The translations under genes and the position numbers were made by a program. Positions 1-64,000 of a stretch of 64,000 nucleotides of DNA are shown here, in pieces (position 1 is the first letter of the stretch; each line of letters begins with the position of its first letter). The notes under the pieces are model-generated. The model was given only the letters and a program-made list of their open reading frames with translations, was not told the origin of the DNA and made no database searches. The DNA is from Tridacna crocea (taxonomy: Eukaryota > Mollusca > Bivalvia > Cardiida > Cardiidae), in contig OX031059.1 in NCBI GenBank assembly GCA_943736015.1, positions 17,484,001 to 17,548,000 of the forward strand, read 5' to 3'.

Positions 1-386
1 GCCACAATTATTTAACTGTCTTATTTTAAAAGAAACTTTCACTTCACCCACATTCAATTTGTTTTCTATAAATCTTTTGAAGCTGGACTAGTAAAAGAAC
101 TTTGTGTGGTGAAGAGCTAGGAAGATGCATTTACATCATAAAACCAAATTTTTAGTAGTTGAAAATCTGAAGGATTATGCTCTTGATAAAGATAATAGTG
201 ATCAAAATGATATATTTATAAAAATTATTTATTTTTTTATTTTTCTGATATCAAGAATTTAAGATATTGTGGATAAAAGTGTAATCCAGACATGGTGCTC
301 CTCATATCTTCAAATAATGATCTTTACCAGACTAAAGTAATAGATTAATCTCTGGTTATTTCTTTTACAAGGACCGCCAGCTGTTT
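1..386. other. Unassigned AT-rich sequence
   Basis: No gene or recognisable repeat was found here. The sequence is AT-rich and unlike the SSBP exons in composition. Confidence 0.5.
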
Positions 387-614
387 TTAACTCATCACAG
401 AATGACAATATTTTAGGCTTGTCCAAATCGAAAGGATTTGCAGACAACAAAGTTAAAGTGACTGAAAATTTGAAATTTGTTTTCTGAAGAGTAGAAAACA
501 TTGTGGGAAAAGGTGAAAGAGCTGGTTACCATTATTTTCTCCTTTTCCCACAATGTTTTCTAAAGCCTTCTTTCTCAAGGTCTTTAAAAGTAGGGTTGTG
601 TGGTGATGTGTTAT
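387..614 (-). mobile_element. hp1 TTAA hairpin element
   Basis: The copy starts at TTAA 387-390 with the R-arm and ends at a mutated TTAT. The hairpin is decayed on its left side (GGTGAAAGAGC), so its centre is imperfect. Confidence 0.85.
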
Positions 615-749
615 CCTGACTCAGTTTGGTCTGTGGACCATTAACATGTAATATATAGGCTGTATTATTTACCCAGCTCTTCTGAAATTTCATCCAAAAT
701 TTTCATGTTTGTCATAGTACTATCTTGGACATCTTCGGAAATGGGTCAA

Positions 750-1005
750 AACTGGTTAAAAAAATTAGATTCAACCCTGAAAAAGAGCTGTTTGGAAACA
801 TTATGGGAAAAGGAGATGAAAACATCATTGGAAAAGGAGAAAATTCTGGTAAAGTTCTGGTCACAACCAGAAAGTTCTTTTTCTGCAATGCTTTCTATCC
901 TTTCAAGAAACAAAATATCAACATTTTCAACCACAGGTAAGTTTTGTTCTGCAGTTGCTCTGAATTTAGACATGTCCAGAATTCTGTTGTTTAGTCAAGA
1001 GTAAA
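750..1005 (+). mobile_element. hp1 element, degenerate
   Basis: The order of L-arm end, hairpin words (GGAAAAGGAGAAAATTCTGG), TTGTTCTGCAGTTGCT and TTTAGTCAAGAGTAA follows hp1, but both termini and the palindrome are mutated. A partly duplicated GGAAAAGGAGA word occurs on the left side. Confidence 0.6.
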
Positions 1006-1336
1006 TGCTTTCTTGAATATATCTGCATCATTTGGTGAAAAAAGGCAGGTCATAAATAACAATCTAGTAATATTGAAAAGTGTTCCATGCTGTTAATTCT
1101 GTTATTTATGGCCCATTTTCATCTTTTTCCTTCAAAGAAATAAATCAAGATCAAATTCTTGACCCCACTTGTCATTTCCCAATTGCTAGTCCTTTTAACA
1201 GTGTCCTTGGGTTTAGCTATTACTTTGAACATTTTGTGGGAAAAAAAATAAGTAATTGCATCCTACAGGCAAGTACTTCTTTTCCAAAGATAATTTTTAC
1301 ATGATGAAAAGAGACCTTTTTACTATGACACCTGCC

Positions 1337-1384
1337 ACTTTGAGGGAATAAATAGAGGACACTTTGAGGGAATAAATAGAGGAT
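1337..1384. repeat. 24-bp perfect direct duplication
   Basis: A 24-bp unit starting ACTTTGAGGGAATAAATAGA occurs twice in tandem without mismatches. Confidence 0.9.
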
Positions 1385-1397
1385 ATTTGTTTTTTTC

Positions 1398-1511
1398 GGT
1401 GAAATATAGAAATTTGTTTCATCGAGTGAACACCATCGGTAATATTTTCACAAGTGGCGCAGCCGATGACCGATGGTGTTTACGAGATGAAATAAATTTT
1501 GATCTTTCACC
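1398..1511. mobile_element. Fold-back element
   Basis: Arms of about 43 nt, starting GGTGAAAT and ending in the reverse complement TTTCACC, meet at CACCATCGGT / ACCGATGGTG around a 28-nt loop. Most of the arm positions pair. The outline is that of a small fold-back MITE; no target duplication was identified. Confidence 0.7.
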
Positions 1512-1734
1512 TTAAAAAAAAACATATATTCTGTTCATTTCATGCTTTTAACCCTTTCTGGGAGGAGCTTTATCAAAATCCAGTACAGTTCTTTTCCGTT
1601 TTTCCCCGTGGCGTACCCCTCCCGCATAGCAACGCTTTACAATATTACGTCAAGCGCGAGAAATGTAAGGTATATATACATCATATTTCCCATTAGGTTG
1701 TTAGGCACGCGCAATTTACCTAGGCAATGAGAAC

Positions 1735-1790
1735 GTGAAAATCGGTATTTACACTGGTTGCACCAGTGTAAAATAGAAAAATATTTTCAC
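1735..1790. repeat. Inverted repeat
   Basis: GTGAAAAT at the left pairs with ATTTTCAC at the right, and ACACTGG with CCAGTGT around a short centre. It may be part of the same mobile element as the fold-back at 1398-1511. Confidence 0.55.
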
Positions 1791-1842
1791 TGCTATTTCT
1801 CAATATCCAACCGGAAAGCATGGAATAATGCAATATATGACT

Positions 1843-2077
1843 TTAACCCTTTACTCCGTAGATACTCATTTCTTCGCATTGCTTGTAGGAGCCTTAGGTA
1901 AACATTGTGGCAAAAGATGAAATTGCTCATGATGAGCATTTTCACCTTTGTCAAATGTTTTCTATGCTTTCAAAAAGGTCTCATATACACATAAGAAACA
2001 GCTTCATCCTTGCTGTTATTTAGGGTCAATTAGGGATACCATAGAAATGCCTTATGGGGTAAAGGGTAAAGGGTTAA
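1843..2077 (+). mobile_element. hp2 TTAA hairpin element (family exemplar)
   Basis: TTAA at 1843 and 2074 bounds the copy. The left end reads CTCCGTAGATACTCATTTC and the right end CCTTATGGGGTAAAGGG. The other hp2 copies have a full palindrome built from GGCAAAAGGTGAAATTGCTCGT around a single central base; here the right half is eroded (CACCTTTGTCAAATG). The AGGGTCAATTAGGGATACC stretch of the right arm is conserved in all hp2 copies. Confidence 0.85.
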
Positions 2078-2105
2078 ATCATCAACACAAAAAATGCTGA
2101 GTTTT

Positions 2106-2214
2106 AATTACCTTTACAAACAAAGCTTCTGAAAACATAGCGGGAAAAGGAGACAATGCTGGTTACTAGACAATGCTCAGGTTACCAGCATTTTCTCCTT
2201 TTTCCAACAATGTT
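2106..2214 (+). mobile_element. hp1 fragment, left half
   Basis: The end of an L-arm and a hairpin with a duplicated centre (GGTTAC...GGTTACCAGC) are present. The R-arm is missing where the next copy begins at TTAA 2215. Confidence 0.65.
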
Positions 2215-2436
2215 TTAACTCCTTACCAAATGACAATATCGTAGACTGGTTCAAATTGAAAGCAGTTGCAGATGACAAAGTAAAAGTGACTGTAAATTTG
2301 TTTTGTGAAGGGTAGAAAACATTATGGGAAAAGGAGAAAATGCTGGTTACCAGCATTTTCTCCTTTTCCCACAAAGTTTTCTAAAGGCTTTTTTCTCAGG
2401 GTCGTCAAAAGTAGGAATTGTGTGGTAAAGGGTTAA
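2215..2436 (-). mobile_element. hp1 TTAA hairpin element
   Basis: TTAA ends at 2215 and 2433. The hairpin is nearly perfect around the GGTTACC centre. Confidence 0.9.
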
Positions 2437-2611
2437 TTAAAGAAGCCTCCCCCACCCCCTTTCCTAAGGTTGTTAAATCTCGGATAATGTGGTAGAGGGA
2501 TAAACAAATCTTTATTTTCATTCAGTAACCTGAAGCTTTCAGTTTGGGTATAATGCACAGTTTGTATTTTACTGAACTTTGCAATAGTTTTTGATGCTGA
2601 AGTATGTGTGC

Positions 2612-2808
2612 AGGATCACAAGGACCCCAAAGAAGAAAGCGTTTAAAAACATAGTTGGAAAAGGAAAAACTGCTGGTAACCAGCATTTTCTTTTTTCCTC
2701 ACAATGTTTTCTATCTTTTCCAAGACAACTTTCTAAATTTTAGCCTCATTAAAATTGTTGTCTGTAGAGGCTTTCAATTTGGACCAGGGTAATATTTAGT
2801 TGTTAATT
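2612..2808 (+). mobile_element. hp1 element, degenerate left end
   Basis: The hairpin (CTGCTGGTAACCAGCATTTTC) and R-arm (GTTGTCTGTAGAGGCTTTC) are clear. The terminal TTAACCC of the L-arm is not recognisable. Confidence 0.7.
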
Positions 2809-2949
2809 AAAGAGTGAGTGCCTTGTACCATCTGGCAATTAAGTATTGCACAGTTGTTATTTGTCCTCAAAGCTCTTTGATTCTATTTTACTTCTTTCTC
2901 TGAAGTTCACTATGCACACACCTCATTAAAACACCAGTGACATTTATAC

Positions 2950-3100
2950 CTTCTGACCAAATGACAAAATATTACACTTCTTCAAACTGAAAGCATTTAC
3001 AAACAACATTATAGTGTTTATGGCACAAGCGATGGGATTTGTGTTAGGAAGAGTGGAAAACCTGGCAGGAAAAGGAGAAATCGTGTCGCCAGTATGTAAA
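2950..3100 (-). mobile_element. hp1 fragment, R-arm and left half of hairpin
   Basis: It begins with CCAAATGACAAAATATTACACTT and stops within the hairpin after GGAAAAGGAGAAAT. The second half of the element is absent. Confidence 0.6.
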
Positions 3101-3659
3101 CATTCAAAAACTAGAACTGTCACTGTGACGAAATGCCCTGGTCAGCGCTTTGACAAAAAAAAGTGTCAAGTTCAAGGGGAGATAATTCTTCAACCAGGAA
3201 GAGTTGACTCTTGAAAATTGTGTTGTGCAAATCTTCAATATATATGATCAGTATATATGCAAAGTTTCAAAATAATTGAAGGAAACTGTTGGAGGAGTTT
3301 GTAACACAAAATTACTCGTATTTTGTATACAGACGGACGGACACACAGTCAGTCAGGCTGATTTTGCGGGGGTATAATAACAATATAGAACAGGTACAGG
3401 TAATATTAACTGAAAATTGTGGGATATGTATATTCAAAACAAAAGTTTATCATTTTCAAGGTTTGTCAAAGTATTATTATACATACTTGACTGAAAATCC
3501 ACTTTCTGCTACTATCTATTACTATCTGACAAAAAAAAAAGATTTTGAAATCCGAGTAAAAAAGGATTTTGAAAGCTCTTAAATAGAGAAAATGCTGATA
3601 AGCAACATTTCTATCTTTCGATCCCCAAATGTTTTGTACATTTTCATCCTTCACAAAAC

Positions 3660-3850
3660 AATCCCATATTTTACAACCTAGAGGAAGAAAGCTTTTGGAA
3701 ACATTGTGGGAAAGGGAGAAAATGGTGTCAGCAACAATGTTTTCTTCCCTTTAAGGAACAAAACTACTTGACAATTGGTCAAATTTATATATTGTTGCCT
3801 GTGAATGCTTTATGTTAGGAAAAGTGTTAAATTTTGTTGTTTGTTCAAGT
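3660..3850 (+). mobile_element. hp1 element, degenerate
   Basis: It contains AGGAAGAAAGCTTTTGGAAACATTGTGGGAAAGGGAGAAAATGG, then a shortened right hairpin side and a decayed R-arm. Confidence 0.6.
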
Positions 3851-4368
3851 ATTAATAGCTTTATTACAGCCACAATCTAATCTGTAATTGGCAATCATGC
3901 ATTCATAAAATTTGGTCTACTGGCAGAGACATATTTAGAGGTATCAAAAGGTGTCAGTATCAGGTAAAACATTTTTTCTAATACAAACTTCATACAAACC
4001 TTTAAAATTGAATTTTAAATCTATCTATTAGAATTCTCTATTCCAGTATGAAAACCAATTAAATGATAATATTTCACAGAAAAAGTAAAGAGAGCTTTTC
4101 AGTACTTGCGGTAAAATCCCTCAAATTAAAACTAATCAAAGAAATACTTAAGGATTTAATCTTGTACTCACAAAGGACCCATTTAAGATCAAGTTTCAAG
4201 TTAATAAATATTTGAAAGGCTATTCAGTGTACATGAATTACTGAGACCATTCCATGCAACAGAATGGATAAAAAAAGAGGAATAAAATCTTCCTAACCCA
4301 TATCTTGAGTTGCAGTTTTTAATATCTTTTTCTAAATTGAATTACATATAACTCTCTATGGGATGAAA
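3851..4368. other. Unassigned intron/upstream sequence
   Basis: No exon, RNA gene or clear repeat could be recognised in this AT-rich stretch. Confidence 0.5.
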
Positions 4369-4369
4369 A

Positions 4370-4710
4370 GACTTTGACTCGTTGACATATAAAGCCACTG
4401 CAGAAGACCAGTTTGGTTCAAATCATGTGATTTTACCGTGATAGAGTTGAACAAGAAAAAAATGCTCCTTGCCATTATTTTTCTTCTTTTTCAACAATGT
4501 TTTCCATTAAGCTCCTTGTTTGTCTTATAATATTGTAAAGGCGCATTATCGTATTACATTCTGCATCAAGACTTGTCAAATAGTGTTGATAAAACAGGAA
4601 TTTGGCCTTAGTATATGAATATAAGTGAAAACATTGCTGCGAAAGAGAAACACATCATATTGGCATTTTCCTAGTTTCCTCCAGTGTTTCGAAAAGCTGT
4701 AATTGTTGCA
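4370..4710. mobile_element. Two strongly decayed hp1 hairpin remnants
   Basis: Remnants near 4440-4510 (AAAAATGCTCCTTGCCA, TTTTTCAACAATGTTTTCC) and 4625-4710 (GAAAACATTGCTGCGAAAGAG, CAGTGTTTCGAAAAGC) keep hairpin words only. Confidence 0.4.
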
Positions 4711-4798
4711 AGACTGTAAATTAAGAAACAAGCTTATGTTGGAATGGTAATGCACAACTTATGAAATGGGGAGGAGAGGTTTGATGCATTTCTTGTAA

Positions 4799-5027
4799 TT
4801 AACTCTTTATCAAATGACAAAATTTTAGACTAGTCCAAATTGAGAAACTTGCAGACGACAACATAAACGTAACTAAAACATTGCATTTTGTTCATAACAG
4901 GTTAGAAAACATTGTGGGAAAAGGAGAAAATGCTGTTTACCAGTATTTTCTCCTTTCCCCACATTGTTTTCAGAAGGCTCCCTATCTCAGGATTGTAAAA
5001 ACCAGGGATTGTTTGGTATAGGGTTAA
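4799..5027 (-). mobile_element. hp1 TTAA hairpin element
   Basis: TTAA at 4799 and 5024. The hairpin has a few mismatches (CTGTTTACCAGTATT). Confidence 0.88.
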
Positions 5028-5301
5028 ACCACGCATTTACTTTTAAATTGCAATTTGAAAATCAGAATTACCAAAGGTGCACCTATTTGTCAAGGTCATC
5101 CATGGAAAATGTAAACTTTGCTGGATTCCCTTGTCGTTAGCAAGCACTTGTGGAATTGTATAAATTTATGACCAGGTTATGGGGAGGGGCCTTATTTACA
5201 GTGCATCGCATGGTTAATTTGTATAAAGAAGTATTTTGTAAAATCAGAGTTCTATCTTGGAGCCCATGTTGGATAAAAAATGATGAGAGCAAAAAGACAC
5301 A

Positions 5302-6863
5302 TTTTTAGCTCACCTGAGCACAACGTGCTCAAGGGGAGCTTTTAGGGTCACTGGCTGTCCGTCGTGCGTCGTCCGTCGTCCGTCGTGCGTCGTCAACAAT
5401 TCTTTAAACATCAACTCCTCCTAAACCGCTGGGCCAATTTGGACCAAACTTAGCAGGAATGTTCCTTGGGAGGTCCTCTTTAAAAAGTGTTCACAGAATT
5501 TGATTCCGTCAAAAACTCTGGTTGCCATGGCAACGAAATGGAATTTTTTAGCAAATTCTTTAAAAATCTTCTCCTCTGAAACCCCTGGTCGGATTTTGAA
5601 ATAATTTCACAGATATGTTCCTTGGGTGACCCTTTTCAAAAATTGTTCGTGAAATTTTGATCCGTCAAAAATTGTGGCTCTGGTGAATGGGGGCTACTTG
5701 CACTATACAGAAATGAAGGAATTCTTAAAAAATCTTCTCCTCTGAAACCGCTGGTTGGATTTTGAAATAATTTCACAGATATGTTCCTTGGGTGACCCTT
5801 TTCAAAAATTGTTCGTGAAATTTTGATCCGTCAAAAAATGTGGCTCTGGTGAACGGGGGCTACTTGCACTATACAGAAATGAAGGAATTCTTAAAAAATC
5901 TTCTTCTCTGAAACTGCCGGTCAGATTTTGAAATAATTTCACAGAGATGTTCCTTGGGTGACCCTTTTCAAAAATTGTTCGCGAAATTTTGATCCGTCAA
6001 GAAACATGGCTCTGGTGAATGGGGGCTTCTTGCACTATTGGGAAATGAGGAAATTCTTAAAAATTTAACTTCTCTGAAACCACTGGTCAGATTTTGAAAT
6101 AATTTCTCTGGGATATTCCTTGGGTGACCCTTTTCAAAAATTGTTCACAAAATTTTAATCCGTCAAGAAACATGGCTCTGGTGAATGGGGGCTACTTGCA
6201 CTCTAGGGAAATGAAGAAATTTTTAAAAATTCTTCTTCTCTGAAATGGCTGGACAGATTTTAAAATGATTTCACAGTGATGATCCTTGGGTGACCCTTTT
6301 CAAAAACTGTTCACAAAATTTTGATCCATGAAGAAACATGGCTCTGGTGAATGGGGGCTACTTGCACTATATGGAAATGAAGAAATTCTTGAAAATTCTT
6401 TTTCTCTGAAACCCCTTGTCAGATTTTAAAATAATTTGACAGAGATGTTCCTTGGGTGATCCTTGCTCTTGTGAATGGGAGCTACTTGCACTATATGGAC
6501 ATGATGATATTCTTGAAAATTCTCTTTCTCTGAAACCCTGGCCAGATTTTAAAAGAAATTTTCCGAAATGTTCCTTGGGTGACCCTTTTCAAAACTTGTT
6601 CGTAAATTTTGATCCATCAAGAAACATGGCTCTCGTGGATGGGGGATACTTGCTCTTATACAGAAATGAAGAATTCTTAAAAATTCTTCTTTTTGAAACT
6701 GATGGTCAGATTTGGAAATGAATTTTACATGTGACCTTTTGAAAATTGCTTAGCAAAATTATAAATTTGGTTCCAATGTTTCAATACCTCAAAAAAAAAA
6801 AATAGGGTATGGTCATCTCAAAACTCAGGTGAGCGATCCAGGGCCATCTTGGCCCTCTTGTTC
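5302..6863 (+). mobile_element. Long GCTCACCTGAGC element with 166-bp tandem units
   Basis: The left end is TTTTTAGCTCACCTGAGCAC followed by a short hairpin (GAGCACAACGTGCTC) and CGTCGTCCGTC repeats. The right end is CTCAGGTGAGC...TTGGCCCTCTTGTTC, so CTCACCTGAGC and its reverse complement bracket the element. The interior is a tandem array. The landmark GTTCCTTGGGTGACC recurs at about 5616, 5783, 5949, 6115, 6281 and 6447, then 6569, giving a period of 166-167 bp with a 44-bp deletion in the second-to-last unit. No transposase reading frame is present, so it is non-autonomous. The architecture recalls bivalve elements with internal tandem repeats of about 160 bp; membership was not tested. 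Confidence 0.85.
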
Positions 6864-7180
6864 AATTAGCCCTAGACTAGTGTCAGTCCATTAAATAGAC
6901 CCTTTTCATTAAAACTAAACCATCAAGTAAAACTGAAAAACGAAAATTCGGAGTTTTAAATCTGATGAATGTCTGATTCCTGTATTTCAGAAGAAGGGCA
7001 AGTAACAACACTTATGTCTGTGACTTCACTGTAGTTGTGTACCTTGTTTATTAGAATGACTTAAATGCAGGGCCTGAATGCCAGGCTAAAGTAGCCCGTG
7101 CATGAAAGAGTACCTCACCCTCATTACAGCCCTTATGAAAAGACTATTTTCCCTCTACCAAATGCAAGGAATCCAGTCTC
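6864..7180. other. Unassigned sequence
   Basis: No gene or named repeat is visible between the long tandem-unit element and the next hp1 copy. Confidence 0.5.
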
Positions 7181-7385
7181 TTAATCCTTTACCACACAGT
7201 GCCAACTTTTGACTTTGAAAACATTGTGGGAAATGAAGAAAATGCTGGTAACCAGCATTTTCTCCTTTTCCCACAATGTTTTCTCCTCTGTCAAAGAAAA
7301 CTTATACCATTTGAGCCACACTGAAATTGTTGTCTGCACAATGCTTTCAGTTTGGACGAGGCTAATATTTTGTCGTCTGATAAAA
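7181..7385 (+). mobile_element. hp1 TTAA hairpin element
   Basis: TTAATCC opens the copy at 7181. The hairpin is near perfect, but the right terminus has lost its TTAA (GTCGTCTGATAAAACC). Confidence 0.82.
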
Positions 7386-7951
7386 CCAGGGATAAGGAGA
7401 AAATACTGGAATATTACTAAACACACCCCCCCCCCCTTTCACATTCAGATTTCAACTTCAACATTTGGGCAACCTTTGCTTTGTAAGAAAGGGTTATGCC
7501 ATTATCAGAATACTCAAACATTAAAGTAATTACATACCCTTTCAAAAGATATTAATACCAGATCTATTCAGCACTGCCAGATGAAAAATGCTTCTTATTT
7601 CTTTTTTTTTTCCAGATTGAATTCCTCTCTTATGTGATATCATTGGTTTGATGTAAAAAAAGTCGTTAGTGCATCGAAAGATGGAAGATGCCTATCTTTA
7701 TTTTGCATCATCCTCACAATTACAATGGGAAAGCTCTTTTCCCCTGAATTGGAATGGAAAGTAATTCTGAAGAGGAGATTTTGTTCTCTAGATTTTATAG
7801 CCTGAAAGAAGGATTTTGATAAATAAACCTTTTCCCACATTTCATGGTCAATAAAGTTTGTGTTCTATTTCTTTAATGTTTAAATCTTTACCAAATCAAA
7901 AATTTAGAATTAATTATCCAAGTCTGAAGCATTTGCAAATGTGGAAGTGGC

Positions 7952-8180
7952 TTAACTCTTTACCACACAAGAAAATTTTAGACTGGTCCAAATTGAAAGC
8001 ATTTGCGGACGACAAAATAAAGGTGACTAAAAAATAGAAGTCTGTTCTGGGAAGTATAGAAAATACTATGGGAAAAGGAGAAAATGCTGGTTACCAGCAT
8101 TTTCTCCTTTTCCCATAGTGTTTTCAAAAGGCTTCTTTCTCAGGGGCGTCAAAAGTAGGGATTGAGTGGTAATGGGTTAA
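7952..8180 (-). mobile_element. hp1 element, first of a three-copy chain
   Basis: TTAA at 7952 and 8177. The palindrome GAAAATGCTGGTTACCAGCA is intact. The last TTAA is also the first TTAA of the next copy. Just upstream (7880-7950) is a loose R-arm fragment. Confidence 0.9.
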
Positions 8181-8390
8181 CCCTTCACCACACAATCACG
8201 ACTTTTAATGACTCTTGAGAAAGAGGCCTTTTGAAAACATTGTGGGAATAGGAGAAAATGCTGGTTACCACCTTTTTCCACACTGTTTTCTAAACATCAA
8301 AGAGAAAATTAACCCCAAAAGTTTAGCTACATTCTCTAAATGCTTTCAATCTAGACTGGTCTGAAAATTTGGTGTTTGATAAAGAGTTCA
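8177..8390 (+). mobile_element. hp1 element, second of the chain, half hairpin lost
   Basis: It shares TTAA 8177 with the previous copy. After GCTGGTTACCA the right half of the stem is deleted (CCTTTTTCCACACTG). It ends in a mutated TTCA shared with the next copy. Confidence 0.8.
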
Positions 8391-8602
8391 CTCTTTATCA
8401 CCAAAAGGAAGTTCTGGCATTGTCTGCATTGAAAGTACTAGGAGGTTGCTAATCAAATGTCGTTCAAATGATATGGTTTGTAGTGACAGGGTAGAAAACA
8501 CTGTTGGAAAAGGAGAAAATTTTGGTAACCAGCATTTTTTTCTTTTCTGATGCCCTGTACATCAGGGTCGTTAAAATTCCGGATTGTATGGTAAAGAGTT
8601 AA
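8386..8602 (-). mobile_element. hp1 element, third of the chain
   Basis: It begins at the mutated junction GAGTTCACTC and ends at TTAA 8599. The R-arm is divergent and the right side of the hairpin is shortened. Confidence 0.75.
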
Positions 8603-8768
8603 TATCACAGTAAGTTGGCCTCTTAGTCAATCTAGTTCCAAGACACCGTGACAGTAATATGGTGATTTTATTCATGTCCCTATGAGGAAATTAGGATTCA
8701 AGCAGACTTTCCCAATCTGGTAGATTCATTAGAAGTCTGCACGCTTTGTAGCATGACTGAACCAACCC

Positions 8769-8997
8769 TTAACCCATTACCACTCAATCCCTACTTTTGA
8801 CGCCCCTGAGAAAGAAGCCTTTCGAAAACACTGTGGGAAAAGGAGAAAATGCTGGTAACCAGCATTTTCTTCTTTTCCCACAGTGTTTTCTACCCTTCCC
8901 AAAACAAATTTCAATTTTTCAGTCACCTTTATTTTGTCGTCTGCAAATGCTTTCAATTTGGACCAGTCTTAATTTTTCTCGTGTGGTAATGGGTTAA
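8769..8997 (+). mobile_element. hp1 TTAA hairpin element, young-looking
   Basis: TTAA at 8769 and 8994. It is very close to the consensus represented by 13659-13887, with the GGTAACC centre intact. Confidence 0.92.
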
Positions 8998-9227
8998 TAC
9001 TTCACAACACAACAAAAATACAAACTTGTCCAAATTGAAAGCATTTGCAGATGGCAATTTCGATTTTGCTCAAAATGATAAACTCTTTCCTTGGGAGGGT
9101 AGAGAGAAAACATTGTGAGAAAAGGAGAAAATGCTGGTTACCAGAATTTTCTTCTTTTCCCACAATGTTTAAAAAGGCTTTTTCTTCATGGTAGAGGAAA
9201 AATGGGCATTTTGTGGTAAAAGATTAA
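8994..9227 (-). mobile_element. hp1-like element sharing a TTAA
   Basis: It shares TTAA 8994 with the previous copy and ends at TTAA 9224. The R-arm follows the GGCAATTTCGATTTTGCTC variant. Confidence 0.85.
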
Positions 9228-9253
9228 CTCTTCAACATACAGCATCCTATGTT

Positions 9254-9478
9254 TTAACCCTTAGCAAACATGTCTGGGTTTTCACGGCCCTGGGAAAGAA
9301 CATTTTGAGATATTGTAGGAAAAGAAGAGAATATTGGTGACCAGCATTTTCTTCTTTTTCCTACAATGTTTTCTATCATATCAGAGATTGTTAGATCATT
9401 TGTATCCATCTTGATGGTGTCATTCCCAGATGTTTTGAATTTGAAAAGGTCTGAAATTTGTTGTTTGGGAAAGGTTAA
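9254..9478 (+). mobile_element. hp3-like TTAA hairpin element
   Basis: TTAA at 9254 and 9475. The left end is TTAGCAAACATGTCTGGG and the right end TTTGTTGTTTGGGAAAGG. The hairpin carries GAGAATATTGGTGACCAGC. Confidence 0.8.
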
Positions 9479-9540
9479 TGACCTTGGTGAAGAGAAGGCT
9501 TTTGAAAACATTGTGGGGAAATGGAGAAAATACTGGAGAC
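9478..9540 (+). mobile_element. hp1 fragment, L-arm and first half of hairpin
   Basis: The stretch TGGTGAAGAGAAGGCTTTTG and GGAGAAAATACTGG is cut off by the next TTAA at 9541. Confidence 0.6.
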
Positions 9541-9772
9541 TTAACCTTTTACCATACAGTATCATGTTTCAATGACCCTTATGAAAAAGACCTTTTGAAA
9601 ATGTTTAGGGGAGAGGAGAAAATACTGGCACCATTTTTTTCCCTTTTTCCCCCCACAATGTTTTCCACTCTTTCATTAGCATATCCCACAATTTCAGCCA
9701 TTTTTGATTTGTTGTCTGTAAAAATGCCTCGAATTTTAGCAAGTCATGTTTTGTCAAATGATAAGAGATTAA
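9541..9772 (+). mobile_element. hp1 TTAA hairpin element, diverged
   Basis: TTAA at 9541 and 9769. The hairpin is imperfect (ATACTGGCACCATTTTT), and the R-arm has GTTGTCTGTAAAAATGCCTC. Confidence 0.8.
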
Positions 9773-9918
9773 TATGGGCACGGAGTAAATTAAATACCTA
9801 TGGTGAGCAGCATAGATCAAAATCAGTGTGTAAAATTTGTAGTCTGATCTTGGACCTGCACCATTTGACATTGTTTCAGACATTGAGGTCAGTTATGGCT
9901 TTATAACCTGTATTAATC

Positions 9919-10083
9919 AGTCATTCTTAAGAACATTCTTTTTCTTATTCTTCATAATCTTCTAAATTTTAAAGTAACACAACTTCTGATTGGCAAAACC
10001 ACTGGGTTTAGCCAGTTAGGAGTTGTGTTACTTTCAAATATAGAAAATTTTTAAGACTACAAAATTCTGAAGAATGAATGACG
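9919..10083. mobile_element. Fold-back element (second type)
   Basis: The arms pair outward from AAGTAACACAACTTCTGATT / the reverse complement of AGGAGTTGTGTTACTT and continue to TCATTC / GAATGA at the ends. The loop is about 10 nt around ACCACTGGGT. A related copy interrupted by an hp1 insertion lies at 47660-48030. Confidence 0.75.
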
Positions 10084-10340
10084 ATTATGGACTTTGCTCC
10101 CAGTTTCTTATTATCCAAAATGAAATTCTATAATTTCATTTATTTGAAAGTCTAAAGGTCAAAAGATGTCATTAGATTATCTTTATGCTTGTATTGAAAG
10201 TTTGAAGAGTTCATCTTGAACATTGCAACAGTATTATAGATCCTTAAATTGTTACAATAAAAAAATCGACATGTCCATGTTTACAGTATTATGCTTTGCT
10301 AAAAGCAAATGAAAGATGGCTCAACAATTGGACTAGCTAT

Positions 10341-10567
10341 TTAACCCTTTCCCAAACAACGAGTTATAGACTCTTCGAAACTGAAAGAGTTTGCGGACGA
10401 CAATTTCATATTTGATAAAAATGGCAGAAAGTTCACCAAATGGGTAGAAAACACTGTGGAAAAGGAGAAATTGCTCATTACGAGCAATTTCTCCTTTTCC
10501 CACAGTATTTTCAAAAGACTTGTACTGCAGATACGTAAAAACAAGGGCTTGTTTGGGAAAGGATTAA
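10341..10567 (-). mobile_element. hp3 TTAA hairpin element
   Basis: TTAA at 10341 and 10564. The centre is GCTCATTACGAGC within GGAGAAATTGCTC stems. The terminus TTTGGGAAAGG and GTACTGCAG in the arm match the exemplar at 27639-27866. Confidence 0.88.
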
Positions 10568-10569
10568 GT

Positions 10570-10680
10570 GTAGAAAATATTGTTGACAATTGATAATGCT
10601 GGTTTCCAGATTTTTCTCCTTTTCCCAAAATGTTTTTTTTTAAGCCTTTTTCCAACATGAGTAATTTATAAACAAGGACT
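10570..10680 (-). mobile_element. hp1/hp3 fragment, hairpin and L-arm
   Basis: It starts inside the left hairpin (GTAGAAAATATTGTTGAC) and runs to the L-arm (GTAATTTATAAACAAGGAC). The R-arm is missing. Confidence 0.55.
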
Positions 10681-10937
10681 ACTTCAAGAAATAGTTACTG
10701 CAGTTCTGCACAAAATACCACTTTTTACACGCTCTTTCAAGAACAAAAGGAATTTGATCAGTTGGCAAACCAATAATCATCACTTGCTTTGGTTAAGTGC
10801 TTTCAGGCTGATAAAAGAAAACTAAGTTCCTTTCTTTCACTGTTTCTTCTTTCAGTCAGTTATGAACTAGCTAATTACTGATTTGTCTCGAGTTATCTTG
10901 TTGTACGGTAATAAATTCACATTTAGTGATGTGCGTG

Positions 10938-11166
10938 TTAACCCTTTACCCCATTAGACATTTCTATGGTATCTCTAATTGACCCTAAATAACAGCAAGG
11001 ATGATGCCGTTTCTTATGTCTATATGAAACCATTTGATAGCATAGAAAACATTGTGGCAAAAGGTGAAATTGCTCGTCATGAGCAATTTCACCTTTTGCC
11101 ACAATGTTTTCCAAAGGCTCCTCCAAGCAATGCGTAGAAATGAGTATCTATGGAGTAAAGGGTTAA
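10938..11166 (-). mobile_element. hp2 TTAA hairpin element
   Basis: TTAA at 10938 and 11163. The palindrome GGTGAAATTGCTCGT-C-ATGAGCAATTTCACC is nearly perfect, with a single central base. Confidence 0.92.
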
Positions 11167-11344
11167 TTTCCATTATACACCATGCAGATCTGCAATTATC
11201 CTTCATGAAAACATGACAGTGACTGGTACATATGTATATAATTTTCTTGTCTATTTGTTCAAAAGGGGTCAGCCTATCTGAAGGCCAAAAAAAAATTGTC
11301 AAAAGAAATAGACAGATTAGAAAAGAGATCTATTAACTATGTTT

Positions 11345-11475
11345 ACCATACAAGCCTGAATTTGAATGACCCTGACATAGAAGGATTAAAGAAAGAAATT
11401 TGGGGAAAAGGAAAAAATACTGGTAATCCGCATTATTACCTTGTTTCCATAATGTTTCCTACAGTCTCGGAGACA
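11345..11475 (+). mobile_element. hp1 remnant, degenerate
   Basis: AATGACCCTGACATAGAAGG and the following GGGGAAAAGGAAAAAATACTGGTAAT are decayed L-arm and hairpin sequences. No termini could be placed. Confidence 0.5.
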
Positions 11476-11506
11476 TTATTCCATGATTTAACTCATAACA
11501 ATCTCT

Positions 11507-11727
11507 TTAACATTTTACCTAACAATCCCCAGGTTTTTCCAACCCTGAGAGAAAATGCTTATGAAAACACTGTGGGAAAAGGAGAAAATGCCGATAATCA
11601 GCATTTTCTCCTTTTCTCACAATGTTTTTTGACCTATCATTAAAACAATCATTTTAGCAACATTTTGTCATTCTGCAACTTACAGTTTGGTGTAGCCCAA
11701 AACTTGTCATTTGGTAAAGAGTTTTAA
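11507..11727 (+). mobile_element. hp1 TTAA hairpin element
   Basis: TTAA at 11507 and 11724. The hairpin centre is changed to GCCGATAATCAGC, still largely paired. Confidence 0.85.
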
Positions 11728-11977
11728 ATACCCTGAATTTTAACGCATAAGGGTATGTGGTTAAAATAAAGGGGAAAGATCATTAGCATACAATATAATA
11801 AATATAACTACCCTTTATAGTAGACGGCTTTTGGAAACATTTCAGAAAGTCTCAGAATGGAATACTTTTGCCAATAAATAGCAGAATTTCCATTACCATT
11901 TATTCACAAAAAGCATACTCATAATGTTCCTTCCTTCAAATATTTGTTTTAGACTAATTAAACTTCAATAGGTTGTA

Positions 11978-12211
11978 TTATCCCATTACCACACAATCCC
12001 AACTTTCGACGACCCTGAGAAAGAAGCCATTAGAAAACAAAGTGGGAAAAGGAAAAAATGCTGGTTCCCAGCATTTTCTCCTTTTCCCACAATGTTTTCT
12101 ACCTTTCACAAAACAAATTTCAAATTGTCTTTTAAGTGACTTTTATTTTGTCGTCTGCAAATGCTTTCGATTTGGACTGGTCTAAAATATTGTCGTTTGG
12201 TAAAGAGTTAA
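11978..12211 (+). mobile_element. hp1 TTAA hairpin element
   Basis: The left TTAA is mutated to TTAT at 11978, and the right is intact at 12208. The hairpin is near perfect with the centre GCTGGTTCCCAGC. Confidence 0.88.
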
Positions 12212-12446
12212 GGTACAGGGTAACCAGTCTACAATTTCTCAGACTTGTCTATATTGTTCAAGCCATTTGCAAATGGCAACCTCGATGTGGCTCAGAGGAT
12301 AGTTTCTGTCTTTGAATTGGAAGGAAACATTCTAGGAAAGAGGAAAGAACTGCTCATTACCAGAACTTTCTGTATTTTCCAAAATGTTTTCAAAACGGAT
12401 CTTCATCCAAGTCTTACAAAAACAGTATCATTTGGTAAAAGGTTAA
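12208..12446 (-). mobile_element. hp1/hp3-type element sharing a TTAA
   Basis: It shares TTAA 12208 with the copy before and ends at TTAA 12443. The hairpin is weak (GAACTGCTCATTACCAGAAC) and the R-arm keeps ATGGCAACCTCGATGTGGCTC. Confidence 0.65.
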
Positions 12447-12499
12447 TCCATAACCAAAAAAAGAACTGAGTCAGAAGTAGAAACTTGGCTCTGGAAGGA

Positions 12500-12595
12500 C
12501 TACAAAACTTTACTAGAGAAGGAGAAAATGCTGGTTACCAGAACTTTACTCCTGAGTATCATTAAAACTCTGACTTGTGTTGAAAAGGGTAAATA
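12500..12595. mobile_element. hp1 fragment
   Basis: Only GGAGAAAATGCTGGTTACCAG and a short decayed L-arm with AAAAGGGTAAAT remain. Confidence 0.5.
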
Positions 12596-13217
12596 GCATG
12601 GGGGTCCTTTCATGTTAAAGCCCACATCTTTTTCTCAGATTGATTAGAAAACATGAAACAACATAATAGGCTTGTGAACTACAGTCCAATTTCTCAAGCC
12701 GATGGGAAATTGCTTTTTTCCTTGGAACACAAACCATGCAATTCTCAGACGGTTTTGGCTGGCTCTATTATAAGGTATTAGACTCCCTTCTACATATTCA
12801 ACAAATTCAATTTGATCTAAAGTTGTGATAATTGTATCTTTTTTTCCCTGATAAAAGTACTGGCAGTCTGAATTCTTAGAATTGATTAGAGTGCTGATCA
12901 GGTTCTAAGATATCAATTGACTTTCTAGTAGACCAAATTTAGCCTGTCTTTGTTGTATCATTATGCTCCATATTTAATCTCTCGCTCTACCAAATACTAT
13001 CCAAAGCTATTTTTTAATTGAAAATGGGCTAACTAGACAGGCAAGCCATTGATAAAATCAAAATCAGCCACACAGTTTACCCCACAAATAAATTACTTAA
13101 AAAATCAAGACCAGTAACACATGACTGTCCGAATATACATACACTTTGGTATACTGTAAACTCTAGACATGTCTGAAAAACTTTAAAAAGAGAACGTATG
13201 GGAAATAAGTATGTCCT
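12596..13217. other. Unassigned sequence
   Basis: No coding potential and no repeat related to the families named in this window was recognised. Confidence 0.5.
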
Positions 13218-13435
13218 TTAACCCTTTACCTCACAATGACGACTTATAACAACCTTGAGGAAGAATTCTTAAGAAAACATTGTGGGAAAAGGAGAAAATG
13301 CTAGTAACCAGTATTTTCTCCTTTTCCCACAAAGTTTTTTACCTTACTCGAAGCAGAATTGCACTATTTGAGCCCTTGAAATTGTCGTCTGCAAGTGCTT
13401 TCAATTTGGGTAAGTAACGTGTGGTGACGGGTTAA
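13218..13435 (+). mobile_element. hp1 TTAA hairpin element
   Basis: TTAA at 13218 and 13432. The hairpin pairs well (GCTAGTAACCAGT). About ten bases are missing near the right end. Confidence 0.88.
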
Positions 13436-13658
13436 ATCAGCAATGCTAACGAGTGTCCACCTATGACCAAATATGTCTAAATCATTGGATTTAAGCTCAT
13501 TTAAGTGTACATTATATACAGCAGGTCACATGATGATTGTAATACTGTCGGCACTGACTAAAACTTGAACACCAGTGCTGTCATGGTCTATGGCAAATTA
13601 TATGCCATTTTACCTCTATCAATCACCCCCCTTGAAAATGTCACTCTCATTGGGATGT

Positions 13659-13887
13659 TTAACCCATTACCACACAATCCCTACTTTTGACGCCCCTGAG
13701 AAAGAAGTCTTTTGAAAACACTGGGGGAAAAGGAGAAAATGCTGGTAACCAGCATTTTCTCCTTTTCCCACAGTGTTTTCTACTCTTCCCAGAACAAATT
13801 TCAATTTTTCAGTCACCTTTGTTTTGTCGTCTGCAAATGCTTTCAATTTGGACCAGTCTAAAATTTTCTTGTGTGGTAAAGAGTTAA
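13659..13887 (+). mobile_element. hp1 TTAA hairpin element (family exemplar)
   Basis: A 229-bp copy with TTAA at 13659 and 13884. The L-arm (55 nt) carries CCACACAATCCCTACTTTTG and CCTGAGAAAGAAG. A palindrome of 67 nt spans 13714-13780: two 33-nt arms around a single central A at 13747, with GAAAACA outermost and GGAGAAAATGCTGGT innermost. The R-arm (about 107 nt) carries TTTGTCGTCTGCAAATGC, TTTCAATTTGGACCAGTC and a GTGTGGTAAAGAGTTAA end. TTAACCCATTACCACAC and the reverse complement of GTGTGGTAAAGAGTTAA form terminal inverted repeats of about 17 bp. TTAA targets and a CCC start are typical of the piggyBac superfamily; no transposase is encoded. Copies were oriented by this one. Confidence 0.93.
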
Positions 13888-13932
13888 AGTAGATTGTACA
13901 GAAGCTGTTTAAAGTAGATTGTACAGAAGCTC
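13886..13932. repeat. 25-bp direct duplication
   Basis: AAAGTAGATTGTACAGAAGC occurs twice, 25 bp apart, immediately at the right edge of the hp1 copy. Confidence 0.9.
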
Positions 13933-14319
13933 TGTTTTGAGTATCATGTTGTTTTCTTTGTTGTGAAAAATTATATTTCGAAAAGAGCCAAGCCTGATGA
14001 TAGTACTACGCTTGACCTGCCAGTAACAAATGCTACACCTTCACCACCCAGGCTTTGTTAGAAAATGAAGCTACAATTAACATACAGGAACACCAAAATC
14101 TGTTGGAGGATGAGCTTTTTCCAAATTGCTGGCAGTAAATATTTTTTGCCCAGAACCATTTAATTCAGGCAGAGAATGCGTTCAAGATAGATAAAATGTT
14201 CCTATTCAGTTCCTATCATGCAGGGAGAGACTTTCATTTCCCCAGATTCAATACTATATTACATTGACCAGGTTCCTTGATCTTCTCAGTCTGGTTAGTG
14301 CGTGGATATATTATTGAAC
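13933..14319. other. Unassigned sequence
   Basis: Nothing recognisable beyond AT-rich non-coding DNA. Confidence 0.5.
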
Positions 14320-14715
14320 TCTCAACATTTTGATAACCTGGTAGGAAAAGGGGCCATTGCTTTTGCTACTTTTTCCATCATGTTATCGATGTTGTTGAAG
14401 AAACCATTTTCCTTCCCTACTAATGTATGAGCAATGGTTTCCTTTCACCTCAATATTTTCTGCTTTTAAGATATTACAATGCATCTGTTTGTTGCCATTG
14501 TTGTGTAAAGTATTGTTGTATTATTGTCTCATTATTCACCCTATGCCAATCAAATAAAAAATTGATTGTAAAAAGAGGAATTTTGCCTTTATTTTCCACA
14601 ATATTTTCTACCCTTTTTATATACAACTCCAATTGTTTGAGCATACCAGTAATTCCTTTTGCTGTCTGCAAATACTCTGAGTTTGGACAAATCTTGGATA
14701 CATTACTTAAGCCTT
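14320..14715 (+). mobile_element. Decayed hp1/hp3 remnants
   Basis: A shortened hairpin lies at 14325-14395 (GATAACCTGGTAGGAAAAGG), and an R-arm with half a hairpin at 14575-14715 (CCACAATATTTTCTACCC, GCTGTCTGCAAATACTC). Termini are not identifiable. Confidence 0.45.
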
Positions 14716-14734
14716 TCAAAAAATATCTGATCAA

Positions 14735-15239
14735 GGTTTCCCAACCTTATCTAGGAAATGCTGCCTACCCTATACTTTTTATGCTACAATTGAAAAATCC
14801 TTGTCTGCGCATGTCATTTTCTTCGAAGATTCAACCTGTCGTATATGACACGTCACTCTCCCAGATATCAGGGAGACTGCTAATACGTGCTATATAGTAG
14901 CAATGCAGAAAATGGCTTTTATCAATATGTTTGAGGAAAAATTAGGCCTGTTTTAGCTCCAGATTTCTCTAAACTGCTGATCATGTCTGAGTGAATCGCA
15001 TCAGGTAGCATAATTATTATTGAGTTTATGTTTATTTTAGCTTGAAATTCGAACTAATGGTTGTCGCATAGAAATGTGGTCCAGTCCTGTCTACCCAGTA
15101 TGTCCAAATTGGATGAGAATTTGTAGAATTCCATTTAGCGGGAGATAATGTTTGAAAAATAAGTAACAGGTGAAATCTCCCTTTCCTACAACATCTTGGA
15201 CTGAAACCCTAAACACAGGCCTTTGTCATGTGGTAAAGT
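14735..15239. other. Unassigned sequence
   Basis: No exon or repeat was recognised. TTCCTACAACATCTTGGAC near 15183 may be a very decayed hairpin arm. Confidence 0.45.
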
Positions 15240-15462
15240 AATTCGTTACCAAGCAACAATATTTTGCACTACATCCAGTTAAAAAGCATTCACAAACAAA
15301 TTCATAATTAACATAGCTAAAACTTGTTATTGATAGGATAGCAAACATTGTTGAAAAAGGACCAAATGCTGGTAACCAACATTTTCTCTTTTCCCCACTA
15401 TGTTTTCAAAAGCCCTCTTCTTTAGGATAGTCATAATTCAGGATTGTATTTTAAAAGGCTAG
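15240..15462 (-). mobile_element. hp1 element, degenerate ends
   Basis: CGTTACCAAGCAACAATATTTTGC begins the R-arm. The hairpin is imperfect (ACCAAATGCTGGTAACCAACATTTTC). Confidence 0.7.
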
Positions 15463-15828
15463 AATCAGTGACAAACTAAATAATTATGTTGTAATTACTG
15501 TATAAGCCAGTGGAGCAATTTAGTGCCATTATGACACTCTTCTTCCCATTGTAGAAGACTAACAAGACTGAGCCAATAAGCAAATAAATTATTCCCTACA
15601 AATAGGAAAATTCTTTCTCATGTTTGTTCATCTGGCTGGTTTTATCTCAAATGAGGTCTATAAAACCATTCAGATATTAGATGATTAGTTTGTAGAAAAT
15701 AATTGAACTAGGGAGGAAAAAATTGTTAAAGTATAGAATCCATACGGATATCAGTGTCTCTGCCTCAGATGGCTTCAGATGGAAACAAATAGGGAAATGC
15801 TCTGAATAAGCAATTGCTCCCGTTCTTG

Positions 15829-16053
15829 TTAACTCTACCAGACGACAAAATTTTGGACTAGTCCAAATTGAAAGCATGTGCAGACGACAAAATAAATTTG
15901 AATCAAAAATTGAATTTTGAATTGGAAAGAGTAGAAAACATAGGGGGAAAAGGAGAAAATGCTGGTTACCAGCATTTTCTCCTTTTCCCACAGTGTTTTC
16001 AAACACTTCCTTTATCAAGCATTAAAAATGGGGATTGTGTGGTAAAGAGTTAA
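15829..16053 (-). mobile_element. hp1 TTAA hairpin element
   Basis: TTAA at 15829 and 16050. The hairpin is near perfect. The L-arm has CCTTTATCAAGCATTAAAAATG. Confidence 0.9.
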
Positions 16054-16073
16054 ATAAAAACCCATCATTTTAG

Positions 16074-16285
16074 CTCTTCATCGGACAAAAAAAAAAATGC
16101 CACATTGCAAGCATTTTCAGAAGATATAATTACATGTATGTAGATTATCTGATTTGTGTTTAAAGGGGAAAAATATTCTGGCATAAGGAGTAAATGCTGA
16201 TAACCAGCATTTTCTCCTTTTCCTGCAGTGTTTTTAAAAGTTTTCTTTCTCAAGGTTGTTAAAAATCGAGTTTGAAGGGTTAAAG
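16074..16285 (-). mobile_element. hp1 element, diverged R-arm
   Basis: The hairpin (AAATGCTGATAACCAGCATTT) and L-arm are clear. The R-arm has an A-tract and lost its TTAA. Confidence 0.75.
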
Positions 16286-16549
16286 AGTAATAAAAATAAT
16301 TTATGGTTTCTTACCTGCTTTCTGCATACAGCTTGAGTTTAATTATCCATAAATTAGATGCTCTTCTACTGTGATCATAGACACACTTTTCACAGCTAAT
16401 TTGTTTTTAATTCACTTCAAATCTCTCTCAAGGTTTTGTTCAGTCAGTTTTCCTTGTTCCTTGTTCTTTGCAGTTTTTGAAACAGTTTTAAAATCCAGAT
16501 TTTTCACTTCACAACACTTCATCGGTAATTTTATTAAAACAACATTTTT

Positions 16550-16755
16550 AAACCACATGACTAAATTTTGAAATTGTCCAAACTGAAAGCATTTGTACAT
16601 CAGATATATATTACTTTTGGTTCAGTTATGGAACTTGTCTTTGAAAGGGTAGAAAACATGGAAAAAGGAGAAAATGTTGGTTACAAGCATTTCCCCCGTT
16701 TTAATATTTTCAAAGGCCTTCCTCCTTATAATCATCATATTTGGTAAAGAGTTAA
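16550..16755 (-). mobile_element. hp1 element, short L-arm
   Basis: It ends at TTAA 16752. The hairpin is decayed (ATGTTGGTTACAAGCATTTCC) and the left terminus merges into ACATGACTAAATTTTG. Confidence 0.72.
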
Positions 16756-16962
16756 ATGTCAGCAGGTGATTCCTATGAAGATAAATAGGAAATGGACTGT
16801 ATGTAGACTCAGATCAGACTTTGTGGAAAACACAGAATTTAAAACTGTATTGACCCCAATCATTTGCACTTTTAGGATCATCTGCTCTTGTCTTTAAACT
16901 TCTGGACAATAAGATTGTAGCCTATGCCAAATTTGAAGCATGTGCTGATGACAAAAGTTATC

Positions 16963-17191
16963 TTAACCCTTTCCCAAACAACAAATTTTTGGACTAGACC
17001 AAATTGAAAGCATTTGCAGACGACAATTTGACTCTTGTTGAAAAGATAATTTCTGTCTATGATAGGGTAGAAAACATTGTGGGAAAAGGAGAAAATGCTG
17101 GTTACCAGCATTTTCTCCTTTTCCCGCAATGTTTTCAAAAGGCTACTATTCCAGACCCGTAAAAACAAGGGACTGTTTGGGGAAGGGTTAA
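16963..17191 (-). mobile_element. hp1/hp3 mosaic TTAA hairpin element
   Basis: TTAA at 16963 and 17188. The termini are of hp3 type (CCCTTTCCCAAACAACAAA and GTTTGGGGAAGGG), while the hairpin is of hp1 type (GAAAATGCTGGTTACCAGC). Confidence 0.9.
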
Positions 17192-17345
17192 TACATGTAT
17201 TTGTGGCAAAGATTACTGTTGTTTTCTTTGAAAGGGTTAAAAAAAGGACTGGTGAAAGAAAAAAAGGGTCAGGTTACCATTGTTCTAAGTTTTCAAAAGC
17301 CTTCTTCCTTGCGATCAAGAAAACATTAAATTGTTCAGAGATGGG
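17192..17345 (-). mobile_element. Decayed hp1 remnant
   Basis: CTTTGAAAGGGTTAAAAAAAGG and TTTTCAAAAGCCTTCTTCC mark a copy with a destroyed hairpin. Confidence 0.5.
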
Positions 17346-17495
17346 TTAACTCATTACCAGTATTTTTTTCCTTTTCCCACAATGTTTTCTACCCTTCACA
17401 AAACAAATTTCAAAATTTTTGTAACTTTTATTTTGTTGTCTACAAATGCTTTGGATATGGACAAACCTAAAATTTTGTCGTTTGGTAATGAGTAA
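17346..17495 (+). mobile_element. hp1 deletion derivative lacking L-arm and left stem
   Basis: After TTAACTCATTACCAG (17346) the sequence jumps to the right half of the hairpin and a complete R-arm. The L-arm and left stem are gone. Confidence 0.82.
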
Positions 17496-17547
17496 AACTG
17501 TTTATGTATAATTTGAAAAAAAAAAACTTTTCTGAGACATGAATGTG

Positions 17548-17777
17548 TTAACCCATTACCACACAATCCCTACTTTTGACACCCCTGATAAAGAAGCCGT
17601 TAGAAAACAGTGTGGGAAAAGGAGAAAATGCTGGTAACCAGCATTTTCTCCTTTTCCCCCAGTGTTTTCTACTCTTCCCCAACCAAATTTTTAATTTTTC
17701 AGTCACCTTTATTTTGTCGTCTGCAAATGCTTTCAATTTGGACAAGTCTATTATTTTCTCGTGTGGTAAAGAGTTAA
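17548..17777 (+). mobile_element. hp1 TTAA hairpin element, near consensus
   Basis: A 230-bp copy with TTAA at 17548 and 17774, and the central A of the palindrome at 17636. Confidence 0.93.
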
Positions 17778-18184
17778 GGGACTACAGGGATTCTGCCCAT
17801 TTAGTATAAGTGTTAAGTCTAGACTTTAAAAAAAAAGGTGATTTAGTTTTATCTATTTTTCATTTCACATCCAAGACATTTTCCCTTATTCACAAGATTA
17901 AGTTCTATGTCCCCAAAGACTTTGGATCAAATTGGAATTTTTATTAAAGGAAAATTGAGGAACATACTCTGTCCTTGGTCTTCTTTTCCCTGAAACTCGC
18001 TGAAAATGATTACCAATAGGTCGTGGTAAAAATGTCAAATTCATGTTGAAACATTGTGACAAAACGAGAAACTCCAATTTGCCTGTTATTAGTCTTTGAA
18101 AAGTTGCATTCAGTATGTAACAAAAAGGTGGTTTTCAACTGTCATTGAGTCCAATTTGGGTCATTATTTGTGCATCAATTTTGA
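17778..18184. other. Unassigned sequence
   Basis: No exon or known repeat was seen, apart from a possible trace of a hairpin word near 18048. Confidence 0.45.
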
Positions 18185-18310
18185 GTTCTTTTCCATTGAA
18201 CCATTAAGTGCTGGAACCAACTTGGGCTGTTTTTGCAGACATTGCAGATCAAGATTGGACTGCACAGAACATGCAGTCTGATCTTGAATCTGCCTGCACA
18301 GTCTTCTATT
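18185..18310. mobile_element. hp4 palindrome element
   Basis: CAGATCAAGATTGGACTGCA pairs with TGCAGTCTGATCTTGAATCTG around ACAGAACA. Ends were not placed. See 24775-24988 for the family. Confidence 0.65.
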
Positions 18311-18489
18311 TCATTACAATTATATTATGGCCAAGAAAATCTTGATGAAAATATACTTTGTTTGTACATTTTCAGAGATTGAAATAACTTGTATCTATTT
18401 CATTGATTTGGTGCAGTATAATGGATTCACTGGCCTTATTGTTAATGGTTACTTGTGATGATGAACTGTTATACAAGTTTGGCCTTAAC

Positions 18490-18640
18490 AAGCTTACAAG
18501 GAAGCAGGTAGCAGGCAAGTTCAAATGCTACTGCTGAAACTATAGGTCTGGATCTGACTGCACAGAACATATCTAGTTGGGTCTTGGGTCACAATCCATG
18601 AATATTTACACAAAAAATTTGCTTTGTTTCTCATAAATTA
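18490..18640. mobile_element. hp4-like fragment, decayed
   Basis: GGTCTGGATCTGACTGCACAGAACAT is followed by an eroded second arm. Confidence 0.45.
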
Positions 18641-18848
18641 TGTTTTGGTCTCTCTTTTTCTGTCTTTAAAAAGAAAGAGGGAATCCAAAATAGATTGATA
18701 TTTATCATACAGTTAGCTGATATAAAGAAACAGTCTGTCAAACCTGTCTAAAGCAGCCACTCAAGGGAACATAGTTAATCTGTAAAGACAAGTGGCTGTT
18801 GAACAAAAATTGCTCTGTACTGGTATCTTACTTTGATACAAAAGAATG

Positions 18849-19013
18849 ATAAACTGTTTACCACACAATCCTGACTTAATGAGCCTGATAAGGAAAACTT
18901 CTGATAACATTGTAGGAAAAGGAGAAAATGCTGGTAACTTCACATTTACTTTGTCGTCTGCAAATGCTTTCAATTGGACAAGTCCAAAGTTTTGTTGTTT
19001 AGGAAATAGTTAA
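18849..19013 (+). mobile_element. hp1 deletion derivative lacking the right stem
   Basis: The L-arm and left stem run to GCTGGTAACTT, then directly into the R-arm (TTTACTTTGTCGTCTGC). The right end is TTAA 19010. Confidence 0.85.
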
Positions 19014-19095
19014 TACAGAGTTAAATACATGTTTGACTTGTAGGTAGAAAAAAACTGGAAAAAATGGAGAGTGAGGAGACAAAAAATTATATTTG

Positions 19096-19295
19096 TTAAC
19101 GTTTTATCAAACAGTATCATGAAAAAGGAGAAAATGATGCTGGTAACTGGCATTTTCTCCTTTTGCCATAATGTCTTCTACTGTTTAGTACAAATCTGAT
19201 TACTTTAGCTGCTTTGATTCTTTGTAATGATCTGCACTGACATGACTGTTTTCTCTGCAGGAAAATCTTATATTTTGTTATTTGTAAAGAATTAG
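19096..19295 (+). mobile_element. hp1 element with shortened L-arm
   Basis: TTAA at 19096. Most of the L-arm is missing. The hairpin has an extra GAT (GAAAATGATGCTGGTAAC). The right end is mutated to TTAG. Confidence 0.75.
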
Positions 19296-19600
19296 TTCAT
19301 ACAGAAAAATACAGAGTGGGGAAAAATAATCATACTTGATACCTGGATTCACGGATAGAGGGAACACTTCACTCACTGTCACAAACACTGAATAGTTCTA
19401 TTTAATCCAGGCTAAATGAAACGCGGTTATTAAATTTCCCTGGATATGTACATTGAACAGGGTCCTCACTCTGACACGCTAACTCAACTACTGACAGTCG
19501 TGTATCAGAAAAAAAACTGGCTTTTCCTATAGAGCTGTACAGTTTGTTAAGCTAGTGAAGTAACATCCTTTTAAACCCTGTGTTCCATTTAGCACTTCTA

Positions 19601-19826
19601 TTAACCCATTACCACAAATCCCCTAATTTGACGACCATAAAAAATGGCTTTTGAAATCATTGTAGGAAAAGGAGAAAATGCTGGTAACCAGCATTTTCTC
19701 CTTTTCCCACAATGTTTTCTACCCTTCCCGAATCAAATTTCAATTTTTCAGGCACATTAATTTTGTTGTCTGCAAATGCTTTCACTTTGGACTGGTCTAT
19801 AAATTTGTCGTTTGGTTAAGAGTTAA
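19601..19826 (+). mobile_element. hp1 TTAA hairpin element
   Basis: TTAA at 19601 and 19823. The hairpin is near perfect. Confidence 0.92.
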
Positions 19827-19959
19827 ATTTTCCTCTTTTTATACACAAGACACAGATCTTCACTCTGGAGAACCTCACTCTGAATTGCTCACTCAACTAA
19901 TGACAATCCATCGAAAAGAAACCTGGCTTTTACTATGGAGTTGTATAGTTGGTTAACCT

Positions 19960-20192
19960 TTAACTCTTAGCACACAATCCCCACTTTTAACGACCCTTAG
20001 AAAGAATGCCTATAGAAAACATTGTGGGAAAAGGAGAAACTGCTGGTAACCAGCATTTCCTCTTTTTCCCCCACAATATTTTCTACCCTATAAAGGTCAG
20101 AAATCGTCATATTAGCAAGATTTAATTTTTTGCCAATAGATACTCTGAATTAATGGTCCAGTCCGAAAATTTGTCTTTTTGGAAAGAGTTAA
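19960..20192 (+). mobile_element. hp1 TTAA hairpin element
   Basis: TTAA at 19960 and 20189. Immediately upstream is a second GGTTAACC, a possible extra TTAA left by another event. Confidence 0.88.
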
Positions 20193-20208
20193 CCACATAA
20201 TAATGCTT

Positions 20209-20433
20209 TTAACTCTACCAAACGACAAAAATTTAGACTGCTCCAAATTCAAAGGATATGCAGACAACAAATTAAATGTAACTGAAAGAATGACTTTTGT
20301 TTTTGATGGAAGAAAACATAGTGGGAAAAGGAGAAAATGCTGGTTACCAGCATTTTCTCCTTTTCCCATAATGTTTTCAAGAGTCTTCTCCTACTGGATG
20401 GTTAAAACCCGTTATTGTTTGGTAATGGGTTAA
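20209..20433 (-). mobile_element. hp1 TTAA hairpin element
   Basis: TTAA at 20209 and 20430. The palindrome is intact with the GGTTACC centre. Confidence 0.92.
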
Positions 20434-20619
20434 AGGACCATGGAGAAGGAGGCTTTTGAAAACGTTGCGAGAAAAGAAGTAAATTGTGGTATTCATTGTT
20501 TCCTCCATTTCCAACAATGTTTTCAACCCTTTCAAAGACCCAACTCATCATTTAAGTTAATTTTTTTTTTTGTTAATGATTTCAATATTTGGTCAGTCAA
20601 AAATTTTGGTAAAGAGTTA
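20434..20619 (+). mobile_element. hp1 element, left end truncated
   Basis: It begins abruptly after the previous TTAA with GGACCATGGAGAAGGAGGC. The hairpin is decayed and the R-arm contains a T-tract. Confidence 0.65.
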
Positions 20620-20694
20620 GTGAAGTAATATTTATGGTTGCAACCTTGTGTTCTTTTTAATACTGTTATTAAATTTCCCTCTTTATATACATAA

Positions 20695-20784
20695 CCAGCA
20701 TTTTCTCCTTTTCCAACAATGTTTTCAAATTAGGTGTCTTTCCTAGTACAGTTAAACATCGGCATTATGCAGTAAAGGTTTAGA
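20695..20784 (-). mobile_element. hp1 fragment next to exon A
   Basis: The right half of a hairpin and an L-arm end 31 bp before the exon A acceptor, so they lie beside its polypyrimidine tract. Confidence 0.7.
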
Positions 20785-20815
20785 AATTAATTTGGATTTC
20801 TTTTGTGTTTTTCAG

Positions 20816-20884
20816 GCATTTATGTCTCCACGGTATCCAGGTGGTCCACGAGGTCCAGGAGTCAGGATGCCAGATCAGTTTAAT
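20816..20884 (+). CDS. SSBP3: SSBP exon A (AFMSPRYPGGPRG block)
   Basis: A 69-nt, phase 0-0 exon encodes 23 residues containing AFMSPRYPGGPRG and VRMPDQ. It corresponds to the conserved FMSPRY-GGPR-P-RM block of vertebrate SSBP proteins. The acceptor is a T-rich tract ending TTTTTCAG at 20815 and the donor is GTAAGT at 20885. The exon has higher GC than the surrounding DNA and no stop in frame. It has no start codon in a suitable context, so it is internal. A truncated hp1 copy ends about 31 bp before the acceptor. Confidence 0.95.
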
Positions 20885-21069
20885 GTAAGTATCATCTTCA
20901 TTATCATTGTTATCATCATCAGAAGCAGCAGCATCATCACCACAAACATTCTCATCAGGAACATTGTCCTCATAATAGGTTCTGTTTGGTATAAACAGCT
21001 TAACATTTAAGAAACTACCATGATGGTAACTGCATTTACCAAGACAGAAAAATGGTAAACTATCGTCTA

Positions 21070-21213
21070 CAATATTAGTTAAAGCATTTGCTGAATACAA
21101 AATTTTGGACTTACCCAAGTTCAAAAGCATTTGTAGACAATAAAATGAAGGCTGTTTGATTCGAGTTTTTTGTTTTAGCAAGGGTAGAAAACATTGTGGG
21201 AAAAGGAGAAAAA
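21070..21213 (-). mobile_element. hp1 fragment, R-arm and left stem
   Basis: It runs from an R-arm (AATTTTGGACTTACCC) to ACATTGTGGGAAAAGGAG, where the copy stops before the hairpin centre. Confidence 0.65.
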
Positions 21214-21429
21214 GGATGTATTAAATGGAGGTGGACTGCAGATTTGTGGAAGAGTTTAAGCAAAGACTATTAAATGTCATTTTTCAAAAACAAGAAATTA
21301 CTTGTGTTCAAAGGAATGACTCTGATACATGAAGTGGGTTGTATGAAGTGAAAGGAATTATATGCTCAGTCAAAATCTAAGGAAACATAATCACTGGATA
21401 AAATCCCTCTCCCAAATAACCCTTAACAG

Positions 21430-21576
21430 CTCCAAATAAACCCATCAGACATTTTGAGGGTAGAAGTAAGCTCTAAAGTATTGCAATTAAGAGGATTGCT
21501 CTTATCAGGAATGTCTCTGCCACACAGACAGTGTAGATAAAAAAAAACAGACCAAACATTTTATGCAGTCTGATCT
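21430..21576. mobile_element. hp4 fragment
   Basis: ACAGTGTAGATAAAAAAAAAC and TGCAGTCTGATCTTTAA are the decayed halves of an hp4 palindrome. The preceding 100 bp resemble 22250-22320. Confidence 0.5.
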
Positions 21577-21806
21577 TTAACCCATTACCACACAATCCCT
21601 ACTTTTGACGCCCCTGAGAAAAAAGCCTTTGGAAAATATTGTGGGAAAAGGAGAAAATGCTGGTAACCAGCATTTTCTCCTTTTGCCCACAATGTTTTCT
21701 ACCCTTCAGAAAACAAATTTCAAATTTTCAGTCGCTTTTATTTTGTCGTCTGCAGATGCTTTTGATTTGGACCAGCCTAAAATATTGTCGTTTGGTAATG
21801 AGTTAA
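21577..21806 (+). mobile_element. hp1 TTAA hairpin element
   Basis: TTAA at 21577 and 21803. It is near consensus, with one extra base in the right stem (TTTTGCCCACA). Confidence 0.92.
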
Positions 21807-22289
21807 TCTAGACTTCCTGCAAAGGTAAGTTTAAACATTTTATGCAGTCTGATCTTAATCTAGACTTGCTGCAAAGGCAAGTTTTACAGATGAGAAAGAT
21901 TCATGAAGGGTTAGAAATTTTTCATAGTATAGGTAGCCACAAAGATGTCTTTCTGCAGACAAGATGAGCTTTATTGATGTTTGAATCTATAGCCTAGTGA
22001 ATAGGCCTTGATCCACTTCATCAATGGATGTACTTCTTGGACTTTTCCCAAGTTAAAGACATTTAATGAGAGAGAACAGAAAATGTGGACAAAAATTTAC
22101 ATGAGTTTAGGCATCTTTCAGAAAAAAAAAATCCTGTGGCAGATGTGGAAATTTGTCATTGAGCAATTATGTGATTTGTTACAGTGTTTTCATATACTAT
22201 TGGGGTCAGACCATTGAAATTATTTAATCCTAAATAGGGCGGGTATAGAACGAACATAGCAGACATTTTAAGGTAGAAGTCCAGAATTA
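21807..22289. other. Unassigned sequence
   Basis: A partial repeat of ATTTTATGCAGTCTGATCTT occurs at 21836. Otherwise nothing was recognised. Confidence 0.45.
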
Positions 22290-22400
22290 TTGCCTTTTCA
22301 AGGTTTACAGAATGCCTCTGTAAAGAGGACAGTGTAGATGAAAGATCAGGCTGCATGTATTGTGCAGTCTGGTCTTGATTTATATTATTTGGGCTGCAAA
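22290..22400. mobile_element. hp4 palindrome element
   Basis: AGATCAGGCTGCA pairs with TGCAGTCTGGTCT around TGTATTG. Confidence 0.65.
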
Positions 22401-22645
22401 AGTTGCATAAAAAGATTAAAGATAAAGATTGGGTATAGGGTCACTGTGATGAATTGCAGTTTGTACAACTGGTCACTACTGTTTTGTCAGTCCATTACCC
22501 ACAATCCATTGAATCTGTCTGCGCTGATAGTGCTGGTCTGTGGAAAGAACTATATGTTACAGAACTGAAATTTCTGTCTGATGTTTACAAGAAATGGTTG
22601 AATTTCAGTTTTGTAACTGCAGGTAATTGTCATCTGTAAATGCTT

Positions 22646-22882
22646 TTAACCCTTTACCACACAGTGACAACTTTTGACGACCCTGAGGAAGAAGCCTTTT
22701 GACAACATTGTGGGAAAAGAAGGAAATGCTGGTAACCAGCATCTGATAACAGCATTTTCTCCTTTTCCCACAAAGTTTTCTATCCTGTCAAAGAAAAATT
22801 GCTTCAGTCACTATTAAATTGTTGTCTGGAAATGGTTTCAATTTGGATGAGTCTACAATTTTGCCATGTGGTAAAGGGTCAA
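22646..22882 (+). mobile_element. hp1 element with extended hairpin loop
   Basis: TTAA at 22646. The centre carries a partial duplication (CCAGCATCTGATAACAGCAT), and the right end is mutated to TCAA. Confidence 0.85.
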
Positions 22883-23094
22883 TCTGTTTCGGTTGAAAAT
22901 TTTGCGCTTTTTTTTTTGGTAAAGAGTGAAACAGTGAAGTTTGATATACTATCAATGGTGTGGCATGGAGTTACTGATATATCTGCAATGACAAAAAGCT
23001 TTTATGCTTTGGCAGCTGCAAACATTTCAAATTATTTACAAACTAAACCACTTTGTCCCCATGGGAGCTGCATTAACTTATGCAGGACTGTTTA

Positions 23095-23180
23095 CAACAA
23101 TAGTGGTCTTTGTAGTCAGTGTACATCAAGATCAGACAGCAGAAAACGTGCAGTATGATCTTTCATCTATACTGTCCGTT
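23095..23180. mobile_element. hp4 fragment
   Basis: ACATCAAGATCAGACAGCAG pairs imperfectly with GTGCAGTATGATCTTTCATC. Confidence 0.55.
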
Positions 23181-23343
23181 CCACAGGGACCGTGGTAGTA
23201 AAAGCAACCTGAAATGGCAATTATTTTTGTTTTATTTCTTGACGGAATAATTATACAGATGGGTTTGTTTGACGCTCTAAGGGTTCAGATTGGATGTTTG
23301 TATGTTGCTCAGGTTCAAACTAATTGTTAAAATGTTGCATAAT

Positions 23344-23529
23344 ACATTATTTCGATTAGATTGCGGAGGTCAGTGCACCTATCCATGCTTTCCTGGAGTT
23401 TTTTTTCCTTTTTTTTACCAGTCAACATTTTTCAAGTGGGAGAGCAGCCATTGTGCGGAGTACTGGTAACAGAAACTCCAGGAAAGCATGGATAGGTGCA
23501 CTGGCTGCCGAGCTTTAACTGAAATAATG
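23344..23529. mobile_element. Fold-back element (third type)
   Basis: Arms of about 60 nt begin CATTATTTCG and end AATAATG. The inner 30 nt (GTGCACCTATCCATGCTTTC) pair without mismatch. The loop of about 60 nt contains a T-tract. Related sequence occurs at 29822-29912. Confidence 0.85.
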
Positions 23530-23564
23530 TGTTAAACAACATACAATCAATCAGTCACCTCTGG

Positions 23565-23597
23565 TTGGTAAAAACAAGATTGCTTAGGAAAGGGTTA
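23565..23597 (-). mobile_element. hp1/hp3 terminal fragment
   Basis: Only the L-arm end (AAAACAAGATTGCTTAGGAAAGGGTTAA) remains. Confidence 0.5.
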
Positions 23598-23818
23598 AAG
23601 GCCTAATCTTTCAAATAGCTGTGCATTAGAACTTGTCATGTTTTTTCATAATAAAAAAATGACTTTATTGATTTACAGCACTATCTGCACTAAACACATG
23701 CCTTTTAGAAAGCCTATGCATCCAAAGAATACATTGAGTTGGAGAGTTTCTTCACTGTATCACTTTGCTCTCTCTAGTTTGCTCTCTCTACTGTCAATTT
23801 AATTTTGACCTGCATCTA

Positions 23819-24155
23819 CTCTTTACCACACAATGATGTCTTTTGATGACTCTGAGGTAGAAGCCTTTTAACTCTTTACCACACAACAAAATTTTAGACT
23901 GATTCAAATTGAAAGCATTTGCAGACGACAAAATAATGATGAATGAAAAATTGAAATTTGATCTGGGAAGGGTAGAAAACACTGTGGGAAAAGGAGAAAA
24001 TGCTGGTTTCCAGCATTTTCTCCTTTTCCCTCAGTGTTTTCAAAAGGCTTCGTTCTCAGGGGTGTCAAAAGTAGGGATTGTGTGGTAATGGGTTAAAAAC
24101 ATTGTGGGAAAAGGAGAAAATGCTGGTAACCAGAATTTGTCGTTTGGTAAAGAGT
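23819..24155 (+). mobile_element. hp1 host copy interrupted by another hp1
   Basis: The host L-arm runs to GAAGCCTTTTAA at 23871 and resumes after the guest at TTAAAAACATTGTGGG (24093). TTAA is duplicated on both sides of the guest. The host has also lost its right stem, jumping from GCTGGTAACCAG to AATTTGTCGTTTGG. Confidence 0.88.
23868..24096 (-). mobile_element. hp1 guest copy nested in hp1
   Basis: A 229-bp complete copy with TTAA at 23868 and 24093, inserted in opposite orientation to its host at 23819-24155. It is close to consensus and so younger than the host. Confidence 0.92.
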
Positions 24156-24159
24156 TCCT

Positions 24160-24351
24160 TTTACAACTCTATTGACCTCTCTGGCTAATGTAGATTAAGA
24201 TGGGACTGCACAATATGTGATATTATCGTTGATCTACTCTGTCAGACATTCTGCACTATATAACCATGATGTATAACAACCACTCGAGTCCTCATTCCCT
24301 AATTCTTGATTGAAAATGTATGTTGTATTTATTTGGTACTCTAAGAGTTAA
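24160..24351. mobile_element. hp4-like element
   Basis: CTAATGTAGATTAAGATGGGACTGCAC and a decayed second arm precede a tail that ends ACTCTAAGAGTTAA. The last TTAA is the first of the next hp2 copy. Confidence 0.55.
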
Positions 24352-24576
24352 CCCTTTACCCCATAAGGCATTTCTATGGTATCTCTAATTGACCCTAAAT
24401 AACAGCAAGGATCGAGTCATTTCTTAGATGTATATGACACCTTTTGAAAACATAGAAAACATTGTGACAAAAGGTGAAATTGCTCGTCATGAGCAATTTC
24501 ACCTTTTGTCACAATGTTTTCCAAAGGCTCCTACAAGCAATGCGTAGAAATGAGTATCTATGGAGTAAAGGGTTAA
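24348..24576 (-). mobile_element. hp2 TTAA hairpin element
   Basis: TTAA at 24348 and 24573. The stem (GACAAAAGGTGAAATTGCTC) is perfectly paired around TCGTCATGAG. Confidence 0.93.
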
Positions 24577-24774
24577 TCAGGTTTTGACAAGTTGAAATGT
24601 TGAAATAAGTCTAAGGAAGGGGGGGGGTTTGAAAGAAGAATATGGATATGATATGTGAATGTGGAAAAAAAAGTGCTGATATCATAGTTTTCACAGGGCT
24701 TCATGCTGGAGATGACTTTATGAACACTGCAACATACCACTTTTGAAAATACCCTTGTAAATTGGATGGTCATC

Positions 24775-24988
24775 TTAACCCTTAAGCTGCAAAGTGCGAC
24801 TCACTGACCTTTTGCAGATACTGCAGATCAAGATCAGACTGCACAGAACATGCATTTTGATCTTGAATCTACACAGTCTGACGAGGTGATATATTGTTCT
24901 AAAAAAAAAGAAGATTTAAATATCAGTATTTTGCTTTTTACTTTGGCTTGCAAGTTTTATTGGATATATTTAGTATGACAAGGGTTAA
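24775..24988. mobile_element. hp4 TTAA element (family exemplar)
   Basis: TTAACCCTTAAGC at 24775 and GACAAGGGTTAA at 24988 give TTAA ends with a CCCTT terminal inverted repeat. The internal palindrome pairs AGATCAAGATCAGACTGCA with a partly mutated partner around ACAGAACA. The TTAACCC start suggests the same transposition machinery as hp1-hp3, although the body is unrelated. Confidence 0.7.
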
Positions 24989-25099
24989 ATTACAATTATA
25001 AGATTATTATAATTATGAGTTATGTGGAATCATAAATGTGAAAGGAGAAAAGGTACTGATAATGTAATAGTAAATGCATTATATTAGATAAGAATGAGC

Positions 25100-25321
25100 T
25101 TACTTCTTGCCTAAACAAGTCCTCCATGTTTTAACAACCAAGAGAAAGAAGCCTTCAAAATCAAATGCCAGTTACCAGTATTTTCTACTTTTCCCATGAT
25201 AAACTTTCTACTCTTCCAAAGACAGTCTTATTATTTGGGTCACCTATAATTTTGTTGTCTGCAAATGTTTTTGAAAGGACAAGTTTAAAAATCTGTTATT
25301 TTTTTTCCGGTGAAGGGTTAC
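25100..25321 (+). mobile_element. hp1 element, left stem deleted
   Basis: The L-arm (AACCAAGAGAAAGAAGCC) runs almost directly into TGCCAGTTACCAGTATTTTC. The right end is mutated to TTAC at 25318. Confidence 0.75.
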
Positions 25322-25537
25322 CCTTTGCCACACAATCCCAAGTTTTTACAACCCTGAAAAGGTCTTCAGAAAACATTGTGTGAAAAGGAGAAAATGCTGG
25401 TTATCTGCATTTTCTCCTTTTCCCACAATGTTTTCCTTAAGATCAAGACAAACTTCCTTATTTGAGCCACGTTTAATTAGTAGTCTGCAAATGCTTTCAT
25501 TATTTTGACTGTTTTAAAAGTTTGTTGTATCAGTTAA
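25318..25537 (+). mobile_element. hp1 hairpin element sharing its left end
   Basis: It starts at TTAC 25318, which also ends the copy before, and finishes at TTAA 25534. The hairpin is good with the centre GCTGGTTATCTGC. Confidence 0.85.
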
Positions 25538-25757
25538 ATCCCAAATGACAAAAATTTACACTGATCCAAATTGAAAGGATTTGCAGACGACAAATTAAAT
25601 GTAACTGCATTGATGATTGTTGTTTTGGATCGGGTAGAAAACAATATGGGAAAAGGAGAAAATGCTGGTTACTAGCATTTTCTCCTTTGACCACAATTTT
25701 TTCAAAAGCCTTTTTTACAGTGTCATTAAAACTCGGGATTGTGTGGTGATGGGTTAT
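25534..25757 (-). mobile_element. hp1 hairpin element sharing a TTAA
   Basis: It shares TTAA 25534 with the previous copy; the right end is TTAT 25754. The three copies 25100-25757 form a chain. Confidence 0.85.
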
Positions 25758-26007
25758 GGTATAAGGGTAATCAGGGGGAAAAAAATTTTGAAATGATAAT
25801 GGATGCTGGAAGATGCTACAATCGATAAAACAAATTGGAATTTCTTGAACAAAATGAAAAGGATGTTGAGAATTTATCTCGTTTTCAAAATGCACCTGGC
25901 AATCGGAGTGCAAATTTTTACTGAACCGCGATTACACTTGGCAACATATTAAATGTTTTCCCTCCAGTGGTATAAAAAATGAATTCCTTTTATGTAGGGT
26001 TTCACAG

Positions 26008-26180
26008 TTTCAGTGCATTACCCTTTTTCCAATTGAACCCATGATTTTATGACCCCAAGGAAGAATTAAAAACTTTGTAAATATCCTGAAGGAGAAAATG
26101 CATGAAAAATGCATGAAAAATGCATTTTCCTCTTTCCCAACACTATTTTACCCCCCGCAAAACATTCGTTTTGCAGTTGT
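26008..26180 (+). mobile_element. hp1 remnant with altered hairpin
   Basis: An L-arm with TTTTATGACCCCAAGGAAG is followed by a replaced centre in which ATGCATGAAAA is repeated. Confidence 0.5.
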
Positions 26181-26189
26181 ATACTGGAA

Positions 26190-26272
26190 TCAGCCTGTCT
26201 GTCTGTGTCTGTCGCTCTGTGTGTCTGTCCATGTGTTTGTCCGTCCTTTTGTCCGTCCATGTGTCTATCTAT
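26190..26272. repeat. TGTC-rich microsatellite
   Basis: Degenerate repeats of TGTC/TGTG/CGTC. Confidence 0.85.
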
Positions 26273-26316
26273 GTACAAATAATCGCCTGTTTCTGTGAAA
26301 GGGCTGGTTGGGGTAC

Positions 26317-26542
26317 TTACCCTTTACCAAACAATCCCGACTTTTAACGACCTTAAGGAGAAAGCTTTCGAAAACATTGTGGGAAAAGGAGAAAATGCTG
26401 GTAACCAGCATTTTCTCCTTTTCCCACAATGTTTTCTAAAGTTCCAAAAACAAATTTCAAATTTTCAGTCACATTTATTTTGTTGTGTGCAAATGCTTTC
26501 AGTTAGGACCAGTTTAAAATTTTGTCGTTTGGTAAAGAGTGA
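26317..26542 (+). mobile_element. hp1 hairpin element
   Basis: The left end is TTAC 26317 and the right end AAAGAGTGA. The 67-nt hairpin is perfect or nearly so. Confidence 0.9.
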
Positions 26543-26900
26543 CGGATCTAGTTTCTCTCTGCCGAAAGACAATACACATTATTAAATTTTTAGCCTTGAT
26601 TATTATGTTGTCTAAAAATTGCTTTCAATAATGATTAACCGTTTTACAAAGAACGAAACTTGGATGCTACCAAAATGAAAGCATTTGTACACAACAAAAG
26701 CAATTAATGATGAGCTATAACTGCATGTGTCCAGAGCAAATATCATGGATTACTTTTATCTTGTATCTGATAAAGTTAAACTTTGGCTCAAAGTTTATTA
26801 AATAATTCAGGAGCCTGTGGAAAAAAAGGCGGATAAAAATATACCTGAAGAAAAACCTTACTAAACCGGGCTGTTTACAGGACAGTCCTAATCTCCAGAC
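26543..26900. other. Unassigned sequence
   Basis: AT-rich. A stretch near 26810-26890 (GAGCCTGTGG...GGATAAAAA...ACTGTTTACAG) resembles 27120-27200, an otherwise unnamed dispersed repeat. Confidence 0.5.
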
Positions 26901-27108
26901 TTAACTTTTAAGGACAAAATTTTGGACCAGACCAAATTGAAGGCATTTGCAGACGACGAAATAAATGCGAATCTAAAATTGAAATTTTATTTGGACAGGG
27001 TAGAAAACATTGTGGGAAAAGGAGAAATTCTGTCGTTTTCCCACAGTGTTTTCTAAGGCTTTCTTTCTCAGGGTCGTTAAAAGTCGTGATTGTGTAGTAA
27101 AGAGTTAA
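26901..27108 (-). mobile_element. hp1 element with shortened hairpin
   Basis: TTAA at 26901 and 27105. About 20 nt around the hairpin centre are missing (GGAGAAATTCTGTCGTTTTCCC). Confidence 0.85.
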
Positions 27109-27328
27109 ATATGTAATTCAAGAGCCTTGGGAAACAAGGAGGATAAAAAGGTGTTCAAAGAAGAACCGTACTAAACTGGACTGTTTACAGAACAGTCGTA
27201 ATTTTTGGATTGCTAAACTTTTTCCCCAAACAAGTGATTCTGTGCAATTTGGTAGATAATTGTTGTGCAAACAAAGCTTTACAGGTCTCTGCAGTTGAAC
27301 AAACTTGAATACATCATAGGAAAGAGAA

Positions 27329-27547
27329 TTAACCCTTTACACCATCATACTGTTTTAGCAGCCCTCAGAGGAAGCCTTTTCATAACATTGTGAGAAAAGG
27401 AGACAGCTGATAGCCAGCATTTTGTCCTTTTCCCACAATGTTTTCTATCCTGCCCTTGCAGAGACAACTTTGCAATTTGAGTCACTATTTGATGTCTGCA
27501 ACAAGTTTGAATGAGTCTTAAAAGTTTGTTGTTTGGCAAAGATTTAA
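27329..27547 (+). mobile_element. hp1 TTAA element, diverged
   Basis: TTAA at 27329 and 27544. The hairpin is weakened (AGACAGCTGATAGCCAGC). Confidence 0.82.
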
Positions 27548-27638
27548 ATTCTTGCACCAATTAGCTACTTCTTTCCAACAAACTTTTCCATCATGTGAAA
27601 AAGATATTTTATTTCACTTTTTAAGTGAGAACTATGTT

Positions 27639-27866
27639 TTAACCCTTTCCCAAACAAGCCCTTGTTTTTACATGTCTGCAGTACAAGTCTTTTGAAAACA
27701 CCGTGGGAAAAGGAGAAATTGCTCGTAACGAGCAGTTTCTCCTTTTCCCACAGTGTTTTCTGCCTGTTCGGATAATTTTCTGCCATTGTTATGAAAGTTA
27801 TAATTGTCGTCTGCAAACTCTTTCAATTTGGAAGAGTCTAAAATTTGTCATTTGGGAAAGGGTTAA
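27639..27866 (+). mobile_element. hp3 TTAA hairpin element (family exemplar)
   Basis: TTAA at 27639 and 27863. The left end is CCCTTTCCCAAACAAGCCC and the right end CATTTGGGAAAGGG. The palindrome is built on GGAGAAATTGCTCGT with one central base. The R-arm shares AATTGTCGTCTGCAAA and TTTCAATTTGG with hp1. The family therefore joins hp1-like arms to an hp2-like centre. Confidence 0.9.
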
Positions 27867-27964
27867 GTGCTTTTTGGTAGGTCAGAAAATATGTTAAATT
27901 ATGCCAAGTTAGTCGTGCTGAACAGTTGCTCTGAGAATGATATATAGATGAATTCCCAACATAA

Positions 27965-28025
27965 TTAACATCTGCTTTTCCCACAATGTTTTCTCCTCCT
28001 TAGGGATTGTTTGGTTAGAGGTTAA
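27965..28025 (-). mobile_element. hp1 fragment
   Basis: Right stem CTTTTCCCACAATGTTTTC followed directly by the L-arm end TAGGGATTGTTTGG. Confidence 0.6.
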
Positions 28026-28084
28026 GAGACACAGAAGGAGTAGCGCCATCAAGATTCATTTGTTAGTTGGATTTGTGCTGTATC

Positions 28085-28220
28085 CAAGTTACTCTATACC
28101 AAATGACAAACTTTTAGATTTATTCAAATTAATGTATTTGCAGATGACGTATAAAAATATTTATGGCTTGGATATTGTGGCTTACCAAAGTTGTGAAGGG
28201 GCCAGAAAATGTGGAAAAGG
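28085..28220 (-). mobile_element. hp1 fragment upstream of exon B
   Basis: R-arm (CTATACCAAATGACAAAC) and part of the left stem, ending about 43 bp before the exon B acceptor. Confidence 0.6.
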
Positions 28221-28262
28221 CTATTAGAATGATGTCAATGTTTTATCATTATTTCATTTCAG

Positions 28263-28323
28263 GGTCCACCAGGTAGTGCTGCAGGTCAGATGGCAATGCC
28301 TAACAGTATGGAGCCCCGACCAG
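28263..28323 (+). CDS. SSBP3: SSBP exon B (MAMPNSMEPRP block)
   Basis: A 61-nt, phase 0-1 exon encodes GPPGSAAGQMAMPNSMEPRP plus the first base of a Gly codon. It aligns with the vertebrate block ending in PNSMDP, and GQMAMPNSME is the recognisable core. The acceptor is ATTTCATTTCAG and the donor is GTAAAA at 28324, weaker than most donors in this gene. The preceding intron is 7.4 kb, the longest in the window, and is largely filled with repeats. Confidence 0.93.
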
Positions 28324-28454
28324 GTAAAATGAAAAAAAATGGTAGTGATTTTGTCCCCCAAGAAGTTCTTGTTCCACTGGCCAAAGCTCAGCAAGCTTAT
28401 ACCTATCATGTTCCCTGTTCATCATGCATCGCACTGTGTGTGAGAGTGTTGATT

Positions 28455-28752
28455 TATTGAATTTGCATTTATTTATTGTTGCTACCAGTTTCCCATATGG
28501 GCAATGCCCCCTGAAGGCTGTTTAAGTAAAGTTACAGGGGATAGTGCAGATACAGGATGAAACCCATCCCTAGTTTTCGCCTATTTCTATAACGTGCTTG
28601 ATATATAGCACTGTCACATGGGACCTCAGTTAAACATCTCATTTGAAAGACTAATTTAGTAATTTTAGATGGCCAGCTGTGGGGATCGAACCATCACCCT
28701 CATGATCACGAGTCTAAGCTCTACTAGCTGAGCTATGCAGGCTGGTCAATGT
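28455..28752 (-). mobile_element. tRNA-derived SINE
   Basis: On the minus strand the head carries a pol III box A (TAGCTCAGCTAG, complement of 28724-28735) and a perfect box B (GGTTCGATCCC, complement of 28682-28692) about 32 bp apart, as in tRNAs. The body continues to an A/T-rich tail near 28455 with AATAAATAAATGC. It cannot be a working tRNA gene because no acceptor stem closes around the boxes. Confidence 0.85.
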
Positions 28753-28913
28753 CTGAGAGTGTGGGTTAACTACTAGTATTTATAGCTTTCTTTAGCACAA
28801 AGTGCTGAACATGAGCTTTTGTAATCTCACAATAGCCCTTGATAGAATTTCTTCATACAATTGGATCCAGTTATGGTTGCCATGGCTTTTAGATTATGTG
28901 TTATAACTTTTAT

Positions 28914-28958
28914 ATAGCAAAGAACATGGGTGAAAAATTATAGCAAAGAACATGGGTG
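28914..28958. repeat. 26-bp direct duplication
   Basis: ATAGCAAAGAACATGGGTG occurs twice, 26 bp apart. Confidence 0.88.
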
Positions 28959-29243
28959 CTTTTCTTTTATCATACTTATTGGTAATAACAAGCGATAGTT
29001 ATAAGTAAATTCAATAAGTCTTGTTTCCCTCATTACAGTATATTGCTGTTTATCTACTTTGATTGGCATGTTACACTTTCTCCTGTATAATATGGCTGGT
29101 ATTGTATATTCACCTTAAATTGGATAGAAAATACCCAGTTTTTACTCATGATCCAACAAGCTTTACTACTTACGTGAATTCATGATTGTTAATTTTTGAC
29201 AATTGTCTTGTCTAAATACAGTCTGTCAGACTTGATTGATAAT

Positions 29244-29475
29244 TTAACCCTTTACTCCATAGATACTCATTTTGACGCATTAACAAAAGACAGCTTTTGA
29301 AAACATTGTGGGAAAAGGAGAAATTGCTCGTAACGAGCAATTTCTCCTTTTTCCCACAATGTTTTGTACTCAATCAGGTATTTGTATCCTCATTTGTCCA
29401 TATTTTTGACATCATGTCTTTATTTGCTGCTGAAATGAAAGAGTCTCTAATTGGCATAACAGGTAAAGGGTTTAA
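29244..29475 (+). mobile_element. hp2/hp3 mosaic element
   Basis: TTAA at 29244 and 29472. The left end is of hp2 type (CTCCATAGATACTCATTT), but the hairpin is of hp3 type (GGAGAAATTGCTCGTAACG) and pairs perfectly. The right arm resembles neither family closely (AGAGTCTCTAATTGGCATAAC). Confidence 0.85.
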
Positions 29476-29821
29476 AGAGTAATGCTTGACAAGATAAATT
29501 ATGTTTGTATTCATTGACTACCTCTGAAAAATATTAGACTTTTTAGGGGGGTAGGCTTATTTTATTTTCATGAAATTTTGTTTCAGTATTGACACTCAAA
29601 GGTTTAAACTGGTTTGGTTATTTCCAAGTATGTGTATGATACATCAATTTTGTTTACAGACCAAATAGAGCAATGGACTAATACATGGCCATACATGGCC
29701 ATCATAATTAGTACCTCTTAATTTCTTAATCTACATTTCTATAATTGTCATTTTTGTCCTGTGTCATTTGTAGATTCCCTGTGGATAACAGCCAGTGGCT
29801 TGGAAAGAATATTGTGTGTAA
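29476..29821. other. Unassigned sequence
   Basis: A short direct repeat ATACATGGCC occurs at 29682. Nothing else was recognised. Confidence 0.5.
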
Positions 29822-29912
29822 TGCTGGTTTAAGAATCTCCAGGAAAGCATGGATAGGTTCACTGGCTGCTGGGATATTACTGAAATACTGTTGGACCTGG
29901 TGTTAAACACTG
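29822..29912. mobile_element. Fragment of the third fold-back type
   Basis: CTCCAGGAAAGCATGGATAG and the following CACTGGCTGC...TACTGAAATA match the right arm of 23344-23529. Confidence 0.75.
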
Positions 29913-29915
29913 TTC

Positions 29916-29987
29916 AATTAATCAATCAATCAACCAATCAATTAATCATTCAATCAATCATCAATCAACCAACCAACCAATTAATCA
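29916..29987. repeat. CAAT microsatellite
   Basis: Repeats of CAAT/CAAC. Confidence 0.85.
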
Positions 29988-30064
29988 GCTGTACAGTATT
30001 TTGTAAATGCCTCAATACCGTAACAATGAAATTTTTTGTTGTATTGTATAGAACAAAACAATCA

Positions 30065-30236
30065 GAAGAACTTGCAGACGAGATATTTTGGTTTAATCCA
30101 TTGGAAATTGCTTCTGGGAAGGCAGAAAATATACTAGGAAAAAATGAAAATAATCTTTTCCAGCATTCCTCTTTTTCCAACCATGCATGCCATAGCCATT
30201 TTCTTCAGGGTCTTTGAAAGCTAGTATAAAGGTTAG
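30065..30236 (-). mobile_element. hp1 element, degenerate
   Basis: CTTGCAGACGAGATATTTTGG and GGCAGAAAATATACTAGG mark the R-arm and stem. The right part is decayed. Confidence 0.55.
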
Positions 30237-30495
30237 GGCTTGATTTTGAAAATGATTGCAAGGAAAACTTGCAGACCATTTAGGCAAAGATAGGCTTCTA
30301 GAGAAACCAATTATGTTTCCTTTACTAATGGGCCATTTAATACTCAGTTAATGATACTTCCAGAAAAATGTTCAGTACATTACTATCATGTAAATGGTGT
30401 ACCCATTACTTCATTGAAGATCTGTGACCTTCTCGGTGGCTTATGTCCCCTTGACTGCTAGAGCAAAAGTTGACCTCTTACCAGATTACAGGAAC

Positions 30496-30689
30496 TTAAC
30501 CTTTCACCACACAATGACGTCTTTTAACAACCCTGAAGGAGTAAGTTTTTTAAAACATTGTGGGAAAAGGAGAAAATGCTGGCAACCAGCATTTTCTCCT
30601 TTTCCCACAATGTTTTCTACCCTGCTGGAAACAAATTTCAATTTTTGAGTTAGTGTTATTTTGTATAGTCTGCAATTGCTTTGAATTAA
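30496..30689 (+). mobile_element. hp1 element cut short by the next copy
   Basis: TTAA at 30496 and a perfect hairpin. The R-arm stops at GCTTTGAATTAA (30686), where an opposite copy begins. No clear resumption was found after it. Confidence 0.82.
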
Positions 30690-30909
30690 CCCTTTACAAC
30701 ACGGCTAAATTTTAGACCTCTCTACATTGAAAGCGTTAGCAGACGACAATGTCATAGTAGCTCAAATGGTGCAACAGTTCTTTGAAAAATCTTTGTCGGA
30801 AAAGGATAAAATGCTGGTTACCAGCATTTTTCTCCTTTTCTGACAACATTTTCAAAAAGCGTCTTCTTAAGGGTCGTTAAAAGTTGTCATTGTGTGGTAA
30901 AGGGTTTAA
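30686..30909 (-). mobile_element. hp1 TTAA hairpin element
   Basis: TTAA at 30686 and 30906. The stem words differ (GTCGGAAAAGGATAAAATGC) but still pair with the right side (TTTTCTGACAAC), so changes are matched in both arms. Confidence 0.85.
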
Positions 30910-30936
30910 GAATTGTCCATATTGAAAGCATTGTAT

Positions 30937-31117
30937 CCTTTTATCACACAATCTTGAGTTTTAATGAGTCTGAGAAAGAAAGCTTTTTAAACACTGTGGG
31001 GAAAGGAGGAAATGCTGTTATGTAGCATTTTCTTCTTTCCTCCTCCAATGTTTACTATGTCATTTGGAAATGCTTCCAGTTTAGAAGTCTGAAATTTTGT
31101 TTATGGTAAAGAATTAA
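30937..31117 (+). mobile_element. hp1 element with deleted R-arm middle
   Basis: L-arm and decayed hairpin are present. The R-arm jumps from CAATGTTTACTATG to TCATTTGGAAATGC. It ends at TTAA 31114. Confidence 0.75.
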
Positions 31118-31149
31118 GAGGACAAGTTAATGTTACCCCAATTATAGGA

Positions 31150-31260
31150 TTTTTTTTTTGAAAAGCAAAAAGCATTATGAGAAATTGAGGAAATACTAGT
31201 TTCCAGCATTTTCTCCTTTTCCTTCACCAAGTCTTTGTCATCCAGGTGGTAAAGACTATT
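31150..31260. mobile_element. hp1 hairpin remnant
   Basis: AGCATTATGAGAAATTGAGG and TTCCAGCATTTTCTCC form an imperfect stem. Confidence 0.5.
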
Positions 31261-31279
31261 TTGTCAAGGATATAGAGGC

Positions 31280-31370
31280 TTTTGCCTTTTCAGACAGTGG
31301 TCGATGAAGATCAGTATGCACAAAACATCTTAGGTAGAGATATTCTGGTCTTAATCTGCTTTTAAACTGC
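31280..31370. mobile_element. hp4-like fragment, decayed
   Basis: GATGAAGATCAGTATGCACA and TATTCTGGTCTTAATCTGC are weakly paired. Confidence 0.4.
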
Positions 31371-31634
31371 TTTGGATATACAGTATTTTCCACCTTTTTC
31401 ATGACTGAATAATGGTCCTTTCTGTTGCTTTATAGACCTTAGAAGATTAACATTGTCTCCATCAGTGATAAACAGTAGAGTTCTTATCTATAATGGTATC
31501 AGAATGAAATGTTGCGGTTTTTTTAGCGGGGCATGGACTTTCAGTTACAGTAAAAAAAAAACTGGCTTTCTACAAAATGATATTTATCATGCAACATGCA
31601 CTTATGTCATCTCCTTAATTGGCTTGATGAAGTT

Positions 31635-31676
31635 ACTCTATCAGGGAAAATAATGACTCTATCAGGGAAAATAATG
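31635..31676. repeat. 21-bp direct duplication
   Basis: ACTCTATCAGGGAAAATAAT occurs twice in tandem, 21 bp apart. Confidence 0.9.
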
Positions 31677-31721
31677 AATTGTAGTCTATAGTCCACATTC
31701 TTTTGTTTCAACAGTATTTAG

Positions 31722-31815
31722 AGGGAGCTGAGTTTGAAAACATAGTGGGAAATGGAGAAAATGCTGGTTAACCAGCCTGATCTCCATTTCCCTCGATGAT
31801 TCAGCTTAACTTCTT
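31722..31815 (+). mobile_element. hp1 hairpin fragment
   Basis: Left stem AACATAGTGGGAAATGGAG and a decayed right stem. Arms are absent. Confidence 0.55.
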
Positions 31816-31830
31816 TTCTTATCTGTAAAG

Positions 31831-32195
31831 CTTTTAATATGACAGAATACATCTTTTGGGATGAAGTGTTTGTTAATTATAGTAAGTGATTACATAATGT
31901 ATTAATTAGAAGACTACATTGAATCTTTAGGGGAAAAAACCACACTGCTGTTACAATTACAGATATGGAGCTTGCCTTAGGGCATAACATACGGTCTTCT
32001 CTAAAATTCACAATTTTTCCAATCTTTGCTATGAATAATCTCATAAAAAAGACATTTTGGAAACTTTGGTATTGACTGAAAACATTCCGCCCTTGAAGAT
32101 TGAGACCCAAATGAATTCTAGAGATGTAGTTGTTTCTGTATAATACTGTTACCTCTGCAGTGTGATCCCAATCCACACTGTCAATTTAGGGACCT
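31831..32195. other. Unassigned sequence
   Basis: No exon or repeat was recognised. Confidence 0.5.
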
Positions 32196-32418
32196 TTAAC
32201 TCAAACGGCAAAATTTTGAACCAGTCAGTATGGAAAACATTTGCAGGGGACAAGAGAAATGTAAATGAAAAATTGTATTTTGAATTGGAAAGGGTAGAAA
32301 ACATTGTGAGAAAAGGAGAAAATGCTGGTTACCAGCATGTTCTCCTTTTCCCTCAATGTTTTCAAAGGCTTTCTTTCTCAGGGTCCTTAAAAGTTCGGAT
32401 TATGTGGTAAACACTTAA
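32196..32418 (-). mobile_element. hp1 TTAA element, first of a pair
   Basis: TTAA at 32196 and 32415. The hairpin is near perfect. Confidence 0.88.
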
Positions 32419-32642
32419 CTCATTACCAAACGACAAAATTTAAGGTTTGTCCAAATCGAAAGCATTTGTAGACGACAAAATAAAAGTGACAGAAAATTTG
32501 AAATTTATTTTGTAAAAGTTGAAAATATTGTGGGAAAAGGACAAAATGCTGATTACCAGCATTTTCTTCATTTCCGACATTGATTTCAAAAGGCTTCTTT
32601 CCCAGGGGCGTCAAAAGAAGGTATTGTGCGGTAATGGGTTAA
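32415..32642 (-). mobile_element. hp1 TTAA element, second of a pair
   Basis: It shares TTAA 32415 with the preceding copy in the same orientation and ends at TTAA 32639. The right stem is mutated (TCATTTCCGACATTG). Confidence 0.88.
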
Positions 32643-33039
32643 GGCTGTATATAAGCCTAGAAATTCTTGACCTGACCAACAACTTATTTTAATTTTACAA
32701 AGACAACTACCTCAGTATACAAATTGAAAGTTTTAAAAGGCACAAATGTAATTGCAGAGAAGAAGTTTTTTTTTTTATGTCAATTTTTCATTCAGCAAAG
32801 AATATCCTGGGGAGCTTACAGAAATATTACATGTAATTATTATTGTTAGGTTGTTTAGGAATATTGCAAGACAGGCTTTGAAATTCCAATCCCCATATTT
32901 TGTCCCTATAGAGTTTTGGGATAGAAATGTCAATCTATCTGCCTGCACTCTTTGTGTACTATCTTTCCAATCAAAGGGCTGAAAGTATGGTTTCTTGACT
33001 TCATGGTCTTTCTGGGCTAGGATATATACCCACTGCAAA
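32643..33039. other. Unassigned sequence
   Basis: AT-rich. No exon or repeat was recognised. Confidence 0.5.
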
Positions 33040-33215
33040 AGTAACCCTATTTTTATTTCCAGCCCTGGGAAAGAAGACTATCTGGAAACATAAGATGGAA
33101 AAATGAGAAAATGCAGCGTGTCTAATCCCTATATTTGAGATTCCTAGTTTATTTTTTGTCTGCAAGTTTTAATTACATGTATATTGACTACACAATTTTA
33201 TTTGCATGTATAACT
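33040..33215 (+). mobile_element. hp1 element, degenerate with hairpin half lost
   Basis: CCAGCCCTGGGAAAGAAGAC and AAATGAGAAAATGCAGC are present, then a decayed R-arm (TTTTTTGTCTGCAAG). Confidence 0.6.
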
Positions 33216-33435
33216 TTTTCCCAAACAGTCTGTGGTTTTCACAACCCTAAATAAGAAGACTTCCTAAAACATTGTGGGAAAAGGAGAAAATGCTGGTAAC
33301 CAGCATTTTGTCCTTTACCTGCAATGTTTTCTACCCTCCCAGATCAGTTTTGATTTTTGAATCGCATCAATTTTGTCTCCTGCAAATGATTTCAATTTTG
33401 ACCACTCTCAATTGTTTTCATTTGGCAAAGAGATG
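33211..33435 (+). mobile_element. hp1 element
   Basis: The left end CTTTTTCCCAAACAGTC lacks TTAA. The hairpin is mostly paired (AAATGCTGGTAACCAGCATTT). The right end is TTTGGCAAAGAGATGA. Confidence 0.82.
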
Positions 33436-33839
33436 AGCAAGTCTAGAAGTTTAAATAAAGTATTTCGTAAAAAGTCGAAAAGTTCGTTTTTTATGTAAAA
33501 AAACATTCTTGTTCCATAATCACCAGCCTGGCTACAGATCTCCATATAAGAGGGAATGATGGTGTTTCTCTTCCAAATCCTATGTTGCGGATACTCATTA
33601 GAATAATCTTATCAAGACTTAGGGTTTAGACTGGTCCAAATTGAAAGCATTTGCAGTTTGTACCCACAAACTTAGGGTTTTAAATCAAAATCAATCCCTC
33701 TATATGGAGCTCTTGTGTCTACATAACATTATTAGTCCTAGTCTTCAGAATTTTCTAAATTTGAAAGTACATGTAATAGATTTTGTTTTGATAAAAGAAG
33801 ACCACGGTTGTGAAGGAAAATTTTTGATGTTAAGTCAGT

Positions 33840-34013
33840 CAACAAAATTTTTGACATGTCCATATTGCAAGCGTTTGCAGACAAATGAGATAGAGTTCAT
33901 CTGAATGGACTTTTCTATGAAAGATTGTTACTAGCATTTTCTTCTTTTCCTGCAATGTTTTGAAAAGCTTTGATTGTCAGGTTCACCAAAAATCGGTATT
34001 GTGTGATGAAGGC
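33840..34013 (-). mobile_element. hp1 element, left stem deleted
   Basis: The R-arm (TTTTTGACATGTCCATATTGC) runs into TTACTAGCATTTTCTTCTTTTC and an L-arm. A loose R-arm scrap lies at 33620-33660. Confidence 0.65.
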
Positions 34014-34445
34014 TGTTCTGTACAGAAGATGCAAGAAGTTTTCAGAGGCAGAAGACAATTAACTCATCTCTGTAGTAATGACCATGAAATTGTGTTTCTC
34101 GAGCAATCTTGAATATTGTGACTTGGGGAATTCGGCACAAATGCTTTATGGATTGGAAAGAAGATTGTTCCTGGTACAAAATGACTGAATTGGATTATTT
34201 GGCCCTGTGTCTAATTTCTGGACCCTGTTTGCCAAAATGCTGGAGAAGTCATGTGGTTTTTTGGTCTGATATTGGAAAATCAGGACATTGAATAGATGTC
34301 TGCACAAATAAGATAGCCAAGAGATGAGGACAGGAAAGTGCAATTTTCATTGAGATAGGATCCTTTATTTTTTGTCAGGGCAATTGGTATATATCTCCAC
34401 AGCTGGACTGTGAAACCTCTATCTTGTACCAAACATCAATTAGAC
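34014..34445. other. Unassigned sequence
   Basis: No exon or named repeat was recognised. Confidence 0.5.
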
Positions 34446-34673
34446 TTAACTCTTTACCAAACGAAAAAAATTTAGACTGGAACATGTTCAAAGCATTTGC
34501 AGACAACAAAATAAAAGTGACTGAAAATTTGAAATTAGTTTGGGAAGGGCAGAAAATATTGTGGGAAAAGGAGAAAATGCTGGTTACCAGCATTTTCTCC
34601 TTTTCCCACAATATTTTCAAAAGGCTTCTTTCTCAGGCTCATGAAAAGTCAGGATTGTGTGGTAAAGGGTTAA
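34446..34673 (-). mobile_element. hp1 TTAA hairpin element
   Basis: TTAA at 34446 and 34670. The hairpin is perfect over at least 30 bp. Confidence 0.93.
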
Positions 34674-34704
34674 GATCTAAATTCAAAGAAACTGCAGGTG
34701 AGAA

Positions 34705-34981
34705 ATTAATTTTGGCTAAACTGGTAGAGGTTGTTTTTGAAAAGGTAGAAGACACTGTGAGCTTAGGAGAAAATGCTGGACAGAGGACAAAAATTTAGCT
34801 TTGTCCAAACTGGAAAGCATGTGCAAACAACACATTGCACAAAATAAAAAAAAAAACAGTCTTTGAAAAGGATTGAAAACAGTGGTACTAGTAATTGGAG
34901 AAAATGCTGGCCACCAAAATATTTTCATAAGTCTTTCTTTTTGTGGTTTTCGAAACTTAAGGTCATTTAGGAAAGGGTTTG
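34705..34981 (-). mobile_element. Two decayed hp1 copies upstream of exon C
   Basis: A stem remnant at 34735-34775 is followed by a second R-arm, stem and L-arm at 34783-34981, ending TTAGGAAAGGGTT 40 bp before the exon C acceptor. Confidence 0.6.
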
Positions 34982-35021
34982 AATATCTATAATTGAATTC
35001 CATTCATTTTGTATTCTTCAG

Positions 35022-35113
35022 GACATCCAGGTATGGGGCCCATGCCCAGAATGAATCATCCTGGGGCTCGAATGGCAGGCCCCATGAATCCAGTTAGTCC
35101 TATGAATCCAGGT
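35022..35113 (+). CDS. SSBP3: SSBP exon C (GHPGMGPMPRMNHPG block)
   Basis: A 92-nt, phase 1-0 exon. With the G carried from the previous exon it encodes 31 residues beginning GHPGMGPMPRMNHPGARM and continuing with two Met-Asn-Pro steps. It matches the vertebrate GHPNMGG-MQRMNPPRGM block. The acceptor is TATTCTTCAG. The donor is GTAAGT at 35114; an overlapping GTGTAA two bases earlier would break the frame, so the later site was chosen. Degenerate hp1 sequence ends about 40 bp before the exon. Confidence 0.94.
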
Positions 35114-35283
35114 GTAAGTATCTTAATGTTTGTGTTGGTTGTAGTATTTTGTTCAAATGTCCTTGGGCAAGACAAAGCAGAGCATCCAGCATAATACTTT
35201 TGAATCTCAGGAAACATTGCAATAAGTATGAGTAAATGAGTTGTTGCCATGTTTTAAGACGAAAAATTGCATAAAACACCATA

Positions 35284-35450
35284 TTAACCCTATACCTTAC
35301 AATTTAGAGTTTTAATGACCCTGAGAGAGAAGCCTTCTGAAAAACATTCTGCAAATTCTTCAAATGCATTATCTCTTTTTCCCACAACGTTTTCAAAAGC
35401 CCCTTTACCACAGGGTCCTACAAACTCAGGATTGTGTGGTAAAAGCCTAA
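35284..35450. mobile_element. Symmetric hp1 derivative with two L-arms
   Basis: TTAACCC at 35284 opens an L-arm, and the right end is again an L-arm in reverse (GGATTGTGTGGTAAAAG). No R-arm (GTCGTCTGCAAATGC) is present. The hairpin is asymmetric and partly lost. Confidence 0.75.
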
Positions 35451-35623
35451 AGTAGATGAGTTCCTAGCTAAGTAAAAACTTAAGAACTCGGACAAGGACT
35501 TCTAAAAAGTACAAACATCACTATCTTTTATCCTTGTGATAAGAACTTAAGACAGGTAGATGGCAGTGCTTTTGCTTCCAAATACTTTTCAAGTTTAAAC
35601 CACTGTATTGCCATATCATCAAG

Positions 35624-35854
35624 TTAATCCTTTACTAAATGGAAGAAAAAAAATATTTGGACTTGTCCAAATTCGAAGCATTTGCAGAGGACAAAATAGA
35701 TGTGGCGCAAATTATGACTTTAGTCTCTGATAGGGATGAAAGCATTGTGGCAAAAGGAGAAAATGCTGCATTTTCTCCTTTTCCCACAATGTTTTCAAAA
35801 GCCTTCTTCTTCTTCGGGGTCGTTAAAGCGAGCGATTGTGCAGTAAGGAGTTAA
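35624..35854 (-). mobile_element. hp1 TTAA element upstream of exon D
   Basis: TTAA at 35624 and 35851. The centre is shortened (GAAAATGCTGCATTTTC), leaving a gap-free palindrome. It ends 53 bp before the exon D acceptor. Confidence 0.88.
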
Positions 35855-35907
35855 CAAACATGAAATGTGCTTCATTTTATCAGAGTGTATCATTTTCTAT
35901 TTCACAG

Positions 35908-36005
35908 GTATATGATTCAATACCCAACTATGGCCCGGGTATGCGGGGACCACCCCCTAATAGTATGGGGCCAGGAGGACCCGGGGGTATGCCTCCTATG
36001 TCAAT
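35908..36005 (+). CDS. SSBP3: SSBP exon D (NYGPGMRGPPPNSMGP block)
   Basis: A 98-nt, phase 0-2 exon encodes 32 residues plus two bases of a Met codon. NYGPGMRGPPPNSMGP corresponds to NYGSGMRPPPNSLGP in vertebrates. Six residues (VYDSIP) precede this block, where the vertebrate exon starts directly at NYG. The acceptor is CTATTTCACAG and the donor is GTGAGT at 36006. Without splicing, the frame meets TGA at the donor, so the splice is required. The previous intron is only 794 bp and holds one symmetric and one standard hp1 element. Confidence 0.95.
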
Positions 36006-36379
36006 GTGAGTTATCTTTCCTTCCATGAGATCACTGGCATTCAAAATAAGTCTGTTGGCACTCATAGTATTAGTATTGTAAACATAGTAGATAAAGTAAT
36101 TCACTGAAGTCATGCTGATGGGAAAGGAGATAAAGTTTTACCACTATTTACCTCCCTTGATTACCAAACTGGAGTGATACATGATTGGTTCTCTGCATTT
36201 AAGTTTCTTCATTATATAATATATTTTATTTTCAGGGCGAGTGATTCATTTTGATGCTAATAGTTAGGCTCACATGAGTGGAATATTAAATTTAAAATAA
36301 ATCTTCTGTCATTAAGCATTTTTTCCAAGAACTTTGCCTTTCATGCAAATGAATAAACCTGCTTGTATTGCCTATGTTC
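36006..36379. other. Unassigned intron sequence
   Basis: No repeat was assigned. GGGAAAGGAGATAAAGTTTTAC at 36120 may be a hairpin scrap. Confidence 0.45.
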
Positions 36380-36442
36380 AGTGTTTTTGAAAGCTTTCTC
36401 TTTAAGGGTCAACAACACTTCGATTTTTGTGGTAAAAGGTCA
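36380..36442 (-). mobile_element. hp1 L-arm fragment
   Basis: GTGTTTTTGAAAGCTTTCTC to TTTTTGTGGTAAAAGG. The rest of the copy is missing. Confidence 0.6.
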
Positions 36443-36898
36443 GAAAGCTAGTGGAGTGAAACAGGGCCATGATAGCCCTCTTGTTTTCATATTTCAATCT
36501 TTTATGACACTTGCCCACTGAATTGTCTGAACAGATACCAAGTGTACCTACTCACTGCCCTTTGAATTCCAGGTATGAAAGACACTTAAGGCCACAATTT
36601 CGGCTAATTTTCGTATCAATTATTCTTTCTATCTATCTGCCTCTCTTGACTGTTTATCAGGCAAGGTGGAGAAATGTATCTGTAAATTGAACATTTTGCT
36701 TGAAGTAAGGCACATATTGACATTTTTCTTAATGTAAGAAAACATAGAATATGAAGAACAGTGTAAACCCTGTAAAGTCCCTTGAATATGCTGATGCAGT
36801 AATAACATAATGAATGATATTTGCCAAGTCATTAATGTGATGCATATCGACAAAAAATATATTCTGGCAAAAAAGACATGTTTGAACATAACATCCTA

Positions 36899-37126
36899 TT
36901 AACTCTTTACCAAACAACAAAATCATAGACTTGTCCAAATTAAAAGCACTTGCAGACGACAAAATAAAAGTGGCTCAAAAATTGAAAGTTATTTTGGAAA
37001 GGGTAAAAACATTGTGGGAAAAGGAGAAAATGCTGGTTACCAGCATTTTCTCCTTTTCACACAATGTTTTTAAAAGGCTTTTTTCACAGAGGTGTTAAAA
37101 GTAGGAATTGTGTGGTAAAGGGTTGA
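36899..37126 (-). mobile_element. hp1 hairpin element
   Basis: TTAA at 36899; right end mutated to TTGA. The hairpin is near perfect. Confidence 0.92.
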
Positions 37127-37775
37127 GCAAAATTAACCTCTTGCAATTGATTCATGAACTCATTTTTCAATTCGTTATTAAGAGAGTTAGTTGAAAATAG
37201 TCCAGTTAGTATGTGCACACTTTGTGGTCATGTGACCAACTAAAGGTGAACCAAAAAAATATACATTATCTCACGTTAGATGGCATTCTATAAATACTCA
37301 TCTATCTGATATGGGCATCCTGGGTACAGAACCGAACCACTTTCCTATGCGACAACCGTTACTTTGAATTTAAAACAAAAAAAGGTTTACACAATAAAAC
37401 GCTACCTTGTGCAATTCACTCAACTATAATCACCAGTTTAGAGAAACCTGTTGCTAAAGCAGGTCTTATTTCTCCTGAAACGTATTGATACGTAAAAGCT
37501 GTTTTCAACATTGCTACTTTATAGAGCGTAATATTACAGTCAGCCCACTTTCGGAGCTAGTAGTGATGCGTCATATAAGACAGTCGAATCTACGAAGAAT
37601 ATGATATGCGCAGACAACAAAAAATATAAGGCATTCTGTTATCGGATCAAAATTATAGAATGTGACAGGATTAATCTGTCTCTCAGTCTGTCTGTCTGTC
37701 TGGTTGGTTGGCTGATTGCCCACCTATATCGTCTCAAAGCCTCTATGTGATAATGATGTTTTTGTTATCTTTCAG
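37127..37775. other. Unassigned intron sequence with a TGTC microsatellite
   Basis: CTGT/GGTT repeats occupy 37676-37712. The remainder has no recognisable exon or repeat. Confidence 0.5.
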
Positions 37776-37821
37776 GCCTGGTGGAGCAAGTAGACCATGG
37801 CCCCCAACATCATCATCATCA
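37776..37821 (+). CDS. SSBP3: SSBP exon E (GGASRPWPPTSSSS block)
   Basis: A 46-nt, phase 2-0 exon completes the split ATG codon and encodes MPGGASRPWPPTSSSS. It aligns with the vertebrate GPGAGRPWPNPNSANS block; the RPWP core is diagnostic. The acceptor is TTATCTTTCAG and the donor is GTAAGT at 37822. A run of TCA codons gives the Ser tract that leads into the next, duplicated exon. Confidence 0.94.
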
Positions 37822-37904
37822 GTAAGTTACATACCTGTTCTGCTATCATGATAGCAAATTGATACGTAGAATATTTATTTCCTGCTGTCAACTGTTTCTG
37901 TTGA

Positions 37905-38096
37905 TGCATCGTACTACTAGTGAAACATTGAGGCCAAAAGAGAAATTGCTTGTTACAGCCAATTTCTCCTTTTGCTGCAATTTTTGATTTGTAATTGACT
38001 TAATGATCAACTTGAGTTGATGCAGATTTTCCATATTGATTGAAGATGCTTCAGAATTATTTGACTTGCATTTTGATTTGGTAGGTAAGGAGTTAA
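37905..38096 (+). mobile_element. hp2/hp3-type element, diverged
   Basis: The palindrome AGAGAAATTGCTTGTTACAG is imperfect. The right end is TTAA 38093, and the left end is not clear. Confidence 0.65.
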
Positions 38097-38147
38097 ATGG
38101 ATGCAAAATTATTATTTGAATTGAGTATTGTATGCAGTCAAGATACT

Positions 38148-38382
38148 TTAACCCTTTCCCAAACAATCCCTGGCTTTTACGGCCCTGAGATACAAGCCTT
38201 TGGAAAATATTGTGGGAAAAGGAGAAAATGCTGGTAACCAGCGTTACCAGCATTTTCTCCTTTTCTCGCAATGTTTTATACCCGAGTGGAAACAAATTTC
38301 ATTTTTTCAGCTACTTTTATAGTGTCATCTGCAAGTGCTCTCAATTTGGGCCAGTCTAAAATTTTGTTTGGGAAAGACTTAA
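38148..38382 (+). mobile_element. hp1/hp3 mosaic with duplicated hairpin centre
   Basis: TTAA at 38148 and 38379. CCCAAACAA and TTTGGGAAAG ends are of hp3 type; the hairpin is of hp1 type with an extra CGTTACCAGC at the centre. Confidence 0.88.
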
Positions 38383-38582
38383 AGCCTCAAAAGCTCACTG
38401 TTTTCTATACTTCTGCAGTATAAATTCAGGTCAGTTTGTTGTAAATATGACTGTCTGATCCTGAATCTATACTTTCTCCCTTTTGGAGAGATACTCTGGT
38501 CAGATAGCTGCTTTGAAAGTGTTACTTTTGGGTTTTACTATTTACTGTTTATGTCTTTGTTTGGCTTCAAATGGGTTGTTCT
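38379..38582. mobile_element. hp4-like element, decayed
   Basis: It starts at the shared TTAA 38379. GACTGTCTGATCCTGAATCTA keeps one palindrome arm. The tail resembles 58380-58483. Confidence 0.45.
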
Positions 38583-38694
38583 TCCATAGCACTTTTTATT
38601 TTAGGATCCAAATTGACAATTTCTTTTGTCAAATCTGATTCATATGATACAATTTCAAGAATATGTTGTTAAGGATAGCTTTAAAAATATCGGT

Positions 38695-39150
38695 AAGCCG
38701 TGTACCAAAAAATCCAATGTTTTAACAACTACAAGAAAAAAGCTTTTCAAAAACATTCTTGGGGAAAAAGGACAAAATTCTAGTAACCTGCATTTTTTTC
38801 CTTTTCCCACATTGCTTTCTATCCTTTTAAGTCTTTACCACACAATCCTGACTTTTAACTACCCTAAAAAGGAAGTCTTTGGACAACACTGTGGGAAAAG
38901 GAGAAAATGCTGGTAATCAGCATTTTCTCCTTTATCCTCAGTGTTTTCTACTCTATCAAAGAGAGAAATCATCATTTCATCAATGTTTAATTTGTCGTCT
39001 GTAAATGCTTTCAATTTGGTCACATCCCAAATTTTGTCGTTTGGTAAAGGGTTAAAGCCAGAAATCATTATGTGCACTATTTTGGGTTTGCTACCTAAAA
39101 ATGCTTTTATTATTGGGAAATCCAAAACTTTCACATATAGTAAAGAGTTC
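38695..39150 (+). mobile_element. hp1 host copy interrupted by another hp1
   Basis: The host L-arm and hairpin run to CTATCCTTTTAA (38830). It resumes at TTAAAGCCAGAAATCATT (39052) with an R-arm ending GTAAAGAGTTC. TTAA is duplicated around the guest. Confidence 0.82.
38827..39055 (+). mobile_element. hp1 guest copy nested in hp1
   Basis: TTAA at 38827 and 39052. Same orientation as the host at 38695-39150. The hairpin is good (GCTGGTAATCAGC). Confidence 0.9.
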
Positions 39151-39289
39151 GCAAAATCCGATCACAAATGTGATAAAGTTTTAGAATGAACAGTGTAAGT
39201 TCTTTTCAAATGAGCTTTGCATCCATTTATAGTCTAGACTTAGCTTCCTCTGTTCAATACCATACATGGTAAACTTAGACCTTTTGGAC

Positions 39290-39543
39290 TCCTTACGTAG
39301 GAGTCCTGTGTTTTGAGGACACTGAGAAAAAATGTTTTGAAAACATAATGAGACAAGGAGAAGATGCTGGTAACCCATGTTTTTTCCATTTTTCTCCCCC
39401 ACTCCCTCCTTACAATGCTTTATACCATTTGTAATACAAATGCTATAATTTCAAAAAGGCAGAATTTATAGTCTGTAAAAGCTGTAAAAGTTATACTTTC
39501 AACATGGGCAATTGTAAAAAATTATCTTCTGGCAAAGAGTAAA
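39290..39543 (+). mobile_element. hp1 element, diverged
   Basis: TGTTTTGAGGACACTGAG and GAAAACATAATGAGACAAGG are recognisable. The hairpin is decayed and the R-arm is extended by CTGTAAAAG duplications. Confidence 0.6.
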
Positions 39544-39574
39544 ACAAGACTGCAAAGGACCTATAGGAGAACAT

Positions 39575-39632
39575 TTAACCCTATACCACACAATCTGAAA
39601 TTCTAACAACGTGGAAGGAGAAAGCATTAGAA
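39575..39632 (+). mobile_element. hp1 L-arm fragment
   Basis: TTAACCCTATACCACACAATC to GGAGAAAGCATTAGAAAGC, broken off before the hairpin. Confidence 0.65.
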
Positions 39633-39640
39633 AGCATTGG

Positions 39641-40025
39641 ACTGGTCCATATTGAAAGCATTTGCATATGATGAATTAACTCTTTACCAAATGACAAAAT
39701 TTTAGCTTTGTCCAAATCAAAAGCATTTGCAGACGACGAAGTAAAAGTGATTGAAAATTTGAAATTTGTTTTGTGAAGGGTTGAAAGCATTGTGGGAAAA
39801 GGAGAAAATGCTGTTTACCAGCATTTTCTCCTTTTCCCACAATGTTTTCTAAAGGCTTCTATTTCAGGGTTGTCAAAAGTAGGGATTGTGTGGTAATGGG
39901 TTTAAGTGTTTGTCAAGTGATGGTATATGTGTCTGTGTCTGAAAGCTTGTAACATTTCGTGGGAAAAGGAGAACATGCCGGTCACCAGCATTTTAAATAC
40001 TTAGCACTCTGGTGATAAAGAGTAT
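39641..40025 (-). mobile_element. hp1 host copy interrupted by another hp1
   Basis: The host R-arm (TGGACTGGTCCATATTGAAAG) is cut at GATGAATTAA (39679) and resumes at TTAAGTGTTTGTC (39902) with GTGGGAAAAGGAGAACATGC. The host L-arm is mostly deleted. Confidence 0.8.
39676..39905 (-). mobile_element. hp1 guest copy nested in hp1
   Basis: TTAA at 39676 and 39902. Near-perfect hairpin; same orientation as the host at 39641-40025. Confidence 0.92.
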
Positions 40026-40365
40026 AAAAGGGAACTTACTGGAAATTTGTACAGAGGTTCTAATTAAGTTTTAAAGAAATTGATATGCAAACTCTAAAGA
40101 TAATTGCATGCTGTTATTGCTAAAACCTTCAATTTATTATCCTAGAATTGATTGCCGTAGGTGTTTATAGAGCTAATGGGAAAATATCAAATTTACTTTC
40201 CAACACTTACTGGCAGTCCCTACAGTGCAAGCAGACATAAAGCTAATTAATAATGAATACAATGTGCAAGTGTTTCTAGGTTACAAAGAAAAACCCGACT
40301 TTTTGAGAAAATTGGAATCAGGCAGTCCTGGTTCAGCCCCCTCTGCAGGCGCTGCAAAACAAATG
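40026..40365. other. Unassigned sequence
   Basis: No exon or named repeat was recognised. Confidence 0.5.
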
Positions 40366-40546
40366 ATAACCCTTCACTGTACAATCTGGAGTTTTAACGG
40401 CCCTGAAGAAGAAAGCTGATATGATGAAAATATTGTAGGAAAAGGAGAAAATGGTGGTTACCAGTATTTTCTCCTTTTCCAGCAATATTTTCTAAATACT
40501 TCTACCTCTAGGTTGTTAAAGCGCAGGATCGTATGGTTAAGAGCTA
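40366..40546. mobile_element. Symmetric hp1 derivative with two L-arms
   Basis: Left: TAACCCTTCACTGTACAATC and ACGGCCCTGAAGAAG. Right: the reverse of the same arm (CTACCTCTAGGTTGTTAAAG, GGATCGTATGGTTAAG). The hairpin between is intact (GAAAATGGTGGTTACCAG). The R-arm is absent. Confidence 0.82.
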
Positions 40547-40547
40547 C

Positions 40548-40774
40548 TTAACTCATTACCACACAACCCCTACTTATGTCGCCTCTGAGAAAGAGGCCTT
40601 TAGAAAACATTGTGGGAAAAGGGGAAAATGCTGGTAAGCAGCATTTTCCTTTTCTCACAATGTTTTCTACTCTTTACAAAACGAATTAGAAATTTTCAGT
40701 GACTTTTCTTTTGTTGTCTGCAAATGCTTTCAATTTGGACAAGTCTAAAATGTTGTTGTGTGGTAACGGGTTAA
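40548..40774 (+). mobile_element. hp1 TTAA hairpin element
   Basis: TTAA at 40548 and 40771. The right stem lacks a few bases (GCATTTTCCTTTTCTC). Confidence 0.9.
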
Positions 40775-40899
40775 CTTTGTATGTTTTAGTCAAATCATCT
40801 ATCCATACATACATTCATAATGAGCCCCACTCCAGGAAAATGGTATTCAATGTATCTTTGTGATGTGCTAGATATTTCAGACCCACAATCAGACTGCTG

Positions 40900-41128
40900 T
40901 TTAACTCGTAACAACACAGTCGACTTTCAACGACCTTACAGAAGAAGCCTTTTGAAAACAATGTGAGAAAAGGAGAAAATGCTGGTAGGCATCATTTCTC
41001 CTTTTCTCACAATGTTTTCTGCTCTATGAAAGAAAAATTGAGTAATTTTTTCCACCTTTGATTGGTCGTCTGCAATTGCTTTCAGCTTGGACAAGTCCAA
41101 AATTTTGAAATTTTTGGTAAAGAGTTAA
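40900..41128 (+). mobile_element. hp1 TTAA hairpin element
   Basis: TTAA at 40900 and 41125. Centre altered to GCTGGTAGGCATC. Confidence 0.88.
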
Positions 41129-41269
41129 GAGCAACCCAATCATGATGTTTACCATTAGCAAAAGTAACTTCTGTTGTGTGTAGGGTTGTATGAGTTCGAG
41201 TGCAGAATAAATCCGACAAATTTCCCATCTAGATATATCATCTAGATATAAGGGCCCCCCCAACACACG

Positions 41270-41365
41270 CATAGAAGATCAGACTGCATGTTTTGTGCAG
41301 CCTGATCTTGATCTACATTGGCTGCAAAAGCAACTACAGTTGTCAAAGGTGTGTGAAGTGTTAAA
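41270..41365. mobile_element. hp4 palindrome element
   Basis: AGAAGATCAGACTGCATG pairs with TGCAGCCTGATCTTGATC around TTTTG. The right tail ends GTGTTAAAAC. Confidence 0.7.
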
Positions 41366-41596
41366 ACCCACAAAAACTTGAGGGGAACAAAGATAGTGCT
41401 AACAATATTCCAATGTAATAACTTGTATAATCATCCGGATTAGTCTATACTTCAGTGTTAGTTTTTGCTGTATATTCTCTTGTATTCAAAATCTTTATGT
41501 CTCCAGAAACATTTGTATTAAGGCGTCGACAAATCTTGACATTATGGTTCTTTAAGTAGTAGCATTTTATGAAACATGCTTTAGTTTTCATACAGT

Positions 41597-42322
41597 TTTA
41601 GCTCACCTGAGCACTAAGTGCTGAGGGTGAGATTTTGTGATATGTTGTGTCCATTATGCAGTCGTAAACATTTAGGTTGTGTGCACCCTATAGCTGTATT
41701 TTCAGTCATCTACTGAATGGAACTTTTTCAGAATGTTTGTCTTGATTAAATCAGAGATGGTTTTCAAAAGTGGGTCATGTCATGTTCTTAAAGTAGGTCA
41801 CTGGGCCAAATCTTGGAGAAACCTTGTATGCACTCTATAGAGGCCACATTTTCAGCCAGAATGATACTCATGAAACTTGTTTGGTCTTAAAGATTGTTTT
41901 GGTGATATCTCAGACATGTGTAAAATTGGGTCATGTCCGATCAAAAACTATGTGTGGGAGATTAAATCCTTGAAAAACATCAGTCTAGAGGTCACTTGGC
42001 CAAACCTTGCGGGCACTCTTGAGGCCGTATTTTCAGCCAGATACTCATGAAACTGTCAGAAAGGTTGTCTTGACGACATCAAAGACATGTTTGTAATTGG
42101 GTCACTACCTATCAAAAAGTAGGCCTGGGGGCCAAGTCTATTAAGAACTTCATTTACTGCAGTCAAAGAAACATTATCAAAATGTATGTCTTGATGATAT
42201 TTCATACAAAGTTCCAAATAGGTCAAGTTTGTCACATACGCTCAAAGCTTTTACATCACTAAAATCAGGATCTCTTCATGACTTGATCAGGTGAGTGCTC
42301 TGGGGCTAATGGCCCACTTGTT
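41597..42322 (+). mobile_element. Short GCTCACCTGAGC element
   Basis: The left end is TTTTAGCTCACCTGAGCAC with the GAGCACTAAGTGCTGA hairpin. The right end is ATCAGGTGAGTGCTC...CCCACTTGTTC. The interior differs from 5302-6863. Two units beginning GGTCACTGGGCCAAA (41806) and GGTCACTTGGCCAAA (41990) are about 184 bp apart and share ATTTTCAGCCAGA and ACTCATGAAACT. It ends 100 bp before exon F1. Confidence 0.82.
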
Positions 42323-42422
42323 CTGAACATTTTACTTGATTTATTTGCTTCTTTCTTGCTTAAAAAAAGACAAGTTGATATCCTTGTTCTACTAACCTAT
42401 TTCATACCGTTCCTTTTTTCAG

Positions 42423-42458
42423 ATAAGTTATTCCTCATTATCTCCTGGCAGTTATAAT
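42423..42458 (+). CDS. SSBP3: SSBP exon F1 (36-nt micro-exon, first copy)
   Basis: A 36-nt, phase 0-0 exon encodes ISYSSLSPGSYN. Vertebrate SSBP genes have one equivalent block, IPYSSSSPGTYV, as I recall it. The acceptor is TTCCTTTTTTCAG and the donor is GTAAGT at 42459. A second exon of identical length and phase, 30 of 36 bases identical, lies 5.1 kb downstream at 47544-47579. Either or both could be spliced in without changing frame. A short GCTCACCTGAGC element ends 100 bp upstream. Confidence 0.92.
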
Positions 42459-42822
42459 GTAAGTGACATTTCGGACCCTTTTCGATCGTTCCATCCACAT
42501 TTGTTCATCTCTCATTCTTGTTGTTTTCATTTGCATTTCCCATGCTGCCAGGATGAGCTGAAAGAGCTAAGATTAAAAGTCTTTCATTTTTGCGAAATTT
42601 TTACAATTTCTTTCTGAGTAGGCTTTTTGTTTTTCGAAAACTATTAAGAAATATTCTAAAGATAAACATATGATGGAAGCACAGGAAAGTATTTTAATGG
42701 TACACACACATTGTAGGAAAAGTACCACTTTTTTGCAACAAGTAATTGCCCCCTTTGGACACAATATATCGAAGCTGGTGTTGTTGAAGTTTCAAAATCT
42801 AGGTGCCTAAAAAGTTTTATGT
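42459..42822. other. Unassigned intron sequence
   Basis: No repeat was assigned in the first 360 bp after exon F1. Confidence 0.5.
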
Positions 42823-43030
42823 TTACCCTTTACAAAACAATTTTGAGTTTTCATGACCTCTAGGAAACAAATTTTTGAACAAATTTGGGGGAGGTAAAAA
42901 GTGCTGATAAGCAGCAATTTTTCTTTTTCCAATAATGTTTTCTTCCCTTTCAAGGGCAATGTTTTCCACAAAGTTTTTAAAGCTTCTTTCCTCACGGTCA
43001 TTAAAACTGATTTGTGGGGTTAGGTGTTAA
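42823..43030. mobile_element. Symmetric hp1 derivative with two L-arms
   Basis: Left TTACCCTTTACAAAACAATTTTG; right CTCACGGTCATTAAAACTG to GGTGTTAA (43030). Both flanks read as L-arms. A second AATGTTTTCC word follows the hairpin. Confidence 0.7.
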
Positions 43031-43250
43031 TCTCATATTTCATGAATCAAGATTTTAAAGGGGGGGTGCTTAAATTTAGGTTAATGGTTTATGTGCATGT
43101 CATAATGGTATTCAAGGTGTGCCAGGGAGATTTATAAATGGGGATGATTTTTCTGTTATTTTTCATTTTAGTTTGATTCATAGCAAATTACCTCTTTACT
43201 GTGGAACACTCGCATTTTATAGATGAGAATTTAAAATTTTAAGGAATGTT

Positions 43251-43478
43251 TTAACCCTTTACCACACAATCCCTGGTTTTACGACCCTGAGATAGAAGCC
43301 TTTTGAAAACATTCTTGGAAAATGAGAAAATGCTGGTAACAAGCATTTTCTCCTTTTCCAACAATGTTTTCTACCCTGCTGGAAACAAATTTCAATTTCT
43401 GATTAACATTTATTTTGTTGTCTGCAAGTGCTTTCAATTTGGAGGCGTCTTAAATTTTGTTGTTTGGTAAAGAGTTAA
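43251..43478 (+). mobile_element. hp1 TTAA hairpin element
   Basis: TTAA at 43251 and 43475. Stem changes are paired on both sides (CTTGGAAAATGAG). Confidence 0.9.
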
Positions 43479-43484
43479 GACATT

Positions 43485-43704
43485 TATTTCTCTATCAAAC
43501 AACAAAATTTTAGACTTGGAGTAGAAATTAGAATTCAAAGTTGTTGCAGCCAACAAATAAATGACGAAATAAGTTTGTTTCAGAAAACGTTTCAGCAAAG
43601 GAAAAAATGCTGGTTAGCAACTTTTTCTTCATTTCCTGCAATGTTTTCATGAGCTCTCTTTTATTGGGTCATAGATCTTGTGATTGTATGGTGAAGGAAT
43701 AATT
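43485..43704 (-). mobile_element. hp1 element, diverged
   Basis: R-arm AACAACAAAATTTTAGACTTGG; weak hairpin (AAAAAATGCTGGTTAGC); right end GGTGAAGGAATAA. Confidence 0.72.
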
Positions 43705-43791
43705 AGATAATTTAAAGTATAATAGGTGTTTCATATAGCCCATCTTCTTGTTCATGCTCAAAGTTACTCTGATTTGCAACAATGTTCAGAT

Positions 43792-44020
43792 TTAACCCAT
43801 TACCACATGAGAAAAATTTAGACTGGTCCAAATTGAAAGCATTTGCAGACGACAAAATAAAGGTGACTGAAAAATCGAAATTAGATCTGGGAAGGATAGA
43901 AAACACTGTGGGAAAAGGAGAAAATGCTGGTTACCAGCATTTTCTCCTTTTCCCACAGTGTTTTCTAAAGGCTCCTTTCTCAGGGGCGTCAAAAGTAGGG
44001 ATTGTGTGGTAATGGGTTAA
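43792..44020 (-). mobile_element. hp1 TTAA hairpin element, young-looking
   Basis: TTAA at 43792 and 44017. Nearly the exact reverse complement of 13659-13887. The palindrome is perfect. Confidence 0.94.
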
Positions 44021-44244
44021 CTCTGTATGAAACAACAAAAGTTTTGCCGTTTCCAAATTGAAAGCACTTGCAAATGACAAAAAAAACGTAAGTCAAAAAT
44101 AAAAATTTGTTTCCAGCAGGATAGAAAATGTGGTCGGAAAATGAGAAAATCCTGTTTACCAGTATTTTCTCCTTTTCCTATAATGTTTTTAGAAGACTTT
44201 TTTCTCTTTGTAAAAAAAGACCAGGGATTGTTTGGTAAAGGGTG
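44017..44244 (-). mobile_element. hp1 element sharing a TTAA
   Basis: Shares TTAA 44017. The right end (GGTAAAGGGTGTA) has lost its TTAA. Confidence 0.85.
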
Positions 44245-44439
44245 TATTAAAAGACAAAGAACATATGATCGAAAAGTTCATGTTTGGTTGTCATTTTGTG
44301 TGGTTTTAATCGGTTTGTATAATGTGCATGAAATATTTCACCAACACATCAGTATTAAACAGATAAGGGAGGTAACAAATGGTTGACATAACAGTGTTAT
44401 TTAACTCCCCTGCATGATTATGTACCAACTATTTAGTAT

Positions 44440-44660
44440 TTATTACAAATAATCCTGTGTTTAAATGAGACCAACAAATGGCTCTTCTATAAACATAGTA
44501 GGATAAGCAGAAAATTCTGATCTTCAGGATTTTCCTTTTTTCCACAATATTTTCAGCCCCTTGAAAGATCATTTTCATCATTTGAATCTTACTTGATTTG
44601 TGGTGTGTAATTGCGACCAGTTTGGGCAATTTGGGAATTTTGTCATTTGGTAAAGAGTTA
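44440..44660 (+). mobile_element. hp1 element, degenerate
   Basis: Hairpin GCAGAAAATTCTGATCTTCAG with decayed arms. Right end CATTTGGTAAAGAGTTA. Confidence 0.65.
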
Positions 44661-44718
44661 CCCCAAGAGCTCCAGGTAAGAGGGAGTGATAATATTCTCA
44701 AGTCATTGTTTCTCTTTA

Positions 44719-44789
44719 AACATTATGTTGTGGGTACTCATTAGAATTGTCTCAATGAGACAATTCTAATGAGTACCCATAACATAGGA
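44719..44789. mobile_element. Perfectly paired fold-back
   Basis: Two arms of about 31 nt (GGGTACTCATTAGAATTGTC and its reverse complement) meet at TCAATGA. Only one mismatch was seen. A single arm-like relative lies at 33585-33610 (GCGGATACTCATTAGAATAA). Confidence 0.85.
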
Positions 44790-44849
44790 TTTAATGGAGA
44801 ACATTTAATATTTTCAATTTTGAAATAAAAATTACATTCTCTATCTTGA

Positions 44850-45023
44850 GCCCTGTACCCCGATACAGACTTTTTAGAACATGATGAGAAAAGGGGAAAC
44901 AGCTGTTGACCAGCATTTTCTCACTTTCTCAAATGGGGAAATGCTGGGTACCAGAATTTTTTTTTTTCCCGCAATTTTTTCCCTAGGGTCGTTTAAACTC
45001 AGGATTGTGTGCTAATAGGTTAA
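44850..45023. mobile_element. hp1 remnants, two hairpin halves
   Basis: AACATGATGAGAAAAGGGG and GCTGTTGACCAGC, then a second GGGGAAATGCTGGGTACC followed by a reversed L-arm ending AATAGGTTAA. Confidence 0.55.
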
Positions 45024-45059
45024 ATGAATCTTTCCAGCAAAATTTGAAAAATCCAAATC

Positions 45060-45150
45060 AGTCAATTTCGAATTCAACACATTCTGTTCAGTCTGATTTT
45101 GATCTACAGTGGCTGCAAAATTTCCTGGAGTTGCTCTAAGCAAACAAAGG
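45060..45150. mobile_element. hp4 fragment
   Basis: CATTCTGTTCAGTCTGATTTTGATCTAC keeps one palindrome arm. Confidence 0.5.
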
Positions 45151-45195
45151 GGTTAAACTGCCAAAATTGATTTTGAACAACCTGTTTGGTTACAC

Positions 45196-45389
45196 TTAAC
45201 TCTTAACTGACTTTAAACGACCCTGAGAATGAACGCTTTTGAAAACATTGTGGAAAAAGGAGAAAATGCTGGTAACCAGTATTTTGTTGTCTACCTACAG
45301 TGTTTTTTCCTTTCCAAAATCAAATTTTCTTTTCTTATTTTTTTTGTTGTCAAAAAAGTCCAAAATATTGTTGTTTCTGAAAGATTTAA
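45196..45389 (+). mobile_element. hp1 TTAA element, shortened R-arm
   Basis: TTAA at 45196 and 45386. Right stem mutated (CAGTATTTTGTTGTC). GCAAATGC is missing from the R-arm. Confidence 0.75.
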
Positions 45390-45440
45390 GGGATAATCAG
45401 TATTTCAAAAAGAAAACATTTAAAAACGATTTAAAGAAAA

Positions 45441-45530
45441 ATTGCATTTTACAATGGAATTCTTTCTGTCCAACTGTAACACTAAATTGCATTTTAGAAT
45501 GGAATTCTTTCTGTCCAACTGTGACAATAA
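45441..45530. repeat. 45-bp tandem duplication
   Basis: ATTGCATTTTA through CTGTCCAACTGT occurs twice, 45 bp apart, with a few differences. Confidence 0.88.
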
Positions 45531-45578
45531 AAAGGTCATTTACAGGAGATAATGAGGTGAATTGTAACAAGAATTGTT

Positions 45579-45795
45579 TTAACCCTTTCCCAAACAATAC
45601 CTGGTTTTTACGGGTCTAGAATAGTAGCCTTTTTAAAACATTGTAGGAAATGGAAAAAATGCTGGTAACCAGCATTTTCTCCTTTTCCCACAATGTTTTC
45701 TACACTAACATAGAAATCATCTTTTCAGCAAGAGTTGAATTGTCGTCTGCAAATGCTTTCAATTTGGTCTAGTTTGCTGTTTGGGAAAGAGATAA
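45579..45795 (+). mobile_element. hp1/hp3 mosaic element
   Basis: TTAA at 45579; right end GGGAAAGAGATAA. Ends of hp3 type and hairpin of hp1 type. Confidence 0.85.
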
Positions 45796-46444
45796 AGGAT
45801 TTTAAGTAAGGCTGTTTTTTTTTGAGAAAATGTTAAGGCATTGTTGTAGACCCTAGTGTCGTTGTCTTTGCTTTTTTCTCTGCTCGAAGGGTCATATTAT
45901 GTGATGGCCTAGTTTGTCTGTCTGTCCGTCTATCTGTCTGTTAGCGACTTTTTGTGTGGTCAGTTCCTCCTACAGTTTCTATCAGAGTAACTGGAAACTT
46001 ACCAAAATGAATCTCTGTGATGTGAAGTTGTGCATATGACTTTTAAGATTCGGATCTCTGTTGGCGTTCTGGATTTCACTGACAATGAAACCCATTTCGC
46101 TGACAACCCTGTTTGGGTGTATATGCACAGCTCTTCAAATCTGTTTAATTTCTCGTAATCACTTAAGATATTTACTTCGACTTAGACAAGAGTTTTAAAA
46201 AAAGAATCTTTATAATTAATGACAGGAAACTATCAAAGTACTTTTGGCAGAGTTATGCCCCTTTTTTCAATGAAAAATTTTTACAGAAAATCAAGCAACT
46301 ACTGCCAAGCATTGGCATCCATATTGTGGTGCTCTTGTTTGACTTTTGGCACAGTGATACTGTGTTGTCATGTTCAATGCATGATTCATGCACATCTCGA
46401 TGTTGTAATTGCTTAGTTTATGATGATATTTTCACCCTGTGGTA
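45796..46444. other. Unassigned intron sequence with a TGTC microsatellite
   Basis: TGTC/CTAT repeats occupy about 45915-45945. No exon or other repeat was recognised. Confidence 0.5.
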
Positions 46445-46673
46445 TTAACCCTTTACTCCATAGATACTCATTTCTACGCATTGCTTGAAGGAGCCTTTGG
46501 AAAACATTGTGGCAAAAGGTGAAATTGCTCGTGACGAGCAATTTCACCTTTTGTCACAATGTTTTCTAATGCTTTCAAAAGACCTCGTATACACATATGA
46601 ACAGCTTCATTCTTGCTGTTATTTAGGGTCAATTAGAGATACCATAGAAATGCCTTATGGGGTAAAGGGTTAA
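46445..46673 (+). mobile_element. hp2 TTAA hairpin element
   Basis: TTAA at 46445 and 46670. A full palindrome GCAAAAGGTGAAATTGCTCG around one central G; only one mismatch near the base of the stem. Confidence 0.93.
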
Positions 46674-46706
46674 GTGCGAACTTGTAACGAGCCTGAGGAA
46701 GATAGC

Positions 46707-46930
46707 TCTTTACCACACAACAAAAATGTAGACTTGTCCAAATTCAAAGCATATGCAGATGTCAATTTAAATGTAACCCAAATGAGAAAATCTGTCTTTG
46801 ATAGGAAATAAAGTATTGTGAAAAAAGGAGAAAATGCTGATTACCAGCATTTTGTCCTTTTCCCACAAAGTTTTTGATAGACTTTTTCATCAGGGTCGTT
46901 GAAAGTCGAGATTGTTTGGTAAAGAGTTAA
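46707..46930 (-). mobile_element. hp1 element
   Basis: It begins CTCTTTACCACACAAC without TTAA; right end TTAA 46927. A 30-bp L-arm scrap precedes it at 46676-46706. Confidence 0.82.
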
Positions 46931-46939
46931 GGCATTTCC

Positions 46940-47080
46940 ACAACTTCATCTACACTTTTCAAGATAAATCTCGTTATTTGAGTCACACTTTCAGTAAATT
47001 CTTATTTGGAAATACATGTTCTTCTAATTTCAGTATGGAGAAATATTGAACTATGGCATCATTCTGGCAAAGAATTAACC
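46940..47080 (+). mobile_element. hp1 R-arm fragment
   Basis: TTATTTGAGTCACACTTTC to TTCTGGCAAAGAATTAA. The hairpin is absent. Confidence 0.55.
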
Positions 47081-47101
47081 CTTTACCACACAGTGTAATG
47101 T

Positions 47102-47318
47102 TTAACCCCTTACCAAAACAAAATTTCAGACTTGTCCAAATGGAAAACAACTGTAGACGGCTAATTAAAGGTGACAAAAATGACCAAATTTTTCACTGAT
47201 AGAAAAGAAACATTGTTAGAAAATGAGGTTATCAGCATTTTCTCTTTTTCCAACAATGTTTTGAAAAGGTCTGTTCCTTAGGGTCGTGGAAACAAAGAAT
47301 TGTTTGGTGAAGGGTTAA
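47102..47318 (-). mobile_element. hp1 TTAA element
   Basis: TTAA at 47102 and 47315. The left stem is shortened (GAAAATGAGGTTATCAGC). A 20-bp L-arm scrap lies just before it. Confidence 0.78.
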
Positions 47319-47497
47319 ATGACACTGAGGAAAAAGCTTTTGAAAAAATTGTCACAAAAGGAAAAATGCTTTTTTCTTCATAATTCTATATTTTTTCTAG
47401 CAGTAAAAACATTATTTTCAGATTATTTTCAGTTTGTCGTCCACAAAGGCTTTGAGTTTTGACCAGTCTACAATTTTGTGGTTTGATAAGGAGTTAA
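47319..47497 (+). mobile_element. hp1 remnant upstream of exon F2
   Basis: L-arm and decayed hairpin, clear R-arm (CAGTTTGTCGTCCACAAAGG), right end TTAA 47494, 46 bp before the exon F2 acceptor. Confidence 0.72.
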
Positions 47498-47543
47498 GCC
47501 GTAGATAAACAAATTTGACAATTTATTTATTTTTTCTTTTCAG

Positions 47544-47579
47544 ATAAATTATTCCTCAGCGTCACCTGGTAGTTATAAT
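47544..47579 (+). CDS. SSBP3: SSBP exon F2 (36-nt micro-exon, second copy)
   Basis: A 36-nt, phase 0-0 exon encodes INYSSASPGSYN, a duplicate of exon F1 (ISYSSLSPGSYN). Differences are Ser to Asn at residue 2 and Leu to Ala at residue 6; two further base changes are silent. The acceptor is TTTTTCTTTTCAG and the donor is GTGAGT at 47580. Intact splice sites on both copies indicate that both are used. An hp1 remnant ends 46 bp upstream. Whether the two are mutually exclusive or used together cannot be read from the sequence. Confidence 0.92.
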
Positions 47580-47659
47580 GTGAGTACAAATTTTTGTAGC
47601 CACAAAACTGCATGGAATACTGTCTTCAATTTGGCACACAGTACAGGGCAGAGGCTGTA

Positions 47660-48030
47660 TTCATCAATGACTCTTAAGAACATTCTTGGTCAAATTCCCA
47701 AGAATCTTCCAAATTTAAAGTAATAAAACTTCTGAATGGCTAAACCATTTGTTTAACTCTTTACCAGGCAATCCCCTCTTTTAACAATGCTGATAAAGAA
47801 AGCTTTTGAAAATATTGTGGGAAATGGAGAAAATGCTGGTAACTAGCATTTTCTCTTTTTCCTGCAATGCTTTTTACCTTTCCCAAATCAATTTTCACCT
47901 CTTGTTTCACATTTATTTTGTCATCTGCAAATGCTTTCAATTTGGATGAGTCCCAAATTTTATGTTTGGTGAACAGTTAAGCCGATCAGAAATTGTGTTA
48001 CTGTCTAAACATTGAATAAGACAGAGAATG
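47660..48030. mobile_element. Second-type fold-back interrupted by hp1
   Basis: The left arm (CTCTTAAGAACATTC to AAAACTTCTGAATGGC) and right arm (GCCGATCAGAAATTGTGTTAC) match 9919-10083. They are separated by the hp1 copy at 47753-47980, with TTAA on both sides. Confidence 0.75.
47753..47980 (+). mobile_element. hp1 guest copy nested in a fold-back element
   Basis: TTAA at 47753 and 47977. Near-perfect hairpin (GCTGGTAACTAGC). Confidence 0.9.
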
Positions 48031-48228
48031 GTCGATGAATATGAGCCAAGACTTCTTTACTTGCACTATCATTCTTCAAATTTCTAAACCTTTGATACTA
48101 GGCAGTAGTAATCAGTTTCTATAGAACTGTGACACATGTAATTTGAAACTGTTATACAATGTCAATGTAATTTGTATTTTTTTTACAACATGTGATGCAA
48201 ATGCTTTCCCTATGGGTGATTTTGATAA

Positions 48229-48479
48229 TAAGCTTTTTCACCAAAAGACAAAATGGTGGACTTAACAAAACTGTAACTATTAGGGGACCACTAAGTAAAT
48301 GTAACTTGAGTGATGATTTCTGTGTTTGATAAGGAGGAAAACATAGTGGAAAAGGAGAAAATGCTGCTTACTGATATTCTCTCCTTTTCCCACAACATTT
48401 TCAAGAGACTTCCTCTTCAGGGTTGCTAATATTCAGGATATTATGGGGAAGAGTTTGGCAAAGAGTTAAATTTGTATTC
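48229..48479 (-). mobile_element. hp1 element, diverged
   Basis: R-arm starting TTTTTCACCAAAAGAC; imperfect hairpin (AAAATGCTGCTTACTG); right end extended by a partial GGCAAAGAGTTAA. Confidence 0.72.
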
Positions 48480-48515
48480 AATACTTGTTCATCCTATGGT
48501 GTAAGTTTGATTTAA

Positions 48516-48743
48516 CTAACCCTTTACCACACAATGCCGACTCTTAAGGACCCTGAGAAAGAAGCTTATAGAAAACATTGTGAGAAAAGGAGAAAATGCT
48601 GGTAACCAGCATTTTCTCCTATTCCCACAATATTTTCTGCCCTATCAAAGAAAGAAAGCCCCATTTCAGCAACATTGAAATTTTCGTCTGCTACTTCTTT
48701 CAATTTGGACTAGCTAATATTTTGTCGTCTGGTAAAGAGTTAA
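48516..48743 (+). mobile_element. hp1 TTAA hairpin element
   Basis: The left end is mutated to CTAA; the right TTAA is at 48740. Near-perfect hairpin. Confidence 0.9.
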
Positions 48744-48881
48744 GACTACAAGGATTGCTTGAATACTTGCTATGCTACTCTTATAGAACAGTCTCCCACT
48801 GAGAACTTGCAAAAACATTTGGTAAGAAAATAAGCAGGTCTGTCAAAAAAACATGATACTATCAAGATATGGGTGGTAACC

Positions 48882-48945
48882 TGTTAACTTTTTACTACAC
48901 AACAAAATCTAAACTTTTCCAAATGAAAAGCCTAAATTTGCTCAT
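48882..48945 (-). mobile_element. hp1 R-arm fragment
   Basis: TTAACTTTTTACTACACAAC to CCAAATGAAAAGCC. Confidence 0.55.
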
Positions 48946-49069
48946 TGGACACACTGCATGACAATGAAATAAACCTTGGTATACTTAGATACTTGCATTT
49001 TATTATGCTATACATAGGATGCCATTAATCTTTGTATACAACTTGGTCTGGTGATGAGTGAACACCACT

Positions 49070-49500
49070 TTCATACTTTACAAAATGACAAAATTTTTTC
49101 CTAATCCAAATCTTAAACATTGGCAGACAACAATTATTAATTTTGCCTCCAACAGTAGTTTATGTTTTTGACAGGAAAGAAGATGTAAAAAATGTTGTTT
49201 AACCCTTTACCATACAGCAAAAATTTAGACTTATCAGAATTGAAATCATGTGCAAACAACAATTTCAAAGTGGTTCAAATGACACAAGTTTCTTTGAAAG
49301 GGTAGAAAACTTTGTGGGAAAAAGGAGAAAATGCTGGTTATCAGCATTTTCTTCATTTCCCACAATGTTTTCAAAAGGCTTCTTCCTGGAGGTCATTAAA
49401 AGTCATCATTGATTGGTAAAGGGTTAATGGCGTTTTCTCTTTTTCAAAAACCTTCTCCTTCAAGGCTGTTAAAAGTTGGAATTGCATGATAAGGGACTAA
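49070..49500 (-). mobile_element. hp1 host copy interrupted by another hp1
   Basis: The host R-arm (ACAAAATGACAAAATTTTTTC) and left stem stop at ATGTTGTTTAA (49202). The right stem and L-arm resume at TTAATGGCGTTTTCTC (49424). The insertion point is close to the hairpin centre. Confidence 0.82.
49199..49427 (-). mobile_element. hp1 guest copy nested in hp1
   Basis: TTAA at 49199 and 49424. The hairpin centre is GCTGGTTATCAGC. Confidence 0.9.
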
Positions 49501-49560
49501 CCTGATAGGTTCAAATAATAGAAACAGAAAGAATTGATCGTTTTCTTTTTCTCTTTGCAG

Positions 49561-49615
49561 GGTCCACCCACAGGGGGCGGTCCACCTGGTACTCCTATAA
49601 TGCCTAGTCCACAAG
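49561..49615 (+). CDS. SSBP3: SSBP exon G (GPPGTPIMPSP block)
   Basis: A 55-nt, phase 0-1 exon encodes GPPTGGGPPGTPIMPSPQ plus one base. It is nearly identical to the vertebrate GPPGGGGPPGTPIMPSP block, the strongest single match in the window. The acceptor is TTTCTCTTTGCAG and the donor is GTATGT at 49616. The phase-1 end can join either to the 51-nt exon at 51556 or directly to the exon at 57546. Confidence 0.95.
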
Positions 49616-49742
49616 GTATGTTGTTAAATGAATGGTACTTGCAGGTTTGATTGTAGCTGGTTTAGAGCAAAAGTCACATGGTACACTTATACTTTGAAAA
49701 GCATGCTGGGAAAATTACAAGTAAACCATTCATGGTGAAAAG

Positions 49743-49972
49743 GTTATTACCAAACCAAACGATAATATTCTAGGCCTGTCCAAATTGAAAGCATTTGCAG
49801 ATGACAAAATAAAAGAGACTGAAAATTTAGAATTTGTTTTGTGAAGGGTAGAAAACATTGTGGGAAAAGGAGAAAATGCGGGTTACCAGCATTTTCTCCT
49901 TTTCCCACAATGTTTTCTAAAGGCTTTTTTCTCAGGGTCGTAAAAAGTCGGGCTTGTATGGTAATGGATTAA
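49743..49972 (-). mobile_element. hp1 TTAA hairpin element
   Basis: Left end GGTTATTACC mutated; right TTAA 49969. Stem perfect except one base (GCGGGTTACC). Confidence 0.9.
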
Positions 49973-50326
49973 TTACTAGATCTACTAAAAAATCGACTTG
50001 TGTCAACCATGGCTGGTTAAGGAGGCTGACATGAATCGAAACTTTCTTTCTATAATCATATGCAATAATATTTGAGTCGTAAATATATGTTGGAGATGCA
50101 TTAAACCTCCGTTTTCCCAGTGTGCCACTGGAATATAAACAGACATACAAGATAAATTTTCCAAACCATAATATTTTGCATGGATGGCTGAAAGCTGATG
50201 CATTTGATTGTAATCCAAATAAACTGAGTTTGACCTCTCAGCTAGCACTAGTGGTTTTGCGTGGGTGTGAAACCAAAGGAAGATTTGGACATCTTTGGTT
50301 TAGGTGTGGTATCATTGAAAAATGGT
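49973..50326. other. Unassigned intron sequence
   Basis: No exon or named repeat was recognised. Confidence 0.5.
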
Positions 50327-50712
50327 TTAACTTTTTACCTTACAACAAGATTTTTTACTTTAACTCTTTACCACAAAAAATGCCTTTGAAAACACTTGGA
50401 AAAGGAGAAAATGCTGGTAGCCTTTGTCTCCTTTTTCCACAATGTTTTCTACCCTATCAAAGAGTAAATGCACCATTTGAGCCACACTGAAATTGTTGCC
50501 TGCTATTGCTCTCAATTTAGACAAGGCTAAAAAATTTGTAGGGTTAATATTATTAAAGCATTTGCAGATGACATAGAGAGAAACTAGTGTAAGTTGTCTA
50601 TGATATATAAAAACAAAAGCTTGTGGGAAAAGAAGAAAGTGCTGGTTACTACAATGTCTTCAAAGGTGTAGTCTCCTTAGATTGTTATACTTTGGATTGT
50701 GTGGCAAACGCT
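50327..50712 (-). mobile_element. hp1 host copy interrupted by another hp1
   Basis: The host R-arm (TTTTTACCTTACAAC) is cut at TTACTTTAA (50363) and resumes at TTAATATTATTAAAGC (50544) with TTTGCAGATGACAT and a decayed hairpin. Confidence 0.75.
50360..50547 (+). mobile_element. hp1 guest copy with shortened L-arm
   Basis: TTAA at 50360 and 50544, opposite to the host at 50327-50712. Most of the L-arm is missing. Hairpin reduced (AATGCTGGTAGCC). Confidence 0.82.
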
Positions 50713-50925
50713 TTGAAAACTTCGTTAAAAATTGTAAAGACACAAATTATTTTGCTTCTAGAAATCAGCTTACGGATAAAAAAAGAATTAGATTTGGACG
50801 TTTTGGCCAATTTTGTCAGTAGTTTGTACATAGTAAAGTGACTTTGTGACATAGCTTAGAGTGAGAGGTCATTTATGTACTCAAGGTTTTACTGAAACAT
50901 ATTATGCTGTGTATTGGCTTGTTTA

Positions 50926-51153
50926 TTAACCCTTTACCAGACGACAGAATTTTAGCCTGGTCTGAATTGAAAACATTTGCAGACGACAATTTCAATGTGG
51001 CTCAAATACTGCCAGTTTTCTTTGATAGGGTAGAAAAGATGGTAGGAAAAGGAGAAAATGCTGGTTCCAGCATTTTCTCCTTTTTCTACGAAACTTTCAG
51101 AAGACTTCTTTGATAGTGTCCTTAAAACTTGGGATTTTGTGGTAAAGGGTTAA
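50926..51153 (-). mobile_element. hp1 TTAA hairpin element
   Basis: TTAA at 50926 and 51150. The centre has lost two bases (GCTGGTTCCAGC), leaving an even palindrome. Confidence 0.9.
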
Positions 51154-51239
51154 AAAGTGATCATATGTAGCCTTATTTATCTATATATCTTTTGCTGTGT
51201 TGATAGAAAAATGTCTACAGCCTACCTTTATGAATGAAA

Positions 51240-51495
51240 TGGAATAATTATAAAAAGAGATATTTTTATTTTAGTTATCATTACTGTTGTTTTGCTTTCA
51301 ACATTATTTTGGTCATTTCGCGGCAGCAGCTCACACATTATAATATGACTTGGTTCGCACAAGTGCAAAGCTGGGTCCTTTGACATGTCCTTCTCTGGGA
51401 CCCTCCCAGGAAAACCGGGGCTTGGAGTGAGGATTGGACCCCAGGTGTCCGTATTATGTTTTCTACACTTAACCACTGAGCCAAGGGACCCCAAA
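51240..51495 (-). mobile_element. tRNA-derived SINE (second type)
   Basis: On the minus strand: box A TGGCTCAGTGG (complement of 51473-51483) and a box B-like GGTCCAATCC (complement of 51431-51440), followed by a GC-rich body and an A/T-rich tail near 51240. Box B differs from GGTTCGANNCC at several positions, so the copy is old. It lies 60 bp before exon H. Confidence 0.75.
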
Positions 51496-51555
51496 AATCC
51501 TAATGAAGAAATAAAATCAAGGGCAATGTTTACCTACCACCATGTCTATTTGTAG

Positions 51556-51606
51556 GATCACAAGGGCCATACTCCCCTGCAGGTCATCCTAGACTTTCCA
51601 GACCAG
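51556..51606 (+). CDS. SSBP3: SSBP exon H (51-nt in-frame exon, probable cassette)
   Basis: A 51-nt, phase 1-1 exon contributes 17 residues, GSQGPYSPAGHPRLSRP. The acceptor is TCTATTTGTAG and the donor is GTGATT at 51607, the least consensus-like donor in the gene. In vertebrate SSBP proteins as I recall them, the MPSP block runs straight into DSTN-S, with nothing equivalent to this exon. Skipping it here restores that vertebrate-like junction in frame (PSPQ to DSTSSGD). It is therefore probably an optional, lineage-restricted exon. An hp2 hairpin element starts 34 bp after the exon. Confidence 0.82.
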
Positions 51607-51639
51607 GTGATTACTTCATGTTAATCCGTTCTGCACCTT

Positions 51640-51868
51640 TTAACCCTTTACCCCAAAGGGCATTTCTATGGCATCTCTAATTGACCCTAAATAACAGCAA
51701 GAATAAGGCGGTTTCTTTTGTGTAAATGACACCTTTTGATAACATAGAAAACATTGTTACAAAAGGTGAAATTGCTCGTCACAAGCAATTTTACCTTTTG
51801 CCACAATGTTTTCCAAAGGCTCCTACAAGCAATGTGTAGAAATGAGTATCTATGGAGTAAAGGGTTAA
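51640..51868 (-). mobile_element. hp2 TTAA hairpin element after exon H
   Basis: TTAA at 51640 and 51865. Stem GGTGAAATTGCTCGTCAC with small mismatches. Begins 34 bp downstream of exon H. Confidence 0.92.
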
Positions 51869-51965
51869 AACTACTATTGCCTTTGAGGCCAGTGCAGATC
51901 AAGATCAGACTCCACAATATGTGCAGTCTGATCTTTGATCTACACTATCCACTTTTCAGAGACAT
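51865..51965. mobile_element. hp4 palindrome element
   Basis: GTGCAGATCAAGATCAGACT pairs with AGTCTGATCTTTGATCTACAC. It shares TTAA 51865 with the hp2 copy. A decayed tail may run to about 52065. Confidence 0.7.
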
Positions 51966-52065
51966 TCTGGAGAGAAGATAAAATGATTTTGGTCTTGTCT
52001 CTTGACTAAAAATGTCTGATAGGCTTATTTGGCACTATTTGTTTTATGTAAAGGATTGATCAAAA

Positions 52066-52321
52066 ATATTTCAGCAGCAGGCTAAATACCTAATTATGTA
52101 GTTGTATGCTGATTGCATTGATTTAAGATCTTAATGCATATTGTCAAGAAGAATAGATACAATTCCATCCTGTTATATACACCTACGTTTAGAGAGAATC
52201 TAAATACCATACTTTCTATATTAAATGCTCCTGGGGAATGAAGGCAAAATATTCTAACCAACTGGGATTTATAAGCAAGAGTATAAATTTATAGAATTTT
52301 TGGAGCATAACACGAAGATTG
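52066..52321. other. Unassigned intron sequence
   Basis: Nothing recognised. Confidence 0.45.
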
Positions 52322-52552
52322 CTAATCTCTTTACCACACAATCCCGACTTTTTACAACACTGAGAAAGAAATTTTTTTTAAAAACATTGTGGGAACAGGA
52401 AGAAAATGCTGGTAATCAGCATTTTCTTATTTTCTCACAATGTTTACTACCGTTCTCAAACCATAGTTCAATTTTTCAGTCACAATTATTTGTCGTCTGC
52501 AAATGCTTTCAATTTGGTCAGTCAGAAAAATTGTCGTTTGGTAAAGAGTTAC
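52322..52552 (+). mobile_element. hp1 hairpin element
   Basis: Ends CTAA 52322 and TTAC 52549. Hairpin good (GCTGGTAATCAGC). Confidence 0.88.
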
Positions 52553-53269
52553 AGGGTTTTAGCCAGTCCTAGTCAGGAATTACGGTAATCATGTAGTGAG
52601 AAATCCACTGTATTTACTGCAAATCTGTGGATTTGGGTTGTGATTGTGACTTTTTAGGGCATGAAATAACATTCACAATTATTAGGAAGGTGGTGCTTGA
52701 ATTTTTTTTTCTGTGTAAGATCTTTAAGACACGTTTTATGACTACGGAATTGTCCACTATTATTGGAAGAGAATAAGAATTAAGATGATGCCAGATTTAT
52801 CAGAAAATAAATGAACCACTTTAACACACAATTCGACCCAAGGAAATCCCAAAACTTAATAACCATGGGAAAGGAAGTGTCTTCAAACCGTGTTGACATT
52901 GGAGAAAATCCTCATAACCAGGCTTTTGTCCCTTTTCCACAATGTTTTCCACCCAATGAAAGACAAACATATGGTGTTATCATTTGAACCAGTGTGTGGT
53001 AAAAATGTCAGAGGTAAAAATGCCATAGGTAAAAATGCCATAGGTAAAAATGTCATAGGTAAAAATGTCAGAGATACTAAGTACATGATATGAAAAAACA
53101 TGTAGCTCTGGCCTCTCACCAGATCCATTGAAGTAAAGCCATTCTTTGTAGATTTGATAATGTACCAGTTGTCCTTACATTTATTTATATTTATTTACCT
53201 TCATTGTATCCATGCTATACTGTGAAATAATTTTCTGTTTCATTCAGCAATGATAACATTACATGTTGC

Positions 53270-53470
53270 ATAACCCTTTACCAAACAACCCCTGGTTTTA
53301 ACGACCCTGAGATAGGAGCCAAAAATAAAAAAAAAAAATTTGTGGGAAAATGAGAAAATGCTGGCAACCAGCACTGCCTCCTTTTCCCGCACTATTTCTG
53401 CCCTGCTGGAAACAAATTTCAGTTTTTGAGTTAATTGCAAACCTTGGTAAAAACATTTGTGAAAAAGTAT
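53270..53470 (+). mobile_element. hp1 copy inside the TIR transposon
   Basis: ATAACCCTTTACCAAACAACC, then L-arm, an A-tract replacing the stem base, a hairpin and a truncated R-arm. Confidence 0.75.
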
Positions 53471-53519
53471 CTTTGACAATAGGATGTGATCTTAGTTCTT
53501 CTGTTAGTCCATTATGCCA

Positions 53520-53632
53520 ATCTTGATTTTGACTGACTGCTATCTCAGATGATTCAGAGGCCAGAAATAAGTGAGCCCTGACAAGATTTCGAACTTGCTA
53601 AACCTTGACCAACTGAGCTAACCCCATATATT
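53520..53632 (-). mobile_element. tRNA-like SINE head
   Basis: Minus strand: box A TAGCTCAGTTGG (complement of 53609-53620) and box B-like AGTTCGAAATC (complement of 53585-53595), only 13 bp apart. It begins GGGGTTAGCTCAG. The spacing is too short for a functional tRNA. Confidence 0.65.
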
Positions 53633-53923
53633 CATACTATGATAAATACATCTGACATTTTTACCTATGACATTTTTACCCATGACATTTTTACCTATGG
53701 CATTTTTACCTCTGACATTTTTACCTACATTCTTTGAACCATATTTGATCATTAGTGTGCAATTGATTTGGAAGGGTCCAAAATTTAGTCATGTGGTAAA
53801 GGATTAATGCTCTTTAGTCAATTTTTTTTTTGTTCCAAAGATTAAGAAAATTTAGTTGATATACAAAACCATAGCCTTGATTCTTACATTAAGAGATATG
53901 AAAGCTAAAGAATTTCCTTTCAA

Positions 53924-55414
53924 TTTTTAGCTCACCTGAGCACAATGTGCTCAAGGGGAGCTTTTAGGATCACCCGGTGTCCGTCGTCCGTTGTGCGTCG
54001 TCAACAATTCTTTAAACATCAACTCCTCCTAAACCGCTGGGCGGATTTGGACCAAACTTGGCAGGAATGTTCCTTGGGAGGTCCTGTTTAAAAAATGTTC
54101 ACAGAATTTGATTCCATCAAAAACTCTGGTTGCCATGGCAACAAAATGGAATTTTTTAGCAAATTCTTTGAAAATCCTCTCCTCTGAAACCGCTGGTCGG
54201 ATTTTGAAAAAAATTTCACAGATATGTTCCTTGGGTGACCCTTTTCAAAAATTGTTCGTGAAATTTTGATCATCAAAAATTGTGGCTCTGGTGAATGGGG
54301 GCTTCTTGCACTATACAGAAATGAAGGAATTCTTTAAAAATCTTCTCCTCTGAAACCGCTGGTCGGATTTTGAAATTATTTCACAGATACGTTCCTTGGG
54401 TGACCCTTTTAAAAAATTGTTCGTGGAATTTTGATCCGTCAAAAAATGTGGCTTTGGTGAATGGGGGCTTCTTGCACTATACAGAAATGGAGGAATTCTT
54501 AAAAAATCTTCTTCTCTGAAACCGCTGGTCAGATTTTGAAATAATTTCACAGAGTTGTTCCATGGGTGACCCTTTTAAAAGACTGTTTGGGAAATTTTGA
54601 TTGGTCAAGAAACATGGCTCTGGTGAATGGGGGCTTCTTGCACTATACAGAAATGAAGAAATTCTTAAGAATTCTTCTTCTCTGAAACAGCTGGTTAGAT
54701 TTTGAAATAATTTCACAGACTTGTTCCCTGGGTTACCCTTTTCAAAAATTGTTCGCGAAATTTTGATTGGTCAAGAAACATGGCTCTGGTGAATGGGGAC
54801 TACTTGTACTATACAGAAATGAAGAAATTCTTGAAAATTCTTCTTCTCTGAAATGGCTGGATAGATTTTGAAATAATATCACAGAGATGTTCCTTGGGTG
54901 ACCCTTTTCTAAATTTGTTCGCGAAATTTTGATTGGCCAAGAAACATGGCTCTAGTGAATGGGGGCTACTTGCACTATATGGAAATGAAGAAATTCTTGA
55001 AAATTCTTCTTCTCTGAGACCCGTGGTCAGATTTTAAAATAATCTCACAGAGATGTTCCTTGGGTGACCCTTTCCAAAAGCTGTACATATAATTTTGGGG
55101 GCTACTTGCACTATATGGAAATGAAGAAATTCTTGAAAATTCTTCTTCTCTGAGACCCGTGGTCAGATTTTAAAATAATCTGACAGAGATGTTCCTTGGG
55201 TGACCCTTTCCAAAAGCTGTACATATAATTTTGATAATTCTTCTTTTTGAAACTGATGGTCAGATTTCGAAATGACTTATACAGGTGACCTTTTGAAAAT
55301 TGCTTGGCAAAATTATAAATTTGGTTCCAGTGTTTCAATACCTCAAAAAAAAATAGACTATGGTCATCTCAAAAATTCAGGTGAGCGATCCAGGGCCATC
55401 TTGGCCCTCTTGTT
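53924..55414 (+). mobile_element. Long GCTCACCTGAGC element with 166-bp tandem units
   Basis: Same ends and unit family as 5302-6863. Later units differ from the first, and the unit around 54960-55080 is followed by a near-exact partial duplicate (GGGGCTACTTGCACTATATG). Six to seven units can be followed through TTCCTTGGGTGACC. Confidence 0.87.
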
Positions 55415-55529
55415 CACACTTGCCTACTTTTATTACTCGTATATTGCATGATAGATACAGACTGAATGGATGGCGGAAGAAGGGTAGCATACTATAGAGA
55501 TAGTTCATATGTCTGTAGAAATGTTGTAT

Positions 55530-55739
55530 ACTATTTACAACGTGGCAAAATTCCAACTTTTCCAAATGGATATAATTTGCAGATGATAAAATAAATGAGA
55601 CCCAAAAAATTAAATTTTGCGTTTGGAAGGGTAGATTTAGTTGTGGGTAAAGGAAGCATTTTCTCCTTATCCTACAATCTTTTCGAAAGCTTTCTTTATC
55701 ATGGCCATCAAAAGTTGGTATTGTATATTAAAGTGTTAA
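55530..55739 (-). mobile_element. hp1 element, left stem shortened
   Basis: R-arm and L-arm are clear. The hairpin is reduced to GGTAAAGGAAGCATTTTCTCC. Right end TTAA 55736. Confidence 0.75.
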
Positions 55740-55765
55740 ATCTTTAACCTAACATGTAGGAGTTT

Positions 55766-55890
55766 GAACCCTCTACACACAGTTTTTATGACCATGACAG
55801 AAAAAAGGTTTCTCCTTTTCCCACAGTGTATTCTAAAAAGATTTCTAGCTCCTTGTCATTAAATCGTGGGATTGTATTGTAACAGGCTAA
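55766..55890. mobile_element. Symmetric hp1 derivative, reduced
   Basis: Left L-arm (CACACAGTTTTTATGACC) and reversed L-arm (CATTAAATCGTGGGATTG) flank only the right stem. Confidence 0.65.
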
Positions 55891-56190
55891 AATGCAAATT
55901 CCTTCTTTACAGCAGCAACCTGTTCACAAACACCAGATTGAAATATTGCTTTCAGTATGGCATTAACAAAGTTGGAATAGAGGGTATACTGCAAGATTTG
56001 GATACAGCAGGTCGAATGTTTGTCGATAGAAAATCATGTAGATCTTATTGTAATTTATTTATACTTGGAATAAAAAAAGCGTGAAATGTTGCCTGTAGGA
56101 AACTACAGATTTCTCCGTCTCTAAGAAGAGTATTATGGGAAAAAAACCCAAATAAATCACATGTCAATGAACTTATCATGGGGGAGGGAA
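55891..56190. other. Unassigned intron sequence
   Basis: No exon or named repeat was recognised. Confidence 0.5.
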
Positions 56191-57463
56191 TTATTAGCTC
56201 ACCTGAGCACGAAGTGCTCATGGTGAGCTTTTGTGATCGCCAAATGTCCGTCGTCCATTGTGCGTCGTCCACAATATCTTTAAACATCTTCTCCTCCTAA
56301 ACCACTGGGCCAATCTTGATGAAACTTGGCAGGGATGTTCCTTGGGTGAAGTTCTACCAAAGTTGTTCAAGAGATTGAAGTCCAGCCATAATTGTGGTTG
56401 CCATGGCAACCAAAAGGAAAAAAAATAGCAAAATCTTTGAAAATCTTCTTCTCTGAAACTAGAGGGCGTAGAGCTTTGATATTTGGTATGTAGCATCTCC
56501 TAGTGGACCTCTACCAAGATTGTTCATATGATGCCCCTGGGGTCAAAATTGCCCCGCCCAGGGGATCACAAGTTTTAAACATAGGAACAAAGAAGGAAAA
56601 CTTTAAAAATCTTCTCCTCTGAAACTAGAAAGTGCAGGGCTTTGATATTTGCTATGTAGCATCTCCTAGTGGACCTCCATTAAGATTGTTCATATGATGC
56701 CCCTTGGGTCAAAACTGGCCCTGGGGATCACAAGTTTGTATGATTGGAACAAAGAAGGAAAACTTAAAAATTCTTCTTCTCTGAAACTAGAAGGCGCAAA
56801 GCTTTTATATTTGGTATGTAGCATCTCCTAGTGCACCTCTACCAATTGTTCATATGATGCCCCTGGGGTCAAAACTGGCTCCGCCCCGGGGTTCACAATT
56901 TTGAAACATAGGAACAAAGGAGGAAAAGTTTAAAATTCCTCTTCTTGGAAACTAGAAGGCGTAGAGCTTTGATATTTGGTATGTAGCATCTCCTAGTGGA
57001 CCTCTACCAAGATTGTTCATATGATGCCCCTGGGGTCAAACTGGCCCCACCCCGGGGATCACAAGTTTGTATGATTGGAACAAAGAAGGAAAACTTCAAA
57101 ATTCTTCTTCTCTGAAACTAGAAAGTGCAGAGCTTTGATATTAAATTTTGGTATGTAGCATCTCCTAGTGGACCTCTATTAAGATTGTTCATATGATGCC
57201 CCTGGGGTCAAAACTGGCCCTGCCCCAGGGGTCACAAGTTTGAAACTTAGGAACAAAGAAGGAAAACTTTAAAAATCTTTTTCTCTGCAACTAGACGGTG
57301 CAGAGCTTTTATATTTGGTATGTAGCGTCTGCTAGTTGACCTCTAACAAGGTTTTTCTTAGGATGTCCCTGGGGTCAAAACTGGCCTTGCCCAGGGGTTA
57401 CAAGTTTGATTTTACAGCTTGGTACTCAGGTGAGCAATATAGGACCATCATGATCCTCTTGTT
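56191..57463 (+). mobile_element. GCTCACCTGAGC element, divergent tandem unit
   Basis: The left end TTATTAGCTCACCTGAGCAC and right end CTCAGGTGAGCAATAT to TCCTCTTG match the other elements. The internal unit is different: the landmark TAGCATCTCCTAGTGGACC recurs at about 56491, 56657, 56819, 56984, 57155 and 57323, a spacing of 162-171 bp. CTTCTCTGAAACTAGA and GGGGTCAAAACTGGCCC are in every unit. Confidence 0.87.
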
Positions 57464-57545
57464 TTTAATGTACATGTATTTACTAATATTCCACATTACT
57501 GGTGCTTCAGTGTCCTTACTTACTGATCCTGTCCTCTATTTTTAG

Positions 57546-57622
57546 ATTCAACAAGTTCAGGAGATGGTATGTATGGTATGTTGAAACCAGGGCCAGGCTC
57601 AATGCCAGGAATGCCAGGAGGG
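57546..57622 (+). CDS. SSBP3: SSBP exon I (DSTSSGDGMYGMLKPGPG block)
   Basis: A 77-nt, phase 1-0 exon. With the carried G it encodes 26 residues beginning DSTSSGDGMYGMLKPGPG and ending MPGMPGG. It corresponds to the vertebrate DSTNSSDNIYTMINPVPPG block. The acceptor is CCTCTATTTTTAG and the donor is GTATGT at 57623. It lies 83 bp after the end of the long tandem-repeat element at 56191-57463. Confidence 0.93.
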
Positions 57623-57747
57623 GTATGTTCACTATGGCTACTTGTTAGTCCTTATCCTGCTGTATAAATGAAATGAACCTTTCAAGCCAAAAGTAAAAAC
57701 CAGCATCTTGCTGTTTCAGAAATATGCTTCTTGGGAAAGATATCTCT

Positions 57748-57975
57748 TTATCCCTTTGCCACACAACCCCTAGTTTTAACAAACTTGAAGAAAAAGCCTC
57801 CTGAAAACATTGTGGGAAAAGGAGAAAATGCTGGTAACCAGCATTTTCTCCTTTTCCCACAATGTTTTCTACTCTCCCAAAGTCAATTTTTAATGTATGA
57901 GTCGCATATAATTTGTCGTCTGAAAATGCTTTCAATTTGGACCAGTCTAAGATTTTGTTCTGTGGTGATGAGTAA
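57748..57975 (+). mobile_element. hp1 hairpin element
   Basis: Ends mutated (TTAT and GTAA). Perfect hairpin of over 30 bp per arm. Confidence 0.9.
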
Positions 57976-58073
57976 ATGGACAGTGTAGATGGAAGATCAG
58001 ACTGCATGTTCTGTGCAGTCTGATCTTGATCTACACTGTCTGGAAAAGGTCATTAGCAGTCTAAGGGTTAGGT
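57976..58073. mobile_element. hp4 palindrome element, best-preserved stem
   Basis: ACAGTGTAGATGGAAGATCAGACTGCA pairs with TGCAGTCTGATCTTGATCTACACTGT around TGTTCTG. It directly abuts the hp1 copy. Confidence 0.8.
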
Positions 58074-58299
58074 GTTATGTATGACTTTCAATAAGATTTC
58101 AGTTGTATTTAGGCAGACAGTATTTATTTATTTACTGCTCCTGTCTTTTTTTATTGCAAGTTCTTCATAAATCAGAATAAATGTGACTCTAAATTGAAGT
58201 TTGTCTTGGAAAAGGTGGAGAAGATTGCACAAGGTTTTAAAAAGTATTTAAAAGGTTTTTAAAGTTGGTATTTGTAGTAAAGTGGCTTTCTCATCAATA

Positions 58300-58483
58300 C
58301 CTGCCTTGCCAGCCAATGTGGATTCAGATTAGATTGTGCAGAAGATAGATTCTGATCTTTGATCTACACAGTTCATTTTGTTAAGACAGTATGGACAAGA
58401 GCAACCTTGAAATTGCAGTTCTATGTGTTTGAGATTCGAGACCAAAAATATCTGTTCCGTTTATATGGCCCTTGAAAGGTTAA
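58300..58483. mobile_element. hp4 element, diverged
   Basis: GCCAATGTGGATTCAGATTAGATTGTGC and GATTCTGATCTTTGATCTACAC are the palindrome arms. Tail ends CCTTGAAAGGTTAA at 58483. Confidence 0.6.
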
Positions 58484-58523
58484 ATTTTGGACATGGTCAG
58501 CTTGTTTGTTCTTGATTTTTTGG

Positions 58524-58752
58524 TTAACTCTTTAACACATGAGAAAATTTTAGACCAATCCAAGTTCAAAGCATTTGCAGACAACAAAATAAAGGTGACT
58601 GAAAAATCGAAATTTAGTTTTTGAAGGGTAGAAAACACTGTGGAAAAAGCAGAAAATGCTGGTTACCAGCATTTTCTCCCTTTTCCCACAATGTTTTCAA
58701 CAGGCTTCTTTCTTGGGGTCGTTAAAGTCGGGATTGTGTGTTAAAGGTTTAA
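58524..58752 (-). mobile_element. hp1 TTAA hairpin element
   Basis: TTAA at 58524 and 58749. Good hairpin. Confidence 0.9.
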
Positions 58753-58869
58753 GTGGTGAATGTGCCACTTGCATCATTTAAGTGAATATCCAAATTTACC
58801 GAATTCCAGTGAGCTGTTTCATGGCTCATATTGCAAATTGATAATTCTAATCTTGTGATATTTCAACAG

Positions 58870-58942
58870 TTCCCGGGCATGCCTGGTGGGCCAGAAGGTA
58901 GTATGGGTATGGGGCCAGATGGGATGCCGCCGGTTATGAATG
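58870..58942 (+). CDS. SSBP3: SSBP exon J (FPGMPGGPEGSMGMGPDGMPP block)
   Basis: A 73-nt, phase 0-1 exon encodes 24 residues starting FPGMPGGPEGSMGMGP and ending PPVMN, plus one base. It aligns with the vertebrate FPMGPGSDGPMGGMGGME--HMNG block. The acceptor is GATATTTCAACAG and the donor is GTAAGG at 58943. The composition is almost wholly Gly, Pro and Met, as expected for this disordered region. Confidence 0.93.
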
Positions 58943-59046
58943 GTAAGGACATCAACAATTTCTTGAACTGTTGGGATGTACAATTTTGAAAGGATTATCA
59001 GCGTAATGGTCTGCGGCATGTGAAAAGAGGCATACGGATATTTGCT

Positions 59047-59273
59047 TTACTCCTTACCGAATGACAAAATTTTATGTTTGTCCAAATGAAAACATTTGCA
59101 GATGACAAAATAAATGGGACTAAAGAATTGAAATTTGTTTTAGGAAGGGAAGAAAACATTGCGGGAAAAGGAGAAAATGCTGGTTACCAGCATTTTCGCC
59201 TTTTCCCACATTGTTTTCAAAAGCTTTCTTTCTCAGAGTCGTTAAAAGTTAGGATTGTGTGGTAAAGATTTAA
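59047..59273 (-). mobile_element. hp1 hairpin element
   Basis: Left TTAC 59047, right TTAA 59270. Stem with one mismatch (TTTTCGCC). Confidence 0.9.
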
Positions 59274-59275
59274 AG

Positions 59276-59465
59276 TGTCATCTGGGATGAGCCTGCACAG
59301 TCTATGAAGGCTAATCGAAAACAATACTTTCAGTTACTATATGATTTTCTCTTTCTTGCAACAAGTCTAATCTAATCAGTTGTAAAGTGCAGTCTTGGAT
59401 TAGCCTGCATGGAAACAGCACTTTATGTAAATGTTCAAATGCCCCTTTCCGTATGCTGCAAGTCA
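59276..59465. repeat. Possible fold-back, decayed
   Basis: AGTGTCATCTGGGATGAGCCTGCACAG and AGTGCAGTCTTGGATTAGCCTGCATGG are similar words in direct order, the second followed by GCACTTTATGTAAATG. The layout recalls a common molluscan fold-back element; pairing here is weak. Confidence 0.4.
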
Positions 59466-59900
59466 TTATGATTGCAAAGACAGTAGATGAGTACCGGTAA
59501 GTAGAATAAGTAAAGATTTGAGGGAAACAAAAATGGCCCCACATGAAGTTCTACAGTAGTCTTGGATTTCTTACTTTCTACGAGTATTGTTTGTAAGTTT
59601 TAAAAGTATTAGCCCAAGTCCTAGCATAAGAGAACTAGTTTGCTTCTTGCATCCATTTGAGGGGCTGAAAAATGGCAATGGCAAGAGAAATTGTGCACTT
59701 GAATTTTAGAAAGCATTTTCTCATGCTGTGGAAACAAAAAGAAGTTGAAGGGACTTGTGTCACTGAATAAGATGAATTGTTCAGAACAGTAGTACTGCCA
59801 GCTTTTTTGAAGTAACAGACTTCAAAAGCAATTTACATAATTTAACATAGACTGTAAGGTATTTGACTTGCCATCCATGTAAATTCAAGAATTTGTTGCA
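59466..59900. other. Unassigned intron sequence
   Basis: No repeat or exon was recognised. Confidence 0.5.
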
Positions 59901-60427
59901 AGGAATAAGTGTAATGTACCCGAGATAGCACTACAACAGCCCATAAGTGATGTAATAGGTAGTTTTACTTCATTTAATAAGTGTTATTTGCCCGAGGTAA
60001 CACTACGAAAGCAAGCTGTACTACAAGGAATAAGTGTAATGTACCTGAGACAGCACTACAAAAGCCCATAAGTGACATAATTGGTAGTTTTACTGCAATC
60101 AATATGTGTTATGTATCTGAGATAACACTATGGAAGCACTACTGCAAGGAATAAGTGTAATGTACCTGAGATAGCATTACAACAGTATATAAGTAACATA
60201 ACTGGTAGTTTTACTGCACTCAATAAGTGTTATGTACCCGAGATAAGACTATGGAAGCAAGCACTACTGCAAGGAATAAGTGTAATGTACCTGAGATAGC
60301 ATTAAAAAAGCCAATAAGTGACATAACTGGTAGTTTTACTGCACTCAATAAGTGTTATGTACCCGAGATAACTCTATGGAAGCAAGCACTACTGCAAGGA
60401 ATAAGTGTAATGTACCCGAGATAGCAT
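59901..60427 (+). repeat. 125-bp tandem array before exon K
   Basis: Units start with AGGAATAAGTGTAATGTACC at 59901, 60026, 60147, 60272 and 60397, giving spacings of 125, 121, 125 and 125 bp and about 4.2 copies. Each unit has two related halves, AATAAGTGTAATGTACCTGAGATAGCA and AATAAGTGTTATGTACCCGAGATAACA. The array ends about 200 bp before the exon K acceptor. Confidence 0.92.
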
Positions 60428-60628
60428 CAGGGTTGACAGAATCAACTTGTACGATGAAAGTAAAACAATTATCCTGGAGTAAGAAACAAGAAATTTCTTA
60501 TGTGTTTATCAACACTTCTCACTTATTCCAAAGACGAGCAGTCTGAAAAGGTTTTAGATTTTATTTTTGCAGGCAAAAAGATTGCTAAATTTTTACAACT
60601 GAAATCATTTGCAAAGTTTTACTTACAG

Positions 60629-60753
60629 GTGATATGGATGGTATGAAAAATTCCCCGGCAAATGGACCGGGTACTCCAAGAGATGATTTGCCGCCTACGG
60701 GTGGTGGTCCAGATATGGGTGGTTACCCAAATTTAGCGGGATATCCAGATAAT
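60629..60753 (+). CDS. SSBP3: SSBP exon K (GDMDGMKNSPANGPGTPRDD block)
   Basis: A 125-nt, phase 1-0 exon encodes 42 residues starting GDMDGMKNSPANGPGTPRDD and ending LAGYPDN. It matches the vertebrate GDIDGLPKNSPN---PPGTPRDD block followed by a divergent spacer and a DN end. In vertebrates the next and last exon encodes a short YSPSMTMSV-like tail; I find no such exon downstream in this window. The acceptor is TTTACTTACAG and the donor is GTAAGT at 60754. If the intron were retained, nine further codons (VSKWTCYKN) would precede a TGA. Confidence 0.94.
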
Positions 60754-61724
60754 GTAAGTAAATGGACCTGTTATAAAAACTGATTAACACTAACTGGTTC
60801 CCTGGTCAAATGGCCTCCTATTCATATCAAGCTCTTGATCACTTCATACCTGGACAATATTTACTAGGTCCATTGCCGATTATGAATATTAAAGGTAAAG
60901 AAAAGAGAGAAAAAGAAATGGTTTACAAACAGAATATTTTCCTTTCTTTCAAAAAAGATAGAAACTGAGACACGAAATGACAGTGAACTATTCTTTTCTC
61001 GGACATGTGATGAATCAAATTGGTCGGTAAATCAAGTGGGACTGACAGGAAGGAACACTTGAAAAGAGAGTGTAAAACTATGTATATAATATGAAAGGTA
61101 GGAAGAAAATGATTTGCTGAAGTTGTTCATGGAAAGAAAAAGTCATTTCTCAATTTGTTAGAATACAAATGAAATAGTCATTTCATAATTTTTAGGAAGA
61201 TGAGCATTGTGTTGTCAAATGGAAGGCTTTTTAATCCGTGAACCAGTCAGTAAAAACATCTCTTGTCTTTATCTACCTATTCTTGATGGTGAAAATGACT
61301 GGAACCAGCCAAGATTCCTGGTTCTGTCAGATATCTGACCTTTGACCTTAAATCAGCTTCTATTTATAGTTTGGTTATGGGGCAACTGCATGAATTGAAT
61401 GGCTATGGCTTCTGATGGAATGATCTTTGACCTTTTTGTTAGATTTTTTTTCTCCTTTCTTATTTCTAATTCAATGGTAGACTAGTCTTCTCTATGTACA
61501 GTATATCAAAAGTTATTGCTCATAATCGTTTTTGTAACTCTTAATCTTATGACCAACCTGGCAGGCAGTCTCTCTGTCTTGATTCTTTACCTTACCGCAA
61601 AAACGTTTGAGCCAAGTTTTTCTTGAAGAAGGCTTTATACATCTCTTTGAGGCATCATACCAAGCAAGTCTTCTTATAATTATGGACCAATGAAATTCAA
61701 TTTAGTCTAACAATCCACTTGATC
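60754..61724. other. Unassigned intron sequence after exon K
   Basis: Searched by eye for a short exon encoding a YSPSMTMSV-like tail; none was found. No repeat was assigned. Confidence 0.5.
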
Positions 61725-61954
61725 TTAGCTCATTACCGAACAACAAAATTTTAGACTGGTCAAAATTGAAAGCATTTGCAGATGACAAAATAAATGTGAC
61801 TAAAGGATTTAAAGCTTATTTAGGAAATGAAAAAAAACATTGTGGGAAAAGGAGAAAATGCTGGTTACCAGCATTTTCTCCTTTTCCCACAATGTTTTTA
61901 AAAGGCTTCTCTTACAGAGGTGTTAAAAGTCGGGATTGTGTGGTAAAGAGTTAT
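61725..61954 (-). mobile_element. hp1 hairpin element
   Basis: Ends TTAG 61725 and TTAT 61951. Perfect hairpin. Confidence 0.9.
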
Positions 61955-62107
61955 GGTAGAATGGTCTTTGACATGTAATAGGCTGACACAGATTAGTACT
62001 ATTATCAGATGCATTTAGCCCTCTTTAAAGAACATGGCTCCTTTCTTGAATTGCCCTTATTGAAAGCATGACAAATGTGGCTCAATTTGTTTGAATTATT
62101 TTTAGCT

Positions 62108-62275
62108 CAAAGTTTTATACCTGTCCAAACTGAAGGAATTGGCAGACAACAAAGCTAAACTTGCTCAGTTGAGACAGTTTGTCACTGAAAGTGTAGAAAA
62201 TCATGAAAGTAAATACTGGTTATCAGTATTTTTGTCCTTTTGTTTCTTACTTGGTTTTGACAGCGGCCTTCTTTA
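62108..62275 (-). mobile_element. hp1 element, decayed hairpin
   Basis: R-arm with TTGGCAGACAACAAAGC; weak stem (AAATACTGGTTATCAGTATTT). Confidence 0.62.
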
Positions 62276-62279
62276 CAAT

Positions 62280-62473
62280 GTTACCATACAGTCCTGACTT
62301 TTCACAACCCTAAGAAAGAAATGTTTTGAGAACATTGTGGGAAAAGGAGAAAAATGAAGAGAACAATGCTTTCTACTCTTCTAAAGTCAAGTTTCAATTT
62401 TTGAGTTCAGCTTATGTTGTTGTCTGCAAGTACTTTCAATTTGGACCGGTGTAAAGTTTTTTCATGTGATAAA
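62280..62473 (+). mobile_element. hp1 element, hairpin lost
   Basis: L-arm and left stem run to GGAGAAAAATGAAG and then into the R-arm; only half of the hairpin survives. Confidence 0.72.
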
Positions 62474-62703
62474 GAGTTCCTCTTTACCAAACAACAAAAC
62501 TTTAGACTGGTCCAAATTTGAAGCATTTGCAGGCGACAAAATGAATGTGACTCAAAAATAAAGATTTGTGTTTGGAAGGGAGTAAACGATGTTTGAAAAG
62601 GAGAAAATGCTGGTAAAATGCATTTTCTTCTTTTCCCACAATGTTTTCAAAAGGCTTCTTGCTCAGAGTTGTTAAAGCCAGGGGTTATTCAGTAAAGAAG
62701 GTA
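62474..62703 (-). mobile_element. hp1 element
   Basis: Starts at the junction GAGTTCCTCTTTACC shared with the previous copy. Hairpin centre GCTGGTAAAATGC. Confidence 0.8.
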
Positions 62704-62790
62704 AATGAGCATTTTCTCTTACACTTACAATTTTTCAAAAACTTTTACCACAGGGTCACAAAAACTGTATTGTTTGCTAAAGGGTCAACT
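62704..62790 (-). mobile_element. hp1 fragment, right stem and L-arm
   Basis: GAGCATTTTCTCTTACAC and a reversed L-arm ending GCTAAAGGGTCAA. Confidence 0.6.
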
Positions 62791-62814
62791 TAATTTGATA
62801 TAGACAGGATTCCG

Positions 62815-62996
62815 AAAACCAAACAACAAAATCCAAATTGAAAGCATTTGCAGGTGACAAATTTAAAGTGACTGAAAACTTTAAATTTATTTTGGGAAGG
62901 GTAGAAAACATTGTGTGAAAAGAAAAATGCTTGTTACCAGCATTTTCTTTTTTCCCACTATATTTTCAAAAGGCTTTTTTCTCGGGGTTTTTTAAG
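62815..62996 (-). mobile_element. hp1 element with small deletions
   Basis: Left end AAAACCAAACAACAAAATCC. The left stem lost a few bases (GTGTGAAAAGAAAAATGC). Right end TTTAAG near 62996. Confidence 0.75.
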
Positions 62997-63146
62997 TCTT
63001 TACTAACCAACAAAATTATAATAAGCTGGTTCAAATTGAAAGCATTTACATACGACAAAATAATTGTGACTAAAGAATTGAAATTGGTATAGGAAAGGTA
63101 GAAAACAAAATGGGATATGGAGAAATTCATGTTTACCATGTTTTAA
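62993..63146 (-). mobile_element. hp1 copy truncated in the hairpin
   Basis: R-arm and left stem (AAAATGGGATATGGAG) up to TTTACCATG. The next copy begins at TTAA 63143. Confidence 0.68.
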
Positions 63147-63347
63147 CCCTTTACCACATAATGACAAGTGTTGACAACCTGAGGTAGAAGCCTGTAGAAA
63201 ACATTGTGGGAAAAAGGAGAAAATGCACTAGCAATGTTTTCTACCCTTCCCAAATCAGAATTTGATATTTCAGTCACATTTATTTTGTTGTCTCGCAAAT
63301 GCTTTCAATTTGGACCACTCAATAAATTTTTTGTTTGGTAAAGAGTC
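63143..63347 (+). mobile_element. hp1 element, right stem deleted
   Basis: TTAA 63143. After GGAGAAAATGCAC the sequence jumps to AGCAATGTTTTC. Right end mutated to GAGTCGA. Confidence 0.82.
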
Positions 63348-63357
63348 GAAGGCTTTT

Positions 63358-63591
63358 TTAACCCTTTGCTCCATAGACACTCATTTGTATGCATTGTTTA
63401 TAGGAGCCTTTGGAAAACATTGTGGCAAAAGGTGATATTGGTCGTCACGAGCAATTTCACCTTTTGCCGCAATGTTTTGTATGCTATCAAAAGGTGTCAT
63501 ATACCCATAAGAAAAGAAACGGCTTCATTCTTGCTGTTATCTAGGGTCAATTAGAGATACCATAGGAATGCCTTATGGGGTAAAGGGTTAA
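63358..63591 (+). mobile_element. hp2 TTAA hairpin element
   Basis: TTAA at 63358 and 63588. Stem slightly mismatched (GGTGATATTGGTCGTCACG). Confidence 0.92.
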
Positions 63592-63614
63592 GGTGAATCC
63601 ACTCATGAGAGCCA

Positions 63615-63686
63615 CACCTAATTTGTCACATGTAATTGCTTTCAATTTGGACAAATCGAAATTTTAGTTTTTTGTTTAAGAATTAA
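63615..63686 (+). mobile_element. hp1 R-arm fragment
   Basis: GAGCCACACCTAATTTGTC to TTTGTTTAAGAATTAA. It may be the remainder of a copy split by the hp2 at 63358. Confidence 0.6.
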
Positions 63687-63908
63687 CCCTTTACCACACA
63701 ATGACAACTTTTGAAGACCCTGAGGTAGAAGCCTTTTGAAAACATGGGAAAAGGAGAAAATGGTGGTAACCAGCATTTTCTCCTTTTCCCACAATGTTTT
63801 CTAACCTTCCCAAATCAAATTTAGATATTTCAGTCACATTTATTTTGTCATCTGCAAATGCTTTCAATTTGGACCAGTCTTTAAATGTGTCCGTTGGTAA
63901 AGAGTTAA
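63683..63908 (+). mobile_element. hp1 TTAA hairpin element
   Basis: TTAA at 63683 and 63905. Left stem shortened by four bases (GAAAACATGGGAAAAGG). Confidence 0.92.
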
Positions 63909-64000
63909 GCACCCAAAGACGGTTGACTGCATGAATATGGGGCACTGGGTTGATACAGAAATGAGTGTCGTAAAATAATAATATTTAATATTTCTCACAA

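Follow-up and report, generated by a model that had tools for sequence, protein, structure and literature searches.

The window, that is, the whole stretch of 64,000 nucleotides of Tridacna crocea DNA analyzed here, carries on its forward strand eleven coding exons of an SSBP/Ssdp gene that join into a single open frame of 768 nt. Two of them, at 42423..42458 (ISYSSLSPGSYN, copy 1) and 47544..47579 (INYSSASPGSYN, copy 2), are versions of one 36-nt exon. The others are 20816..20884 (AFMSPRYPGGPRGPGVRMPDQFN), 28263..28323, 35022..35113, 35908..36005, which ends in phase 2, 37776..37821 (PGGASRPWPPTSSSS), the upstream neighbour of the pair, ending in phase 0, 49561..49615 (GPPTGGGPPGTPIMPSPQ), its downstream neighbour, 57546..57622 (DSTSSGDGMYGMLKPGPGSMPGMPGG), 58870..58942 and 60629..60753, which contains GPGTPRDD and is the last coding exon found. 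A tblastn search with a human SSBP2 query identified the first of these nine and was among the sources for those starting at 49561, 57546 and 60629. Pattern searches extended to about 104 kb and to 134 kb (window coordinates) yielded no convincing candidate for the terminal coding exon. A degenerate DNA pattern for the exon after the pair had no match in viral contigs and none in contigs of prokaryote genomes, as expected for an animal gene.

The conserved protein SSBP works together with developmental switch proteins, and the earlier note had assigned the gene to this family. Two lines of evidence back the assignment. Three exons encoding the N-terminal LUFS/LisH domain of SSBP/Ssdp proteins lie about 110 kb upstream on the same strand (C4:17373000-17374644), and their joined translation, with inferred junctions, matches SSBP2 (E 1.9e-49) and the Ssdp isoform A chain 6s9r (E 3.8e-44). 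In addition, the Pro/Gly/Met-rich tail encoded in the window scores 163.7 bits with the Pfam SSDP profile (cut-off 27) and covers profile positions 77-290 of 291. From their order and strand, and with part of the intervening exons found, we infer that the LUFS exons and the window exons form one gene. The genome search returned one LUFS locus and hence no paralogue to share the work, so the gene appears to be single-copy. A six-frame search of the animal's own genome with the SSDP profile gave no match, but its control matched in none of 14 genomes, so that this negative carries no information; the distribution of the profile over many small exons may be the cause.

The two copies are bounded by AG and GT, are both 36 nt long and in phase 0-0, and agree at 30 of 36 nucleotides, all as described before; at one given pair of places, an identity at least this high has a chance of about 3e-12 under the base composition of the window. 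The codon changes from copy 1 to copy 2 are AGT/AAT, TTA/GCG (three nucleotides), TCT/TCA and GGC/GGT, which confirms that two of the six changes are silent and leaves ten of the twelve residues identical, with one S/N and one L/A difference. The donors, AAT|gtaagt in copy 1 and AAT|gtgagt in copy 2, fit eight of the nine consensus positions, and the acceptor tracts contain 13 and 14 pyrimidines in 16 positions. Compared with the nine remaining exons, this splice-site quality is within the range or equals its upper end. As adjacent homologous exons of the same strand, phase and similar length, the two show that a small coding exon of the SSBP/Ssdp tail was duplicated in tandem, a kind of event already known. 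No other match of at least 24/36 to either exon occurs on either strand of the window, nor was a third copy found on either strand in 248 kb of surrounding genome, where matches other than the pair reach at most 23/36 nucleotides and, for 12-residue stretches in six frames, 7/12 residues. No duplicate of another window exon was found (the best blastn matches within the 248 kb, apart from the pair itself, are of at most 20 nt).

The SSDP profile holds one block equivalent to the pair, in agreement with what the earlier note gave for vertebrate proteins. With copy 2 only, the profile aligned as one continuous match of 163.7 bits and with copy 1 only as one of 161.4 bits; with both, the alignment split into two stretches and fell to 141.7 bits. 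In a shorter construct the corresponding scores were 67.8, 65.6 and 62.4 bits, and 41.5 bits with neither copy. A single block may be the general state of the family, in which case two copies would be a derived state, but a profile hides minority insertions.

Over the 250 nt next to the splice sites, the proximal flanks of the copies resemble each other no better than shuffled sequences, which scored at least as high in 126 of 200 cases upstream and 101 of 200 downstream. The suggestion that the introns are unrelated therefore stands for these flanks but not for the introns as a whole, as all three share a dispersed fold-back repeat of about 230 bp that is present in many copies and covers 35%, 39% and 44% of their lengths. 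The very many matches shared between introns were taken as copies of this repeat (35-44% cover) and not as the footprint of a duplicated segment. A repeat-free zone at copy 1 was likewise discarded as a constrained flank because 23% of the non-repeat bases sit in gaps at least as long as this one (1,769 bp, fifth of 123 in the window). Across the 22 flanks of the eleven exons (250 nt each), the RBFOX-type motif TGCATG occurs twice, once some 30 nt downstream of the copy 2 donor, and was set aside as about one occurrence is expected by a rough estimate. The exons are still 83% identical while their proximal flanks have decayed to background, so that selection has probably maintained both copies, unless the duplicated piece extended little beyond the exon. 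The proposal of an old duplication maintained by selection is a reasonable one, drawn from twelve codons and from the decayed flanks; with so few codons, the dN of 0.12 and dS of 0.50 between the copies carry little weight. Among duplicate-exon pairs of human genes, the copies share only 15.6% of the residues predicted as disordered (PMC9741552); by comparison, the 10/12 conservation seen here would be equally compatible with a recent duplication that took in little more than the exon.

Whether both copies, either or neither is placed between the exons 37776-37821 and 49561-49615, the reading frame is kept, as had been claimed for all choices. Together with its two neighbouring exons, the Ser/Tyr-rich stretch would measure 33, 45 or 57 residues with neither, one or both copies; the number of tyrosines would be 0, 2 or 4 and that of SP/TP sites 2, 3 or 4. 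Judging from the sequence, we see about an even chance that the copies are used alternatively, though not strictly exclusively, with the downstream copy as the default. Both would be spliced into mRNA, and most transcripts would carry one of them, copy 2 by default and copy 1 as a variant; the preference for copy 2 would follow from about 2 bits of profile score. Strict exclusivity is improbable, as nothing was found that clearly prevents the inclusion of both or neither. The duplication sits in a presumably disordered, proline-rich tail, and it would finely adjust a Ser/Tyr-rich part of this tail within the LDB-SSBP coactivator complex. Regulated splicing has precedents in the family, since SSBP3 exon 6 is skipped in human cells (PMC8980049) and Ssbp3 is a potential Mbnl target among the splicing changes of mouse face development (PMC7498679).

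Against alternative use, two copies with strong splice sites make the inclusion of both the simplest default. The protein would then simply carry a 12-residue motif twice in tandem, an ordinary small repeat, and the open frame of the double form and the lack of any device found that clearly prevents it agree with this explanation. We nevertheless regard constitutive inclusion as rather doubtful: exons as short as 36 nt are often regulated, and the presence of both copies costs the match to the one-block family profile about 20 bits, a loss that any 12-residue insertion would cause to a similar extent. It is less probable still that one copy is a relic no longer spliced in, as frame, phase and splice sites are intact in both while their flanks are at background. 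Copy 1 is slightly further from the family profile, and such relics would have counterparts in human genes, where a survey counted 4,027 unannotated intronic exon duplicates, at least some of which may be expressed (PMC9013439).

Strict mutual exclusion, through RNA structure or a splicing factor, we hold to be unlikely, somewhat less so than a relic. Homology, similar length and adjacency, all seen in the pair, are usual for mutually exclusive exons (PMC6071210). Still, none of three standard enforcing devices was found in the pair: the intervening intron of 5,085 nt rules out steric exclusion by a short intron, the U2-type GT-AG sites of both copies leave no U2/U12 clash, and the double form keeps the frame. 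Nor do the 250-nt proximal flanks share sequence above chance. A fourth known device is docking/selector pairing. A 15-nt perfect reverse complement of positions 42433-42447 of copy 1 lies at 45543..45557 (+ strand) in the intron between the copies, a weak lead to a possible exon-intron RNA pairing. The predicted duplex of this site (with 10-nt flanks) has -33.3 kcal/mol with copy 1 and -21.7 with copy 2. Of 1500 random 36-mers of repeat-masked sequence, 5 have a complement of this length or longer within 6 kb; yet this is one match after looking at eleven exons, and without masking 64 of 400 random 36-mers do as well. The shuffle control is not strong, since the best duplex of copy 2 elsewhere in the introns (-27.3) also lies just beyond the top value, -27.2, from 60 shuffled versions of copy 1.

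A more far-reaching scheme seems very improbable to us: that, in a lineage with one SSBP gene, a duplicated 36-nt exon in the coactivator tail took the place of the diversity that several SSBP genes give vertebrates, with copies chosen by tissue and copy 1 restrained through RNA pairing to the 15-nt complement in the next intron. Were it true, the core of the LIM-homeodomain and Wnt enhanceosome complexes would carry a splice-controlled switch. More modestly, the duplicated exon could let the gene make variant proteins. The N-terminal part of SSBP has been solved and the tail is described as long, nonconserved and likely disordered (PMC6800368); an intact duplicated exon in such a tail flags a short piece that selection may care about and offers a natural variant to test. 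No description of a duplicated SSBP exon appears among the titles and abstract openings listed from the open-licence PMC literature, though one could be in print.

Tandem duplicated exons that are alternatively used are known from SNAP25 (exon 5), OGDH (4a/4b), Dscam and CACNA1C (PMC9741552). The pair resembles these in consisting of adjacent homologous exons of one gene and differs from them in that the exon is only 36 nt long, lies in a presumably disordered tail and has its alternative use here as a proposal only. Human SSBP3 exon 6 (PMC8980049) is an alternatively spliced exon in a gene of the same family; it is a single skipped exon, in contrast to the duplicated pair. Vertebrates have three such proteins, Ssbp2-4 (PMC10551014), against the one LUFS locus returned here. 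The LUFS domain is common to this gene, vertebrate SSBP2/SSBP3/SSBP4 and Drosophila Ssdp (Pfam SSDP PF04503; LUFS structures 8hib, 6tyd, 6iwv and 6s9r), and the conserved blocks that the SSDP profile covers also follow one another in the same order. As in human SSBP2, the block I-x-Y-S-S-x-S-P-G-x-Y is followed by an exon for GPPxGGGPPGTPIMPSP. Unlike the family profile, with its one copy of this block, the Tridacna gene devotes two exons to it.

Two exons of an SSBP/Ssdp gene, copy 1 at 42423-42458 (ATAAGTTATTCCTCATTATCTCCTGGCAGTTATAAT, encoding ISYSSLSPGSYN) and copy 2 at 47544-47579 (ATAAATTATTCCTCAGCGTCACCTGGTAGTTATAAT, encoding INYSSASPGSYN), are identical at 30/36 bases and 10/12 residues. 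Direct comparison confirmed the coordinates and the identity proposed in an earlier note, as well as its claim of two silent changes among the six base differences. No further match to either copy of at least 24/36 was present on either strand of the window, and the next best match in 248 kb of neighbouring sequence reached 23/36 bases and 7/12 residues. The splice sites of the pair are good and compare well with those of the other nine coding exons: both donors agree with the consensus at 8/9 positions (6 to 8 in the other nine) and the acceptor tracts hold 13 and 14 pyrimidines of 16 (10 to 16 in the other nine).

With both copies in, the 11 exons between 20816 and 60753 join into an open frame of 768 nt. 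On the same strand, the exons of the N-terminal LUFS domain were located about 110 kb ahead of the window (C4:17373000-17374644, C4 being contig OX031059.1 and the window C4:17484001-17548000). Joined at inferred junctions and translated, they match PDB chains of SSBP2 and of Ssdp isoform A (6s9r). Some 54 kb before the window there is another SSBP-family exon, and from order and strand we infer that all these exons form one transcript. A LUFS search of the genome (1.05 Gb in 31 contigs) gave three matches at E up to 0.1 among five of five candidates scored, all at one locus; the gene is likely rather than proven to be single copy because this search scores the best candidates only. Exon 60629-60753 ends in a good donor (AAT/gtaagt), and a search for the terminal coding exon from 60754 to window coordinate 134 kb yielded no convincing candidate. 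Two exons are closely preceded by tandem arrays: 56431-57409 (about 5.9 copies of a unit of about 166 bp) before the exon at 57546, and 59897-60427 (4.3 copies of a 125-bp unit) before the exon at 60629. Two element copies at 5301-6613 and 53923-55235, 89% identical, each contain a 166-bp unit repeated in tandem about 5.5 times and presumably resemble pearl/Helentron elements of bivalves. Tandem units of about 160 bp occur in mollusc Helentron/pearl elements.

Constructs carrying one copy, both or none were scanned with the Pfam SSDP profile (PF04503). Joined exons of 244-256 residues scored 163.7 bits with copy 2 alone and 161.4 bits with copy 1 alone, each in one stretch, and 141.7 bits in two stretches with both, part of this loss being the cost of any insertion. 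Shorter constructs gave 67.8 (copy 2), 65.6 (copy 1), 62.4 (both) and 41.5 bits (neither). Judged from these scores, the family consensus has one such 12-residue block, as the earlier note had stated for vertebrates, although lineages sharing a second copy would be invisible to the profile, and copy 2 is nearer to the consensus by about 2 bits. The human SSBP2 block, a comparison secondary to the profile as a test, aligns at 9/11 residues with copy 2 and 8/11 with copy 1.

The 250-nt flanks of the copies are at shuffle level (126/200 shuffles reach the alignment score upstream, 101/200 downstream) and their ungapped identity over 200 nt is 36% upstream and 25.5% downstream, with 27% expected from composition, while the exons are still 83% identical. 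The suggestion that the flanking introns are unrelated therefore holds for the proximal flanks but not for whole introns, which share a dispersed fold-back repeat. Drift in the introns, with selection preserving both exons, seems likelier than a duplication whose breakpoints lay almost at the borders of the exon. The codon estimate (dN 0.12, dS 0.50) agrees with selection on both exons, as far as 12 codons can tell. The fold-back repeat, a long near-perfect hairpin of about 230 bp (e.g. 39676-39905; one copy predicted at -82.7 kcal/mol), accounts for 35-44% of the length of the introns beside and between the copies. Its 121 blocks in the window amount to about 30% of the sequence there, and 418 blocks cover about 27% of 248 kb.

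All four forms (both copies, copy 1, copy 2, neither) are in frame, as had been anticipated. We give roughly even chances to an alternative but not strictly exclusive use of the copies, in which copy 2 would be the default; the four readings considered overlap slightly. Constitutive inclusion of both copies is a good deal less probable, and the relic status of one copy is the least probable of all. Strict mutual exclusion, only slightly better placed than a relic, would lack its three classical devices, since 5,085 nt of intron separate the copies, the splice sites of both are U2-type and inclusion of both preserves the frame. Mutually exclusive clusters tend, slightly but significantly, to have similar consecutive introns according to an excerpt of PMC6071210; the proximal flanks here show no such similarity. 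Competing RNA pairing would be a fourth device. In the intervening intron, near a 45-bp tandem duplication (45439-45531), the 15 nt at 45543-45557 are perfectly complementary, in reverse, to 42433-42447 of copy 1. This was one hit after examining 11 exons; within 6 kb, the other ten each have a longest complement of 8 to 10 nt, and random 36-mers matched as well as copy 1 in 5/1500 cases in repeat-masked and 64/400 in unmasked sequence. Copy 1 alone is predicted to form a duplex of -30.0 kcal/mol there, against -27.2 for the strongest among 60 mononucleotide shuffles. However, this control is not strong because two predicted duplexes at other, separate sites, one of copy 1 (-27.7) and one of copy 2 (-27.3), also pass it, and the putative pairing is a weak lead.

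By its anatomy the pair is a tandem exon duplication, an already well-described kind (PMC9013439; PMC9741552), and it is a candidate rather than an established member of the mutually exclusive exons. In human duplicate-exon pairs, predicted-disordered residues are conserved between copies at 15.6%, as given in part of PMC9741552, whereas 10/12 residues are kept here in a region presumed disordered from a description of the SSBP tail (excerpt of PMC6800368); this could reflect constraint or youth. In mammals, Ssbp3 is described as a potential Mbnl target (PMC7498679, in part) and exon 6 of SSBP3 undergoes regulated splicing (PMC8980049, in part), a likeness to the present pair at the level of the gene family.
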